Origin: Rhizobacter sp.
GTDB lineage: Bacteria; Pseudomonadota; Gammaproteobacteria; Burkholderiales; Burkholderiaceae_C
Direction: 5' to 3'
NCBI GenBank assembly: GCA_017986065.1
Contig: JAGNWJ010000012.1
Span: 8,830 to 48,555 of the forward strand
DNA: 39,726 bases
Part shown: piece after piece, positions 1-39,726 of the stretch
Position numbering within the stretch: the first letter of the stretch is position 1
How the letters are laid out: each line of letters begins with the position of its first letter
Notes under the pieces: model-generated
Database searches by the model: none
Told to the model about the DNA's origin: nothing
Seen by the model: the letters and a program-made list of their open reading frames with translations, nothing else
Position numbers and translations under genes: made by a program

Positions 1-920
1 TTCCAGCCGAACGGTTCGTGGCGTGGCGAGGGCACCCGCGCATGGCGCCAGCGATGCGCGGTCGAGAACTGCGGAACTGCGGGATTCACGCCGCAGTGCT
101 GCCCGAAGGCGGCCAGCAGCGCCGCCATCACATCGGCAGGCGCCGCCTCCAGGTGCTCTCGGGTCCAGGCTGGTGTGGCGTGCAGAACCCAGCGGCAGCC
201 GATGCCAGCGACCTCGGTGCGGCCCGTTCGGCCGTCGTCGCGCGTTGCCAGGGCCAGGGTGCCGCCTGGATCGGCGCATCGATACACCGCCTCGGAGACC
301 GGCCATGGGGCGGACCACGCTGCCATCACCGTCCAGCACGGGTCGCTTGGGGTCTGGCGCATCGCATCGGATAGCGCCGCATCCAGATTCAGCAAGACGG
401 CAGCTTGTTCGGCCGGGACGGCGACCACGACGGCGTCGAAGCGGGCCGGCTCGAGAGCCCCGTTCAGCAGCCGCAGACGCCAGCCACCGTGGCCAGCAGC
501 CGCCTCGGCGTCGCCGGGTGCGGGCTCGACGGCTGCGACCTGGGTGTCGGGTCGCCATTCCGCTCCCTCCGGCAAATGGGCTGCAAGCTGTCGAGCAAGC
601 GAATTCATCGACGGCACACCGAATGCGCACGAGGGCGCCGCTGGAGCGCTGCTGGCCTCGCCTTCAATGGCCACCCACCCGCTGTCTCGCCAGCGCGCGA
701 CCTGTGCTCGAAATGAATCTGTCGTTGCCGTGAATCCGGGTGCCCCGTGGTCGAAGGCACCGGCCTCGCTGCGACGGGTCGCGCAACGCCCGCCAGCCCC
801 GCGGCTCTTCTCGAACAGAGTCACTGACCAGCCGCCTGCCAGCAGCCCGCTCGCAGCGGTGAGGCCGGCGATGCCCGCGCCGATCACGGCGACGCGCTTC
901 ATCGGGGTGCTCGCGCTCAC
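1..920 (-). CDS. Renalase-like FAD-dependent oxidoreductase (3' end outside the window)
   Basis: The reverse strand reads openly from about position 920 to the left edge without a stop. The product begins MSASTPMKRVAVIGAGIAGL: a Rossmann FAD-binding fingerprint (GAGIAG), an acidic residue ending the second strand (LFEKS), and the motif GAGGRCATRR typical of renalase/amine-oxidase-like flavoproteins. About 306 codons are present. The GTG at 918-920 overlaps the TGA of the upstream NTF2-like gene (GTGA), which suggests translational coupling; an ATG six codons further in (900-902) is the alternative start. It is the last visible gene of a long minus-strand operon and the second FAD enzyme in it. 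Substrate unknown; a redox step on lipids is an inference from context only. Confidence 0.85.
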   Translation of the reverse strand, partial: MSASTPMKRVAVIGAGIAGLTAASGLLAGGWSVTLFEKSRGAGGRCATRRSEAGAFDHGAPGFTATTDSFRAQVARWRDSGWVAIEGEASSAPAAPSCAFGVPSMNSLARQLAAHLPEGAEWRPDTQVAAVEPAPGDAEAAAGHGGWRLRLLNGALEPARFDAVVVAVPAEQAAVLLNLDAALSDAMRQTPSDPCWTVMAAWSAPWPVSEAVYRCADPGGTLALATRDDGRTGRTEVAGIGCRWVLHATPAWTREHLEAAPADVMAALLAAFGQHCGVNPAVPQFSTAHRWRHARVPSPRHEPFGW

Positions 921-1369
921 GAATTCGCCCGCCGCTTCAGCCAGCGCATCAGCGCGCCGACAGCGGGCAATTTCTCGTACAGCTCTTCCGCCACATCCCA
1001 GTAGTCGCGGTGCAGCGTGATCAGCCCCTCCGCATCGAGTTTCAGGTGCGAGGCGCCGCGCACGGTCTGCAAGTCGCTGCGGAAGCGCCGGAATCGAAAC
1101 AGGAAGTCCCAGGTCAGCACACACTGATCGCCCTGAACGATCACGTCGTGGATCACGAAGCGAGGTGCCTCGAGGGCCACGTACATGTGGGTGAAGACCT
1201 GCTGGATCGCCGGCACCCCGCGCACCTCGTTGAACGGGTCCTTGAACGCCGCATCCATCGCATAGAAGTCGCCAAGCCGCGCCACATCGGCCGGCGTCAG
1301 CGTCTCGAAGGCCTCGATGATGCGTGCGACGCGCGGATCGGCGCTGCGCGCGATGGGTCCGGGCTTCAT
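917..1369 (-). CDS. NTF2-like / SnoaL-like protein
   Basis: A 150-residue protein with the size and pattern of the NTF2/SnoaL cone fold: an N-terminal helix pair (VARIIEAFETLTPADVARLGDFYAMDA), a KDPFNEVRG turn, then alternating beta strands (FVIHDVIVQGDQCVLTWDFLF). Members are either small enzymes or binding proteins, and the sequence alone does not say which. It lies 9 bp downstream of the SDR gene and overlaps the following flavoprotein gene by 4 bp, so it is very probably co-translated with them. SDR plus NTF2-like pairs recur beside CFA-synthase-like genes in LitR- or ChrR-linked loci of other proteobacteria (from memory). Exact role unknown. Confidence 0.8.
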   Translation of the reverse strand: MKPGPIARSADPRVARIIEAFETLTPADVARLGDFYAMDAAFKDPFNEVRGVPAIQQVFTHMYVALEAPRFVIHDVIVQGDQCVLTWDFLFRFRRFRSDLQTVRGASHLKLDAEGLITLHRDYWDVAEELYEKLPAVGALMRWLKRRANS

Positions 1370-1378
1370 CGGAAACGC

Positions 1379-2152
1379 CTACAACCCGGTGAAGCGCCGG
1401 ATCACGCGGAAGTACAGGCCGTCGCCGACGTGGCGCAGGGCCTTCAGGACGCGAGTGAACCGCTTCGGGAAGTGGATCTCGAAGCGTCCCGCGGCCCAAC
1501 CCGCCAGCATCTCGCGCGCAGCCTCCTCGGGCTGGATCAGTGCCGGCATCTTGAACTCGTTGCGCGCGGTCAGTGGCGTCGCGACGAAGCCCGGGCAGAT
1601 CACCGACACCCCGATGCCCAGCGGATGCAGATCGAGGTAGAGCGTCTGCGCGAGGTTGATCAGTGCCGCCTTCGTCGGGCCATAGGCCAGCGAGTTCGGC
1701 AGGCCGCGGTACCCCGCGACGCTCGACACCAGGCTCAGATGCCCCGACTTCTGGCGGATCAGCACAGGCAGCACCGCGTCCAGCAGGTAGAGCGCGCCGA
1801 CATAGTTGACGCTCTCGTGACGCAGCATTTCGTCGAGGTCGTAACTGCTGGCGCGCATCGGCGCGTAGTGGCCAGCGCAGTACAGCGCGAAATCAATGCG
1901 GCCGCAGCGGGCGACGATGCGCTCGGCGGCCTGCTTCATCGCATCCCGGTCGGTGGCGTCGAGGGCGATTCCCAGGCTGCCTGGATGGCTGGACTCGAAG
2001 GCTTCGACCGCAGCCGCATTGCGTGCCGAGACGACGACGGTGGCTCCGCGGTCGTGCAGTTGCCGGGCAGTCGCCAGGCCGATGCCGCTGGAGGCGCCGA
2101 CCAGCCAGACCACGCATCCGGTCCAGTCGCTGATGCGGGGATTCAGTGCCAT
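1379..2152 (-). CDS. SDR-family NAD(P)-dependent oxidoreductase
   Basis: A 257-residue classical short-chain dehydrogenase. The cofactor motif VGASSGIGLA lies near residue 18, and the catalytic Ser and YxxxK follow in LVSSVAGYRGLPNSLAYGPTKAA. The later CPGFVATPLT matches the usual PG motif. A basic, aromatic tail (KRFTRVLKALRHVGDGLYFRVIRRF) suggests membrane association. It starts at ATG 2150-2152, 109 bp after the DUF3833 gene, the widest gap in the operon, so an internal promoter is possible. Fatty-acyl or lipid carbonyl reduction is plausible from the neighbours but not shown by sequence. Confidence 0.88.
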   Translation of the reverse strand: MALNPRISDWTGCVVWLVGASSGIGLATARQLHDRGATVVVSARNAAAVEAFESSHPGSLGIALDATDRDAMKQAAERIVARCGRIDFALYCAGHYAPMRASSYDLDEMLRHESVNYVGALYLLDAVLPVLIRQKSGHLSLVSSVAGYRGLPNSLAYGPTKAALINLAQTLYLDLHPLGIGVSVICPGFVATPLTARNEFKMPALIQPEEAAREMLAGWAAGRFEIHFPKRFTRVLKALRHVGDGLYFRVIRRFTGL

Positions 2153-2261
2153 GGCATCGCACCGACCGACCGGGATGCCGACCGCCCCTCAGGACGCGAC
2201 GGGACTGGCCGGAGGCAGTCCGGCACAGCGCCCCACGAAGATTGATCCGCCTGAACCGGTC

Positions 2262-2795
2262 TCATGGCTTGTGGAACGCCAGAGTGACTTCACCCAGACG
2301 CACGCCGAACTTGCTCATCACCGCCTTGTTCAGCATCACACGCTCGTCCACCAGGTACATCCAGTCATCGAACTGCACCTCGTAGGTCTTGGCATCGACC
2401 GGCAGTCGCAGCGTGTAGCTCCACTGGAAGGCATTGCCCGAGCTGCGTCCCTGTGCCGTGCCGACCACGTCGTCGGCGGTGCCGGTGTACTGACCACCGG
2501 GCAGCTTCTTCAGCCGCCACACGCGCTGCTGCTTCTCGCCGTCGCTGTAGACGAAGCGCTCGTCGAGCACACCGTCGTCGCCCTGCCAGCTGCAGGCCAT
2601 TTCCACCGTGAACCTGCGCACGACCTTGCCAGAGCGGTCGGTGAAGATGCCGTGCGCGGTGAGGTTTCCGTTGAAGTAGGCCTTCAGGTCGAGAACCGGC
2701 TTCTCGTTCGCGTAGTCGGCGGGGCTCGGCGATGCGCAGGCGGCCAGCAAGGCGGTGGCAGCGGCTGTCGCAGCCAGGATCGAACGTCGATTCAT
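2262..2795 (-). CDS. DUF3833-type lipoprotein
   Basis: A 177-residue protein whose N-terminus (MNRRSILAATAAATALLAACAS) is a lipoprotein signal with a lipobox (LAAC), so it should be lipid-anchored in the envelope. The remainder is beta-rich, with YFNGNLTAHGIFTDRSGKVV and DDWMYLVDERVMLNKAVMSKFG, typical of the uncharacterised DUF3833 family. Its ATG (2793-2795) overlaps the TGA of the transporter gene (ATGA). Fatty-acid-modification operons often carry this family beside a CFA-like enzyme; a lipocalin-like lipid-handling role is a guess. A much longer frame running in from upstream belongs to another reading of the transporter gene. Confidence 0.82.
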   Translation of the reverse strand: MNRRSILAATAAATALLAACASPSPADYANEKPVLDLKAYFNGNLTAHGIFTDRSGKVVRRFTVEMACSWQGDDGVLDERFVYSDGEKQQRVWRLKKLPGGQYTGTADDVVGTAQGRSSGNAFQWSYTLRLPVDAKTYEVQFDDWMYLVDERVMLNKAVMSKFGVRLGEVTLAFHKP

Positions 2796-4156
2796 TGCGG
2801 TTCCCGAAGGTTTCGTATCAGAAGGGTGTGCAGCAGTGCGGCCGCACCCAGCTTGAGCAGGCAGGGCAGCATGCAGTAGGCGGTGGTCAGTGCCGCCAGC
2901 GCCTGGGGGCTGCGGCTGCCCGGTTCGTACCCGAACCAGGCCAGGGCAGGCAGCGCGACTCCGGCGGCCAGCGCGAGATTGAGCTTTGTCGCGAAATTCC
3001 ACCAGCCGAAGTAGGCTCCTTCGGCCTGTTCCCCGTGTCCCGCGCGCTGGATCACGCCTGCGAGGATCGCACTCGGCAGCGTCAGGTCTGCGCCCAGTGC
3101 GACGCCGCTGAGCGCGCACACCGCGGTGTAGGCCAGCACGTCGCCGGCGCCCAGCAACGTCGCCCAGCTGAACACAGCGATCGTCAGCCCCATGCCCAGC
3201 AGCCAGGCGCGCTCCAGGCCGACCCAGCGCACCGCACGCACCCACAGTGGAATCGACAGCGCGCCGGCGGCAAAGTAGCTGGCGAGAAAGAGCGGCTCGT
3301 AGGCCGGGGCCTGCAGTCGATCGCGGATGAAGAACAGCACCAGCGTTGCCGGCACGGCGCTGGCGATCCCGTTGACGAGATACACCGCCAGCAGGCGGCG
3401 GAAGGCGGGCGTGGAAAAGGGCAGGAGCATCGGCACGTGGGCTGCAACCACCGCCGATGCCGCTGGCTGCGGTGCGGTGCGCAGGCACAGCACTGCGAAG
3501 AACAGCAATGCGGCCAGCACGCCGACCGTTACCGCCAGACCCGCGACCGACGGCAGCACGCTTGCGACCAGCACGCCAGCCAGCGCCAGACCCTCGCGCC
3601 AGGCCACGATGCGAGCCCGTTGAGGCGCGTCGCCACCCAGTCTGGCCCCCCACGACTGATGGATGACGGAGACCCCGCTGTACCCGAGGTAGGTCACCGC
3701 GAGCGCCAGCGCGCACCAGACCAGCAGCGAGGAGCGGTCCTCGACCGGAGGAAAGAACAGTGCGGCGAATCCGATGGCGAGCACCAGGGCAGCCATCGCG
3801 ATGGCCCACCAGGCGCGCCGTGCGCCGCCTGCCAGCAGTCGGTCGGCGGCGCGGCCGATCAACGGGTCGGCAACCGCATCCAGTGCGCGCGCGCCCAGCA
3901 GCACCGCGCCCAGCGTGGCCAGCGGGATGCCGAACTCGCGTGCGTAATGGTCGGGCAACACGATGTAGAGCGGCAGCGCGACGAAGGCCAGCGGCAGACC
4001 GAGTGCGCCATAGCGCACGCCCGGGCGCCAGCCGGCCATTCCAGGGCCGTCACGCGCCATGCCGTCGGGCTCGGTTGCTGCCGCGGTGGACGGGTGCTTG
4101 GACAAGTCGGCGCCCGGGATGACGCGCTGCAGGGCCATCGACGACGGCCCGGTCAC
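2792..4156 (-). CDS. MFS_2 / GPH-type membrane transporter
   Basis: A 454-residue polytopic membrane protein with about 12 hydrophobic segments. The first half carries the signature ALDAVADPLIGRAADRLLAGG, typical of the glycoside-pentoside-hexuronide cation symporter branch (MFS_2). MFS_2 also includes lipid transporters, so a lipid or lysophospholipid cargo is possible here; the sequence does not identify it. I chose the GTG at 4154-4156 because it overlaps the TGA of the chalcone-isomerase-like gene (GTGA); ATG codons a little inside are alternatives. It is translationally coupled on both sides, so it belongs to the same pathway. Confidence 0.85.
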   Translation of the reverse strand: MTGPSSMALQRVIPGADLSKHPSTAAATEPDGMARDGPGMAGWRPGVRYGALGLPLAFVALPLYIVLPDHYAREFGIPLATLGAVLLGARALDAVADPLIGRAADRLLAGGARRAWWAIAMAALVLAIGFAALFFPPVEDRSSLLVWCALALAVTYLGYSGVSVIHQSWGARLGGDAPQRARIVAWREGLALAGVLVASVLPSVAGLAVTVGVLAALLFFAVLCLRTAPQPAASAVVAAHVPMLLPFSTPAFRRLLAVYLVNGIASAVPATLVLFFIRDRLQAPAYEPLFLASYFAAGALSIPLWVRAVRWVGLERAWLLGMGLTIAVFSWATLLGAGDVLAYTAVCALSGVALGADLTLPSAILAGVIQRAGHGEQAEGAYFGWWNFATKLNLALAAGVALPALAWFGYEPGSRSPQALAALTTAYCMLPCLLKLGAAALLHTLLIRNLREPQ

Positions 4157-4743
4157 GATCCGGTGCGGACGCCCGCCAGCAACGCCTCACGCAACCGGGG
4201 TTCGGAGGTTCGCTTCGACAGCCAGATGCCGAAGAACAGGCGCGTGAACTCGGCGTCGCGGATTTCCCCCGTCAATTTGCCATTGACGAAGTAGCGCGCG
4301 GCGACACCCGGGACCTGTATGCCCGTGACGCGGTCGCCCTCGGCGACGTCGGGGATCGACTGCTTCATCGCCGCCAGCCATCGAGTCGCCTTCGCGGGAT
4401 CGATGGCTCCGCTGCGCTCCATCTCTTCGATCGATCGCGCGGCGATCTCGGTGCTTTCGAAGCTGCGTGCGTACTCGAGCTCCAGGGCCAGTGGGGCCTG
4501 GTCGAAGTTTTCGGCGTCGAACTGCGGGCCGGTCCACAGCCGCGCGTCGTAGACGTGGAACAGCAGGAATTTCATCCGGCCGCTGCCATGCAGCCGCGCT
4601 CCCGGCAGCTCGCTGCGCACTTCGGGCGGCGGTGACAGGGCGGCGCGTGCGACAGCCAGCACGCTCGCCGGCACGCAGCCGATGGCCAGTGGGAGCGCCA
4701 GCAGCGATCGTCGGGTGCGATCGATCAGGTCCGGCTGGCGCAT
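4153..4743 (-). CDS. Chalcone-isomerase-like protein with export signal
   Basis: A 196-residue protein. After a basic N-terminus and hydrophobic stretch (RRSLLALPLAIGCVPASVLAVARA, an export or twin-arginine-like signal) it shows the bacterial chalcone-isomerase-like fold pattern: GSGRMKFLLFHVYDARLWTG, then LELEYARSF and a C-terminal YFVNGKLTGEIRDAEFTRLFFGIWL. Plant enzymes close flavanone rings and some relatives bind fatty acids; bacterial members like this one have no settled function. The ATG is one base after the stop of the CFA-like gene. Binding or processing a modified acyl chain in the periplasm is a reasonable inference from that position. Confidence 0.82.
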   Translation of the reverse strand: MRQPDLIDRTRRSLLALPLAIGCVPASVLAVARAALSPPPEVRSELPGARLHGSGRMKFLLFHVYDARLWTGPQFDAENFDQAPLALELEYARSFESTEIAARSIEEMERSGAIDPAKATRWLAAMKQSIPDVAEGDRVTGIQVPGVAARYFVNGKLTGEIRDAEFTRLFFGIWLSKRTSEPRLREALLAGVRTGS

Positions 4744-4744
4744 G

Positions 4745-5989
4745 TCAGTCTCGCTGCAGCGTGAACTGCATGACGTTGGTGTTGCCTGCCTCGAAGGCTG
4801 CCTCGCAGTACGCGAGATAGAACTCCCAGATTCGCATGAAGCGGCTGTCGAAACCAAGCCGGCGAACCGGCCCCTCCTGACTCAGGAAGCGTTGCCGCCA
4901 GCGCAACAGTGTTTCCGCGTAATCGAGCCCGAACTCCAGCTCATTGACCACTCGCAGGCCTGCGCGCGCGGCGGCCTTGCGGAATTCGGCCGGACTGGGC
5001 AGCAGTCCGCCCGGGAAGATGTACTGCTGGATGAAGTCGGTCGAACCGACGTAGCGGTCGAACAGGTCGTCGCGGATGACGATGCTCTGCACGCACGCCT
5101 TGCCACCCTGCTTGAGCTGCGAGTTCAAGGTCTCGAAGAAGCTGGGCCAGTACTCGCGCCCGACTGCCTCGAACATCTCGATGGAGGCGACCGCATCGAA
5201 TGGACCGGCGCTGCCGTCGGCCAGGTCCCGGTAGTCCTGGAAGCGCAGGTCGCCGGGCAGTCCTGCATCGGCCAGGCGCTTGCACGCCCACTCGAGCTGT
5301 TCGCTCGATAACGTCACGCCGGTGACCGTGGCCCCGAAGTCGCGCGCGGCGCATTCGGCCAGCGAGCCCCAGCCGCAGCCAATCTCGAGCACGCGGTCTC
5401 CCGGCTTCACGTCGCATTCGGTCAATGCTCGCCGCACCTTGGCCCACTGCGCTTCTTCCATCGGACGGGTGCGGTCTCCCTCGAACCAGGCGCTCGAATA
5501 GTTCATCGTCGGGTCGAGCCACAGCCGGTAGAACTCGTTGCCGAGGTCGTAATGCGCGTGGATGTTCTTCTTGCTGCCGGATCGCGAATTTCGATTCAGC
5601 CAGTGCCTGAAGCGGTACAGCAGCGAGCCCCACCAGGTGCCGTAGACCAGGGACTCGACCTCCGATCCATTGGCGAGCATCAGCCGGATCAGCATGGCCG
5701 GATCGGGCGAGGTCCAGTCGCCGGCGATGTAGGTTTCGGCGAAACCGATGTCTCCGGAGCGCATCGTCGCACCGCAGACGTTCCAGTTCAGCAGCCGCAT
5801 CGCAGCCCGCATTCCGCCGTCGACCGCCGAGCCGAAATGCAGACCCGTGCCATCGGGCAGCTGGATGTCCAGCGTGCCGTGCTTCAGGTTCTTCAACAGG
5901 CGGAATACCGCGCGGGCGGCCGCTGGTGCCGACGCCGGCAGGGCGCCAGGTGACAGGGTGGTGGTGTGCATCGCGTCGAGTTGGGACAT
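4745..5989 (-). CDS. CFA-synthase-family SAM methyltransferase acting on unsaturated phospholipid acyl chains
   Basis: A 414-residue member of the cyclopropane-fatty-acyl-phospholipid synthase family. SAM motif I is LEIGCGWGSL (201-210); the family motifs YDLGNEFY, EMFEAVG and QQYIFPGGLLPSP follow. Compared from memory with E. coli Cfa, two residues that hold the catalytic bicarbonate differ: the Cys in YSCGYW is Ser166 here, and the His in LLHTI is Gln301 (CVQSI). Glu274, Ile303 and Tyr357 are kept. This suggests a methyltransferase that does not close a cyclopropane, such as the UfaM type that starts furan fatty acid synthesis. The start at 5989 has no clear Shine-Dalgarno sequence; ATG 5971 is an alternative. 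Confidence 0.9.
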   Translation of the reverse strand: MSQLDAMHTTTLSPGALPASAPAAARAVFRLLKNLKHGTLDIQLPDGTGLHFGSAVDGGMRAAMRLLNWNVCGATMRSGDIGFAETYIAGDWTSPDPAMLIRLMLANGSEVESLVYGTWWGSLLYRFRHWLNRNSRSGSKKNIHAHYDLGNEFYRLWLDPTMNYSSAWFEGDRTRPMEEAQWAKVRRALTECDVKPGDRVLEIGCGWGSLAECAARDFGATVTGVTLSSEQLEWACKRLADAGLPGDLRFQDYRDLADGSAGPFDAVASIEMFEAVGREYWPSFFETLNSQLKQGGKACVQSIVIRDDLFDRYVGSTDFIQQYIFPGGLLPSPAEFRKAAARAGLRVVNELEFGLDYAETLLRWRQRFLSQEGPVRRLGFDSRFMRIWEFYLAYCEAAFEAGNTNVMQFTLQRD

Positions 5990-6026
5990 GCCAGCGAGAG
6001 CGGGAAAGTGGAAGTTCGACGCGCGG

Positions 6027-6842
6027 TCAGCGCGTCACGAAACCGATCGGGGGCTCGGGCTTGCGGAAGAACGGGACCCGCTTCAACCACAGCCGGGCGG
6101 CCTGCAGATGGATGCGACCGATCACGCCGAGAGTCATCAGTGGCATGCCGAAGAACGCGCGCCGCAAGCTGCGGCTGGTCAGCGGCAGCAGATCGCCGGA
6201 CACGCTGGTCTGGATCAGCGCACCCTCCGCATCGTCGTGGTCGATGCGCGCGACCGTGCGCGTCAGCTGCATGTTTCCCGCTGGATCGGCCATCGGCGCT
6301 CTGCCGTGCATGAAGCGGAACCGGTAAAGACCGGCCACCGAGCAGAACGGCGACACGTGGAACACCTTGGTCGCCACTTGCTCCCTGCCGTAGGCGAGCT
6401 GCGAGCCATGCAGCAGGTAGCAGTGCCGCTCGCCAAAGGTGTTGTTGACCTCGACCACGACCGCGGCCAGCGTGTTGTCCGCCCGGTGGCAGTACCAGAA
6501 GCTGACGGGCTTGAAGGTGTGCCCCAGCACCCGTGGGTAGCAATGCAGCCAGACCTCACCGCCGGCATCCGTGATGCCCTCGCTGCACAGCAACTCGTCG
6601 AGCCAGGCGAGGCTGTCGGCACGACCATCACCGTGGTCGCTGTCGTGGAAGCTGATCAATCCGAAGCGGTTGCGCGCCAGATCGGCGTGAGGTGCGTCGC
6701 GCAGACGACGCATCGGAAGCATCAGGAAATAGGTGGGATAAGCGAAGCGGTTGACGGCCGGTCGAAGCCGGGTGTGGCGCACCTGACCGAATCCGATCAG
6801 TGGACCGGAACGCTGCGTCGAGGGCGGGGCTGCGGCACTCAT
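6027..6842 (-). CDS. DUF1365 family protein
   Basis: A 271-residue DUF1365 protein. The hallmarks are the start GQVRHTRLRPAVNRFAYPTYFLML, then SWPVSFWYCH-like VLGHTFKPVSFWYCHRADN, VVEVNNTFGERHCYLL, and KVFHVSPFC followed by YRFRF. It is almost always encoded between an FAD amine-oxidase-like gene and a CFA-like gene, as here, and is taken to work with them on membrane fatty acids. The biochemical activity is not established to my knowledge. Its ATG overlaps the TGA of the upstream oxidoreductase gene (ATGA), so the two are coupled; the CFA-like gene follows after 37 bp. Confidence 0.9.
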   Translation of the reverse strand: MSAAAPPSTQRSGPLIGFGQVRHTRLRPAVNRFAYPTYFLMLPMRRLRDAPHADLARNRFGLISFHDSDHGDGRADSLAWLDELLCSEGITDAGGEVWLHCYPRVLGHTFKPVSFWYCHRADNTLAAVVVEVNNTFGERHCYLLHGSQLAYGREQVATKVFHVSPFCSVAGLYRFRFMHGRAPMADPAGNMQLTRTVARIDHDDAEGALIQTSVSGDLLPLTSRSLRRAFFGMPLMTLGVIGRIHLQAARLWLKRVPFFRKPEPPIGFVTR

Positions 6843-8152
6843 GCGGCCACCGGCACCGGGCGGGTGGCCGTCTCGGCCCAGCGCTTGCGCAAACCATCCA
6901 CGACGCCGATCCCCGACATCAGGCCGTCCTCGTGAAAGCCGTAACGCGTCCAGGCGCCACAGAACCAGGTGTTCCCCACGCCCTGAAGCAGTGGCACCCG
7001 CTGCTGCGCAGCGATCGCGTCAGCGTCGAAAACCGGGTGGGCATAGTCGTACACCCCATGGACAGTGTCGGCGCGCGGCTCGTTGACAGGATTGAGGGAG
7101 ACCACCACGGGGGTCTTGAACGGCAGTGGCTGCAGCCGGTTGATCAGGTAGTGCAGGCAGACCGCCGTCGCTTCGCGCGAATCGGCTCGGGCGCGTTCAT
7201 AGTTCCACGCCGCCCAGGCGATCTTCCGGCTCGGCAGCACCGAAGTGTCGGTGTGCAGCACCGCGCGATTGCGGTGGTAACGGATGGAGCCCAGCACTTC
7301 ACGCTCGTCGGGCGTGGCATCGGCCAGCAGCGCCAGCGACTGATCGCTGTGGCAGGCCAGCACGACGTCGTCGAACAACTCGCTTCCTCTGTCGGTGCCG
7401 ATGCTCACCTGGCCTGTGGTGCGCATCCGTCGCACGCTGCGCACCGGCGTGTTCAACCGCGCATCGGGGACGCGGCTGACGAGCTTCGCCACGTAGTGGC
7501 GGGCGCCGCCGCGCACGGTGTACCAGCGCGGCCGGCTCGTCACCTGGATCAAACCGTGGTTGTGGCAGAACCGGATCATCGTGGCGATCGGAAAGCGCAG
7601 CATCTGATCGGTCGGACAGGACCAGATGCAGCCGATCATCGGCAGGAAATACCAATCCCGGAATTCCGCGCTGAAGCGATGCTCGGCCAGGAATTCGCCA
7701 ATGGGCTGCTGCTGCTCGGCTTCTTCCCCGCGCACGGCCAACGTGGTGGCCAGACGATTGAAGCGTGTCAGATCGCGCAGCATGCGCCAGAAAGCCGGTC
7801 GGAGCAGGTTGGCGCGCTGCGCGAAGACGCTGTTGAGGTCGCTCCCGCTCCACTCCAGGCCGATGTCCGGCACCTGCACCGAGAACGACATATCGGAGAG
7901 CGCGGTGGGAACCTGCAGCTCGCCGAACAGCCTGATCAGGTTCGGGTAGGTGCGCTCGTTGAACACGAGAAATCCGGTGTCGACTCCGTGCGTGATCCCG
8001 TCAAGGGTCACATCGACGGTGTGGGTGTGGCCGCCGAAGTAGCTCCCCGCCTCGTACAAGGTGACCCTTGCGTCGGGCGCGAGGGCATGAGCCACCGACA
8101 AGCCCGAGATGCCCGAGCCGATGACCGCGACGCTGCGCACGTGATCAGGCAT
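6839..8152 (-). CDS. FAD/NAD(P)-binding amine-oxidase-like protein, first gene of the lipid operon
   Basis: A 437-residue flavoprotein beginning MPDHVRSVAVIGSGISGLSVA: FAD fingerprint GSGISG, then EAGSYFGGHTHTVDVTLDGI, the GGH(T) pattern of the amine oxidase/cyclopropane-fatty-acid-associated oxidoreductases. The C-terminal FAD motif is GVGNTWFCGAWTRYGFHEDGLMSG. Homologous genes accompany CFA and DUF1365 genes in photo-oxidative-stress regulons; one enzyme of furan fatty acid synthesis is a flavin-type desaturase or oxygenase, but I do not assign which protein here plays that part. I chose ATG 8150-8152 because it directly precedes the FAD motif. A 400-bp leader lies upstream. Confidence 0.9.
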   Translation of the reverse strand: MPDHVRSVAVIGSGISGLSVAHALAPDARVTLYEAGSYFGGHTHTVDVTLDGITHGVDTGFLVFNERTYPNLIRLFGELQVPTALSDMSFSVQVPDIGLEWSGSDLNSVFAQRANLLRPAFWRMLRDLTRFNRLATTLAVRGEEAEQQQPIGEFLAEHRFSAEFRDWYFLPMIGCIWSCPTDQMLRFPIATMIRFCHNHGLIQVTSRPRWYTVRGGARHYVAKLVSRVPDARLNTPVRSVRRMRTTGQVSIGTDRGSELFDDVVLACHSDQSLALLADATPDEREVLGSIRYHRNRAVLHTDTSVLPSRKIAWAAWNYERARADSREATAVCLHYLINRLQPLPFKTPVVVSLNPVNEPRADTVHGVYDYAHPVFDADAIAAQQRVPLLQGVGNTWFCGAWTRYGFHEDGLMSGIGVVDGLRKRWAETATRPVPVAA

Positions 8153-8426
8153 GTGCGTCCGGCACCTGCCGAATCGTCGGCTCGACCGGGAAGAAAGAAG
8201 CTGCACAGCGCCCGGCAGGGCAAAACGAAGGGAGGAGGCAAAGAAAATACCGCCACCAGGATTGTGTCGGCGAGACCGACGAGCTGTGCAACGCTAAACC
8301 GTGGGTCGGGTCATTGGTCCGCCGGTGTCGCGCAGATCCGGGGGTTCTGTTCCGGTTGCTGGACGCCTGACTCGCCATGTCACTCGACCCTGCGTAGACA
8401 TCCGATCGAAACGAGAGTTCCCCCGG

Positions 8427-8469
8427 GTCCATTCCTGGAAGCAGCCGTCCCGTGTCTTCGGGAATGGAC
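8427..8469. repeat. Long imperfect hairpin in the operon leader
   Basis: GTCCATTCC (8427-8435) is perfectly inverted at 8461-8469 (GGAATGGAC). Inside this, GAAG (8438-8441) pairs with CTTC (8456-8459) across a small bulge, leaving a loop of 14 nt. No T-tract follows on either strand, so it is not a classical terminator. Confidence 0.6.
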
Positions 8470-8482
8470 GCACAGCTCGCAA

Positions 8483-8510
8483 ATTCTTGGACTCTTACCA
8501 TATGGTTCAA
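8483..8510 (-). promoter_or_regulatory. Candidate promoter of the lipid operon, overlapped by a palindrome
   Basis: On the minus strand a -35-like TTGAAC (8505-8510) is followed after 16 bp by a -10-like AAGAAT (8483-8488). The perfect palindrome ACCATATGGT (8497-8506) overlaps the -35 and spacer, a good place for a repressor. It sits in the only AT-rich patch of the intergenic region. Binding by the LitR/CarH protein encoded at 9294 is an inference; the site does not match the TGTACA-type boxes I know for that family. Confidence 0.35.
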
Positions 8511-8553
8511 AATATAACTGCTCGGTATGGGTCGCGCTGCGTGCTGCTGTATT

Positions 8554-9144
8554 TCACTGCGCCACCAGCAGCTTTTCAATGCCTTCGACAAACGCCTTGT
8601 CGTCGGGTTCGACATCGCTGCTGAAGCTCTGCACCGTGGAGCCGTCGCGTCCGATCAGGTATTTGTGGAAGTTCCAGCGAGGCAGGGTGCCGGTGCGCTG
8701 CCGCAACTCGGCGTAAAGCGGGCTCAAAGCCGCTCCGGCGGACTGTGACACGCGAGTCTTGGTGAACATGGGGAACTTGACCCCGAAGGTGTTTGCGCAG
8801 AACGTCGCGATCTCCTGGTTGCTGCCAGGCTCCTGGCCGCCGAAATCGTTCGACGGGAAGCCCAGCACCACCAGGCCGCGGTCCCGGTAGCGGGCATGAA
8901 GCGATTCCAGTCCCTTGTACTGTGAGGTGAAGCCGCAGTAGCTGGCGGTATTGACGACGACGACGACCTTGCCGGCGTACTGGCACAGGTTCTGTGGCTT
9001 CTCGTCCTGAAGTCTCGGCAACTCGCGGTTGAGCAGGGTGCCGCATTCCGCCGCTTGTGCTCCGGAAGCGCAGGCGAATAACAGCAGTGCGGCCGCACAA
9101 GGCATCCTTGCAAAGTCGATGAGCTGAGCAGTTGATATGTCCAT
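8554..9144 (-). CDS. Exported glutathione-peroxidase-family peroxidase
   Basis: A 196-residue thiol peroxidase of the glutathione peroxidase family. The peroxidatic Cys70 lies in NTASYCGFTSQY (cysteine, not selenocysteine), followed by FPSNDFGGQEPGS and WNFHKYLIGRDG, the standard motifs. Before the domain there is a hydrophobic segment ending in AQA (residues 14-31), so export to the periplasm is likely. It would reduce hydroperoxides, including lipid hydroperoxides, probably using thioredoxin-like reductants as Cys-type members do. I chose ATG 9142-9144; an ATG at residue 14 and a TTG at 9189 are possible. It is divergent from the litR-like gene and lies upstream of the lipid operon on the same strand; peroxidases of this family belong to light-induced sets in some bacteria. 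Confidence 0.88.
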   Translation of the reverse strand: MDISTAQLIDFARMPCAAALLLFACASGAQAAECGTLLNRELPRLQDEKPQNLCQYAGKVVVVVNTASYCGFTSQYKGLESLHARYRDRGLVVLGFPSNDFGGQEPGSNQEIATFCANTFGVKFPMFTKTRVSQSAGAALSPLYAELRQRTGTLPRWNFHKYLIGRDGSTVQSFSSDVEPDDKAFVEGIEKLLVAQ

Positions 9145-9164
9145 ATCCTGTCTTGGGCAAAAAA

Positions 9165-9187
9165 TTGTCAAAGCCGTATATTGACGC
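9165..9187. promoter_or_regulatory. Candidate operator/promoter dyad between the peroxidase and litR-like genes
   Basis: GTCAA (9167-9171) and TTGAC (9181-9185) form a small inverted repeat in an AT-rich patch of the 149-bp divergent region. The minus-strand reading gives a perfect -35 hexamer TTGACA (9166-9171) facing the peroxidase gene, and TTGACG (9181-9186) faces litR. Matching -10 boxes are weak on both strands, as expected for promoters needing an activator or special sigma factor. Confidence 0.3.
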
Positions 9188-9293
9188 AAATCGAATCACC
9201 TGTCCTGCACCATCACATGCCTGCTCACGACCAGACATTGCTCGCCTTCGTCGATTACCCCGAGCCCGGCAAACTCGCGGATCATCTGCCGCG

Positions 9294-10232
9294 ATGAATG
9301 AACCCGCGCGCTCGCTGAAATCGCTCACGCTGTCGATCGCCGCGGCCGAGCGCGACACCGGCCTGACCAAGGACACCCTGCGCGTGTGGGAGCGCCGTTA
9401 CGGGTTCCCCCGGCCCGATCGCGATGGCGGTGGCGAGCGTGCCTATCCGCTCGAACAGGTCGAGAAGCTGCGCGTCGTCAAGCGACTCATGGACGCGGGG
9501 CATCGGCCTGGCCGGCTGGTGTCGATGCCGATCGAGGAACTGGTCCGGTTGAGTGAGAGCACCGGCGATGCGCCTCGGCGATCGGCCGGAGGCGGCCCGC
9601 TCCTCGATCTGAAGGCCTGCCTGGCCCTGATGCGTTCCCACGATGTCGATGCGCTCCGTCGCCAGCTGCTGCAGACGCAGATGCGGATGGGGCTCGCGCG
9701 CTTCGTCATCGAAGTGGTGATGCCCCTGAACACGATGGTCGGCGACGCCTGGATGCGCGGCCAGATGGAAATCTTCGAGGAACACGCCTACATCGAATGC
9801 CTGCATGGGTTGCTGCGCCAGGCTCTCGCCGGCCTGCCGGAGGCTGCACCGCTCGACCGCCCCCGCGTGCTCCTGACGACCCTGCCCGGGGAGCCCCATG
9901 GCCTGGGCCTGTTGCTCGCCCAGGCGCTTCTGGCGCTGGAAGGTGCCCGCGTGGTCTCGCTGGGCGTGCAGACCCCTGTGTGGGACATCTCGCTGGCAGC
10001 CGCAGCGCACCGCAGCGACATCGTCGCGCTGGGTTTCACCGGGTGCATGAACCCCAATCAGGTCGTCGACGGACTGAGCGAACTGCGCAGCAAGCTGCCG
10101 CCAGCGGTCGAACTGTGGGTTGGCGGCTCGGCGCCGGTGCTGCACCGCCGCACGGTCGATGGGGTGATGGCGTTTTCGTCTCTCGAGGACATCCGGCCAC
10201 AGATCGAGCGCTGGCGGCACGGCAGCGGCTGA
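9294..10232 (+). CDS. litR: LitR/CarH-type MerR regulator with adenosylcobalamin-binding light-sensing domain
   Basis: A 312-residue regulator. Residues about 10-80 are a MerR winged helix (TKDTLRVWERRYGFPRPDRD.GERAY, the usual recognition region). Residues about 105-185 form the helical cap with W153-x9-E163-H164, the CarH motif that covers the upper face of B12. Residues about 190-305 are the B12 Rossmann domain with E200-x-H202-x-x-G205, where H202 would be the lower axial ligand, and a late VGGSAP loop. In the known family the dark AdoCbl tetramer represses and light breaks the Co-C bond. ATG 9294 is the first Met directly before the DNA-binding domain. It diverges from the peroxidase gene and lies beside the lipid operon, its likely target. 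Confidence 0.85.
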   Translation: MNEPARSLKSLTLSIAAAERDTGLTKDTLRVWERRYGFPRPDRDGGGERAYPLEQVEKLRVVKRLMDAGHRPGRLVSMPIEELVRLSESTGDAPRRSAGGGPLLDLKACLALMRSHDVDALRRQLLQTQMRMGLARFVIEVVMPLNTMVGDAWMRGQMEIFEEHAYIECLHGLLRQALAGLPEAAPLDRPRVLLTTLPGEPHGLGLLLAQALLALEGARVVSLGVQTPVWDISLAAAAHRSDIVALGFTGCMNPNQVVDGLSELRSKLPPAVELWVGGSAPVLHRRTVDGVMAFSSLEDIRPQIERWRHGSG

Positions 10233-10347
10233 CCAAAGCAGGTGGTTTCCGCCTTGCTCGAATGACCATCGGCCGCGCGCCCTTTCAAGGTGCGGCTGCG
10301 GGTCAACACGTCTAAACTCGTGCTCCCTGGAAAAGGTCGCACCCACC

Positions 10348-11223
10348 ATGTCCACCATGCTCTATCCCGAACTTTTCAAGCAGCTCGAAGCCGTTCGCTG
10401 GAGCATGGACAAGGACATCCCCTGGGACCGCTTCGATGCCAGCCAGTTGAGCGACGAGCAGGCGCAGACCATCAAGATGAACGCGATCACCGAGTGGGCT
10501 GCCCTGCCTGCCACCGAGATGTTCCTGCGAGACAACCGCGGCGACAGCGACTTCTCCGCGTTCATGAGCGTGTGGTTCTTCGAGGAGCAGAAGCACTCGC
10601 TGGTGCTGATGGAGTACCTGCGCCGCTTCCGTCCCGACCTCGTGCCTACCGAAGAAGAGTTGCACGAGGTGCGCTTCGAGTTCGATCCGGCACCGGCGCT
10701 CGAGACGCTGATGATGCATTTCTGCGGAGAGATCCGACTCAATCACTGGTACCGCCGTGCTGCCGAATGGCACGCTGAGCCGGTCATCAAGGCGATCTAT
10801 GAAACGCTGGCGCGCGACGAGGCGCGTCATGGTGGCGCCTATCTGCGCTACATGAAGCGGGCACTGAGCCAGGTCGGTGACGAAGCACGCGTTGCCTTTG
10901 CCAAGGTCGGGGTGCTGATGGCCAGCGCCCGGCGCACCGCACAGGCCTTGCATCCGACCAACCTGCATGTGAATGAAAGCCTGTTCCCGCGCGATACCGT
11001 GCAGAGCCGGCTGCCCGATCCGGTGTGGCTCGAAGCCTGGCTCGATCGGCAGATCTGCTTCGACGCTGAATGGGAAGGCAAGGTGGTCGACCGCATCCTG
11101 CACAACATGAGCCTGCTGATGGAGCGCAGCTTCGCGACCGTGCAGGAGCTCAACCGCTTCCGCAAGGAAGTCGCCGCGTCGATCGCCGCGGCCGCTCAGT
11201 CCGCTGCTGCCTTGCCCGCCTGA
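10348..11223 (+). CDS. Ferritin-like diiron protein, acyl-ACP-desaturase-like
   Basis: A 291-residue helical protein carrying a complete carboxylate-bridged diiron ligand set: Glu49 (ITEW), Glu80-x-x-His83 (EEQKH), Glu128 (CGEIR) and Glu158-x-x-His161 (DEARH). Two ExxH motifs plus two further Glu in this order are what acyl-ACP desaturases and R2-like oxidases use. A desaturase or oxygenase role is therefore plausible, but the substrate cannot be read. GGAAAAGG about 11-18 bases upstream is a possible ribosome binding site for ATG 10348; ATG 10357 is an alternative. It follows litR by 115 bp in the same direction and precedes rfaE2 by 29 bp. Confidence 0.8.
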   Translation: MSTMLYPELFKQLEAVRWSMDKDIPWDRFDASQLSDEQAQTIKMNAITEWAALPATEMFLRDNRGDSDFSAFMSVWFFEEQKHSLVLMEYLRRFRPDLVPTEEELHEVRFEFDPAPALETLMMHFCGEIRLNHWYRRAAEWHAEPVIKAIYETLARDEARHGGAYLRYMKRALSQVGDEARVAFAKVGVLMASARRTAQALHPTNLHVNESLFPRDTVQSRLPDPVWLEAWLDRQICFDAEWEGKVVDRILHNMSLLMERSFATVQELNRFRKEVAASIAAAAQSAAALPA

Positions 11224-11252
11224 GCGACTCGGCGCAGCGTCGCCGCCGCCTC

Positions 11253-11726
11253 ATGAGCGACTACACCGACAAGCTGTGCCCGCGCGATGAGGTCGAATCG
11301 CGAGTCGCTGCCCTGCCGCAGCCGGTGGTGTTCACCAACGGCGTGTTCGACATCCTGCATCGCGGGCACGTCAGCTACCTGGCGCAGGCACGTGCCTTGG
11401 GCGGCAGCCTCGTGGTCGGGCTCAACAGCGATGCGTCGGCGCGTGGCCTGGGCAAGGGCCCGGGCCGGCCGCTCAACACGCAGGTCGATCGCGCCTGTGT
11501 GCTCGCCGCGCTCGAGAGCGTGAGCCTGGTCATCGTCTTCGATGAGCCGACACCGGTCGAGTTGCTAAAGCGCGTGCGGCCGCAGTGGTACGTGAAAGGC
11601 GGCGACTACGACATCGAGACGCTGGCCGAGACGGCTCTGGTGCGGAGTTGGGGTGGTGATGCGCAGGCGTTGCCGTTCGTCGATGGCCATTCGACGACGG
11701 AGTTGGTCCGACGCATCCGCAGCTGA
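11253..11726 (+). CDS. rfaE2: D-glycero-beta-D-manno-heptose 1-phosphate adenylyltransferase
   Basis: A 157-residue nucleotidyltransferase of the cytidylyltransferase fold. FTNGVFDILHRGHVSYLAQA contains the HxGH-type motif, LVVGLNSDASARGLGKGPGRPLN is the family's typical second segment, and PQWYVKGGDYDIETL precedes the C-terminal GHSTTELVRRIR. It makes ADP-heptose for the LPS inner core in the cytoplasm. In betaproteobacteria this domain is normally separate from the kinase half (HldE is split), so the length is normal. Start at ATG 11253, 29 bp after the diiron protein gene. Confidence 0.93.
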   Translation: MSDYTDKLCPRDEVESRVAALPQPVVFTNGVFDILHRGHVSYLAQARALGGSLVVGLNSDASARGLGKGPGRPLNTQVDRACVLAALESVSLVIVFDEPTPVELLKRVRPQWYVKGGDYDIETLAETALVRSWGGDAQALPFVDGHSTTELVRRIRS

Positions 11727-11783
11727 GCGACGCCCGCGCCCAGGCCCCGCAAGCATCAGCACGCCGCAGGGCCGATGGCGGCC

Positions 11784-12455
11784 CTATCCGTGAGCATCGA
11801 CCATGCCCAGGGCCTCGCGCACCGTCGCGACAGCGCGCGACACGCCCTCGAGCAGCGCGGATGCCATCGCGCCAGACAGTGCGCCGCTGAGATGCGCACC
11901 GGGCGCGACGGCGATATCCCAGCCCGGCGGGTGGCTGATCGCGCCAGCCCACGGCATCTCTGACAGCAGCTTCGCGGCCAGCGCCGCGAGTACCACGGCG
12001 GCGATTCGACGCTGCGCGCGCGTTCCCGAGCACGCCAGGTGCACTGCCACCACAGAAACCCCTGCGTGCAGCACCCCCGAGAGCCCGCCGTAGTGCCGCA
12101 ATTCCGGTTGCATCGTCAGGCCCCATTGAGTCAGTGGCCACGCGATGAACCAGGCGATCGAGCAGCGGGCCGGAACGCGTGCGACGGCACCCCACGCAGC
12201 CACCGCCACCGCGCCGGCGAGATTCGCGGCGAGGTGCAGGTCGCTGAGGTGGACGAACACGGCTGTCCACGCGCGCCACGGATCTGCACTGGCTAGCGCG
12301 GGCTGCCAATCGAGCGCCTGTGCCCAGTGGCTGGCCGCGTCCGTGCGCTCACCACCCATCAGGTGGAGGGTCGCCGAAACCGCGGCCATCGACAGCGCGA
12401 TCACGACCCACGTCCAAGCCGACGCAGGCACCGCGTCTGTCCGCGACTGCGTCAC
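11784..12455 (-). CDS. rrtA: Rhombosortase-type rhomboid serine protease
   Basis: A 223-residue intramembrane protease with several hydrophobic helices. VFVHLSDLHLAANLAG is the rhomboid HxxxN-type oxyanion region; YGGLSGVLHAG holds the catalytic Ser (GxSGxxH), and PGAHLSGALSG supplies the catalytic His. The short length and the G-L-S-G-V-L-H wording match rhombosortase, which removes the C-terminal GlyGly-CTERM anchor from exported proteins. No such substrate is visible in the window. The GTG start (12453-12455) lies 3 bp after the glnE stop, so it is in an operon with glnE. Confidence 0.75.
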   Translation of the reverse strand: MTQSRTDAVPASAWTWVVIALSMAAVSATLHLMGGERTDAASHWAQALDWQPALASADPWRAWTAVFVHLSDLHLAANLAGAVAVAAWGAVARVPARCSIAWFIAWPLTQWGLTMQPELRHYGGLSGVLHAGVSVVAVHLACSGTRAQRRIAAVVLAALAAKLLSEMPWAGAISHPPGWDIAVAPGAHLSGALSGAMASALLEGVSRAVATVREALGMVDAHG

Positions 12456-12458
12456 CGG

Positions 12459-15242
12459 TCAGCCGAACACCGCATGCCACAGCGCCAGCACGGCAGCGCG
12501 TTGCGCAGGCATCGCATCCAGGGGCACCTGGGTCGGCTGTTCGTCGAGTCGCGCCGCGTGCTGCGCGCGGCGGAGGTCACGGTAGGCATCGGCCGCGGCA
12601 CTGCCGACGGTCGGCGGCAACAGCCCCGCCGACTCGGCGCGTTGGAGCAACGCAATGTTGCCGACGTTGGGGATCAGCTCGGGGTGTCGACCGCTGTGCT
12701 CGAGCACCAGCACCTGCACGGCGAACTCCACGTCCATCATCCCGCCCGGGCTGTACTTGATATCGAACATCTCGGCCTTGACCGGGTGGGCTGCGCCGAC
12801 CTTGTCGCGCATCGCCTGCACCTCGGCACGCAAGCCTTCCGGGTCGCGCGGCGCTGCCAGCACCGTGCGGCGCACCTCGTCGAATGGCGCCACCAGGGCA
12901 GCGTCGCCGGCGCAGACGCGAGCGCGCGTCAGCGCCTGGTGTTCCCAGGTCCAGGCGGTGTTGCTGCCACGGCCGGTCTGGTACTTGTCGAAGCTGGCGA
13001 TCGAGGTCACCAGCAGTCCCGAGCCACCGTTCGGCCGCAGTGCGGTGTCGATGTCGAACAGCTCGCCTGCTGCGGTGCGCAATGTCAGCCAGCCGATCAG
13101 CTTGCGCACGAAGGTGCCGTAGATCTCGCTCGACCGGTCGGGGTCGGGCTCGCCGGCGTCGTCGTAGACGAACACCACATCGAGGTCGCTGCCGTAGCCC
13201 AGTTCCTTGCCACCCAGCTTGCCGTAGGCGATGACCGCAATCTGCGGTTGATCACGGTGCCGTTGCTTCAGGTGCTTCCAGGCCCATCGCAGCGCACAGG
13301 CCAGCGTGGCGTCTGCCAGTGCGGACAGATCGTCGGCCACCTGCTCGACGCTGATGTGGCCTTCGACGTCGCGCACCAGGGTGCGGAACACCTCCGAGTG
13401 GTGGGCGCGGCGCAGCGCGTCGAGCAGCGCTTCCTCGTCGACCTGTCCCGAGCGGCCCCAGGCCGCGTAGCGCGCCTCCAGGTCGGCGGTGAACTCGGTC
13501 GCATCGAAGCGGCCGTGCAGCAGTCGCTCGTCGGCCAGTTCGTCGACGACGCCCGGGTGCAGCATCAGGTAGCGGATCGGCCAGCGCGCCAGGCCCAGCA
13601 GCCGCAGCAGGCGGTTCTGCACCTCGGGACGCTCTGCGAGCAACGCGATGTAGCTTTCCCGACGCAGCAGCGGCTCCAGCCAGTCGATGAAGCGCGCCGC
13701 TGCGGCGATCGTGCAGCGGCCGTCCTTCACTGCGTCTGCTGCGCGCAGCACCAGCCTGGCCAGTCGCGCCTTGCTCTCGTCACGCAGCACCTTGATCTTC
13801 GGGTGATCGCACCAAGGCTTGACGCGCGCCGCCAGTTCCTCCGGCAGCTTGGCGAGGAATTCGCCGCTGTCGACGGGCTGCAGGCTCGGCACGCATCCGC
13901 GGCAGGCAACGCCGTTGACCTGGGCTGGTGCCGGCTGACCTTCGTGCAGCAGCGCGTCGAACTCCGTTGCTACGAACTCTCGGGTTTCGCACAGGCGGTC
14001 GAGCAGTTCGCACGCATCGACGGTGCAGCGCAGGCCCAGGCTGCCCGCAATCCAGCGCAGGTCGGCATCGGATGTGGGCAGCAGGTGCGTCTGCTGGTCG
14101 TCGAGAAACTGGATGCGGTGCTCCAGTCGCCGCAGGAAGACATACGCCTCGGCCAGCCGGGCTGCACTGGCGGGTTTCATCAATCCGCGGGCCGCCAGCT
14201 TGTCGAGGGCCTTCAGCGTCGAGCGCGTACGGATCTCGGGGAACTGCCCGCCGCGCACGACCAGCAGAAGTTGAACGATGAATTCGATCTCGCGGATGCC
14301 GCCGCGCGACAGCTTCACGTCGTTGGCGCGCTCGGGCCGTCCTGCGGCACGGCGCTGCGCCTCATCGCGCACCTTGCGGTGCAGCTGACGCAGGCCCTCG
14401 AACACACCGTAGTCCAGGTAGCGCCGGTACACGAAGGCGTTGACCATGCTGCGCAGTCCCTGGATCTGCGTGGTCTCGAGGCGGGCACGTGGAGCGACCA
14501 CGCGGCTCTTCAGCCAGGCGAAGCGCTCCCATTCGCGGCCGTGAGCCTGCAGGTATTCCTCCAGCATCGGCAGGCTGACGACCGGCGGACCGGAGTTGCC
14601 GTTCGGTCGCAAGGCGAGGTCCACGCGGAAGACGAAGCCGTCCTCGGTGGTTTCGCCGATCAGCGCGTACAGGCTGCGCACCACCTGCGAGAAATACTCG
14701 TGAGCACTCAGCCGCTGCGGACCCGGCGTTTCGCCGCCGTCCTCGTAGACGTAGATCAGGTCGATGTCGGAGGACACGTTCAGTTCGCGGGCGCCCAGTT
14801 TGCCCATGCCGACGATCCAGAAATCGATGCGCTGGCCGGCCGCATTGAGCGGCGGACCGCTGCGCGCATCCTGCTCGACCATGGCCTGCGCCAGCGCGAC
14901 GTCGAGCGTGGTCTCGGCCAGCTCGGTCATCGCCAGGGTGACGTCGGCCATGCTCGCGCCGCGCTCGATGTCGAGCACGGCCAGCCGCTCAAGCACCAGC
15001 TGGCGCGTCACGCGCAGCGCGCTCGCAAGCGACCGGCCGCCGGCCACCAGCTGTTCGATCACTGCGGTGATCACCGAGGAGCGCGGAAGACCTTCAGGCA
15101 GCAGCGGCAGCTCGTCCACATAACGGCGGCGGATGCGTTGCACGAAGCGGCTGTGGTCGGCGCAGGCCGGGCTGGCTGCTGCGCCGACAGCCGGGCTTTC
15201 GGGGCGGGAGTTCGCAGCGATGTCGGAGGACAGGGAACCCAT
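12459..15242 (-). CDS. glnE: Bifunctional glutamine synthetase adenylyltransferase / adenylyl-removing enzyme
   Basis: A 927-residue GlnE, the normal length. Two nucleotidyltransferase halves are visible. The N-terminal deadenylylating half has SSDIDLIYVYEDGG and RGGIREIEFIVQLL. The C-terminal adenylylating half has GYGSDLDVVFVYDDAG and PGGMMDVEFAVQVLVLEH. Each is followed by a helical PII-uridylyltransferase-like segment. It modifies the Tyr of glutamine synthetase in response to glutamine and PII, in the cytoplasm. ATG 15240-15242 gives the standard N-terminus; 143 bp separates it from the divergent yhdP-like gene. A 979-codon open frame on the opposite strand is a composition shadow of this gene. 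Confidence 0.96.
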   Translation of the reverse strand: MGSLSSDIAANSRPESPAVGAAASPACADHSRFVQRIRRRYVDELPLLPEGLPRSSVITAVIEQLVAGGRSLASALRVTRQLVLERLAVLDIERGASMADVTLAMTELAETTLDVALAQAMVEQDARSGPPLNAAGQRIDFWIVGMGKLGARELNVSSDIDLIYVYEDGGETPGPQRLSAHEYFSQVVRSLYALIGETTEDGFVFRVDLALRPNGNSGPPVVSLPMLEEYLQAHGREWERFAWLKSRVVAPRARLETTQIQGLRSMVNAFVYRRYLDYGVFEGLRQLHRKVRDEAQRRAAGRPERANDVKLSRGGIREIEFIVQLLLVVRGGQFPEIRTRSTLKALDKLAARGLMKPASAARLAEAYVFLRRLEHRIQFLDDQQTHLLPTSDADLRWIAGSLGLRCTVDACELLDRLCETREFVATEFDALLHEGQPAPAQVNGVACRGCVPSLQPVDSGEFLAKLPEELAARVKPWCDHPKIKVLRDESKARLARLVLRAADAVKDGRCTIAAAARFIDWLEPLLRRESYIALLAERPEVQNRLLRLLGLARWPIRYLMLHPGVVDELADERLLHGRFDATEFTADLEARYAAWGRSGQVDEEALLDALRRAHHSEVFRTLVRDVEGHISVEQVADDLSALADATLACALRWAWKHLKQRHRDQPQIAVIAYGKLGGKELGYGSDLDVVFVYDDAGEPDPDRSSEIYGTFVRKLIGWLTLRTAAGELFDIDTALRPNGGSGLLVTSIASFDKYQTGRGSNTAWTWEHQALTRARVCAGDAALVAPFDEVRRTVLAAPRDPEGLRAEVQAMRDKVGAAHPVKAEMFDIKYSPGGMMDVEFAVQVLVLEHSGRHPELIPNVGNIALLQRAESAGLLPPTVGSAAADAYRDLRRAQHAARLDEQPTQVPLDAMPAQRAAVLALWHAVFG

Positions 15243-15385
15243 GGATCGAAAGGGGCTCTGTGCTAGATTGCTTCGACGTGTACGGAAGGGTTCTTCAGGA
15301 TGTCGAGGGCATCGTGCAAGCCCCGCAGGCCCCCACGCTGATTCCGCTCATCCGACCCCGCCTTGCACGGCGCCCGAACCCACCC

Positions 15386-18300
15386 ATGCCTGTCCAAGAA
15401 GTCGACGTTTCCGTTCTGTCTCCTGGCACCCGACTGACGCTGGCCCGGCTTTTGATTCGCATATTGAAGGGTGTGGGCCTGCTGCTGATAGCTGCTTGGA
15501 GCCTGTTGATCCTGGCTTGGGCGACTGCGCACTGGTTCATTCTGCCGCACATCGATCAGTGGCGCGGTCCCATCGAACGGCAGGCCACACAACTCATCGG
15601 ACAACCGGTGCGCATTGGCGCGGTTCGGGTCACTTCGAGCGGCCTGGTGCCTGCCATCGAGTTGAAGGACGTGACACTGCTCGACGCGCAGGCACAGCCG
15701 GCGCTGCGCCTGCCGAGCGTGCTGGCGGCGCTGTCGGCGCATTCGCTGCTGTCGCTGGAGCCCCGCTTCGCGCAACTGCTGATCGACGGTGCACACCTCG
15801 AGATGCACCGCGATGCCGCCGGCCGCCTCTTCATCGCCGGTCTCGACTTCAACGGACCGGGGCGCAACGACCGAGCCTCCGCGAACTGGTTCTTCAGGCA
15901 GCATGAGTTCGTGATCCGCGGCGGATCGGTGCGCTGGACCGACGAACTGCATCCGGCGCCGCCGCTGGAACTCAGCGAAGTGCAGGTGGTGGTGCGCAAT
16001 TCACTGCGCCATCACGACGTGCGCATCGATGCGACGCCCCCCGCCCACTGGGGCGATCGATTCAGCGTGACCGGGCGTTTCACACAGCCGCTGCTGGCCG
16101 AGAGCGCCGACTGGAAGCGCTGGCGCGGGACGGTTCACGCGACGCTGCCCGGCGTCGATGTCCGCACGCTGCGCCAGCACGCGACGCTTCCGTTCGATCT
16201 GACGCAGGGCCAGGGTGCGCTGCGTGCCTGGGTCGATGTGGTCGACGGCAGTGTCGCGGCCGCAACCTTGGATGTCGCGCTGCGCGAGGTGGCGCTGAGA
16301 TTGCAACCGGGGCTCGACCCATTGGGGTTTGCCGAGGTGACCGGTCGCCTGGCGGGTCGCCAGGACGAGCGAGACACGGAACTCACCGTCCAGCAGCTCG
16401 GGTTCGTGACCTCGGATGGCGTGCGCTGGCCCGCGAGCAACGCGGCCCTCAAGTGGCGCCGTGACGGAAGCGGCGCCGTCGCAGGCGGCGAGCTGACAGC
16501 CGAGCGGCTCGACCTCGCGCTGCTGACGCAGGTGGTGCGGCGCCTGCCGGTGGGCGACGGCGCGCACCGGCTGCTGGCCGACTTCGATCCGCACGGGACG
16601 GCCTCGGATTTCAGCGTGCGCTGGGATGGGGTTTCGAACCCTGTCGCCGGGGCCGCAGCCGCCTCGGCCGCCTCGGCGGCCGACGCTGTGGCCTTGCCGC
16701 CGCGCTACCAGCTGCGCGTCAACCTCAGCGACCTGTCGCTGGCCGCCGCGCCTGCGGCCGATGCGCAAACTGCGGGCCGGCCGGGCGTGCGGCAGGCCGA
16801 TCTCCGGGTGACCGCCGATCAGAGCGGCGGTGAGGTGCGCATTTCGATGACGAAGGGTGAAATCGACTTGCCCGGCGTGCTCGAGGAGCCGACGTTGCCT
16901 TTCGACCGCCTGAGCGCGCAATTGAACTGGCGGGTCGAGGCCTCAGCGGTCGCCGCTGAGCCGTCGCATGTCACGGTGCAGGTCAAGGAAGCACAGTTTG
17001 CCAACGCCGACCTGCAGGGCGAGCTGCGCGGGAGCTGGTCCACCGGGGTGGCTGCCGCGAATGGCAAGCACAGCCCTCGTTATCCCGGGCTGCTCGACCT
17101 CGATGCCAAGCTGACGCAGGTGACGGCCGCGCGTGTCTTCCGGTATCTGCCACTCGGCGTCTCGCAAGAGGCGCGGCGCTATGTCGAGCGTGCGGTCCAG
17201 GCAGGCCGCGTGGCCAGCGCGACCTTTCGCGTCAGGGGCGATCTCAACGACTTTCCGTTCGCACAGGTCAGCGTGAAAGACAGCGAATTCCGCATTGCAG
17301 CCCAGATCGACAAGGCGTCGTTCGCCTACGTTCCGAGCTGGCCGGCCACCGCCACGGAGCCGGCCTATGTTTCGACGTGGCCGGAGCTCGAGGAGTTGAC
17401 TGGCGAGCTGGTGTTCGACCGCGAGTCGATGTTGATCCGCAATGCCCAGGCGCGAGTTCAGGGTGTGAAGCTCAGCGGCGTGCAAGGAGGCATCAAGACA
17501 CTGACCGACAAGTCGGAGCTGGTGCTCGAGGGCGCAGGTCGCGGCGCGGCGGCCGACATGGTGCGCTTTGTCAACGTATCTCCGGTCGGGGGCTGGACCG
17601 GCAACGCGCTGGCCCACAGCACAGCGTCCGGCAGCGCAGACCTGAAGCTCTCCCTGGCGGTGCCTCTGGCGGATCCGGCGGCTGCCACGGTGCGTGGCAG
17701 TGTGACGCTGGCGGCCACCGACTTCCGATTGCGGCCCGACACGCCACAGGTCGGCGCGGTGCGCGGCCGCGTCGACTTCTCCCAGAAGGGGTTTTCCATC
17801 GTCGGGGCTTCCGGGCGCTTGCTCGGCGGCGACCTGAGCGTCGACGGCGGCCTGCAGCCTGATGGCTCGATGCGCTTTGTGGGCCAGGGAATCGCAACTG
17901 CCGATGGCCTCAGGCGTGGCGGCGATCTCGGCGGTGCTGCGCTGGCCCGGCTCGCGAACTCGCTGAGCGGGCAGGCCAGCTACCGCGTCGCGCTGAATCT
18001 GGTGCGCGGACAGTCGGACCTGCTTGTCACGAGCAACCTGGTGGGCCTGGGCAGCGAACTGCCGCCGCCGCTGCGCAAGGCTGCCGATTCGCCTCTGGCG
18101 CTGCGCTTCCAGAGCGCGCCGGTGAACGATGCCGTGGCCGGCAGCGGTTCAGCCTCTGCGACGGCGCTGCAGGACAGCGTTCGCCTCGACCTCGGCAATC
18201 TGCTGCAGCTGCACTACGTTCGCGACGTGTCCGGCGCGTTGCCCCGGGTGCTGCGTGGAGGCATCGGCGTGATGGAGCCGGCGCCGACCCCGGCCAACGG

Positions 18301-19696
18301 AGTCAGTGCCCTGCTGAACCTGGGCAACCTGAACGTCGATGCCTGGGAGCAGGTGGCAGCCAGCCTCACCGGCCCGGCGGCCGGTGGTTCCGGCAACGCG
18401 GGCGGCAGCGCCACGCTGGGTCCTTCGGGCGGGGATGCAGCCTCGGTCTTCAGCGCCTACCTACCGACCACGATCGGTCTGCGCGCACAGGAGCTGCATT
18501 CCGGGTCGCGGCATCTCAGCCGCTTGGTGGCGGGCCTCTCGCAGGAGGGCACGGCGTGGCGGGTCAACCTCGATTCCGATCAGGCCAGCGGCTACATCGA
18601 GTACCGGGCACCGCGCGCATCGTCTGGCAGCGCTGCCGCGGCCCCGATGAGCGCCGCCGCGGCCGGGCGGGTCTACGCGCGGCTGAGTCGGTTGTCGTTG
18701 CCCAAGGACGACGTGGCCGACGTCGAGAACCTGCTCGACCAGCCTGCGGCGCAGAGCGTGCCTGCCCTGGACATCGTCGTCGACGACCTTGAGCTGCGTG
18801 GCAAGCGTCTGGGGCGCATGGAACTGGAGGCCACGAACCGCCAGGGCGCGCGTGAATGGCGACTGACCCGGCTTGCGCTGACCACACCGGAAGCGAAGCT
18901 GACTGCCAGCGGCAACTGGGCGGCGCTGGGAGCCGGCGCGGGCGCTGCGTCCGGCGCCGTGTCTCCCGCGGCGCGACGGGTCGTGCTGAGTTTCAAGCTC
19001 GAACTGAGCGACAGCGGGGCGCTGGTTGACCGTCTGGGCTTTGGCAAGGTCGTGCGCGGCGGCAAGGGCGGACTGTCCGGCCAGGTCGCGTGGTTCGGCT
19101 CGCCGCTGTCGCTGGACTATCCCAGCCTGACCGGCCAGATCAACATCTCGATCGCCGCCGGACAGTTCCTGAAGGCTGAACCGGGCGTAGGGCGACTGCT
19201 CAGCGTGCTCAGCCTGCAGGCGCTGCCTCGGCGGCTGGTCCTCGATTTCCGCGACGTGTTCCAGCAGGGCTTCGCCTTCGACGACATCAGCGGCGACGTG
19301 CAGGTCACGCAAGGCGTGGCGCAGACCAACAACCTGCGCATGCGTGGCGTGCAGGCTGCCGTACTGATGGAAGGCAAGGCCGACATCGAGCAGGAAACGC
19401 AGGATCTGCGAGTCATCGTGGTGCCGGAGATCGACGCCGGCACGGCCTCGCTGGCCTACGCGGCGATCAACCCTGCGCTGGGTCTCGGCGCTTTCCTGGC
19501 GCAGGCGCTGTTCAGCAAGCCATTGATCGCAGCCAACACGCGCGAGTTCCACATCACGGGCACTTGGGGTGACCCCAAGGTCGACAAGGTCGACCGCAAG
19601 TTCGGCGCGCCGGTGCCCGACATCCCCGCACCCAGCTCGTCGATGCCCTCCAGCGCGCCGGCTGCAGCCGCCAACGAATCGCCACCGAAGCCATGA
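15386..19696 (+). CDS. yhdP: YhdP-family giant AsmA-like envelope protein
   Basis: A 1436-residue protein with one N-terminal transmembrane helix (about residues 28-52, VGLLLIAAWSLLILAWATAHWFI) and a very long periplasmic beta-rich body, ending with the AsmA-like C-terminal region (LSLQALPRRLVLDFRDVFQQGFAFDDISGDV; LAQALFSKPLIAANTREFHITGTWGDPKV). This layout defines the YhdP/TIGR02099 family. In E. coli YhdP, TamB and YdbH bridge the envelope for phospholipid transport to the outer membrane. I chose ATG 15386 because the hydrophobic helix follows at the usual distance; the frame opens earlier without a better start. It overlaps the next gene by 4 bp (ATGA). Confidence 0.92.
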   Translation: MPVQEVDVSVLSPGTRLTLARLLIRILKGVGLLLIAAWSLLILAWATAHWFILPHIDQWRGPIERQATQLIGQPVRIGAVRVTSSGLVPAIELKDVTLLDAQAQPALRLPSVLAALSAHSLLSLEPRFAQLLIDGAHLEMHRDAAGRLFIAGLDFNGPGRNDRASANWFFRQHEFVIRGGSVRWTDELHPAPPLELSEVQVVVRNSLRHHDVRIDATPPAHWGDRFSVTGRFTQPLLAESADWKRWRGTVHATLPGVDVRTLRQHATLPFDLTQGQGALRAWVDVVDGSVAAATLDVALREVALRLQPGLDPLGFAEVTGRLAGRQDERDTELTVQQLGFVTSDGVRWPASNAALKWRRDGSGAVAGGELTAERLDLALLTQVVRRLPVGDGAHRLLADFDPHGTASDFSVRWDGVSNPVAGAAAASAASAADAVALPPRYQLRVNLSDLSLAAAPAADAQTAGRPGVRQADLRVTADQSGGEVRISMTKGEIDLPGVLEEPTLPFDRLSAQLNWRVEASAVAAEPSHVTVQVKEAQFANADLQGELRGSWSTGVAAANGKHSPRYPGLLDLDAKLTQVTAARVFRYLPLGVSQEARRYVERAVQAGRVASATFRVRGDLNDFPFAQVSVKDSEFRIAAQIDKASFAYVPSWPATATEPAYVSTWPELEELTGELVFDRESMLIRNAQARVQGVKLSGVQGGIKTLTDKSELVLEGAGRGAAADMVRFVNVSPVGGWTGNALAHSTASGSADLKLSLAVPLADPAAATVRGSVTLAATDFRLRPDTPQVGAVRGRVDFSQKGFSIVGASGRLLGGDLSVDGGLQPDGSMRFVGQGIATADGLRRGGDLGGAALARLANSLSGQASYRVALNLVRGQSDLLVTSNLVGLGSELPPPLRKAADSPLALRFQSAPVNDAVAGSGSASATALQDSVRLDLGNLLQLHYVRDVSGALPRVLRGGIGVMEPAPTPANGVSALLNLGNLNVDAWEQVAASLTGPAAGGSGNAGGSATLGPSGGDAASVFSAYLPTTIGLRAQELHSGSRHLSRLVAGLSQEGTAWRVNLDSDQASGYIEYRAPRASSGSAAAAPMSAAAAGRVYARLSRLSLPKDDVADVENLLDQPAAQSVPALDIVVDDLELRGKRLGRMELEATNRQGAREWRLTRLALTTPEAKLTASGNWAALGAGAGAASGAVSPAARRVVLSFKLELSDSGALVDRLGFGKVVRGGKGGLSGQVAWFGSPLSLDYPSLTGQINISIAAGQFLKAEPGVGRLLSVLSLQALPRRLVLDFRDVFQQGFAFDDISGDVQVTQGVAQTNNLRMRGVQAAVLMEGKADIEQETQDLRVIVVPEIDAGTASLAYAAINPALGLGAFLAQALFSKPLIAANTREFHITGTWGDPKVDKVDRKFGAPVPDIPAPSSSMPSSAPAAAANESPPKP

Positions 19697-20526
19697 AGAT
19701 CGCTGCCCTCCAGATGGTGTCGACACCTCGTGTCGAGCACAACCTGGCTACCGCCAGTCGCCTGATCGCGCAGGCCGCCGATGCCGGCGCTCGCTGGGTG
19801 GCGCTCCCCGAATACTTCTGCCTGATGGGACACAGTGACCGTGACAAGCTGGCCATCGCCGAGGTGGCCGGGGCGGGACCGATCCAGGACATGCTCTCCG
19901 GCGCAGCACGCCGCCACGGGGTGTGGGTGATCGGCGGCACCCTGCCGATCCGTTGCGACGATCCCGAGCATGTGTTCAATGCCTGTTGCGTCTATGCGCC
20001 TGACGGCACCATGGCTGCGCGCTACGACAAGATCCATCTCTTCTGCTTCGACAACGGGCGCGAGCGCTACGACGAAGGTCGCGTGCTGCGCGCAGGCAGT
20101 GAACCGGTGGCCGTCAGCGGATCAGCCGATGGGGACATCGCTGCACTGCGGGTGGGGCTCAGCATCTGTTACGACCTGCGCTTTCCCGAGCTGTACCGGG
20201 CGCTGATGACGATGCCCGGCCAGCCACCGTGCGACCTGATCGCGGTGCCCGCGGCATTCACCCACACGACCGGCCAGGCCCACTGGGAGTTGCTGCTGCG
20301 CGCGCGCGCGGTCGAGAACCAGTGCTACGTGATTGCGGCCGCGCAGGGTGGCCTGCACGAGAACGGCCGGCGCACCTGGGGACACAGCATGATCGTCGAC
20401 CCCTGGGGCGAGATCGTCGCGGTGCAGGCCGAAGGCGAGGGAGTCGTGATTGCCGACCTTGATCTCGATCGGCTGGCAGCGGTCCGCTTGCAACTGCCTG
20501 CGCTGAAGCACCGCCGCATCACCTGA
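19693..20526 (+). CDS. Carbon-nitrogen hydrolase, probably deaminated glutathione amidase
   Basis: A 277-residue nitrilase-superfamily amidase. The catalytic triad is visible as Glu in ALPEYFCLMG, Lys in YDKIHLFCFD, and Cys in LSICYDLRFPELYR. The CYDLRFPELYR wording and length fit the Nit1-like branch that hydrolyses deaminated glutathione, a metabolite-repair enzyme; omega-amidase is the alternative. Its ATG overlaps the yhdP stop (ATGA), as is common in Burkholderiales, where the two are co-transcribed. It faces the next gene tail to tail with 15 bp between them. Confidence 0.9.
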   Translation: MKIAALQMVSTPRVEHNLATASRLIAQAADAGARWVALPEYFCLMGHSDRDKLAIAEVAGAGPIQDMLSGAARRHGVWVIGGTLPIRCDDPEHVFNACCVYAPDGTMAARYDKIHLFCFDNGRERYDEGRVLRAGSEPVAVSGSADGDIAALRVGLSICYDLRFPELYRALMTMPGQPPCDLIAVPAAFTHTTGQAHWELLLRARAVENQCYVIAAAQGGLHENGRRTWGHSMIVDPWGEIVAVQAEGEGVVIADLDLDRLAAVRLQLPALKHRRIT

Positions 20527-20541
20527 ACACCGCCGGCGGCG

Positions 20542-21036
20542 TCAGACCTTGCTGAACAGCAGGTCCTGGACGACGACCGCGCGCACGGGAGCTTCGTGCC
20601 TGGCTGCGAGGAACTCGTTGAGACGCCGTTCCATGTCCTTCGACAGTTTGTTCATGCCGCCCGCACGCTGCAGCGTCGGGCGGTCATGTGTCCCGAGGCA
20701 GATCTGCAGCATCATCGCGACCTGCGTCCGGTTCTCTTCGAGGGAGGCGCGGCTGGATCGGTCGCTCGCGTCGATCGCAACCCGGGCCTTGACCGATTCG
20801 CCGTCGCTGGTGGTCGCCTGTACCGATTCGGATCGCACCCAGTTCGGTGCTGCCTGGCCGGAGGGCGTGGGTTCCGAAACGCGGACCCACGACACGCCGA
20901 GCATCACTGCAGCCGGGACACCGATCACCAGGATGACGCCGGCCAGAACGTAGGCAGGCAACATCCGGTCGCTGGCCTGCGGCTTTCGAGGCCCCTGGGC
21001 TGGCGGCGCGGTGCGCGTGCGTTCGGGTCGGGCCAT
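20542..21036 (-). CDS. Small membrane protein with FliL-like C-terminal domain
   Basis: A 164-residue protein: a basic N-terminus, one transmembrane helix (about residues 26-48, MLPAYVLAGVILVIGVPAAVMLGV), a linker, then a domain resembling the FliL stator-associated domain. The likeness lies in the layout LEENRTQVAMMLQICLGTHD followed by LSKDMERRLNEFLAARHEAPVRAVVVQDLLFSKV, which parallels the helix and final strand (VRxVxFTDFxVQ) of FliL. There are no flagellar genes nearby, so a motility role cannot be claimed. The resemblance is by eye only. The gene stands alone between convergent and unrelated neighbours. Confidence 0.6.
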   Translation of the reverse strand: MARPERTRTAPPAQGPRKPQASDRMLPAYVLAGVILVIGVPAAVMLGVSWVRVSEPTPSGQAAPNWVRSESVQATTSDGESVKARVAIDASDRSSRASLEENRTQVAMMLQICLGTHDRPTLQRAGGMNKLSKDMERRLNEFLAARHEAPVRAVVVQDLLFSKV

Positions 21037-21047
21037 GGTCGATTTGC

Positions 21048-21072
21048 GATTGGCGTGCGGACGCGGCCAATC
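21048..21072. promoter_or_regulatory. Inverted repeat upstream of the FliL-like gene
   Basis: GATTGGC (21048-21054) is exactly inverted as GCCAATC (21066-21072) with 11 bp between. It lies 12-36 bp before the ATG at 21036 and could be an operator or the 5' hairpin of the leader. On the minus strand a -10-like TTAGAT overlaps its outer edge. Confidence 0.3.
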
Positions 21073-21200
21073 TAACCGCCGGAAGGGGCCGCGAACGGTT
21101 CGGGTGCCGCGGTCTCGTGCGAAGCATCACAGCAGGTGCCGGCGAGAGTGCCGGCGGTCGAGCCTGCGTGCGCCTCGAGGCTCTCCGGGTCCGGCGCTGG

Positions 21201-22718
21201 TCACTCGCAGGCAGCGATCACCTGGGCCACCGCCGCGGTCAGCTTCTTGCCGTAGGGCACGTGGAGGAACTCGTTCGGCCCGTGCGCATTGCTTTTCGGG
21301 CCCAGCACACCGCAAACCATCATCTGCGCGTCGGGGAAGCCCTGTTGCAGCAGGCTCATCAGCGGGATGGTGCCGCCCTGTCCGATGTAGCCGCAGGGTG
21401 CGCCAAATTGAGTTCGCGACGCAGCGTTCAACGCCCGTTCGAGCCAGGGAGCCAGCGCCGGGGCGTTCCAGCCTGTCGCGCCCGAAGGTTGCCCTCCGCC
21501 GCCGCCGCCCGAGCGGCCATCGGCGCTGAACGTCACCTTGGCGTTGTACGGCGCGTTGTCCTCGAGCAGCGCCTTCAGCCTCGCAGCGGCTTCGTTGCCA
21601 TCGATGAGAGGTGGCAGGCGCAGGCTGAGCTTGAATGCGGTGTAGGGCCTGAGCACGTTGCCGGCACTGCGCATTTCCGGGAAGCCGTCGACGCCGGTCA
21701 CGCTCAGCGTCGGCTTCCATGTGCGCCGGATCAGGGCCTCGAACGGGTCGCTGGTGGTCGGCAGCGTCGGGCCGTCGTCGGCGCCACAGGCCCACGGGAA
21801 ACGTTTCCACAGCTCGTCGCCGAGAGCCGCGGCGGTGGCTCGCGCCTGTTCGACGCGGTCTGCCGGAATCTCGCAATGGAAGCCTTCGGGCAGCAATTCG
21901 CCGGTCCGGGAATCCTCGAGCCGGTCGAGCAGGTGGCGCAGGATCCGGAAGCTCGAGGGCACCAGTCCGCTCGAGTCGCCCGAGTGCACCCCTTCCGTCA
22001 GCACCTCGACCTTCAGCACGCCGCTCACCATGCCGCGCAGGTTGGTCGTCAGCCACAGCTGGTCGTAGTTGCCTGCGCCACTGTCGAGGCACACCACCAG
22101 GTCGACGCGTCCCAGGCGGCTCTTCAGTGCGTCGATGTAGGCGGGCAGGTCGTACGAGCCGCTTTCCTCGCAGCTTTCGATCAGGCCCAGGCACCGTGGT
22201 CGCGGGATGCCCTGCGCGTCGAGCGCCCGGATCGCGGTCAGCGCGGCGTAGACCGCGTAGCCGTCGTCGGCGCCTCCGCGGCCGTACAGCAGGCCGTTCT
22301 CGTACTTCGGCGTCCAGGGCCCGAGGTCGTGGCGCCAGCCGGTGAACTCGGGTTGCTTGTCGAGGTGGCCGTACATCAGCACCGTCCCGGCATCGCTCGC
22401 GCTTCCGCCGGGGCGCGTCGCCGGCGCGTCGAAGAAGATCACCGGCGTGCGACCCGGCAACCGCACCACCTCGAGCTTCAGCCCGGCCACGGCCTGCCGC
22501 TCGACCCACTGCGCCGCGTCGCGGATCACGCGCTCGATGTGCCCGTGCGACTGCCATTCGGCGTCGAACATCGGGCTCTTCGCGGGAATGGCGATGTAAT
22601 CGACGAGCGCAGGGACGATGGCTTCATCCCAGGCGCGATCGCAGAAAGCGGCGATCGCGGTCGCCTGGTCCGGGGCGCCGCCTTCGGGCCGGTGCAGGGC
22701 GGGTTCGGGAGCGTTCAT
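21201..22718 (-). CDS. M20-family metallopeptidase (dipeptidase-like)
   Basis: A 505-residue peptidase of the M20 family. Metal and catalytic residues are visible: His118-Leu-Asp120 in MYGHLDKQPE, Asp151 in GRGGADDGYA, Glu184/Glu185 in ESCEESGS, Asp212 in CLDSG, and the late His in AHGPNEFLHVPYGKK. The GHLDKQPE wording and length point to the carnosinase/CPG2-like branch that cleaves dipeptides or acyl-amino acids in the cytoplasm. There is no signal peptide. It lies 36 bp downstream of the histidine kinase gene on the same strand, so it may be read through from that operon. Confidence 0.9.
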   Translation of the reverse strand: MNAPEPALHRPEGGAPDQATAIAAFCDRAWDEAIVPALVDYIAIPAKSPMFDAEWQSHGHIERVIRDAAQWVERQAVAGLKLEVVRLPGRTPVIFFDAPATRPGGSASDAGTVLMYGHLDKQPEFTGWRHDLGPWTPKYENGLLYGRGGADDGYAVYAALTAIRALDAQGIPRPRCLGLIESCEESGSYDLPAYIDALKSRLGRVDLVVCLDSGAGNYDQLWLTTNLRGMVSGVLKVEVLTEGVHSGDSSGLVPSSFRILRHLLDRLEDSRTGELLPEGFHCEIPADRVEQARATAAALGDELWKRFPWACGADDGPTLPTTSDPFEALIRRTWKPTLSVTGVDGFPEMRSAGNVLRPYTAFKLSLRLPPLIDGNEAAARLKALLEDNAPYNAKVTFSADGRSGGGGGGQPSGATGWNAPALAPWLERALNAASRTQFGAPCGYIGQGGTIPLMSLLQQGFPDAQMMVCGVLGPKSNAHGPNEFLHVPYGKKLTAAVAQVIAACE

Positions 22719-22754
22719 CTGGGGACTCCGGTGCGGCTCAGGTGAGCGTCGGGC

Positions 22755-24299
22755 TCAGTGTAGGACCGCGCCGTCCGCCTCGATCGGCTGATCGTGCATG
22801 GCCTTGAAGCGCAGCGTGAACCTTACGCCCGGGCCGAAGGGTGCGCCCGCCTGATCGTTCAGTCCCGAGCGGTGCCGCAGGTTGGCGTCTTCGAGCAGCA
22901 GCTCGGCGCCGTGCTGGGCGGCGATCTGGCGAACGATCGCCAGTCCGAGGCCGGAGCCATCGACCTGCGTGCCGAGCACCCGGTAGAACGGCTGGAATAC
23001 CTGATCGCGTTCGGCGGGCGGAATGCCCGGTCCGGAGTCCTCGACCTGCAGCACGACCACCTGGCCGAACGGGTCGTCGATGACACGAACCGTGACTGTG
23101 CCGCCCGAGGGCGTGTAGCGCAGCGCGTTGTCGACCAGGTTGCGGATCAGCTCGCCCAGCAGCACGCGGTGTCCCCGCACCTTCAGGCCGCCGGTCGCCG
23201 GCGCTTCGAGGCTCCCCTCGACATCGCGTCCCGGGCCTTCGTAGCCCAGATCGATGCGCTTCTCGAGCGCGCGGGGAACGAAATCGCGCACCGTCTCGAC
23301 GGCCAGTTCCGCGAGATCGACCGGGCCGAGGTTCAGCGCCTGTTCCTTGTCATCGGCGCGTGCCATCGAGAGCAGCTGGTTGACCGTGTGCGCTGCGCGC
23401 TGGCTCGACAGCGCGATCTGCTGCAGGGAGCGCTTGATGTCCGCCGGGTCGTTCTTGCCGGCATCGATATCGCGCTGCGCCAGCTCGGCCTGCATGCGCA
23501 GGCCGGCCAGCGGTGTCTTCAACTGATGCGCCGCATCGGTCAGGAAATGCTTCTGCGAACTGATCGAACGGTCGAGTCGCGCCAGCAGGTCGTTGATCGC
23601 ACGCACCAGCGGCGACACCTCCTCGGGCGCTTCGCGCTCGTCGATCGGGCTCAGGTCGCTGCTGTCGCGCTTGCGTATGCGCTGCTGCAACTCGTTCAGT
23701 GGTGCGATGCCGCGCGCGAGCGCCAGCCACACCAGCAGGACCGCGAGCGGCAGGATCACGAACTGCGGCAGGATCACGCCCTTGATGATCTCGGTGGCCA
23801 GCCGAGAGCGCTTGCCCAGGGTCTCGGCCACCTGCACCAGCGGCGCGGCTTCGGCCGGGCGCCCGGGCACGTCCACCCACATGTAGGCCACCCGCACGTT
23901 CTCGTCGTGGATCGTGTCGTCGCGGTAGCGCAGTTCGCCGGGAGGCACGCGGTCTTCCTCTGCCGGCACGGCCAGCGTGCTGTCGCCGCTCAGGTATTCG
24001 CCGCGCAGTCCCAGCACCTGGTAGTACACATCGTCCGCTTCGTCGGCACGCAGGATCTCAGATGCGCCGGCGGGCAGCTCGAAGGTTGCCGCTGCGTATC
24101 CCTGTGGCGAGCTGACGACGACCTGCTTCGACAGCACCCGAACCATGTCGGCGAGTTCGCGGTCGTAGGGCTGGTTGGCGATGCCTTGTGCGACCAGCCA
24201 GGTCAGCACCACGCTCATCGGCCACAGCACCAGCAGCGGCGCGAGCATCCAGTCGAGGATCTCGCCGAAGAGGGAACGTTGTTCGTGTGGTCGGGCCAT
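22755..24299 (-). CDS. TctE-like sensor histidine kinase
   Basis: A 514-residue membrane kinase. Transmembrane helices at about 17-38 and 175-197 enclose a periplasmic sensor domain of the 2CSK_N (TctE-like) type. The phosphorylated His258 is in FLTDAAHQLKTPL, and the ATP-binding boxes are NLVDNALRYTPSGG (N), VEDSGPGIPP (G1) and GSGLGLAIV (G2). TctE-type kinases often sense tricarboxylates, but no tct transporter genes are visible here, so the ligand is unknown. It follows its response regulator after 16 bp, in the usual regulator-then-kinase order. Confidence 0.92.
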   Translation of the reverse strand: MARPHEQRSLFGEILDWMLAPLLVLWPMSVVLTWLVAQGIANQPYDRELADMVRVLSKQVVVSSPQGYAAATFELPAGASEILRADEADDVYYQVLGLRGEYLSGDSTLAVPAEEDRVPPGELRYRDDTIHDENVRVAYMWVDVPGRPAEAAPLVQVAETLGKRSRLATEIIKGVILPQFVILPLAVLLVWLALARGIAPLNELQQRIRKRDSSDLSPIDEREAPEEVSPLVRAINDLLARLDRSISSQKHFLTDAAHQLKTPLAGLRMQAELAQRDIDAGKNDPADIKRSLQQIALSSQRAAHTVNQLLSMARADDKEQALNLGPVDLAELAVETVRDFVPRALEKRIDLGYEGPGRDVEGSLEAPATGGLKVRGHRVLLGELIRNLVDNALRYTPSGGTVTVRVIDDPFGQVVVLQVEDSGPGIPPAERDQVFQPFYRVLGTQVDGSGLGLAIVRQIAAQHGAELLLEDANLRHRSGLNDQAGAPFGPGVRFTLRFKAMHDQPIEADGAVLH

Positions 24300-24315
24300 G
24301 AAGAGTCAAAGCTGC

Positions 24316-24987
24316 TCAGGCCGCGATTTTCTCCAGGCAGTAGCCCAGTCCGCGCACGGTCGCGATGCGCACCGGACCTTGCTCGATCTTCTTGCGCAGG
24401 CGATGGATGTAGACCTCGATCGCGTTGTTGCTGACCTCCTCGCCCCATTCGCACAGCCGCTCGACCAGCTGGTCCTTGCTCACCAGCCGTCCCGCGCGCT
24501 GCAGCAGCACTTCGAGCAGGCTGATCTCGCGAGCCGACAGCTCGATCATCTGGTCGTTGATGTAAGCCACGCGGCCGGTGGCGTCGAAGGTCAGCGGCCC
24601 GTGCTTGATCACGCTCGATGCGGTTCCGAGCCCGCGACGCGTCAGGGCACGCACGCGAGCCTCGAGCTCCTGCAGAGAGAACGGCTTGGCCATGTAGTCG
24701 TCGGCACCGAGGTCCAGCCCCTTGACGCGCTGGTCGACGCTGTCGGCGGCGGTCAGGATCAGCACCGGCACGCTCGAGCCGCGCGCGCGCAGCTTGCGCA
24801 GCACTTCCAGGCCGTGCACCTTGGGCAGTCCCAGGTCGAGGATCACCATGTCGAACTCGTGCGAAGCCAGCGCCGCATCCGCGTCGCTGCCGCTGTTCAC
24901 CTGATCAACCGCGTAGCCCGCGTTGCGCAGCGAGCGCAGCAGGCCGTCGGCCAGCACCTGGTCATCTTCGGCGATCAGAACCCGCAT
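24316..24987 (-). CDS. OmpR/TctD-type response regulator
   Basis: A 223-residue two-domain regulator. The receiver has the acidic pair EDD at residues 7-9, the phosphoacceptor Asp51 ([13 protein letters not shown]), the switch Thr in LILTAAD and Lys in MAKPFS. The C-terminal winged helix contains [24 protein letters not shown] and [25 protein letters not shown]. The start is ATG 24985-24987, 226 bp from the divergent recA gene. It is encoded directly ahead of its partner kinase and presumably autoregulates the pair; targets outside this operon are unknown. Confidence 0.93.
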
Positions 24988-25159
24988 CCGTTTGTCTCCC
25001 CTGGCAGATCCATCATCGCGCCGCGCCGCGCGTCAGGGAAGTTTAGGGTTCCGGCGGGGTCTGCCGGCGGACATGCTGATGGCTGTATACCCGTACGAAT
25101 CGCCCGAATGGGGGCACCACGGGGGTCGATCGACGGGATGTCGAACGCCAAATAAAATA

Positions 25160-25188
25160 CTGTACAAACATCCAGCTTTTGCAATAAT
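25160..25188 (+). promoter_or_regulatory. recA promoter with LexA (SOS) box
   Basis: CTGTACAAACATCCAG (25160-25175) fits the LexA consensus CTG-N10-CAG. A -10-like AATAAT lies at 25183-25188, and the 17-bp-spaced -35 position falls inside the box, so LexA would block RNA polymerase as at E. coli recA. The right half (CCAG rather than ACAG) is slightly imperfect. Confidence 0.75.
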
Positions 25189-25213
25189 CCCACCTACACC
25201 CCGGAGAACACCC

Positions 25214-26290
<1,077 letters not shown>

Positions 26291-26320
26291 GCACGTGGTG
26301 GCGGTCGCACGTCCGCTGAG

Positions 26321-26944
26321 ATGAAGCCGCCGCTGTCTCTGAAGGGGCGCGCGCTGCAATGGCTGGCCCAGCGCGAACACAGCCGCCTGGAGTTGCGCCG
26401 CAAGCTGCTGCAGCGGTTGCGCGATGATCACCGCCATGACGGCCGTCCGCCCGAAGGCGAGGGCGAGGCAGATGATGGCCTGTCAACCAACTCTGCAGTG
26501 GCCAGCAACCACCCAAACTCCAATGCCGACACCGAGATCGAGGTGGATGCACTGCTCGACTGGCTGCAAAGCCACCGCTACCTGAGCGACGAGCGCTTCG
26601 TCGAAAGCCGGGTCCACGCCCGCGCGGCGCGCTACGGCAACCTGCGCATACGTCGCGAGCTGTCTCAGCACGGTGTCGCGCTGACATCGGCCCTCGATGG
26701 TGACCTGCGCGGCAGCGAGCAGGCGCGGGCGGTCGAGGTGCAGCTGCGCAAGTTTGGCGGACCGCCAGCTTCACTCGTCGAACGGGCGCGGCAGGCACGG
26801 TTTCTTGCTTCGCGCGGCTTTTCGTCAGATGTGGTGCAGAAGGCCTTGCGCGCGCCGCGCCGTATAGACGCGGCAGTCACGACCGCTGGCGAGGACGCTT
26901 CAGCCGCGCGGCTGCATTCAGTGCCCGACGACGATCCGGATTGA
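26321..26944 (+). CDS. recX: Regulatory protein RecX with an internal insertion
   Basis: A 207-residue RecX, which limits RecA filament growth. The family repeats are visible: ALQWLAQREHSRLELRRKLLQRL at the start, LLDWLQSHRYLSDERFVESRVHARAARYGNLRIRREL in the middle and ARQARFLASRGFSSDVVQKAL near the end. Most RecX proteins are around 150 residues; here a hydrophilic, acidic stretch of about 35 residues (36-72, rich in Gly, Glu, Asp, Ser and Asn) separates the first repeat from the second. Downstream placement after recA suggests co-transcription and SOS induction. Confidence 0.92.
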   Translation: MKPPLSLKGRALQWLAQREHSRLELRRKLLQRLRDDHRHDGRPPEGEGEADDGLSTNSAVASNHPNSNADTEIEVDALLDWLQSHRYLSDERFVESRVHARAARYGNLRIRRELSQHGVALTSALDGDLRGSEQARAVEVQLRKFGGPPASLVERARQARFLASRGFSSDVVQKALRAPRRIDAAVTTAGEDASAARLHSVPDDDPD

Positions 26945-27234
26945 AGCGAATTCGCACTTCCCGGCAGCCCGCCGTGCCTTGTCTCCCTGACCACCAGGTT
27001 GGTGCACTGCAGCATGTTACATTCCCCGCGCTAATCGCCAGGGGGCGCGGCTGTGGTCGATGCATCATCTGTGGTCCGTCCGAGCTGATGAACTGCACCG
27101 ACGGCGACGTTTGCGACTGAAGCCTTCGATTTCAGCATCGCTGGGATGCTCGGTCGCCCGACCGGCATCGCAGCTGAAACGGCCTTCTCTCCTCTCAGGC
27201 ACTTCGATTTCATCTTCTGCAAGAAAGCCTCCGC
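26945..27234 (+). promoter_or_regulatory. sucCD leader with candidate extended -10
   Basis: No gene is seen in these 290 bp. TGTTACATT at 27015-27023 looks like an extended -10 (TG-n-TACATT) without a good -35, which would give a leader of roughly 200 nt for sucC. CCGCGC (27026-27031) and GCGCGG (27045-27050) could pair right at the transcript start. Confidence 0.3.
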
Positions 27235-28395
27235 ATGAAAATCCATGAATACCAAGGCAAAGAGCTGTTGAGCCGCTATGGCATCCCGGTGCCCAAGGGC
27301 TACGCAGCGTTCAGCGTCCACGAGGCTCTGGAGGCTGCGCAGAAGCTGGGCGGTCCGGTCTGGGTCGTGAAGGCACAGATCCATGCCGGCGGCCGAGGCA
27401 AGGGTGGCGGCGTCAAGCTGGCCCGCTCTCTTGACGATGTGAGCAAGCTGGCCGGCGAGATCCTCGGCATGCAGTTGAAGACTCACCAGACCGGCCCCGA
27501 AGGCCAGAAGGTGCGCCGACTGCTGATCGAGGAAGGTGCCGACATCAAGCACGAGTACTACGTCGCAGCCGTCACCGACCGCGCCACGCAGAAAGTCGTG
27601 CTGATGGCGTCGAGCGAGGGCGGCATGGACATCGAACAGGTCGCGCACGACACGCCGGAGAAGATCATCAAGGTGTTCGTCGATCCGCTGATCGGCCTGA
27701 CCGATGCGCAAGGGCTCCAGCTCGCAGCCGGCATCGGCATCCCCGCGGCCAGCCAGTCCCAGGCGGTCGATGTCTTCAGGAAGCTCTACACCTGCTACAT
27801 GGAGACCGACTCCAGCCTTGCCGAGATCAACCCGCTGATCCTCGAAGGCTCGGGCAACATCAAGGCGCTCGACGCCAAGTTCAACTTCGACAGCAACGCC
27901 CTGTTCCGCCACCCCGAGATCGTGGCCTACCGTGATCTGGACGAGGAAGACCCGGCCGAGATCGAAGCCAGCAAGTTCGACCTGGCCTACATCCAGCTGG
28001 ACGGAAACATCGGTTGCCTGGTCAACGGTGCCGGCCTCGCGATGGCCACCATGGACACCATCAAGCTGTTCGGCGCCGAGCCGGCCAACTTCCTCGATGT
28101 GGGCGGCGGCGCCACTGCCGAGAAGGTGACCGAAGCCTTCAAGATCATGCTGGGCAATCCGAAGGTCAAGGCCATCCTGGTCAACATCTTCGGCGGCATC
28201 ATGCGTTGCGACACGATCGCCGAGGGCGTGATCGCCGCGTGCAAGGCGGTCAACCTGAACGTGCCGCTGGTCGTGCGCATGAAGGGCACCAACGAGGACA
28301 TCGGCAAGAAGATGCTGAAGGATTCGGGTCTGCCGATCATCAGCGCCGATTCGATGGCCGATGCCGCGCAGGCCGTGATGGCCGCGCTGAAGTAA
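27235..28395 (+). CDS. sucC: Succinyl-CoA synthetase beta subunit (ADP-forming)
   Basis: A 386-residue beta subunit of normal length. It starts [23 protein letters not shown], the ATP-grasp entry; [20 protein letters not shown] is the nucleotide loop, EINPLIL binds metal, and [17 protein letters not shown] plus [10 protein letters not shown] belong to the C-terminal CoA-ligase domain. With SucD it converts succinyl-CoA to succinate in the TCA cycle while making ATP. ATG 27235 is the obvious start. sucD follows after 25 bp. Confidence 0.98.
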
Positions 28396-28420
28396 GCGCC
28401 CCGAGACCAAGGACATACAC

Positions 28421-29314
28421 ATGAGCATCCTGATCAACAAAGACACCAAGGTCATCACGCAAGGCATCACCGGCAAGACGGGCCAGTTCCACACCCGCAT
28501 GTGCCGCGAGTACGCGAATGGCAAGAACTGCTTCGTCGCGGGCGTCAACCCGAAGAAGGCCGGCGAGGACTTCGAAGGCATCCCGATCTACGCCAGCGTC
28601 AAGGAAGCGGCACAGAGCACCGGCGCGACCGTCAGCGTCATCTACGTGCCGCCCGCGGGCGCGGCGGCTGCGATCTGGGAGGCGGTCGAGGCCGATCTCG
28701 ATCTGGCCATCTGCATCACCGAGGGCATCCCCGTGCGTGACATGCTCGAAGTGCGCAACAAGATGATCCAGAAGGAAGCCAAGGGCGGCAAGAAGACGCT
28801 GCTGCTCGGACCCAACTGCCCCGGCCTGATCACGCCGGAAGAGATCAAGATCGGCATCATGCCGGGCCACATCCACCGCAAGGGCCGCATCGGCGTGGTC
28901 AGTCGCTCCGGCACGCTCACCTATGAAGCGGTCGCGCAGCTCACCGAGATCGGTCTCGGCCAGTCCAGCGCGGTCGGCATCGGCGGCGACCCGATCAACG
29001 GGCTGAAGCACATCGACATCATGCGGTTGTTCAACGACGATCCCGATACCGACGCGGTCATCATGATCGGCGAGATCGGAGGCCCCGATGAAGCCGAAGC
29101 CGCCGTCTGGTGCAAAGCCAACATGAAGAAGCCGATCGTCGGATTCATCGCCGGTGTCACCGCACCGGCCGGCAAGCGCATGGGTCACGCCGGCGCCTTG
29201 ATCTCGGGCGGTGCCGACACGGCCGATGCGAAGCTGGCTGTCATGGAGGCCTGCGGCTTCACCGTGACGCGCAATCCGTCCGAAATGGCCAAGCTGCTCC
29301 AGAAGCTGCTCTGA
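28421..29314 (+). CDS. sucD: Succinyl-CoA synthetase alpha subunit
   Basis: A 297-residue alpha subunit. The CoA-binding start is [50 protein letters not shown] and the active-site loop [25 protein letters not shown] follow; the phosphorylated His is the one in [14 protein letters not shown] upstream of ATG 28421 serves as ribosome binding site. The stop codon TGA (29312-29314) shares its last base with the ATG of a cytochrome P450 gene, which is an unusual neighbour for sucD. Confidence 0.98.
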
Positions 29315-30651
29315 TGCCAGAGACGCGCCGGGCTTCGGCGATTCACGCGCCGCCGCCCGGTGCGCCTCTTGCCCGGGCACTGCTCGGGCATCCCGTGCTC
29401 GACGCAGATTTCCTGCGTGATCCCTACCCGACCTACCGGGTCCTGCGCGAAGGCGCACCGCTGGTCTGGAGCGACGAATTCTTCGGTGGCGCCTGGCTGA
29501 TGTCGCGCCACGGCGACGTCGAGATGTTGTTCCGTGATGCGCGTTTTTCCGCGCAACGCGCCGGGGGCTGGGTCATGCGCACCGAGGAATCGCGCACCGA
29601 GCTGCGTGGGTTCCAGCGGCTGTTTGCAAGGGCCCTTGTCTTTCTCGATGCGCCAGACCACACGCGGGTGCGTCAGGTGCTCGCGACCGGCTTCCGTCCG
29701 TCGGATCTGCAGCGGCTCGCGCCGCGCATCGAGCAGGCGGTTGCAGCACGGCTCGATTCGGTTGTCCTCGCGCGCCCTTTTGATTTCGTGGCGTCTGTCG
29801 CGCGACCGTTACCCGCCCAGGTGATCGGCATGCTGATGGGCATCGACGACGAGCCGTCCGGGTTCGTCGCCTGGTCTGACGCGCTGGCTGATTTCGTCGG
29901 CGCTCCGGACCCGAGCCAGGCGCAGGCGCTGACCGCTCAGGCCGCGCTGCTGGAGATGGCTCGCTATTTTGAATCGCTGCTGGCTCTGCGCCGGGCCGCG
30001 CTCGAACGAGGCGATGAACCGCGCGACGACTTGATCGAGCGCCTGCTCCAGGCCGAGCGCTCGGGTCAGATCCACGGAAGCGCCGAACTGATGGCGCAAT
30101 GCGTGATGCTGCTGTTCGCCGGACACGAAACCACGCGCCACCTGCTGGCCAACGGACTGCGCCTGCTGCTGGCACATCCCGGCGCCTGGCACAACCTCCG
30201 CCATGACCGCGCATTGATGCCCGGAGCAGTGCGCGAATTGCTGCGCTTCGACAGCCCCGTCCAGTACACCGGACGTCGGGTGGTCACCGATCTGGTGCTG
30301 CACGGTCAAACCCTGCGTCGCGGCGATCTGGTGGTGGCACTGATCGGTGCTGCCAACCGGGACCCCGCTCGACACGAGCGTCCCGACGAGCTGGACATCT
30401 CGCGCAGTGCCGGCGCGCCGCTCGCGTTCGGGCAGGGGCCGCACGCCTGCATCGGAGCCGCGCTGACCCTGCTGGAGGCGCAGACGGTCTTCTCGCAGGT
30501 GATCGATCGCTGGCCCGACCTCGCTCTGGCAGAGCCGAACGCCGCAGCGTGGACCGGCAAACCGCTGTACCGCGGCCTGACCGAACTGCGGCTGAATTCC
30601 GCCGGGCCGTCGTCACGGTCAGCCGATGTCGGCGCCTACACTGCCGCCTGA
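29314..30651 (+). CDS. Cytochrome P450
   Basis: A 445-residue soluble bacterial P450. The oxygen-binding I-helix motif AGHETT is at 269-274, ExxR at Glu308-Arg311, and the heme loop FGQGPHACIGAAL has the thiolate ligand Cys379. The N-terminus has no membrane anchor. No ferredoxin or reductase gene is nearby, so its redox partners are elsewhere. The ATG overlaps the sucD stop by one base (TGATG), pointing to coupling with the TCA genes, or to a later insertion of the P450 gene behind them. Substrate unknown; an acyl or aromatic hydroxylase is possible. Confidence 0.93.
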   Translation: MPETRRASAIHAPPPGAPLARALLGHPVLDADFLRDPYPTYRVLREGAPLVWSDEFFGGAWLMSRHGDVEMLFRDARFSAQRAGGWVMRTEESRTELRGFQRLFARALVFLDAPDHTRVRQVLATGFRPSDLQRLAPRIEQAVAARLDSVVLARPFDFVASVARPLPAQVIGMLMGIDDEPSGFVAWSDALADFVGAPDPSQAQALTAQAALLEMARYFESLLALRRAALERGDEPRDDLIERLLQAERSGQIHGSAELMAQCVMLLFAGHETTRHLLANGLRLLLAHPGAWHNLRHDRALMPGAVRELLRFDSPVQYTGRRVVTDLVLHGQTLRRGDLVVALIGAANRDPARHERPDELDISRSAGAPLAFGQGPHACIGAALTLLEAQTVFSQVIDRWPDLALAEPNAAAWTGKPLYRGLTELRLNSAGPSSRSADVGAYTAA

Positions 30652-30678
30652 AATCACAAGAGCCCACCCAGAGACCGC

Positions 30679-31401
30679 ATGCAAGCCCTGATGACCCCCG
30701 AGTTCTGGATCGCTGTCGGCCAGATCATCATGATCGACATCCTTCTCGGTGGCGACAACGCGGTGGTGATCGCATTGGCCTGCCGAAAGCTGCCACCGGC
30801 CCAGCGCACCAAGGGCATCCTGTGGGGCACCGCCGGCGCCATCGTGCTTCGAGTGATCCTGATCTTCTTCGCGCTGCAGTTGCTGTCGATCCCGTTCCTG
30901 AAGCTCGTCGGCGCGATCCTGCTCGTGTGGATCGGCGTGAAGCTGCTGCTTCCCGAAGATGAGGATGGCCATGCCCAGGTCGAGGGCAGCGACCGGCTCT
31001 GGGGCGCAGTCAAGACCGTCATCGTGGCCGACCTGGTGATGAGCGTCGACAACGTCATCGCCATTGCCGGTGCGGCCGAGACGGCCGGTGGCGATCACAC
31101 GATGCCGCTGGTCATCTTCGGGTTGCTGGTCAGCATTCCCATCATCGTCTGGGGCAGCCAGCTGGTCATCAAGCTGATGGACCGATATCCCGTCATCATC
31201 ACGTTCGGGGCGATGCTGCTGGGATGGATCGCTGGGAGCATGGCGGTCAGCGATCCCGCGGTGGTCAACCCCGAGGTGCTGCCGCAGCTGCCCAAGCTGA
31301 TCGTGGGCGATGGTGTCAAGTACGGTGCCGGCGTGGCCGGTGCGCTGCTGGTGTTGGCCATCGGCAAGGCACTGCAGGCGCGGCGCGGAGTCAAGGGCTG
31401 A
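30679..31401 (+). CDS. TerC-family (YjbE-like) integral membrane protein
   Basis: A 240-residue membrane protein with about seven hydrophobic helices. The two TerC signatures are GGDNAVVIALACRKLPPAQR near residue 24 and its inverted-topology partner MSVDNVIAIAGAAE in the second half. Both place an acidic residue inside the membrane, where TerC relatives bind metal. Related proteins export manganese. No manganese riboswitch is possible upstream, since only 27 bp separates it from the P450 gene. Its TGA overlaps the ATG of the kinase gene, which links it to the signalling module downstream. Confidence 0.9.
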   Translation: MQALMTPEFWIAVGQIIMIDILLGGDNAVVIALACRKLPPAQRTKGILWGTAGAIVLRVILIFFALQLLSIPFLKLVGAILLVWIGVKLLLPEDEDGHAQVEGSDRLWGAVKTVIVADLVMSVDNVIAIAGAAETAGGDHTMPLVIFGLLVSIPIIVWGSQLVIKLMDRYPVIITFGAMLLGWIAGSMAVSDPAVVNPEVLPQLPKLIVGDGVKYGAGVAGALLVLAIGKALQARRGVKG

Positions 31402-32738
31402 TGTCCGTCCTCGCCAGTGCAGGCGCAGCGTTTCTCGCTGGAGGATTGCTGGCCCTCTCGCTCGCGGCCTACCTGTCGGTCGCGTTGCCACGGTTGTCGT
31501 CGACGGTGGCTTGGATGGTCACCGGAACGCTGAGCCTGGTCCTGCTCGCGGGCGGGGTCTACGGCTTGTTGGCGGCGTCGGGTTCCTCGGCCTGGGTCGC
31601 GGTGCTGCTGGCTTCTGCGGGTGCCCTGCTGGCCGGTCACGCGGGCTGGTCGCTCGGCCACGCTGCGGGGCGCCTCGCGGCACCGCATCTCCCGGCCCCG
31701 GCGGCTCAGGCTGCGGCACCTGCGCCGGCGACCTTGCGGCCGCCGGTGGACTCGCCTCCGGCCGCGCCGCGCGTTCCCGAGCACGCCAAGCTCGGTCGCT
31801 ACCGCATCGAGCGCCAGCTGGGGCGCGGCGCCATGGGGGCGGTCTACCTGGGGCGCGACCCGCAGATCGGCCGTCAGGTCGCGATCAAGACCATGGCGCT
31901 CGCCTCGGAGTTCGAAGGTGCGGAACTCGTCGAGGCTCGTCAGCGCTTCTTTCGTGAAGCCGAAACCGCCGGCAGGCTGCAGCATCCCGACATCGTGACC
32001 ATCTTCGATGCGGGAGAGGACCAGGAACTGGCCTACATCGCGATGGAATTCCTGCGCGGTCATGACCTGCAGCGCCACACGCAGTCGGCCCAGTTGCTGC
32101 CATTGCCGCTGGTCGTGCACATCGGCGAACGCGTGGCCAACGCTCTGGCGCATGCGCACAGCCAGGGGGTGGTGCACCGGGACGTGAAACCGGCCAACGT
32201 CATGGTGGACTTGCCGAACGGCGTCGTGAAGGTCACCGATTTCGGCATCGCCCGCATCACCGACTCCAGCCGCACCCGGACCGGCATGGTGCTTGGCACG
32301 CCTTCTTTCATGTCGCCTGAACAGATGTCCGGTCGCCGCGTCGACGGGCGTGCCGACCTCTATTCGCTGGGCGTCATGCTGTTCCAGTTGCTGACCGGGC
32401 AGCTGCCGCATCGTGCCGAGTCGATGGCCAAGCTGATGTATGCCATCGCCAACGAGCCCGCGCCCGATCTGCGCACGCTGCGACCCGAGATTCCCGAGGC
32501 GCTCGCGCAACTGGTCGCCCGTGCGCTTTCCAAGCAACCCGAAGCCCGCCATGCCGACGGCCGGCAGATGGCTGCGGCCCTCCACGAGGTGGCGGCCCTC
32601 TGGCCCGACAGCGCGCTGGCCGTGGCTGGGCAGCCGACTTCCGCAGTCGCGGCGCAGCCGGAACACCCCGATTCGGATGCTTTCGCTGCGACGGTGAAGA
32701 TCTCCCGCACTGATCCGGGGCACAATTCCGGCTTGTGA
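31401..32738 (+). CDS. PknB-type serine/threonine kinase with N-terminal membrane anchor
   Basis: A 445-residue Hanks-type kinase. Three hydrophobic helices (about 6-28, 35-57 and 62-84) and a Pro/Ala-rich linker precede the kinase domain. The domain shows GRGAMG (141-146), the ATP-anchoring Lys163 (VAIK), HRDVKPAN (259-266) with catalytic Asp261, DFG (280-282) and MSPEQ (304-308) after a Ser/Thr-rich activation loop. Most PknB proteins carry the membrane helix behind the kinase, so the order here is reversed. The tail DAFAATVKISRTDP could be a phospho-threonine docking site. It overlaps terC by one base and is followed by PP2C and FHA genes. Confidence 0.93.
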   Translation: MSVLASAGAAFLAGGLLALSLAAYLSVALPRLSSTVAWMVTGTLSLVLLAGGVYGLLAASGSSAWVAVLLASAGALLAGHAGWSLGHAAGRLAAPHLPAPAAQAAAPAPATLRPPVDSPPAAPRVPEHAKLGRYRIERQLGRGAMGAVYLGRDPQIGRQVAIKTMALASEFEGAELVEARQRFFREAETAGRLQHPDIVTIFDAGEDQELAYIAMEFLRGHDLQRHTQSAQLLPLPLVVHIGERVANALAHAHSQGVVHRDVKPANVMVDLPNGVVKVTDFGIARITDSSRTRTGMVLGTPSFMSPEQMSGRRVDGRADLYSLGVMLFQLLTGQLPHRAESMAKLMYAIANEPAPDLRTLRPEIPEALAQLVARALSKQPEARHADGRQMAAALHEVAALWPDSALAVAGQPTSAVAAQPEHPDSDAFAATVKISRTDPGHNSGL

Positions 32739-32819
32739 TTGCCCTTGCGCGCGTCGCTGGCGGACTTAGGCGTTCGCACTGACGCACCGCAGTTCCTTGA
32801 TCGTGCCGGTCCGAAACTT

Positions 32820-33602
32820 ATGCCGTTCGAGTTTTTCAGCGCCACCGACACCGGACGCGCGCGCAACAACAACGAAGACTCCGTCGCGGTCGATGCCGTT
32901 TCAGCACTGGTCGTGCTGGCCGACGGCATGGGCGGCTACAACGCGGGCGAAGTGGCCAGCAACATGGCCACCTCGTTCATCCTCACCGAACTCGGCCGCT
33001 GGCTGACCGAGGCGGCGTCCAATGCGACCGATGCCGATGTTCGGCGTGCGATGGACATCTGCGTCGACAACGCCAACCGCGCGATCTTCAATGCCGCCAA
33101 CTCCAATCCGCAGTACGCCGGCATGGGCACGACGCTGGTGGTCGGCGTGTTCCGCGAAGGTCGGTTGCTGCTCGGGCATGTCGGTGATTCGCGCGGCTAC
33201 CGCCTGCGCGATGGCGTGTTCACGCGCATCACGCACGACCATTCGCTGCTGCAGGAGCAGATCGATGCCGGACTGATCACCGAAGAGCAGGCTGCGTTCT
33301 CGTCCAACAAGAACCTGGTCACGCGCGCGGTGGGTGTCGAGGACACGGTCATGCTGGAGGCGCATCTCCACGACCTGCTTCCCGGCGACCTCATCCTGCT
33401 GTGCTCGGATGGCCTGTCCGACATGCTCGATGACGAGCGGATCGGTGCGCTGCTGCAATCGTGCGAAAGCATCGAATCCGGTGCGCGCACGCTGATTTCC
33501 GCAGCCAACGAAGCCGGCGGAAAAGATAATATTGCGGTCATTTTGGTGCGCGTTCAGGGCGGGGCCGGGGCCGGGCGATCCTGGTGGCCGTTCAAGCGCT
33601 GA
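32820..33602 (+). CDS. PP2C-family serine/threonine phosphatase
   Basis: A 260-residue PPM/PP2C phosphatase. The metal-binding motifs are all present: RARNNNEDS, LADGMGGYNAGEVAS, GHVGDSRGYRLRDG, CSDGLSDML and GGKDNIAVILV. It should reverse phosphorylation by the kinase encoded just upstream, as in other bacterial kinase-phosphatase pairs. I chose ATG 32820; a TTG start 27 codons earlier is open but adds nothing recognisable. The gene follows the kinase stop after 81 bp and precedes the FHA gene by 78 bp. Confidence 0.92.
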   Translation: MPFEFFSATDTGRARNNNEDSVAVDAVSALVVLADGMGGYNAGEVASNMATSFILTELGRWLTEAASNATDADVRRAMDICVDNANRAIFNAANSNPQYAGMGTTLVVGVFREGRLLLGHVGDSRGYRLRDGVFTRITHDHSLLQEQIDAGLITEEQAAFSSNKNLVTRAVGVEDTVMLEAHLHDLLPGDLILLCSDGLSDMLDDERIGALLQSCESIESGARTLISAANEAGGKDNIAVILVRVQGGAGAGRSWWPFKR

Positions 33603-33680
33603 GTGCACCGCCCGTATTCGTTTCGACCGATCGAGCAGACGGTTTCCACCAAGTAGAGACAACAACAGACGAGGTCAAGC

Positions 33681-34334
33681 ATGGGCAAACTGGTGGTATC
33701 GCTCGATGGCGTGGTGATCAAGGAAGTGCAGATCACCAAGGACAAGACCACCCTCGGCCGCCGTCCCTACAACGACATCGTCATCGACAACCTGGCCGTC
33801 AGTGGTGAGCACGCGGTGTTGCAGATGCTGGGCGCGGACGTCTTCATCGAAGACCTCAACAGCACCAACGGCACGTACATCAACGGCAAGGCCATCAAGA
33901 AACAACTGCTGGTGCACAACGACACCGTCGAGATCGGCAAGTACAAGATCAAGTTCCTGGTGGCCGATGGCACCGACTACGAGGCGACGCAGATCATGCG
34001 GCCGGCATCGCACGCTGCTGCCGCACCGGTGCCCCCCGGCCTGCAGCCTGCTTCCACGTTCGGCTCGCTCGGTGCTTCGGCCTCGATCAAGGTGCTCAAC
34101 GGCGCCGCCGCAGGGCGTGAGGTGTCGCTGACCAAGGTGGTCACCACCATCGGAAAGCCGGGTGTGCAGGTGGCCTCGATCACCAAGCGGCCCACTGGAT
34201 ATGTGTTCGCGCACGTCGAGGGCGCGGCGCGGCCCACGGTCAATGGCAATCCGCTGGTGGCCGAGACCACGCAGTTGAAGGATGGCGACGTGATCGAACT
34301 GGCCGGAACACAGATGCAGTTCATCAACCGCTGA
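33681..34334 (+). CDS. Double FHA-domain protein
   Basis: A 217-residue phosphothreonine-binding protein. The first FHA domain (about 1-95) is canonical: Gly26-Arg27 in TLGRRPYNDIVI, Ser41-x-x-His44 in VSGEHA, and Asn60-Ser-Thr-Asn63 in NSTNGTYING. A Pro/Ala linker leads to a second FHA-like domain (about 135-217) that lacks the Arg and SxxH, so it may no longer bind phosphopeptides. EATQ (Thr103) in between resembles the phospho-acceptor site of GarA-type proteins. GAGG eight bases before ATG 33681 is the ribosome binding site. It probably reads out signals from the kinase upstream. Confidence 0.92.
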   Translation: MGKLVVSLDGVVIKEVQITKDKTTLGRRPYNDIVIDNLAVSGEHAVLQMLGADVFIEDLNSTNGTYINGKAIKKQLLVHNDTVEIGKYKIKFLVADGTDYEATQIMRPASHAAAAPVPPGLQPASTFGSLGASASIKVLNGAAAGREVSLTKVVTTIGKPGVQVASITKRPTGYVFAHVEGAARPTVNGNPLVAETTQLKDGDVIELAGTQMQFINR

Positions 34335-34370
34335 ACTCTCCCTGGCAGCCAGCCGCTATCGCGCGCGCTG

Positions 34371-34390
34371 GCCGTGACGCTTTTCACGGC
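34371..34390. repeat. Hairpin behind the FHA gene
   Basis: GCCGTGA (34371-34377) is inverted exactly as TCACGGC (34384-34390) with a six-base loop, 37 bp after the FHA stop. The run of T lies in the loop, not behind the stem, so a classical terminator is not supported. Confidence 0.45.
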
Positions 34391-34409
34391 GTCGCCTGCG
34401 GGTTGATTG

Positions 34410-34430
34410 GCCGGGGCCTGAGGCCCCGGC
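34410..34430. repeat. Very stable GC hairpin between the FHA and phosphodiesterase genes
   Basis: GCCGGGGCC (34410-34418) and GGCCCCGGC (34422-34430) form a perfect 9-bp, all-GC stem with a TGA loop. There is no T-tract on either side. It could be a transcript-stabilising or factor-dependent stop structure between two transcription units. Confidence 0.5.
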
Positions 34431-34535
34431 AAACGAGACTTCCGCACCTTGTGGGCCCGGCCGACCGGGGTCAGCATCCACGGCACGCGTTCTCGCGTTT
34501 CTGGCTGCACCCTTGTCCGTCACTTTCCACACACC

Positions 34536-35333
34536 ATGACCCTGCGCGTGCTCGGCTGTTCCGGCTCCATTGCGTCTGGGTGCAAGACCACCGCCTTCCT
34601 GCTCGATGACGATGTGTTGATCGACGCCGGGACCGGGGTCGGCGACCTGCCGCTCGATGCTCTGGCGCGTATCGATCATGTGCTGATCAGTCACTCGCAC
34701 CTTGATCACGTGCTGTCGATTGCCCTGCTCGCCGACAGCGTGATGCGCGTGCGCGTCGCTCAGGGTCGTGGGCCGATCCAGGTTCACGCCTTGCCTGAAA
34801 CCCTGCAGGCGCTGCATCAGCACATTTTCAACGGCGTCATCTGGCCCGATTTCACCCGGCTGCCCACGCCGGACAGCCCGGCGTTGCAGCTGGTGCCGTT
34901 CTCGGTCGGAGAGGTGCTGACCGTGGGTGCGCGCCTGCGCCGTGTCGAGGTCCTCAGCGCTGCCCACACCGTTCCGGCCGTCGGCTTTGCCGTCGAGGGC
35001 ACGCAGAGCGACGGCAGCACCTGCTGGTGGGTCTACACCGGAGATACCGGCCCCAACCCGGCGCTCTGGAATCGACTCCGCTCGATGAACGTGTCGCACC
35101 TGGTGATCGAGACGGCCTTCAGCAACGAAGAGCAGCAACTCGCCCAGCTCAGCAGCCACCTGTGCCCGACCACGCTCGCCCGCGAGCTGGTGCAGCTGGC
35201 TGGTCGCGTCGATGTGCGCATCACCCACATCAAGCCGGGCGAGATGTTCTCGGTGATGTCCGAGATCGGCCGGCTTGCGATGCGCCATCGCGTGCAGGCG
35301 CTGGCCATCGGCGCCGTCATGTCGCTGGGCTGA
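34536..35333 (+). CDS. Metallo-beta-lactamase-fold hydrolase, class II cyclic-nucleotide-phosphodiesterase-like
   Basis: A 265-residue metallo-hydrolase. The zinc motif HSHLDH is at 53-58 (LISHSHLDHVLSIALLAD), followed by the later ligands in SAAHTVPAVGF, VYTGDTGPN and ITHIKPGE. This layout matches the class II 3',5'-cyclic-nucleotide phosphodiesterase group, which would cleave cAMP or a related nucleotide; ribonuclease-Z-like activity is a less likely alternative. ATG 34536 starts the typical MTLRVLGCSGSI strand. A cyclic-nucleotide signal cut next to a kinase module and ahead of a pilin gene is suggestive only. Confidence 0.88.
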   Translation: MTLRVLGCSGSIASGCKTTAFLLDDDVLIDAGTGVGDLPLDALARIDHVLISHSHLDHVLSIALLADSVMRVRVAQGRGPIQVHALPETLQALHQHIFNGVIWPDFTRLPTPDSPALQLVPFSVGEVLTVGARLRRVEVLSAAHTVPAVGFAVEGTQSDGSTCWWVYTGDTGPNPALWNRLRSMNVSHLVIETAFSNEEQQLAQLSSHLCPTTLARELVQLAGRVDVRITHIKPGEMFSVMSEIGRLAMRHRVQALAIGAVMSLG

Positions 35334-35390
35334 TCGCGAGTCGGTACGCAGGCGGTTTATCGCCTCGCGTGCCCTGCTCCGATCTGACAA

Positions 35391-36038
<648 letters not shown>

Positions 36039-36040
<2 letters not shown>

Positions 36041-36056
36041 TCGGTCTGTACCGATC
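36039..36056 (+). repeat. Small hairpin at the pilin stop codon
   Basis: GATCGGT (36039-36045) and ACCGATC (36050-36056) pair around a four-base loop. The hairpin includes the last base of the stop codon and precedes the terminator by 10 bp; it may protect the 3' end of the pilin mRNA. Confidence 0.5.
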
Positions 36057-36066
36057 GATCCGAGAA

Positions 36067-36090
36067 GGGCAGCGGAAGCTGCCCTTTTTT
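36067..36090 (+). terminator. Rho-independent terminator after pilA
   Basis: GGGCAGC (36067-36073) and GCTGCCC (36078-36084) pair perfectly around a GGAA loop and are followed by six T. This textbook terminator ends the pilin transcript 28 bp before the next start codon. Confidence 0.95.
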
Positions 36091-36118
36091 CTATCCTGCG
36101 ACGGGTTTGGCGAGACAG

Positions 36119-37786
36119 ATGTTCGAGCTTCTGGGTTCCGCAGCCATGGTGATCGCCTGGCTGGTACCGGATCACTACCTCCCCTGGCGATCTGCCTACA
36201 ACGACAGTGTCATGGCGCTGGCGTTGATCCTTCTGCTGCTGGGTCTTGTGAAGCGTGAGGCATCACAGGCCAGCGTGCCAGCCATCTTCTGGATCACTGT
36301 CGCGGTCGCCGGCATTCCTTGGCTTCACTGGGTCACAGGTCGGCTCGCCTTCAGCGGAGACGCTGTGGTTGGTAGTCTCTATGTATTGGCGATGGCCGTT
36401 GCAATCCTGGCAGGGCACGGCTGGGCTCGACGTGACCCCACGGGCTCGGCGGCCTTGCTGGCCGGAACGATTCTGCTTGGCGGCTCGCTTTCGGCCGTTA
36501 TTGCGCTCTTTCAGGGGCTGAGGGTCGGCGATCTTGGACTCTGGGGTCTTGGGCTGTGCACCGGTGGCCGAGCTTGTGCCAACCTTGCCCAGCCCAATAA
36601 CCTCGGTACCCTTCTGGGCCTGGGCGTGCTCGGATTGCTGCTGCTTCGAGAGCAGCGGCGCCTCGGGCGAGGGGTGAGCGCCGGTGTGCTCGTACTGTTG
36701 CTTCTGGGGGCCGCGACCACCCAGTCGCGCACGGCCATGCTGTTTGGTCCGGCCATCCTGATCGGGCTGTTCGTTGCGCGCAGGCGTGGTGTGCAGTTTC
36801 AAATTCAGCTTCGAACGGTTTTTGCCGTGACCGTGATTCACTGGCTGCTTTCCTACGGGTGGCCCGTGCTGCAGACCGCCCTGTTGCTCGATACCACGGC
36901 ATCGCTCAGTGCGCGCAGCCTCGACGCGGGTCGCTTGCAGGCATGGGTGATGTTCCTTGATGCGCTGTCCCAATCGCCCTGGACGGGGGTCGGGTGGATG
37001 CAGACCGCCAGCGCTCAGCTTGCGGTCGCAGAGAACCATCCACCTCTGCGCCTGGTGTGGCAGCACGCGCACAACCTGTTCCTGGAACTGATGCTTTGGT
37101 GTGGCTATCCGCTGGGACTTGCGCTCACCTTGCTGATCGTCACGTGGTATCTGAACCGAGCGAAGCGGGTGGACTCCCTCGAGGCGGTTGTCGGCCTGCT
37201 GAGTGTCACTCTCTTCGGCATTCACAGCATGCTGGAGCTGCCGTATCACTACGCCTACTTCCTGATTCCGATCGGTCTGTGGATTGGCCATGTCGAGCAC
37301 GCCTGCGGCTCTGGTATCCGGCGGTTCGCAGCTTGGCGATGGCTGCCCGCGGCAGCCGCGGCGGTGATGGTGCTGGGCATATGGCGTGACTATCCGAAGA
37401 TCGAAGAGGAAGCTCGGCGCGTGCGCTTCGAGAACCTTCGGATCGGCCTGACGACCGCGGCTCAGCCCACGCCAGATGCCCCGTTTCTGTCAGGCCTCAC
37501 AGCCTTCCTCGAGTTCACGCGCACCAAGCCGAGTGAGGGAATGACTGTCGCGGACCTGAAGGCCATGGAAAACGTGGTGAAGCGATACCCCTATGCCGGT
37601 TCGATGGCGAAGCTCTCCTGGGCTTGGGCGCTGAATGGGCGATTGCCAGAGGCGATTGAGATGTTCAACAAGATTCGCTACGTGCACGGAGACATGCTTT
37701 ATCACCGAATCCGCGATGACATGCATCAACGGGTGGTCGATGGCCAGATTGGCCTGCGCGCTCTTGACGACGCGGTACAGGACTGA
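36119..37786 (+). CDS. PglL/Wzy-type O-oligosaccharyltransferase, probably for pilin glycosylation
   Basis: A 555-residue polytopic membrane protein of the O-antigen ligase superfamily. About ten hydrophobic helices surround the conserved ANLAQPNNLGTLL (about 154-166) and TQSRTAMLFG segments. The large periplasmic loop ends in WQHAHNLFLELMLWCGYPLGL, which holds the catalytic His of the PglL/WaaL group. The C-terminal soluble part is the Wzy_C_2-like region. Position directly behind pilA points to transfer of a lipid-linked sugar onto pilin Ser or Thr. Here QPNNL replaces the usual QPNHL. ATG 36119 is chosen; a TTG four codons earlier is possible. Expression probably depends on read-through of the terminator or a promoter inside it. 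Confidence 0.88.
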   Translation: MFELLGSAAMVIAWLVPDHYLPWRSAYNDSVMALALILLLLGLVKREASQASVPAIFWITVAVAGIPWLHWVTGRLAFSGDAVVGSLYVLAMAVAILAGHGWARRDPTGSAALLAGTILLGGSLSAVIALFQGLRVGDLGLWGLGLCTGGRACANLAQPNNLGTLLGLGVLGLLLLREQRRLGRGVSAGVLVLLLLGAATTQSRTAMLFGPAILIGLFVARRRGVQFQIQLRTVFAVTVIHWLLSYGWPVLQTALLLDTTASLSARSLDAGRLQAWVMFLDALSQSPWTGVGWMQTASAQLAVAENHPPLRLVWQHAHNLFLELMLWCGYPLGLALTLLIVTWYLNRAKRVDSLEAVVGLLSVTLFGIHSMLELPYHYAYFLIPIGLWIGHVEHACGSGIRRFAAWRWLPAAAAAVMVLGIWRDYPKIEEEARRVRFENLRIGLTTAAQPTPDAPFLSGLTAFLEFTRTKPSEGMTVADLKAMENVVKRYPYAGSMAKLSWAWALNGRLPEAIEMFNKIRYVHGDMLYHRIRDDMHQRVVDGQIGLRALDDAVQD

Positions 37787-37861
37787 GGCAGTCAACCTGA
37801 GCGGTGGCATCGCGTTCTGGCATGGGATGCACTATCGGTCTCGCAGCATGGGCCCCGAGAA

Positions 37862-38629
37862 ATGGCTTCTGACTTTCTACCCATCCGCATCAAGGCCGCA
37901 GGGCTCCACCTGCTTGCCAGCTGTCTGGTTGCCGCGCTGTCTGCGGCCCTGGTGTTTCTCGTCTGGTATCCATCTCCGTATGCCACGATGGCTGGCGGCT
38001 CCGGCCTGTTCCTGCTGATCGTCAGCATTGATGTCATCCTGGGTCCGGCGTTGACCGCAGTCGTGGCCAATCCGAACAAGAAGCGCTCCGAGCTGGCACG
38101 CGACTTGGCCGTCATCGTGACTGTCCAGCTTGCAGCTTTCGGCTACGGCCTTTACACGATGGCACTGGCGCGGCCGGCACTTCTGACATTCGAAGTCGAT
38201 CGCCTTCGTGTCGTCACGGCGGTTGATATTGATCCAGTGTTGCTCAAGGAGGCGCCTCCCGGTTTGCAGTCCTTGTCATGGACCGGACCGCGTCTGATCG
38301 CAGCCGTCAAGCCGACCGATCCGGATCAGCAGATGCGCTCTATCGAGCTCGGGCTGGCCGGCATCGACCTGGCCATGCAACCCAGGCAGTGGCGCGACTA
38401 TGCAGCGCGCGCCGACGAGGCCTGGCGCGTCGCCCGGCCGGTGTCGGTGCTGCTGTCCCAGTATCCGCAGCTGGCCGCCGACGTGGCCCGCATCGCGCGG
38501 TCGGCAGGCCAGCCGACCGAGTCCCTGCGCTTCCTGCCGCTGATGTCGCGCCAGGCCAGCTGGGTCTCGCTGATCGCGGCCCCCGGCGCACGCGTCGTGG
38601 GCCACCTGCCGGTCGAAGGCTTTTTCTGA
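37862..38629 (+). CDS. TfpX/TfpZ-family type IV pilin accessory protein
   Basis: A 255-residue protein with three N-terminal hydrophobic helices (LHLLASCLVAALSAALVFLVWYP; GLFLLIVSIDVILGPALTAVVANP; VIVTVQLAAFGYGLYTMALARPALL) and a periplasmic C-terminal half. The VSIDVILGPALT and ELxRDLxVIVxVQLxAFxYGLY patterns are hallmarks of TfpX/TfpZ, which in Pseudomonas accompany particular pilin types and help assemble or stabilise them. The first half has lower GC content than the second. ATG 37862 begins 75 bp after the ligase gene. Confidence 0.9.
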   Translation: MASDFLPIRIKAAGLHLLASCLVAALSAALVFLVWYPSPYATMAGGSGLFLLIVSIDVILGPALTAVVANPNKKRSELARDLAVIVTVQLAAFGYGLYTMALARPALLTFEVDRLRVVTAVDIDPVLLKEAPPGLQSLSWTGPRLIAAVKPTDPDQQMRSIELGLAGIDLAMQPRQWRDYAARADEAWRVARPVSVLLSQYPQLAADVARIARSAGQPTESLRFLPLMSRQASWVSLIAAPGARVVGHLPVEGFF

Positions 38630-38707
38630 GCCGTTGCGGGCTGGCCGCGGCCCGGGGCTTCGGGCGGGATGGCCGCATTACGATCGCCGTCTTCGAAAGG
38701 AACCGAC

Positions 38708-38770
38708 ATGGCAGAAATTCCGACGGGCACCGCAGACCCACTTCGAGTTCGCGGCGTATGCGCCTGCTGA
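38708..38770 (+). other. Possible frameshifted N-terminus of the second ligase, or a 20-residue leader peptide
   Basis: An ATG at 38708, six bases after an AAAGGA ribosome binding site, reads MAEIPTGTADP and then runs to a TGA at 38768-38770. Shifting by one base after ADP gives HFEFAAYAPADRV, which continues without a stop into the ligase frame through its GTG at 38775. Either a one-base frameshift (real or sequencing error) cuts the true N-terminus, or a short coupled peptide precedes the ligase. Confidence 0.3.
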
Positions 38771-38783
38771 CCGCGTGAGTTCG

Positions 38784-39726
38784 ATGGGTCGGCGCGAGCC
38801 GAATCCCTCGTCGGTGAAACGCGGCCCGGCCTCGCCGCCTGGCAGCCCGTGGCTCACGATCGCTGCCTGCCTGGCGGTGGTTTCGCCTGCCGTGCTGGCG
38901 GTCAACCTGCCGCCATCGGCCACCTTTCTCAACCAGGCAGCCGCGGTCTCGGGTTGGGGTCTGTTCTGTGCCGTTCTGGCATGGAGTCTGGTGTCTGGCC
39001 CCTCAGCCCCGTCGATGCGGTGGGGCGCCGGGCTGCGGGCGCTGCTGGCTGCGGTGGCGCTCTTGATGGCGGCCTGTTCGGGCTCGTGGATGGTGACCGG
39101 GTTGCCCTCGTCCCTGACGCTGTCGGCGATCGGCATGCTGGCGGCGGCGGCCCTGGTGGCCTGCGTTGGTGCTGCCGCGATGTCTGCGGGCCAGGGTGCG
39201 GCGGCGTTTCGTGCCTTCTGCATCGCGCTGGTGATGGCGGGCATCCTCAGTGCGGCCATCGGTGCGGTGCAGGTGTTCGCTCCGCAAGGGGCCGATGGAC
39301 ACTGGATCGCCATCTCGGCGCTGGAGGGCCGGGCTTCCGGCAACCTGCGGCAGCCCAACCACCTGAGCAGCGTGTTGCTGTGGTCGGTGGTCGCCTTGCT
39401 GTGGCTCGCCGAATCGATGGGCACAGGCTGGTTCTCGGCGCGATCGGGCCGGCGGGTCGGCCTGTATCTCGGGCTGCTGGCTCTCATCTTCGGACTGGTG
39501 CTGAGTGCCTCTCGCACGGGCATGCTGGGCGTGCTGGCACTGGCCATCTGGGGTGCGCTCGATCGCAAGCTCTCGCGACGCACTCGCGTGCTGCTGTGTG
39601 CGTCGCCCTTGATCTATGCCCTGTGCTGGGTGGGCCTGACGGCCTGGGCCGATGCGAGCGGGCATGTCTTCGGCGGGGCCGCGCGGCTGCGCAGCGAGGC
39701 CGACATCTCGAGCTCTCGCTTCGGCA
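38784..39726 (+). CDS. Second PglL/Wzy-type O-antigen ligase family protein (3' end outside the window)
   Basis: The frame is open from 38775 to the right edge without a stop, about 314 codons from ATG 38784 (GTG 38775 is an alternative). Hydrophobic helices alternate as in the O-antigen ligase superfamily, and the motifs ASGNLRQPNHLSSVLLW and LVLSASRTGMLG match the QPNHL and SRxG signatures. The catalytic-His loop would lie beyond the edge. It is the second such enzyme in this pilin locus, and its QPNHL is canonical, unlike the first copy. The start is uncertain because no good ribosome binding site precedes 38784. Confidence 0.85.
   Translation, partial: MGRREPNPSSVKRGPASPPGSPWLTIAACLAVVSPAVLAVNLPPSATFLNQAAAVSGWGLFCAVLAWSLVSGPSAPSMRWGAGLRALLAAVALLMAACSGSWMVTGLPSSLTLSAIGMLAAAALVACVGAAAMSAGQGAAAFRAFCIALVMAGILSAAIGAVQVFAPQGADGHWIAISALEGRASGNLRQPNHLSSVLLWSVVALLWLAESMGTGWFSARSGRRVGLYLGLLALIFGLVLSASRTGMLGVLALAIWGALDRKLSRRTRVLLCASPLIYALCWVGLTAWADASGHVFGGAARLRSEADISSSRFG

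Follow-up and report, generated by a model that had tools for sequence, protein, structure and literature searches.

A nine-gene operon that recalls the furan-fatty-acid (Ufa) operons lies in the stretch of Rhizobacter sp. DNA analyzed here (39,726 nucleotides; the window), beside genes for a LitR/CarH-like regulator (litR) and a glutathione peroxidase (gpx). This raises the questions which lipid the operon makes and what switches it on. Furan fatty acids are thought to act as sacrificial scavengers and as second messengers in singlet-oxygen stress, and the furan-fatty-acid operons known so far are under the control of ChrR or LOV/LitR systems. We consider it fairly probable that the locus is a Ufa-type operon with accessory genes next to a class-I-like LitR/CarH repressor and gpx, with the RNA element and the split control proposed below.

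Gene content, probable product and regulator

The features of the locus are as follows (window coordinates, strand).
3..902, −: renalase-like FAD protein, reaching the window edge (Pfam NAD_binding_8 7.3e-12, Amino_oxidase 2.9e-11)
917..1369, −: SnoaL/NTF2-like protein (Pfam SnoaL_2 3.7e-16)
1379..2152, −: short-chain dehydrogenase, SDR (Pfam adh_short 9.6e-39)
2262..2795, −: DUF3833 protein (PF12915 5.9e-73)
2792..4156, −: MFS_2 (GPH-like) transporter (PF13347 8.1e-50)
4153..4743, −: chalcone-isomerase-like protein (Pfam Chalcone_3 3.4e-13)
4745..5989, −: CFA-like methyltransferase, UfaM candidate (Pfam CMAS 1.1e-79)
6027..6842, −: DUF1365 protein, UfaO candidate (PF07103 2.1e-75)
6839..8152, −: amine-oxidase-like flavoprotein (AmOx), UfaD candidate, operon gene 1 (Amino_oxidase 2.5e-15; LkcE structures, E 7e-40)
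8194..8296, −: structured RNA (alignments A2 and A5; covariation; z −5.69; models R1 and R2)
8393..8424, −: putative ECF-sigma-like promoter, GGGGGAACTC-N16-TCTACG (sequence match)
8554..9144, −: glutathione peroxidase, gpx, start uncertain (Pfam GSHPx 2.4e-32)
9147..9161, strand.: LitR-operator-like palindrome TTTGCCCAAGACAGG, 4 mismatches to TTTGTCCTAGACAAA (motif count)
9154..9182, +: putative sigma70-like promoter of litR, TGGGCA-N17-TATATT (1 found; shuffle mean 0.3)
9294..10232, +: LitR/CarH-like MerR regulator with MerR_1, B12-binding_2 and B12-binding (Pfam, structure match)
10348..11223, +: ferritin-like diiron protein, litR neighbor (FA_desaturase_2 7.6e-09; acyl-ACP desaturase 1za0, E 0.0016)

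The first-pass annotation of positions 1..11223 had the gene list right, and Pfam confirmed all nine operon families that it named, but it left the ferritin-like diiron gene undescribed. For the latter an AurF match in Pfam stayed below the cut-off. The divergence of gpx from litR was also placed correctly, and a signal-like N-terminus recognized by eye suggests that the peroxidase is probably exported, as had been claimed; its reading frame stays open to 9189. The 401 bp between gpx and the operon hold a conserved RNA element of about 100 nt and an upstream promoter-like site; the structured RNA had been missed earlier.

The furan-fatty-acid chemistry of UfaM, UfaD and UfaO, and a DUF1365 domain in UfaO, are described in PMC7380195. 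Three operon genes have counterparts there at the level of protein family: the flavoprotein in UfaD, the DUF1365 protein in UfaO and the CFA-like methyltransferase in UfaM. The likely product is thus a furan or a branched fatty acid, and the operon probably makes a furan-type membrane lipid. The DUF1365 match was the single one in this genome, which is 84% complete, and a PDB search with this protein gave no match.

The window shares its gene order with all 13 genus relatives over the part that their contigs cover, which argues against a chance arrangement. Kindred operons occur in many Burkholderiales, where Chalcone_3 and MFS_2 relatives are common, and 15 of 20 DUF3833 loci fetched from a sample of the class also carried AmOx, DUF1365 and CMAS genes. 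With this order in the genus, such operons in the order and published counterparts elsewhere, the earlier supposition that the full combination is special found no support; judged by gene content it is already known in kind.

The regulator aligned to the Thermus CarH structure 5c8d (E 1.1e-24, residues 12-251). Its MerR_1 (48.1) and B12-binding_2 (28.7) matches exceeded the Pfam cut-offs, whereas B12-binding scored 24.8 against 32.1 and the NCBIfam CarH equivalog 112.5 against 400. The motifs W153-x9-E163-H164 and E200-x-H202-x-x-G205 had been placed correctly, and the longer pattern ExHxxG...GG is present, but the statement that every light-sensing residue is present was too strong: a Met follows the Trp, and the SxT/V element of the B12 motif is GFT. 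Assignment as a CarH/LitR-type B12-domain protein of class-I-like type is supported at the sequence level. The His after the Trp (His132) is the upper ligand in the light state of Thermus CarH and is kept in 'many', not all, homologues (PMC9304148). The window and all 13 genus relatives have Met at the equivalent position, and none of 27 further homologues that carry both motifs has His there, which makes a switch of the Thermus type doubtful. A LitR clade lacking His132 would test the need for bis-His ligation in B12 photoreceptors.

A structured RNA ahead of the operon

The RNA at 8194-8296 (−) consists of a closing helix P1 of 10 pairs, a hairpin P2 and a stem P3 with a C-rich loop. Covariation was scored on a MAFFT alignment not fitted to the structure (A5; 46 rows chosen from 56 RNA rows by excluding near-duplicates). 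In these 46 sequences 94.4% of the cells were paired and 16 of 25 pairs had changed on both sides. None of 500 shuffles scored as high on all five measures, and slid versions of the structure reached at most 49.4% paired. Covariation within the genus alone was not significant. As a set of helices the structured RNA is supported by strong covariation; its function and the light control we infer. The lowest-energy fold of the window RNA kept P1 and P2 and differed in P3.

Further counts were made on a set of 65 rows, in which at least three genomes (G404, G303, G310) are counted twice. CCUCC occurred 4.2 times per RNA, against 0.46 after shuffling. The 8 nt that follow P1 contained at least five T in only 44 of the 65 rows, and a terminator scan, blind to a loop this large, found none at the RNA. 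A short reading frame opposite the RNA (ATG AAA ACC ... after GGAGGAGG), noticed by eye, was rejected: its ATG is absent in the window and in locus L023, and the minus-strand helices use G-U pairs that are mismatched on the other strand.

No Rfam family matched the element over threshold; the sub-threshold matches were RF02938 (21.8 bits), ar14 (16.6) and CcsR1 (10.0). For the RNA of locus L127, isrD (30.1 against a gathering score of 37) and STnc50 (29.2 against 55) stayed below threshold, both spanning the P1 tail and the next hairpin. Identity with the toxic sRNA RF02278 was also rejected: this genome has a strong copy elsewhere (contig C81), no Rfam model matched the RNA over threshold, and across ten RF02278 loci R2 scored no higher than 18.2 bits. 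A literature search, with most subscription journals outside its coverage, found neither a description of the RNA nor one of a furan operon associated with a class I LitR.

A first RNA model had matches in 181 of 399 family genomes and a second in 109 of 150, with one copy each. The AmOx matches used came from 114 genomes (16 weak rows of E 2e-37 or weaker excluded, among them the only row of G385). Of the 109 RNA copies, 55 stood directly before the operon, on the strand of the AmOx match and at a distance of 16-217 nt from it. Another 27 coexisted with AmOx elsewhere, and 27 were in genomes without AmOx. Among 50 inspected RNAs of the 54 not adjoining AmOx, with neighbors recognized via 17 query proteins, the nearest downstream match was convergent in 43 (31 GST-like, 12 CorA-like), one had a same-strand SDR and six had no match. 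Because of these convergent genes the RNA looks free-standing at non-operon loci. Judged from its surroundings, it looks like the 5' leader of the operon here as well, and like a free-standing small RNA in many relatives, which retain the RNA gene even without the operon that lies behind it in the window. It was absent from 4 of 14 genus loci (one search behind this count covered 69 of 80 named loci and 13 others). An order-wide R2 search with strict filters matched 8 of 300 genomes, all in the family of the window; since the 272 unmatched genomes are unlisted, the share of this family among the 300 cannot be stated.

Putative control sites and proposed mechanism

Upstream of litR the palindrome occurred with at most 3 mismatches in 27 of 42 loci and in none of the shuffles, the motif having been derived from the same regions. 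In the window it lies between litR and gpx, not ahead of the operon. Pairs of the CarH operator pattern, tandem 11-bp repeats of nnnnTnnACAn, were also in excess in the 42 regions (without mismatch 4, 0.1 expected; with one mismatch 17, 4.5 expected). As a triple repeat in the window this pattern fitted poorly (4 of 12 mismatches), and the 15-bp palindrome fitted better. Upstream of the RNA the palindrome was scarce; sites with 4 mismatches were in slight excess there (6 of 65 rows, 1.8 expected), so LitR may act there too.

The site upstream of the RNA is a putative ECF-type GGAACT(C/T) element. GGAAC was found within 140 nt upstream of the RNA in 61 of 65 rows, on the other strand in 11 of 65 and in shuffles in 7.7 (maximum 18); this control covers the GGAAC part, the −10 element standing outside it. 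ChrR/ECF11 control was rejected: the only Cupin_7 match over cut-off (C25), in this 84% complete genome, had no gene for a sigma factor within the 3.3 kb covered around it.

In the model of the first-pass annotation LitR is a CarH-type B12 photoreceptor that by itself acts as direct repressor of the entire operon, a light-induced pathway for placing an unusual lipid. The B12 domains and the Wx9EH and ExHxxG motifs of the regulator agree with this, as do the loci in which litR diverges directly from AmOx (gap below 400 bp; 8 of the 25 named loci that have a regulator of this kind), 7 of these 8 having the palindrome there. Where the RNA is absent, at four genus loci, gpx and AmOx lie close together, and a single promoter region may drive all the genes. 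Against it, the window palindrome lies between litR and gpx, the operon has its own ECF-type site and RNA, and His132 is replaced by Met; we regard control by LitR alone as rather unlikely. An RNA acting in cis, as an attenuator or riboswitch of the operon instead of a trans-acting small RNA, would explain the 55 copies ahead of AmOx, and P1 followed by T-rich sequence could stop transcription. This too we judge unlikely, given the 54 copies away from AmOx, most of the inspected ones facing a convergent gene, and the lack of a second, mutually exclusive structure in a non-systematic look.

Instead of a furan, the operon could make a cyclopropane or a chain methylated in some other way. Its methyltransferase is a member of the CFA/CMAS family and matched CFA synthase structures, but it lies beside a DUF1365 gene and scored far under the NCBIfam CFA-synthase equivalog cut-offs (251.7 against 600, 239.1 against 400, 212.5 against 650), which makes a product other than a furan quite improbable.

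For the RNA we consider, at a little under even confidence, an undescribed sRNA family of Comamonadaceae/Rubrivivax-type Burkholderiales that is driven from a GGAACT-type ECF promoter, folds into a self-closing three-helix structure with a long CCUCC-repeat loop and, induced by stress, represses translation. In roughly half the hosts it would also form the leader transcribed ahead of a furan-fatty-acid operon that adjoins a LitR without His132, one promoter switching on both lipid remodeling and RNA-mediated repression. In the split-control model, which as part of the main explanation we hold fairly probable, adenosylcobalamin-bound LitR on the palindrome would repress litR and gpx in the dark, and light would release it. 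An envelope-stress-like ECF sigma factor would transcribe the RNA. Transcription would mostly stop at P1 and the U-run to give the small RNA, whose CCUCC-repeat loop could pair with ribosome-binding sites of other mRNAs. Some of the polymerases, and those coming from gpx, would continue into the operon, so that photo-oxidative or envelope stress would raise lipid remodeling and RNA-mediated repression in parallel. The CFA-like enzyme would methylate an unsaturated acyl chain, the flavoprotein desaturate it and the DUF1365 protein close the furan, with the transporter, DUF3833, SDR, SnoaL and Chalcone_3 proteins as accessories. If the RNA is a stress-induced sRNA, it would tie lipid remodeling to post-transcriptional control in a testable way, in bacteria that abound in fresh water and soil, and would give annotation a new family of structured RNA.

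Comparison with known systems

CcsR-type RNAs are stress-induced. The RNA shares C-rich anti-Shine-Dalgarno stretches with the CcsR/'cuckoo' RNAs (RF02791; ar14, RF02344) and the betaproteobacterial toxic sRNA (RF02278), but differs from them in structure. The regulator shares MerR, four-helix and B12 Rossmann domains and the Wx9EH and ExHxxG motifs with CarH of Thermus and Myxococcales, and differs in having Met for His132 and GFT for SxT; unlike in CarH systems, no carotenoid genes were seen in the part of the sequence read.

Light- or stress-controlled counterparts of the operon have been published from Pseudomonas, Shewanella and Rhodobacter. P. mendocina has a nine-gene light-induced operon with ufaM, an SDR and a FAD oxidoreductase beside LitR, and its ufaM is induced 25-33 fold by light (PMC9758184). 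The pmlR1/pplR1 operons of P. mendocina and P. putida resemble the window in placing LitR by such genes. Unlike the window, they have a class II LitR without B12 motifs that answers to a short LOV protein, phrB within the operon and the operator TGTACA-N12-TGTACA. In the Shewanella RpoE2-ChrR regulon one stress sigma controls the SO_3386-3374 phrB/cfa operon and the periplasmic glutathione peroxidase PgpD; the exported peroxidase is alike, whereas in the window gpx and operon adjoin each other together with litR and the promoter motif differs.

The stress-controlled system of R. sphaeroides, ufaM and the five genes RSP1091-1087 in the sigmaE-ChrR (ECF11) regulon, shares the AmOx-like, DUF1365 and CFA-like partners. 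The lengths of its last three genes (402, 186 and 245 aa) suit a transporter, a DUF3833 protein and an SDR, and in Rhodovulum strictum (L218) genes of these three kinds follow AmOx-DUF1365. Deletion of the last three R. sphaeroides genes had no effect on the fatty-acid profile, according to PMC7380195. The window differs from R. sphaeroides in its CFA-like gene inside the operon, in its extra Chalcone_3, SnoaL and renalase-like genes, and in a promoter-like site of GGAACT type instead of TGATC, with no ChrR found beside a sigma factor.

Gene content and conservation of the locus

The window corresponds to bases 8830-48555 of contig C57, in a genome of 3.0 Mb that is spread over 155 contigs and is 84% complete. 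Relatives were drawn from a genus sample of 15 genomes, the window's own included. The nine operon genes, from the amine-oxidase-like AmOx (the UfaD candidate) at 8152 down to position 3, share a single direction and overlap or are separated by short gaps. Because a run of N lies ahead of the window start (X in the translation), the last gene is cut. The features discussed here are:

3-8152, minus strand, operon from AmOx to a renalase-like FAD protein
8194-8296, minus strand, structured RNA
8554-9144, minus strand, glutathione peroxidase gene gpx, 401 bp upstream of the operon
9147-9161, operator-like palindrome, window copy with 4 mismatches (by chance, 1.0 of 42 loci would have a copy this good)
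9294-10232, plus strand, litR, divergent from gpx
10348-11223, ferritin-like diiron gene behind litR, absent from the first-pass annotation

The gene families named in the first-pass annotation were all confirmed by Pfam, and the gene order is kept in 13 of 13 genus relatives, as far as the contigs cover. Its observation on the window was largely right and its interpretation partly so. In one relative (L027, 16825-17341) the DUF3833 gene is in two pieces, apparently split by a frameshift. AmOx, DUF1365 and CMAS also occurred at 15 of 20 DUF3833 loci fetched in a class sample.

The ferritin-like diiron protein is the most conserved of the region (about 90-96% identity in the genus), and in many relatives its gene still adjoins litR, gpx or the RNA. 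Twelve of the 15 genus genomes carry a gene that we take to be photolyase-related, which in complete loci sits between litR and the ferritin-like gene (8082-9764 in the genus locus L024). Among the 15, it was not found in genomes G007 and G008 or in the window's genome, where the corresponding interval is 10232-10348. Window positions 11253-39726 were listed as open reading frames, including presumed rfaE2-like and glnE-like genes and others.

The LitR/CarH-like regulator and its palindrome

Residues 12-251 of LitR match Thermus CarH (5c8d, E 1.1e-24). The protein had been credited with every visible CarH/LitR light-sensing residue; Wx9EH, ExHxxG and GG are indeed kept, but the upper-ligand His is missing. 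At the position of the His that forms the upper cobalt ligand in light-state Thermus CarH, window LitR and 13 of 13 genus relatives have Met. Homologues scoring over 200 numbered 29, two of which have neither motif, so that 27 with both motifs were compared; none has His there. An excerpt of PMC10442372 describes the CarH H132A variant as still mostly tetrameric in light, though it cites an earlier report of disassembly, and the His is present in many, not all, CarH homologues (PMC9304148, excerpt). B12 binding by window LitR is therefore likely, and a Thermus-type switch less certain.

A palindrome, TTTGTCCTAGACAAA, was derived from litR upstream regions and then counted in litR upstream regions, where it occurs with at most three mismatches in 27 of 42 loci and in no shuffles. 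In the regions upstream of the RNA it was found at this level in 0 of 65 rows, and with four mismatches in 6 of 65 versus 1.8 expected. Among 80 named AmOx loci, a MerR gene with both B12 motifs was present in 24 and a MerR match without the motifs in 12; in 44 a MerR match was absent within the stretch covered, some being short contigs. Eight of the named loci have litR and AmOx in direct divergence, and seven of these have the palindrome with at most three mismatches. This makes direct LitR control of the operon likely in such taxa, and less likely in the window.

A structured RNA between gpx and AmOx

The RNA of about 100 nt is a new element of the locus. Of 14 genus loci whose gpx-AmOx gaps were aligned, 10 share a conserved block of this length that contains an invariant 10-bp helix. 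The RNA was not matched in the other four (L030, L032, L033, L034), where the gap is about 62 bp and gpx and AmOx may form one operon. Covariation was not significant on genus sequences only. With 46 MAFFT-aligned sequences, 94.4% of cells were paired, at most 49.4% in slid versions, and 16 of 25 pairs had changed on both sides. None of 500 shuffles, uncorrected for relatedness, reached the observed value on any of five measures. One position of the closing helix P1 occurs as C-G, A-U, G-C and U-A, and z-scores of six members ranged from −2.22 to −5.69. The RNA had no Rfam 15 match over threshold, and literature searches found no description of it. CCUCC occurs 2-6 times per RNA (mean 4.2 versus 0.46 shuffled); RF02278 is a known related C-rich RNA (excerpts of PMC5688073, PMC4603805 and PMC11722255). 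The window's genome has its own strong copy of this toxic sRNA (G000 contig C81:7315-7376, L147).

GGAAC lies within 140 nt upstream of the RNA in 61 of 65 rows, versus 11 on the other strand and a shuffle mean of 7.7; TC follows GGAACT after 15-18 nt in 57 of the 61 (six offsets tried, no control). With one mismatch allowed, the form typical of the genus, GGGGAACTC-N17-CTACA, occurred at 11 places in the 15 genomes, nine of them upstream of the RNA, and the reversed pattern at five. This candidate promoter resembles RpoE-type ECF sigma promoters, and is comparable to the Shewanella rpoH site listed in PMC4336711. Despite T-rich sequence 3' of P1 in 44 of 65 rows (at least 5 T in 8 nt), a terminator scan found no terminator at the RNA. 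Most genus copies are followed by a GC-rich second hairpin ending CTTTTG (L024 11793-11850), with no T-run there in the window or L023.

A first model of the RNA had matches in 181 of the 399 family genomes, spread over 80 of 141 genera, and a second matched 109 of 150, in single copy each; order-wide, the second matched 8 of 300 genomes, 8 of 8 in the window's family. Carriers include Caldimonas, Rubrivivax, Ideonella, Acidovorax, Hydrogenophaga, Polaromonas and Curvibacter records, among others. Fifty-five of the 109 copies lie on the same strand 16-217 nt upstream of an AmOx match. AmOx is elsewhere in 27 of the 109 genomes, often as a remoter relative (about 45-49% identity), and absent from the compiled match list in another 27. 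For 50 of the 54 copies away from AmOx, neighbours were taken as the nearest match among 17 query proteins, for which the names GST, PurB and CorA are our assumption. Downstream lay a convergent gene in 43 (GST-like 31, CorA-like 12), a same-strand SDR in one and no match to the 17 proteins in six; upstream, the nearest match was gpx in 11 loci and the ferritin-like gene in another 11. Such a distribution agrees with an RNA gene that stands on its own, with the operon behind it in half of the hosts.

Known counterparts of the operon

The operon belongs to a known type, and its gene combination was already known. UfaD is amine-oxidase-like. The full combination had been read as special, a reading that counterparts in Rhodovulum strictum and in published light- or stress-controlled loci do not support. 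Rhodovulum strictum (L218) carries AmOx-DUF1365-MFS_2-DUF3833-SDR, arranged in this sequence. As excerpted from PMC7380195, UfaM methylates cis-vaccenate, UfaD desaturates and UfaO (DUF1365) forms the furan, and deletion of RSP1089, 1088 or 1087 left the profile unchanged. Further excerpts describe pmlR1 as adjoining nine co-transcribed light-induced genes including ufaM, an SDR and an FAD oxidoreductase (PMC9758184), and a V. cholerae blue-light response mediated by a MerR regulator and ChrR (PMC5241685). Shewanella RpoE2-ChrR controls the operon SO_3386-3374 (phrB, cfa) and an exported glutathione peroxidase (PMC4336711, in part), and the core ECF11 regulon includes furan-fatty-acid genes (PMC6852236, in part).
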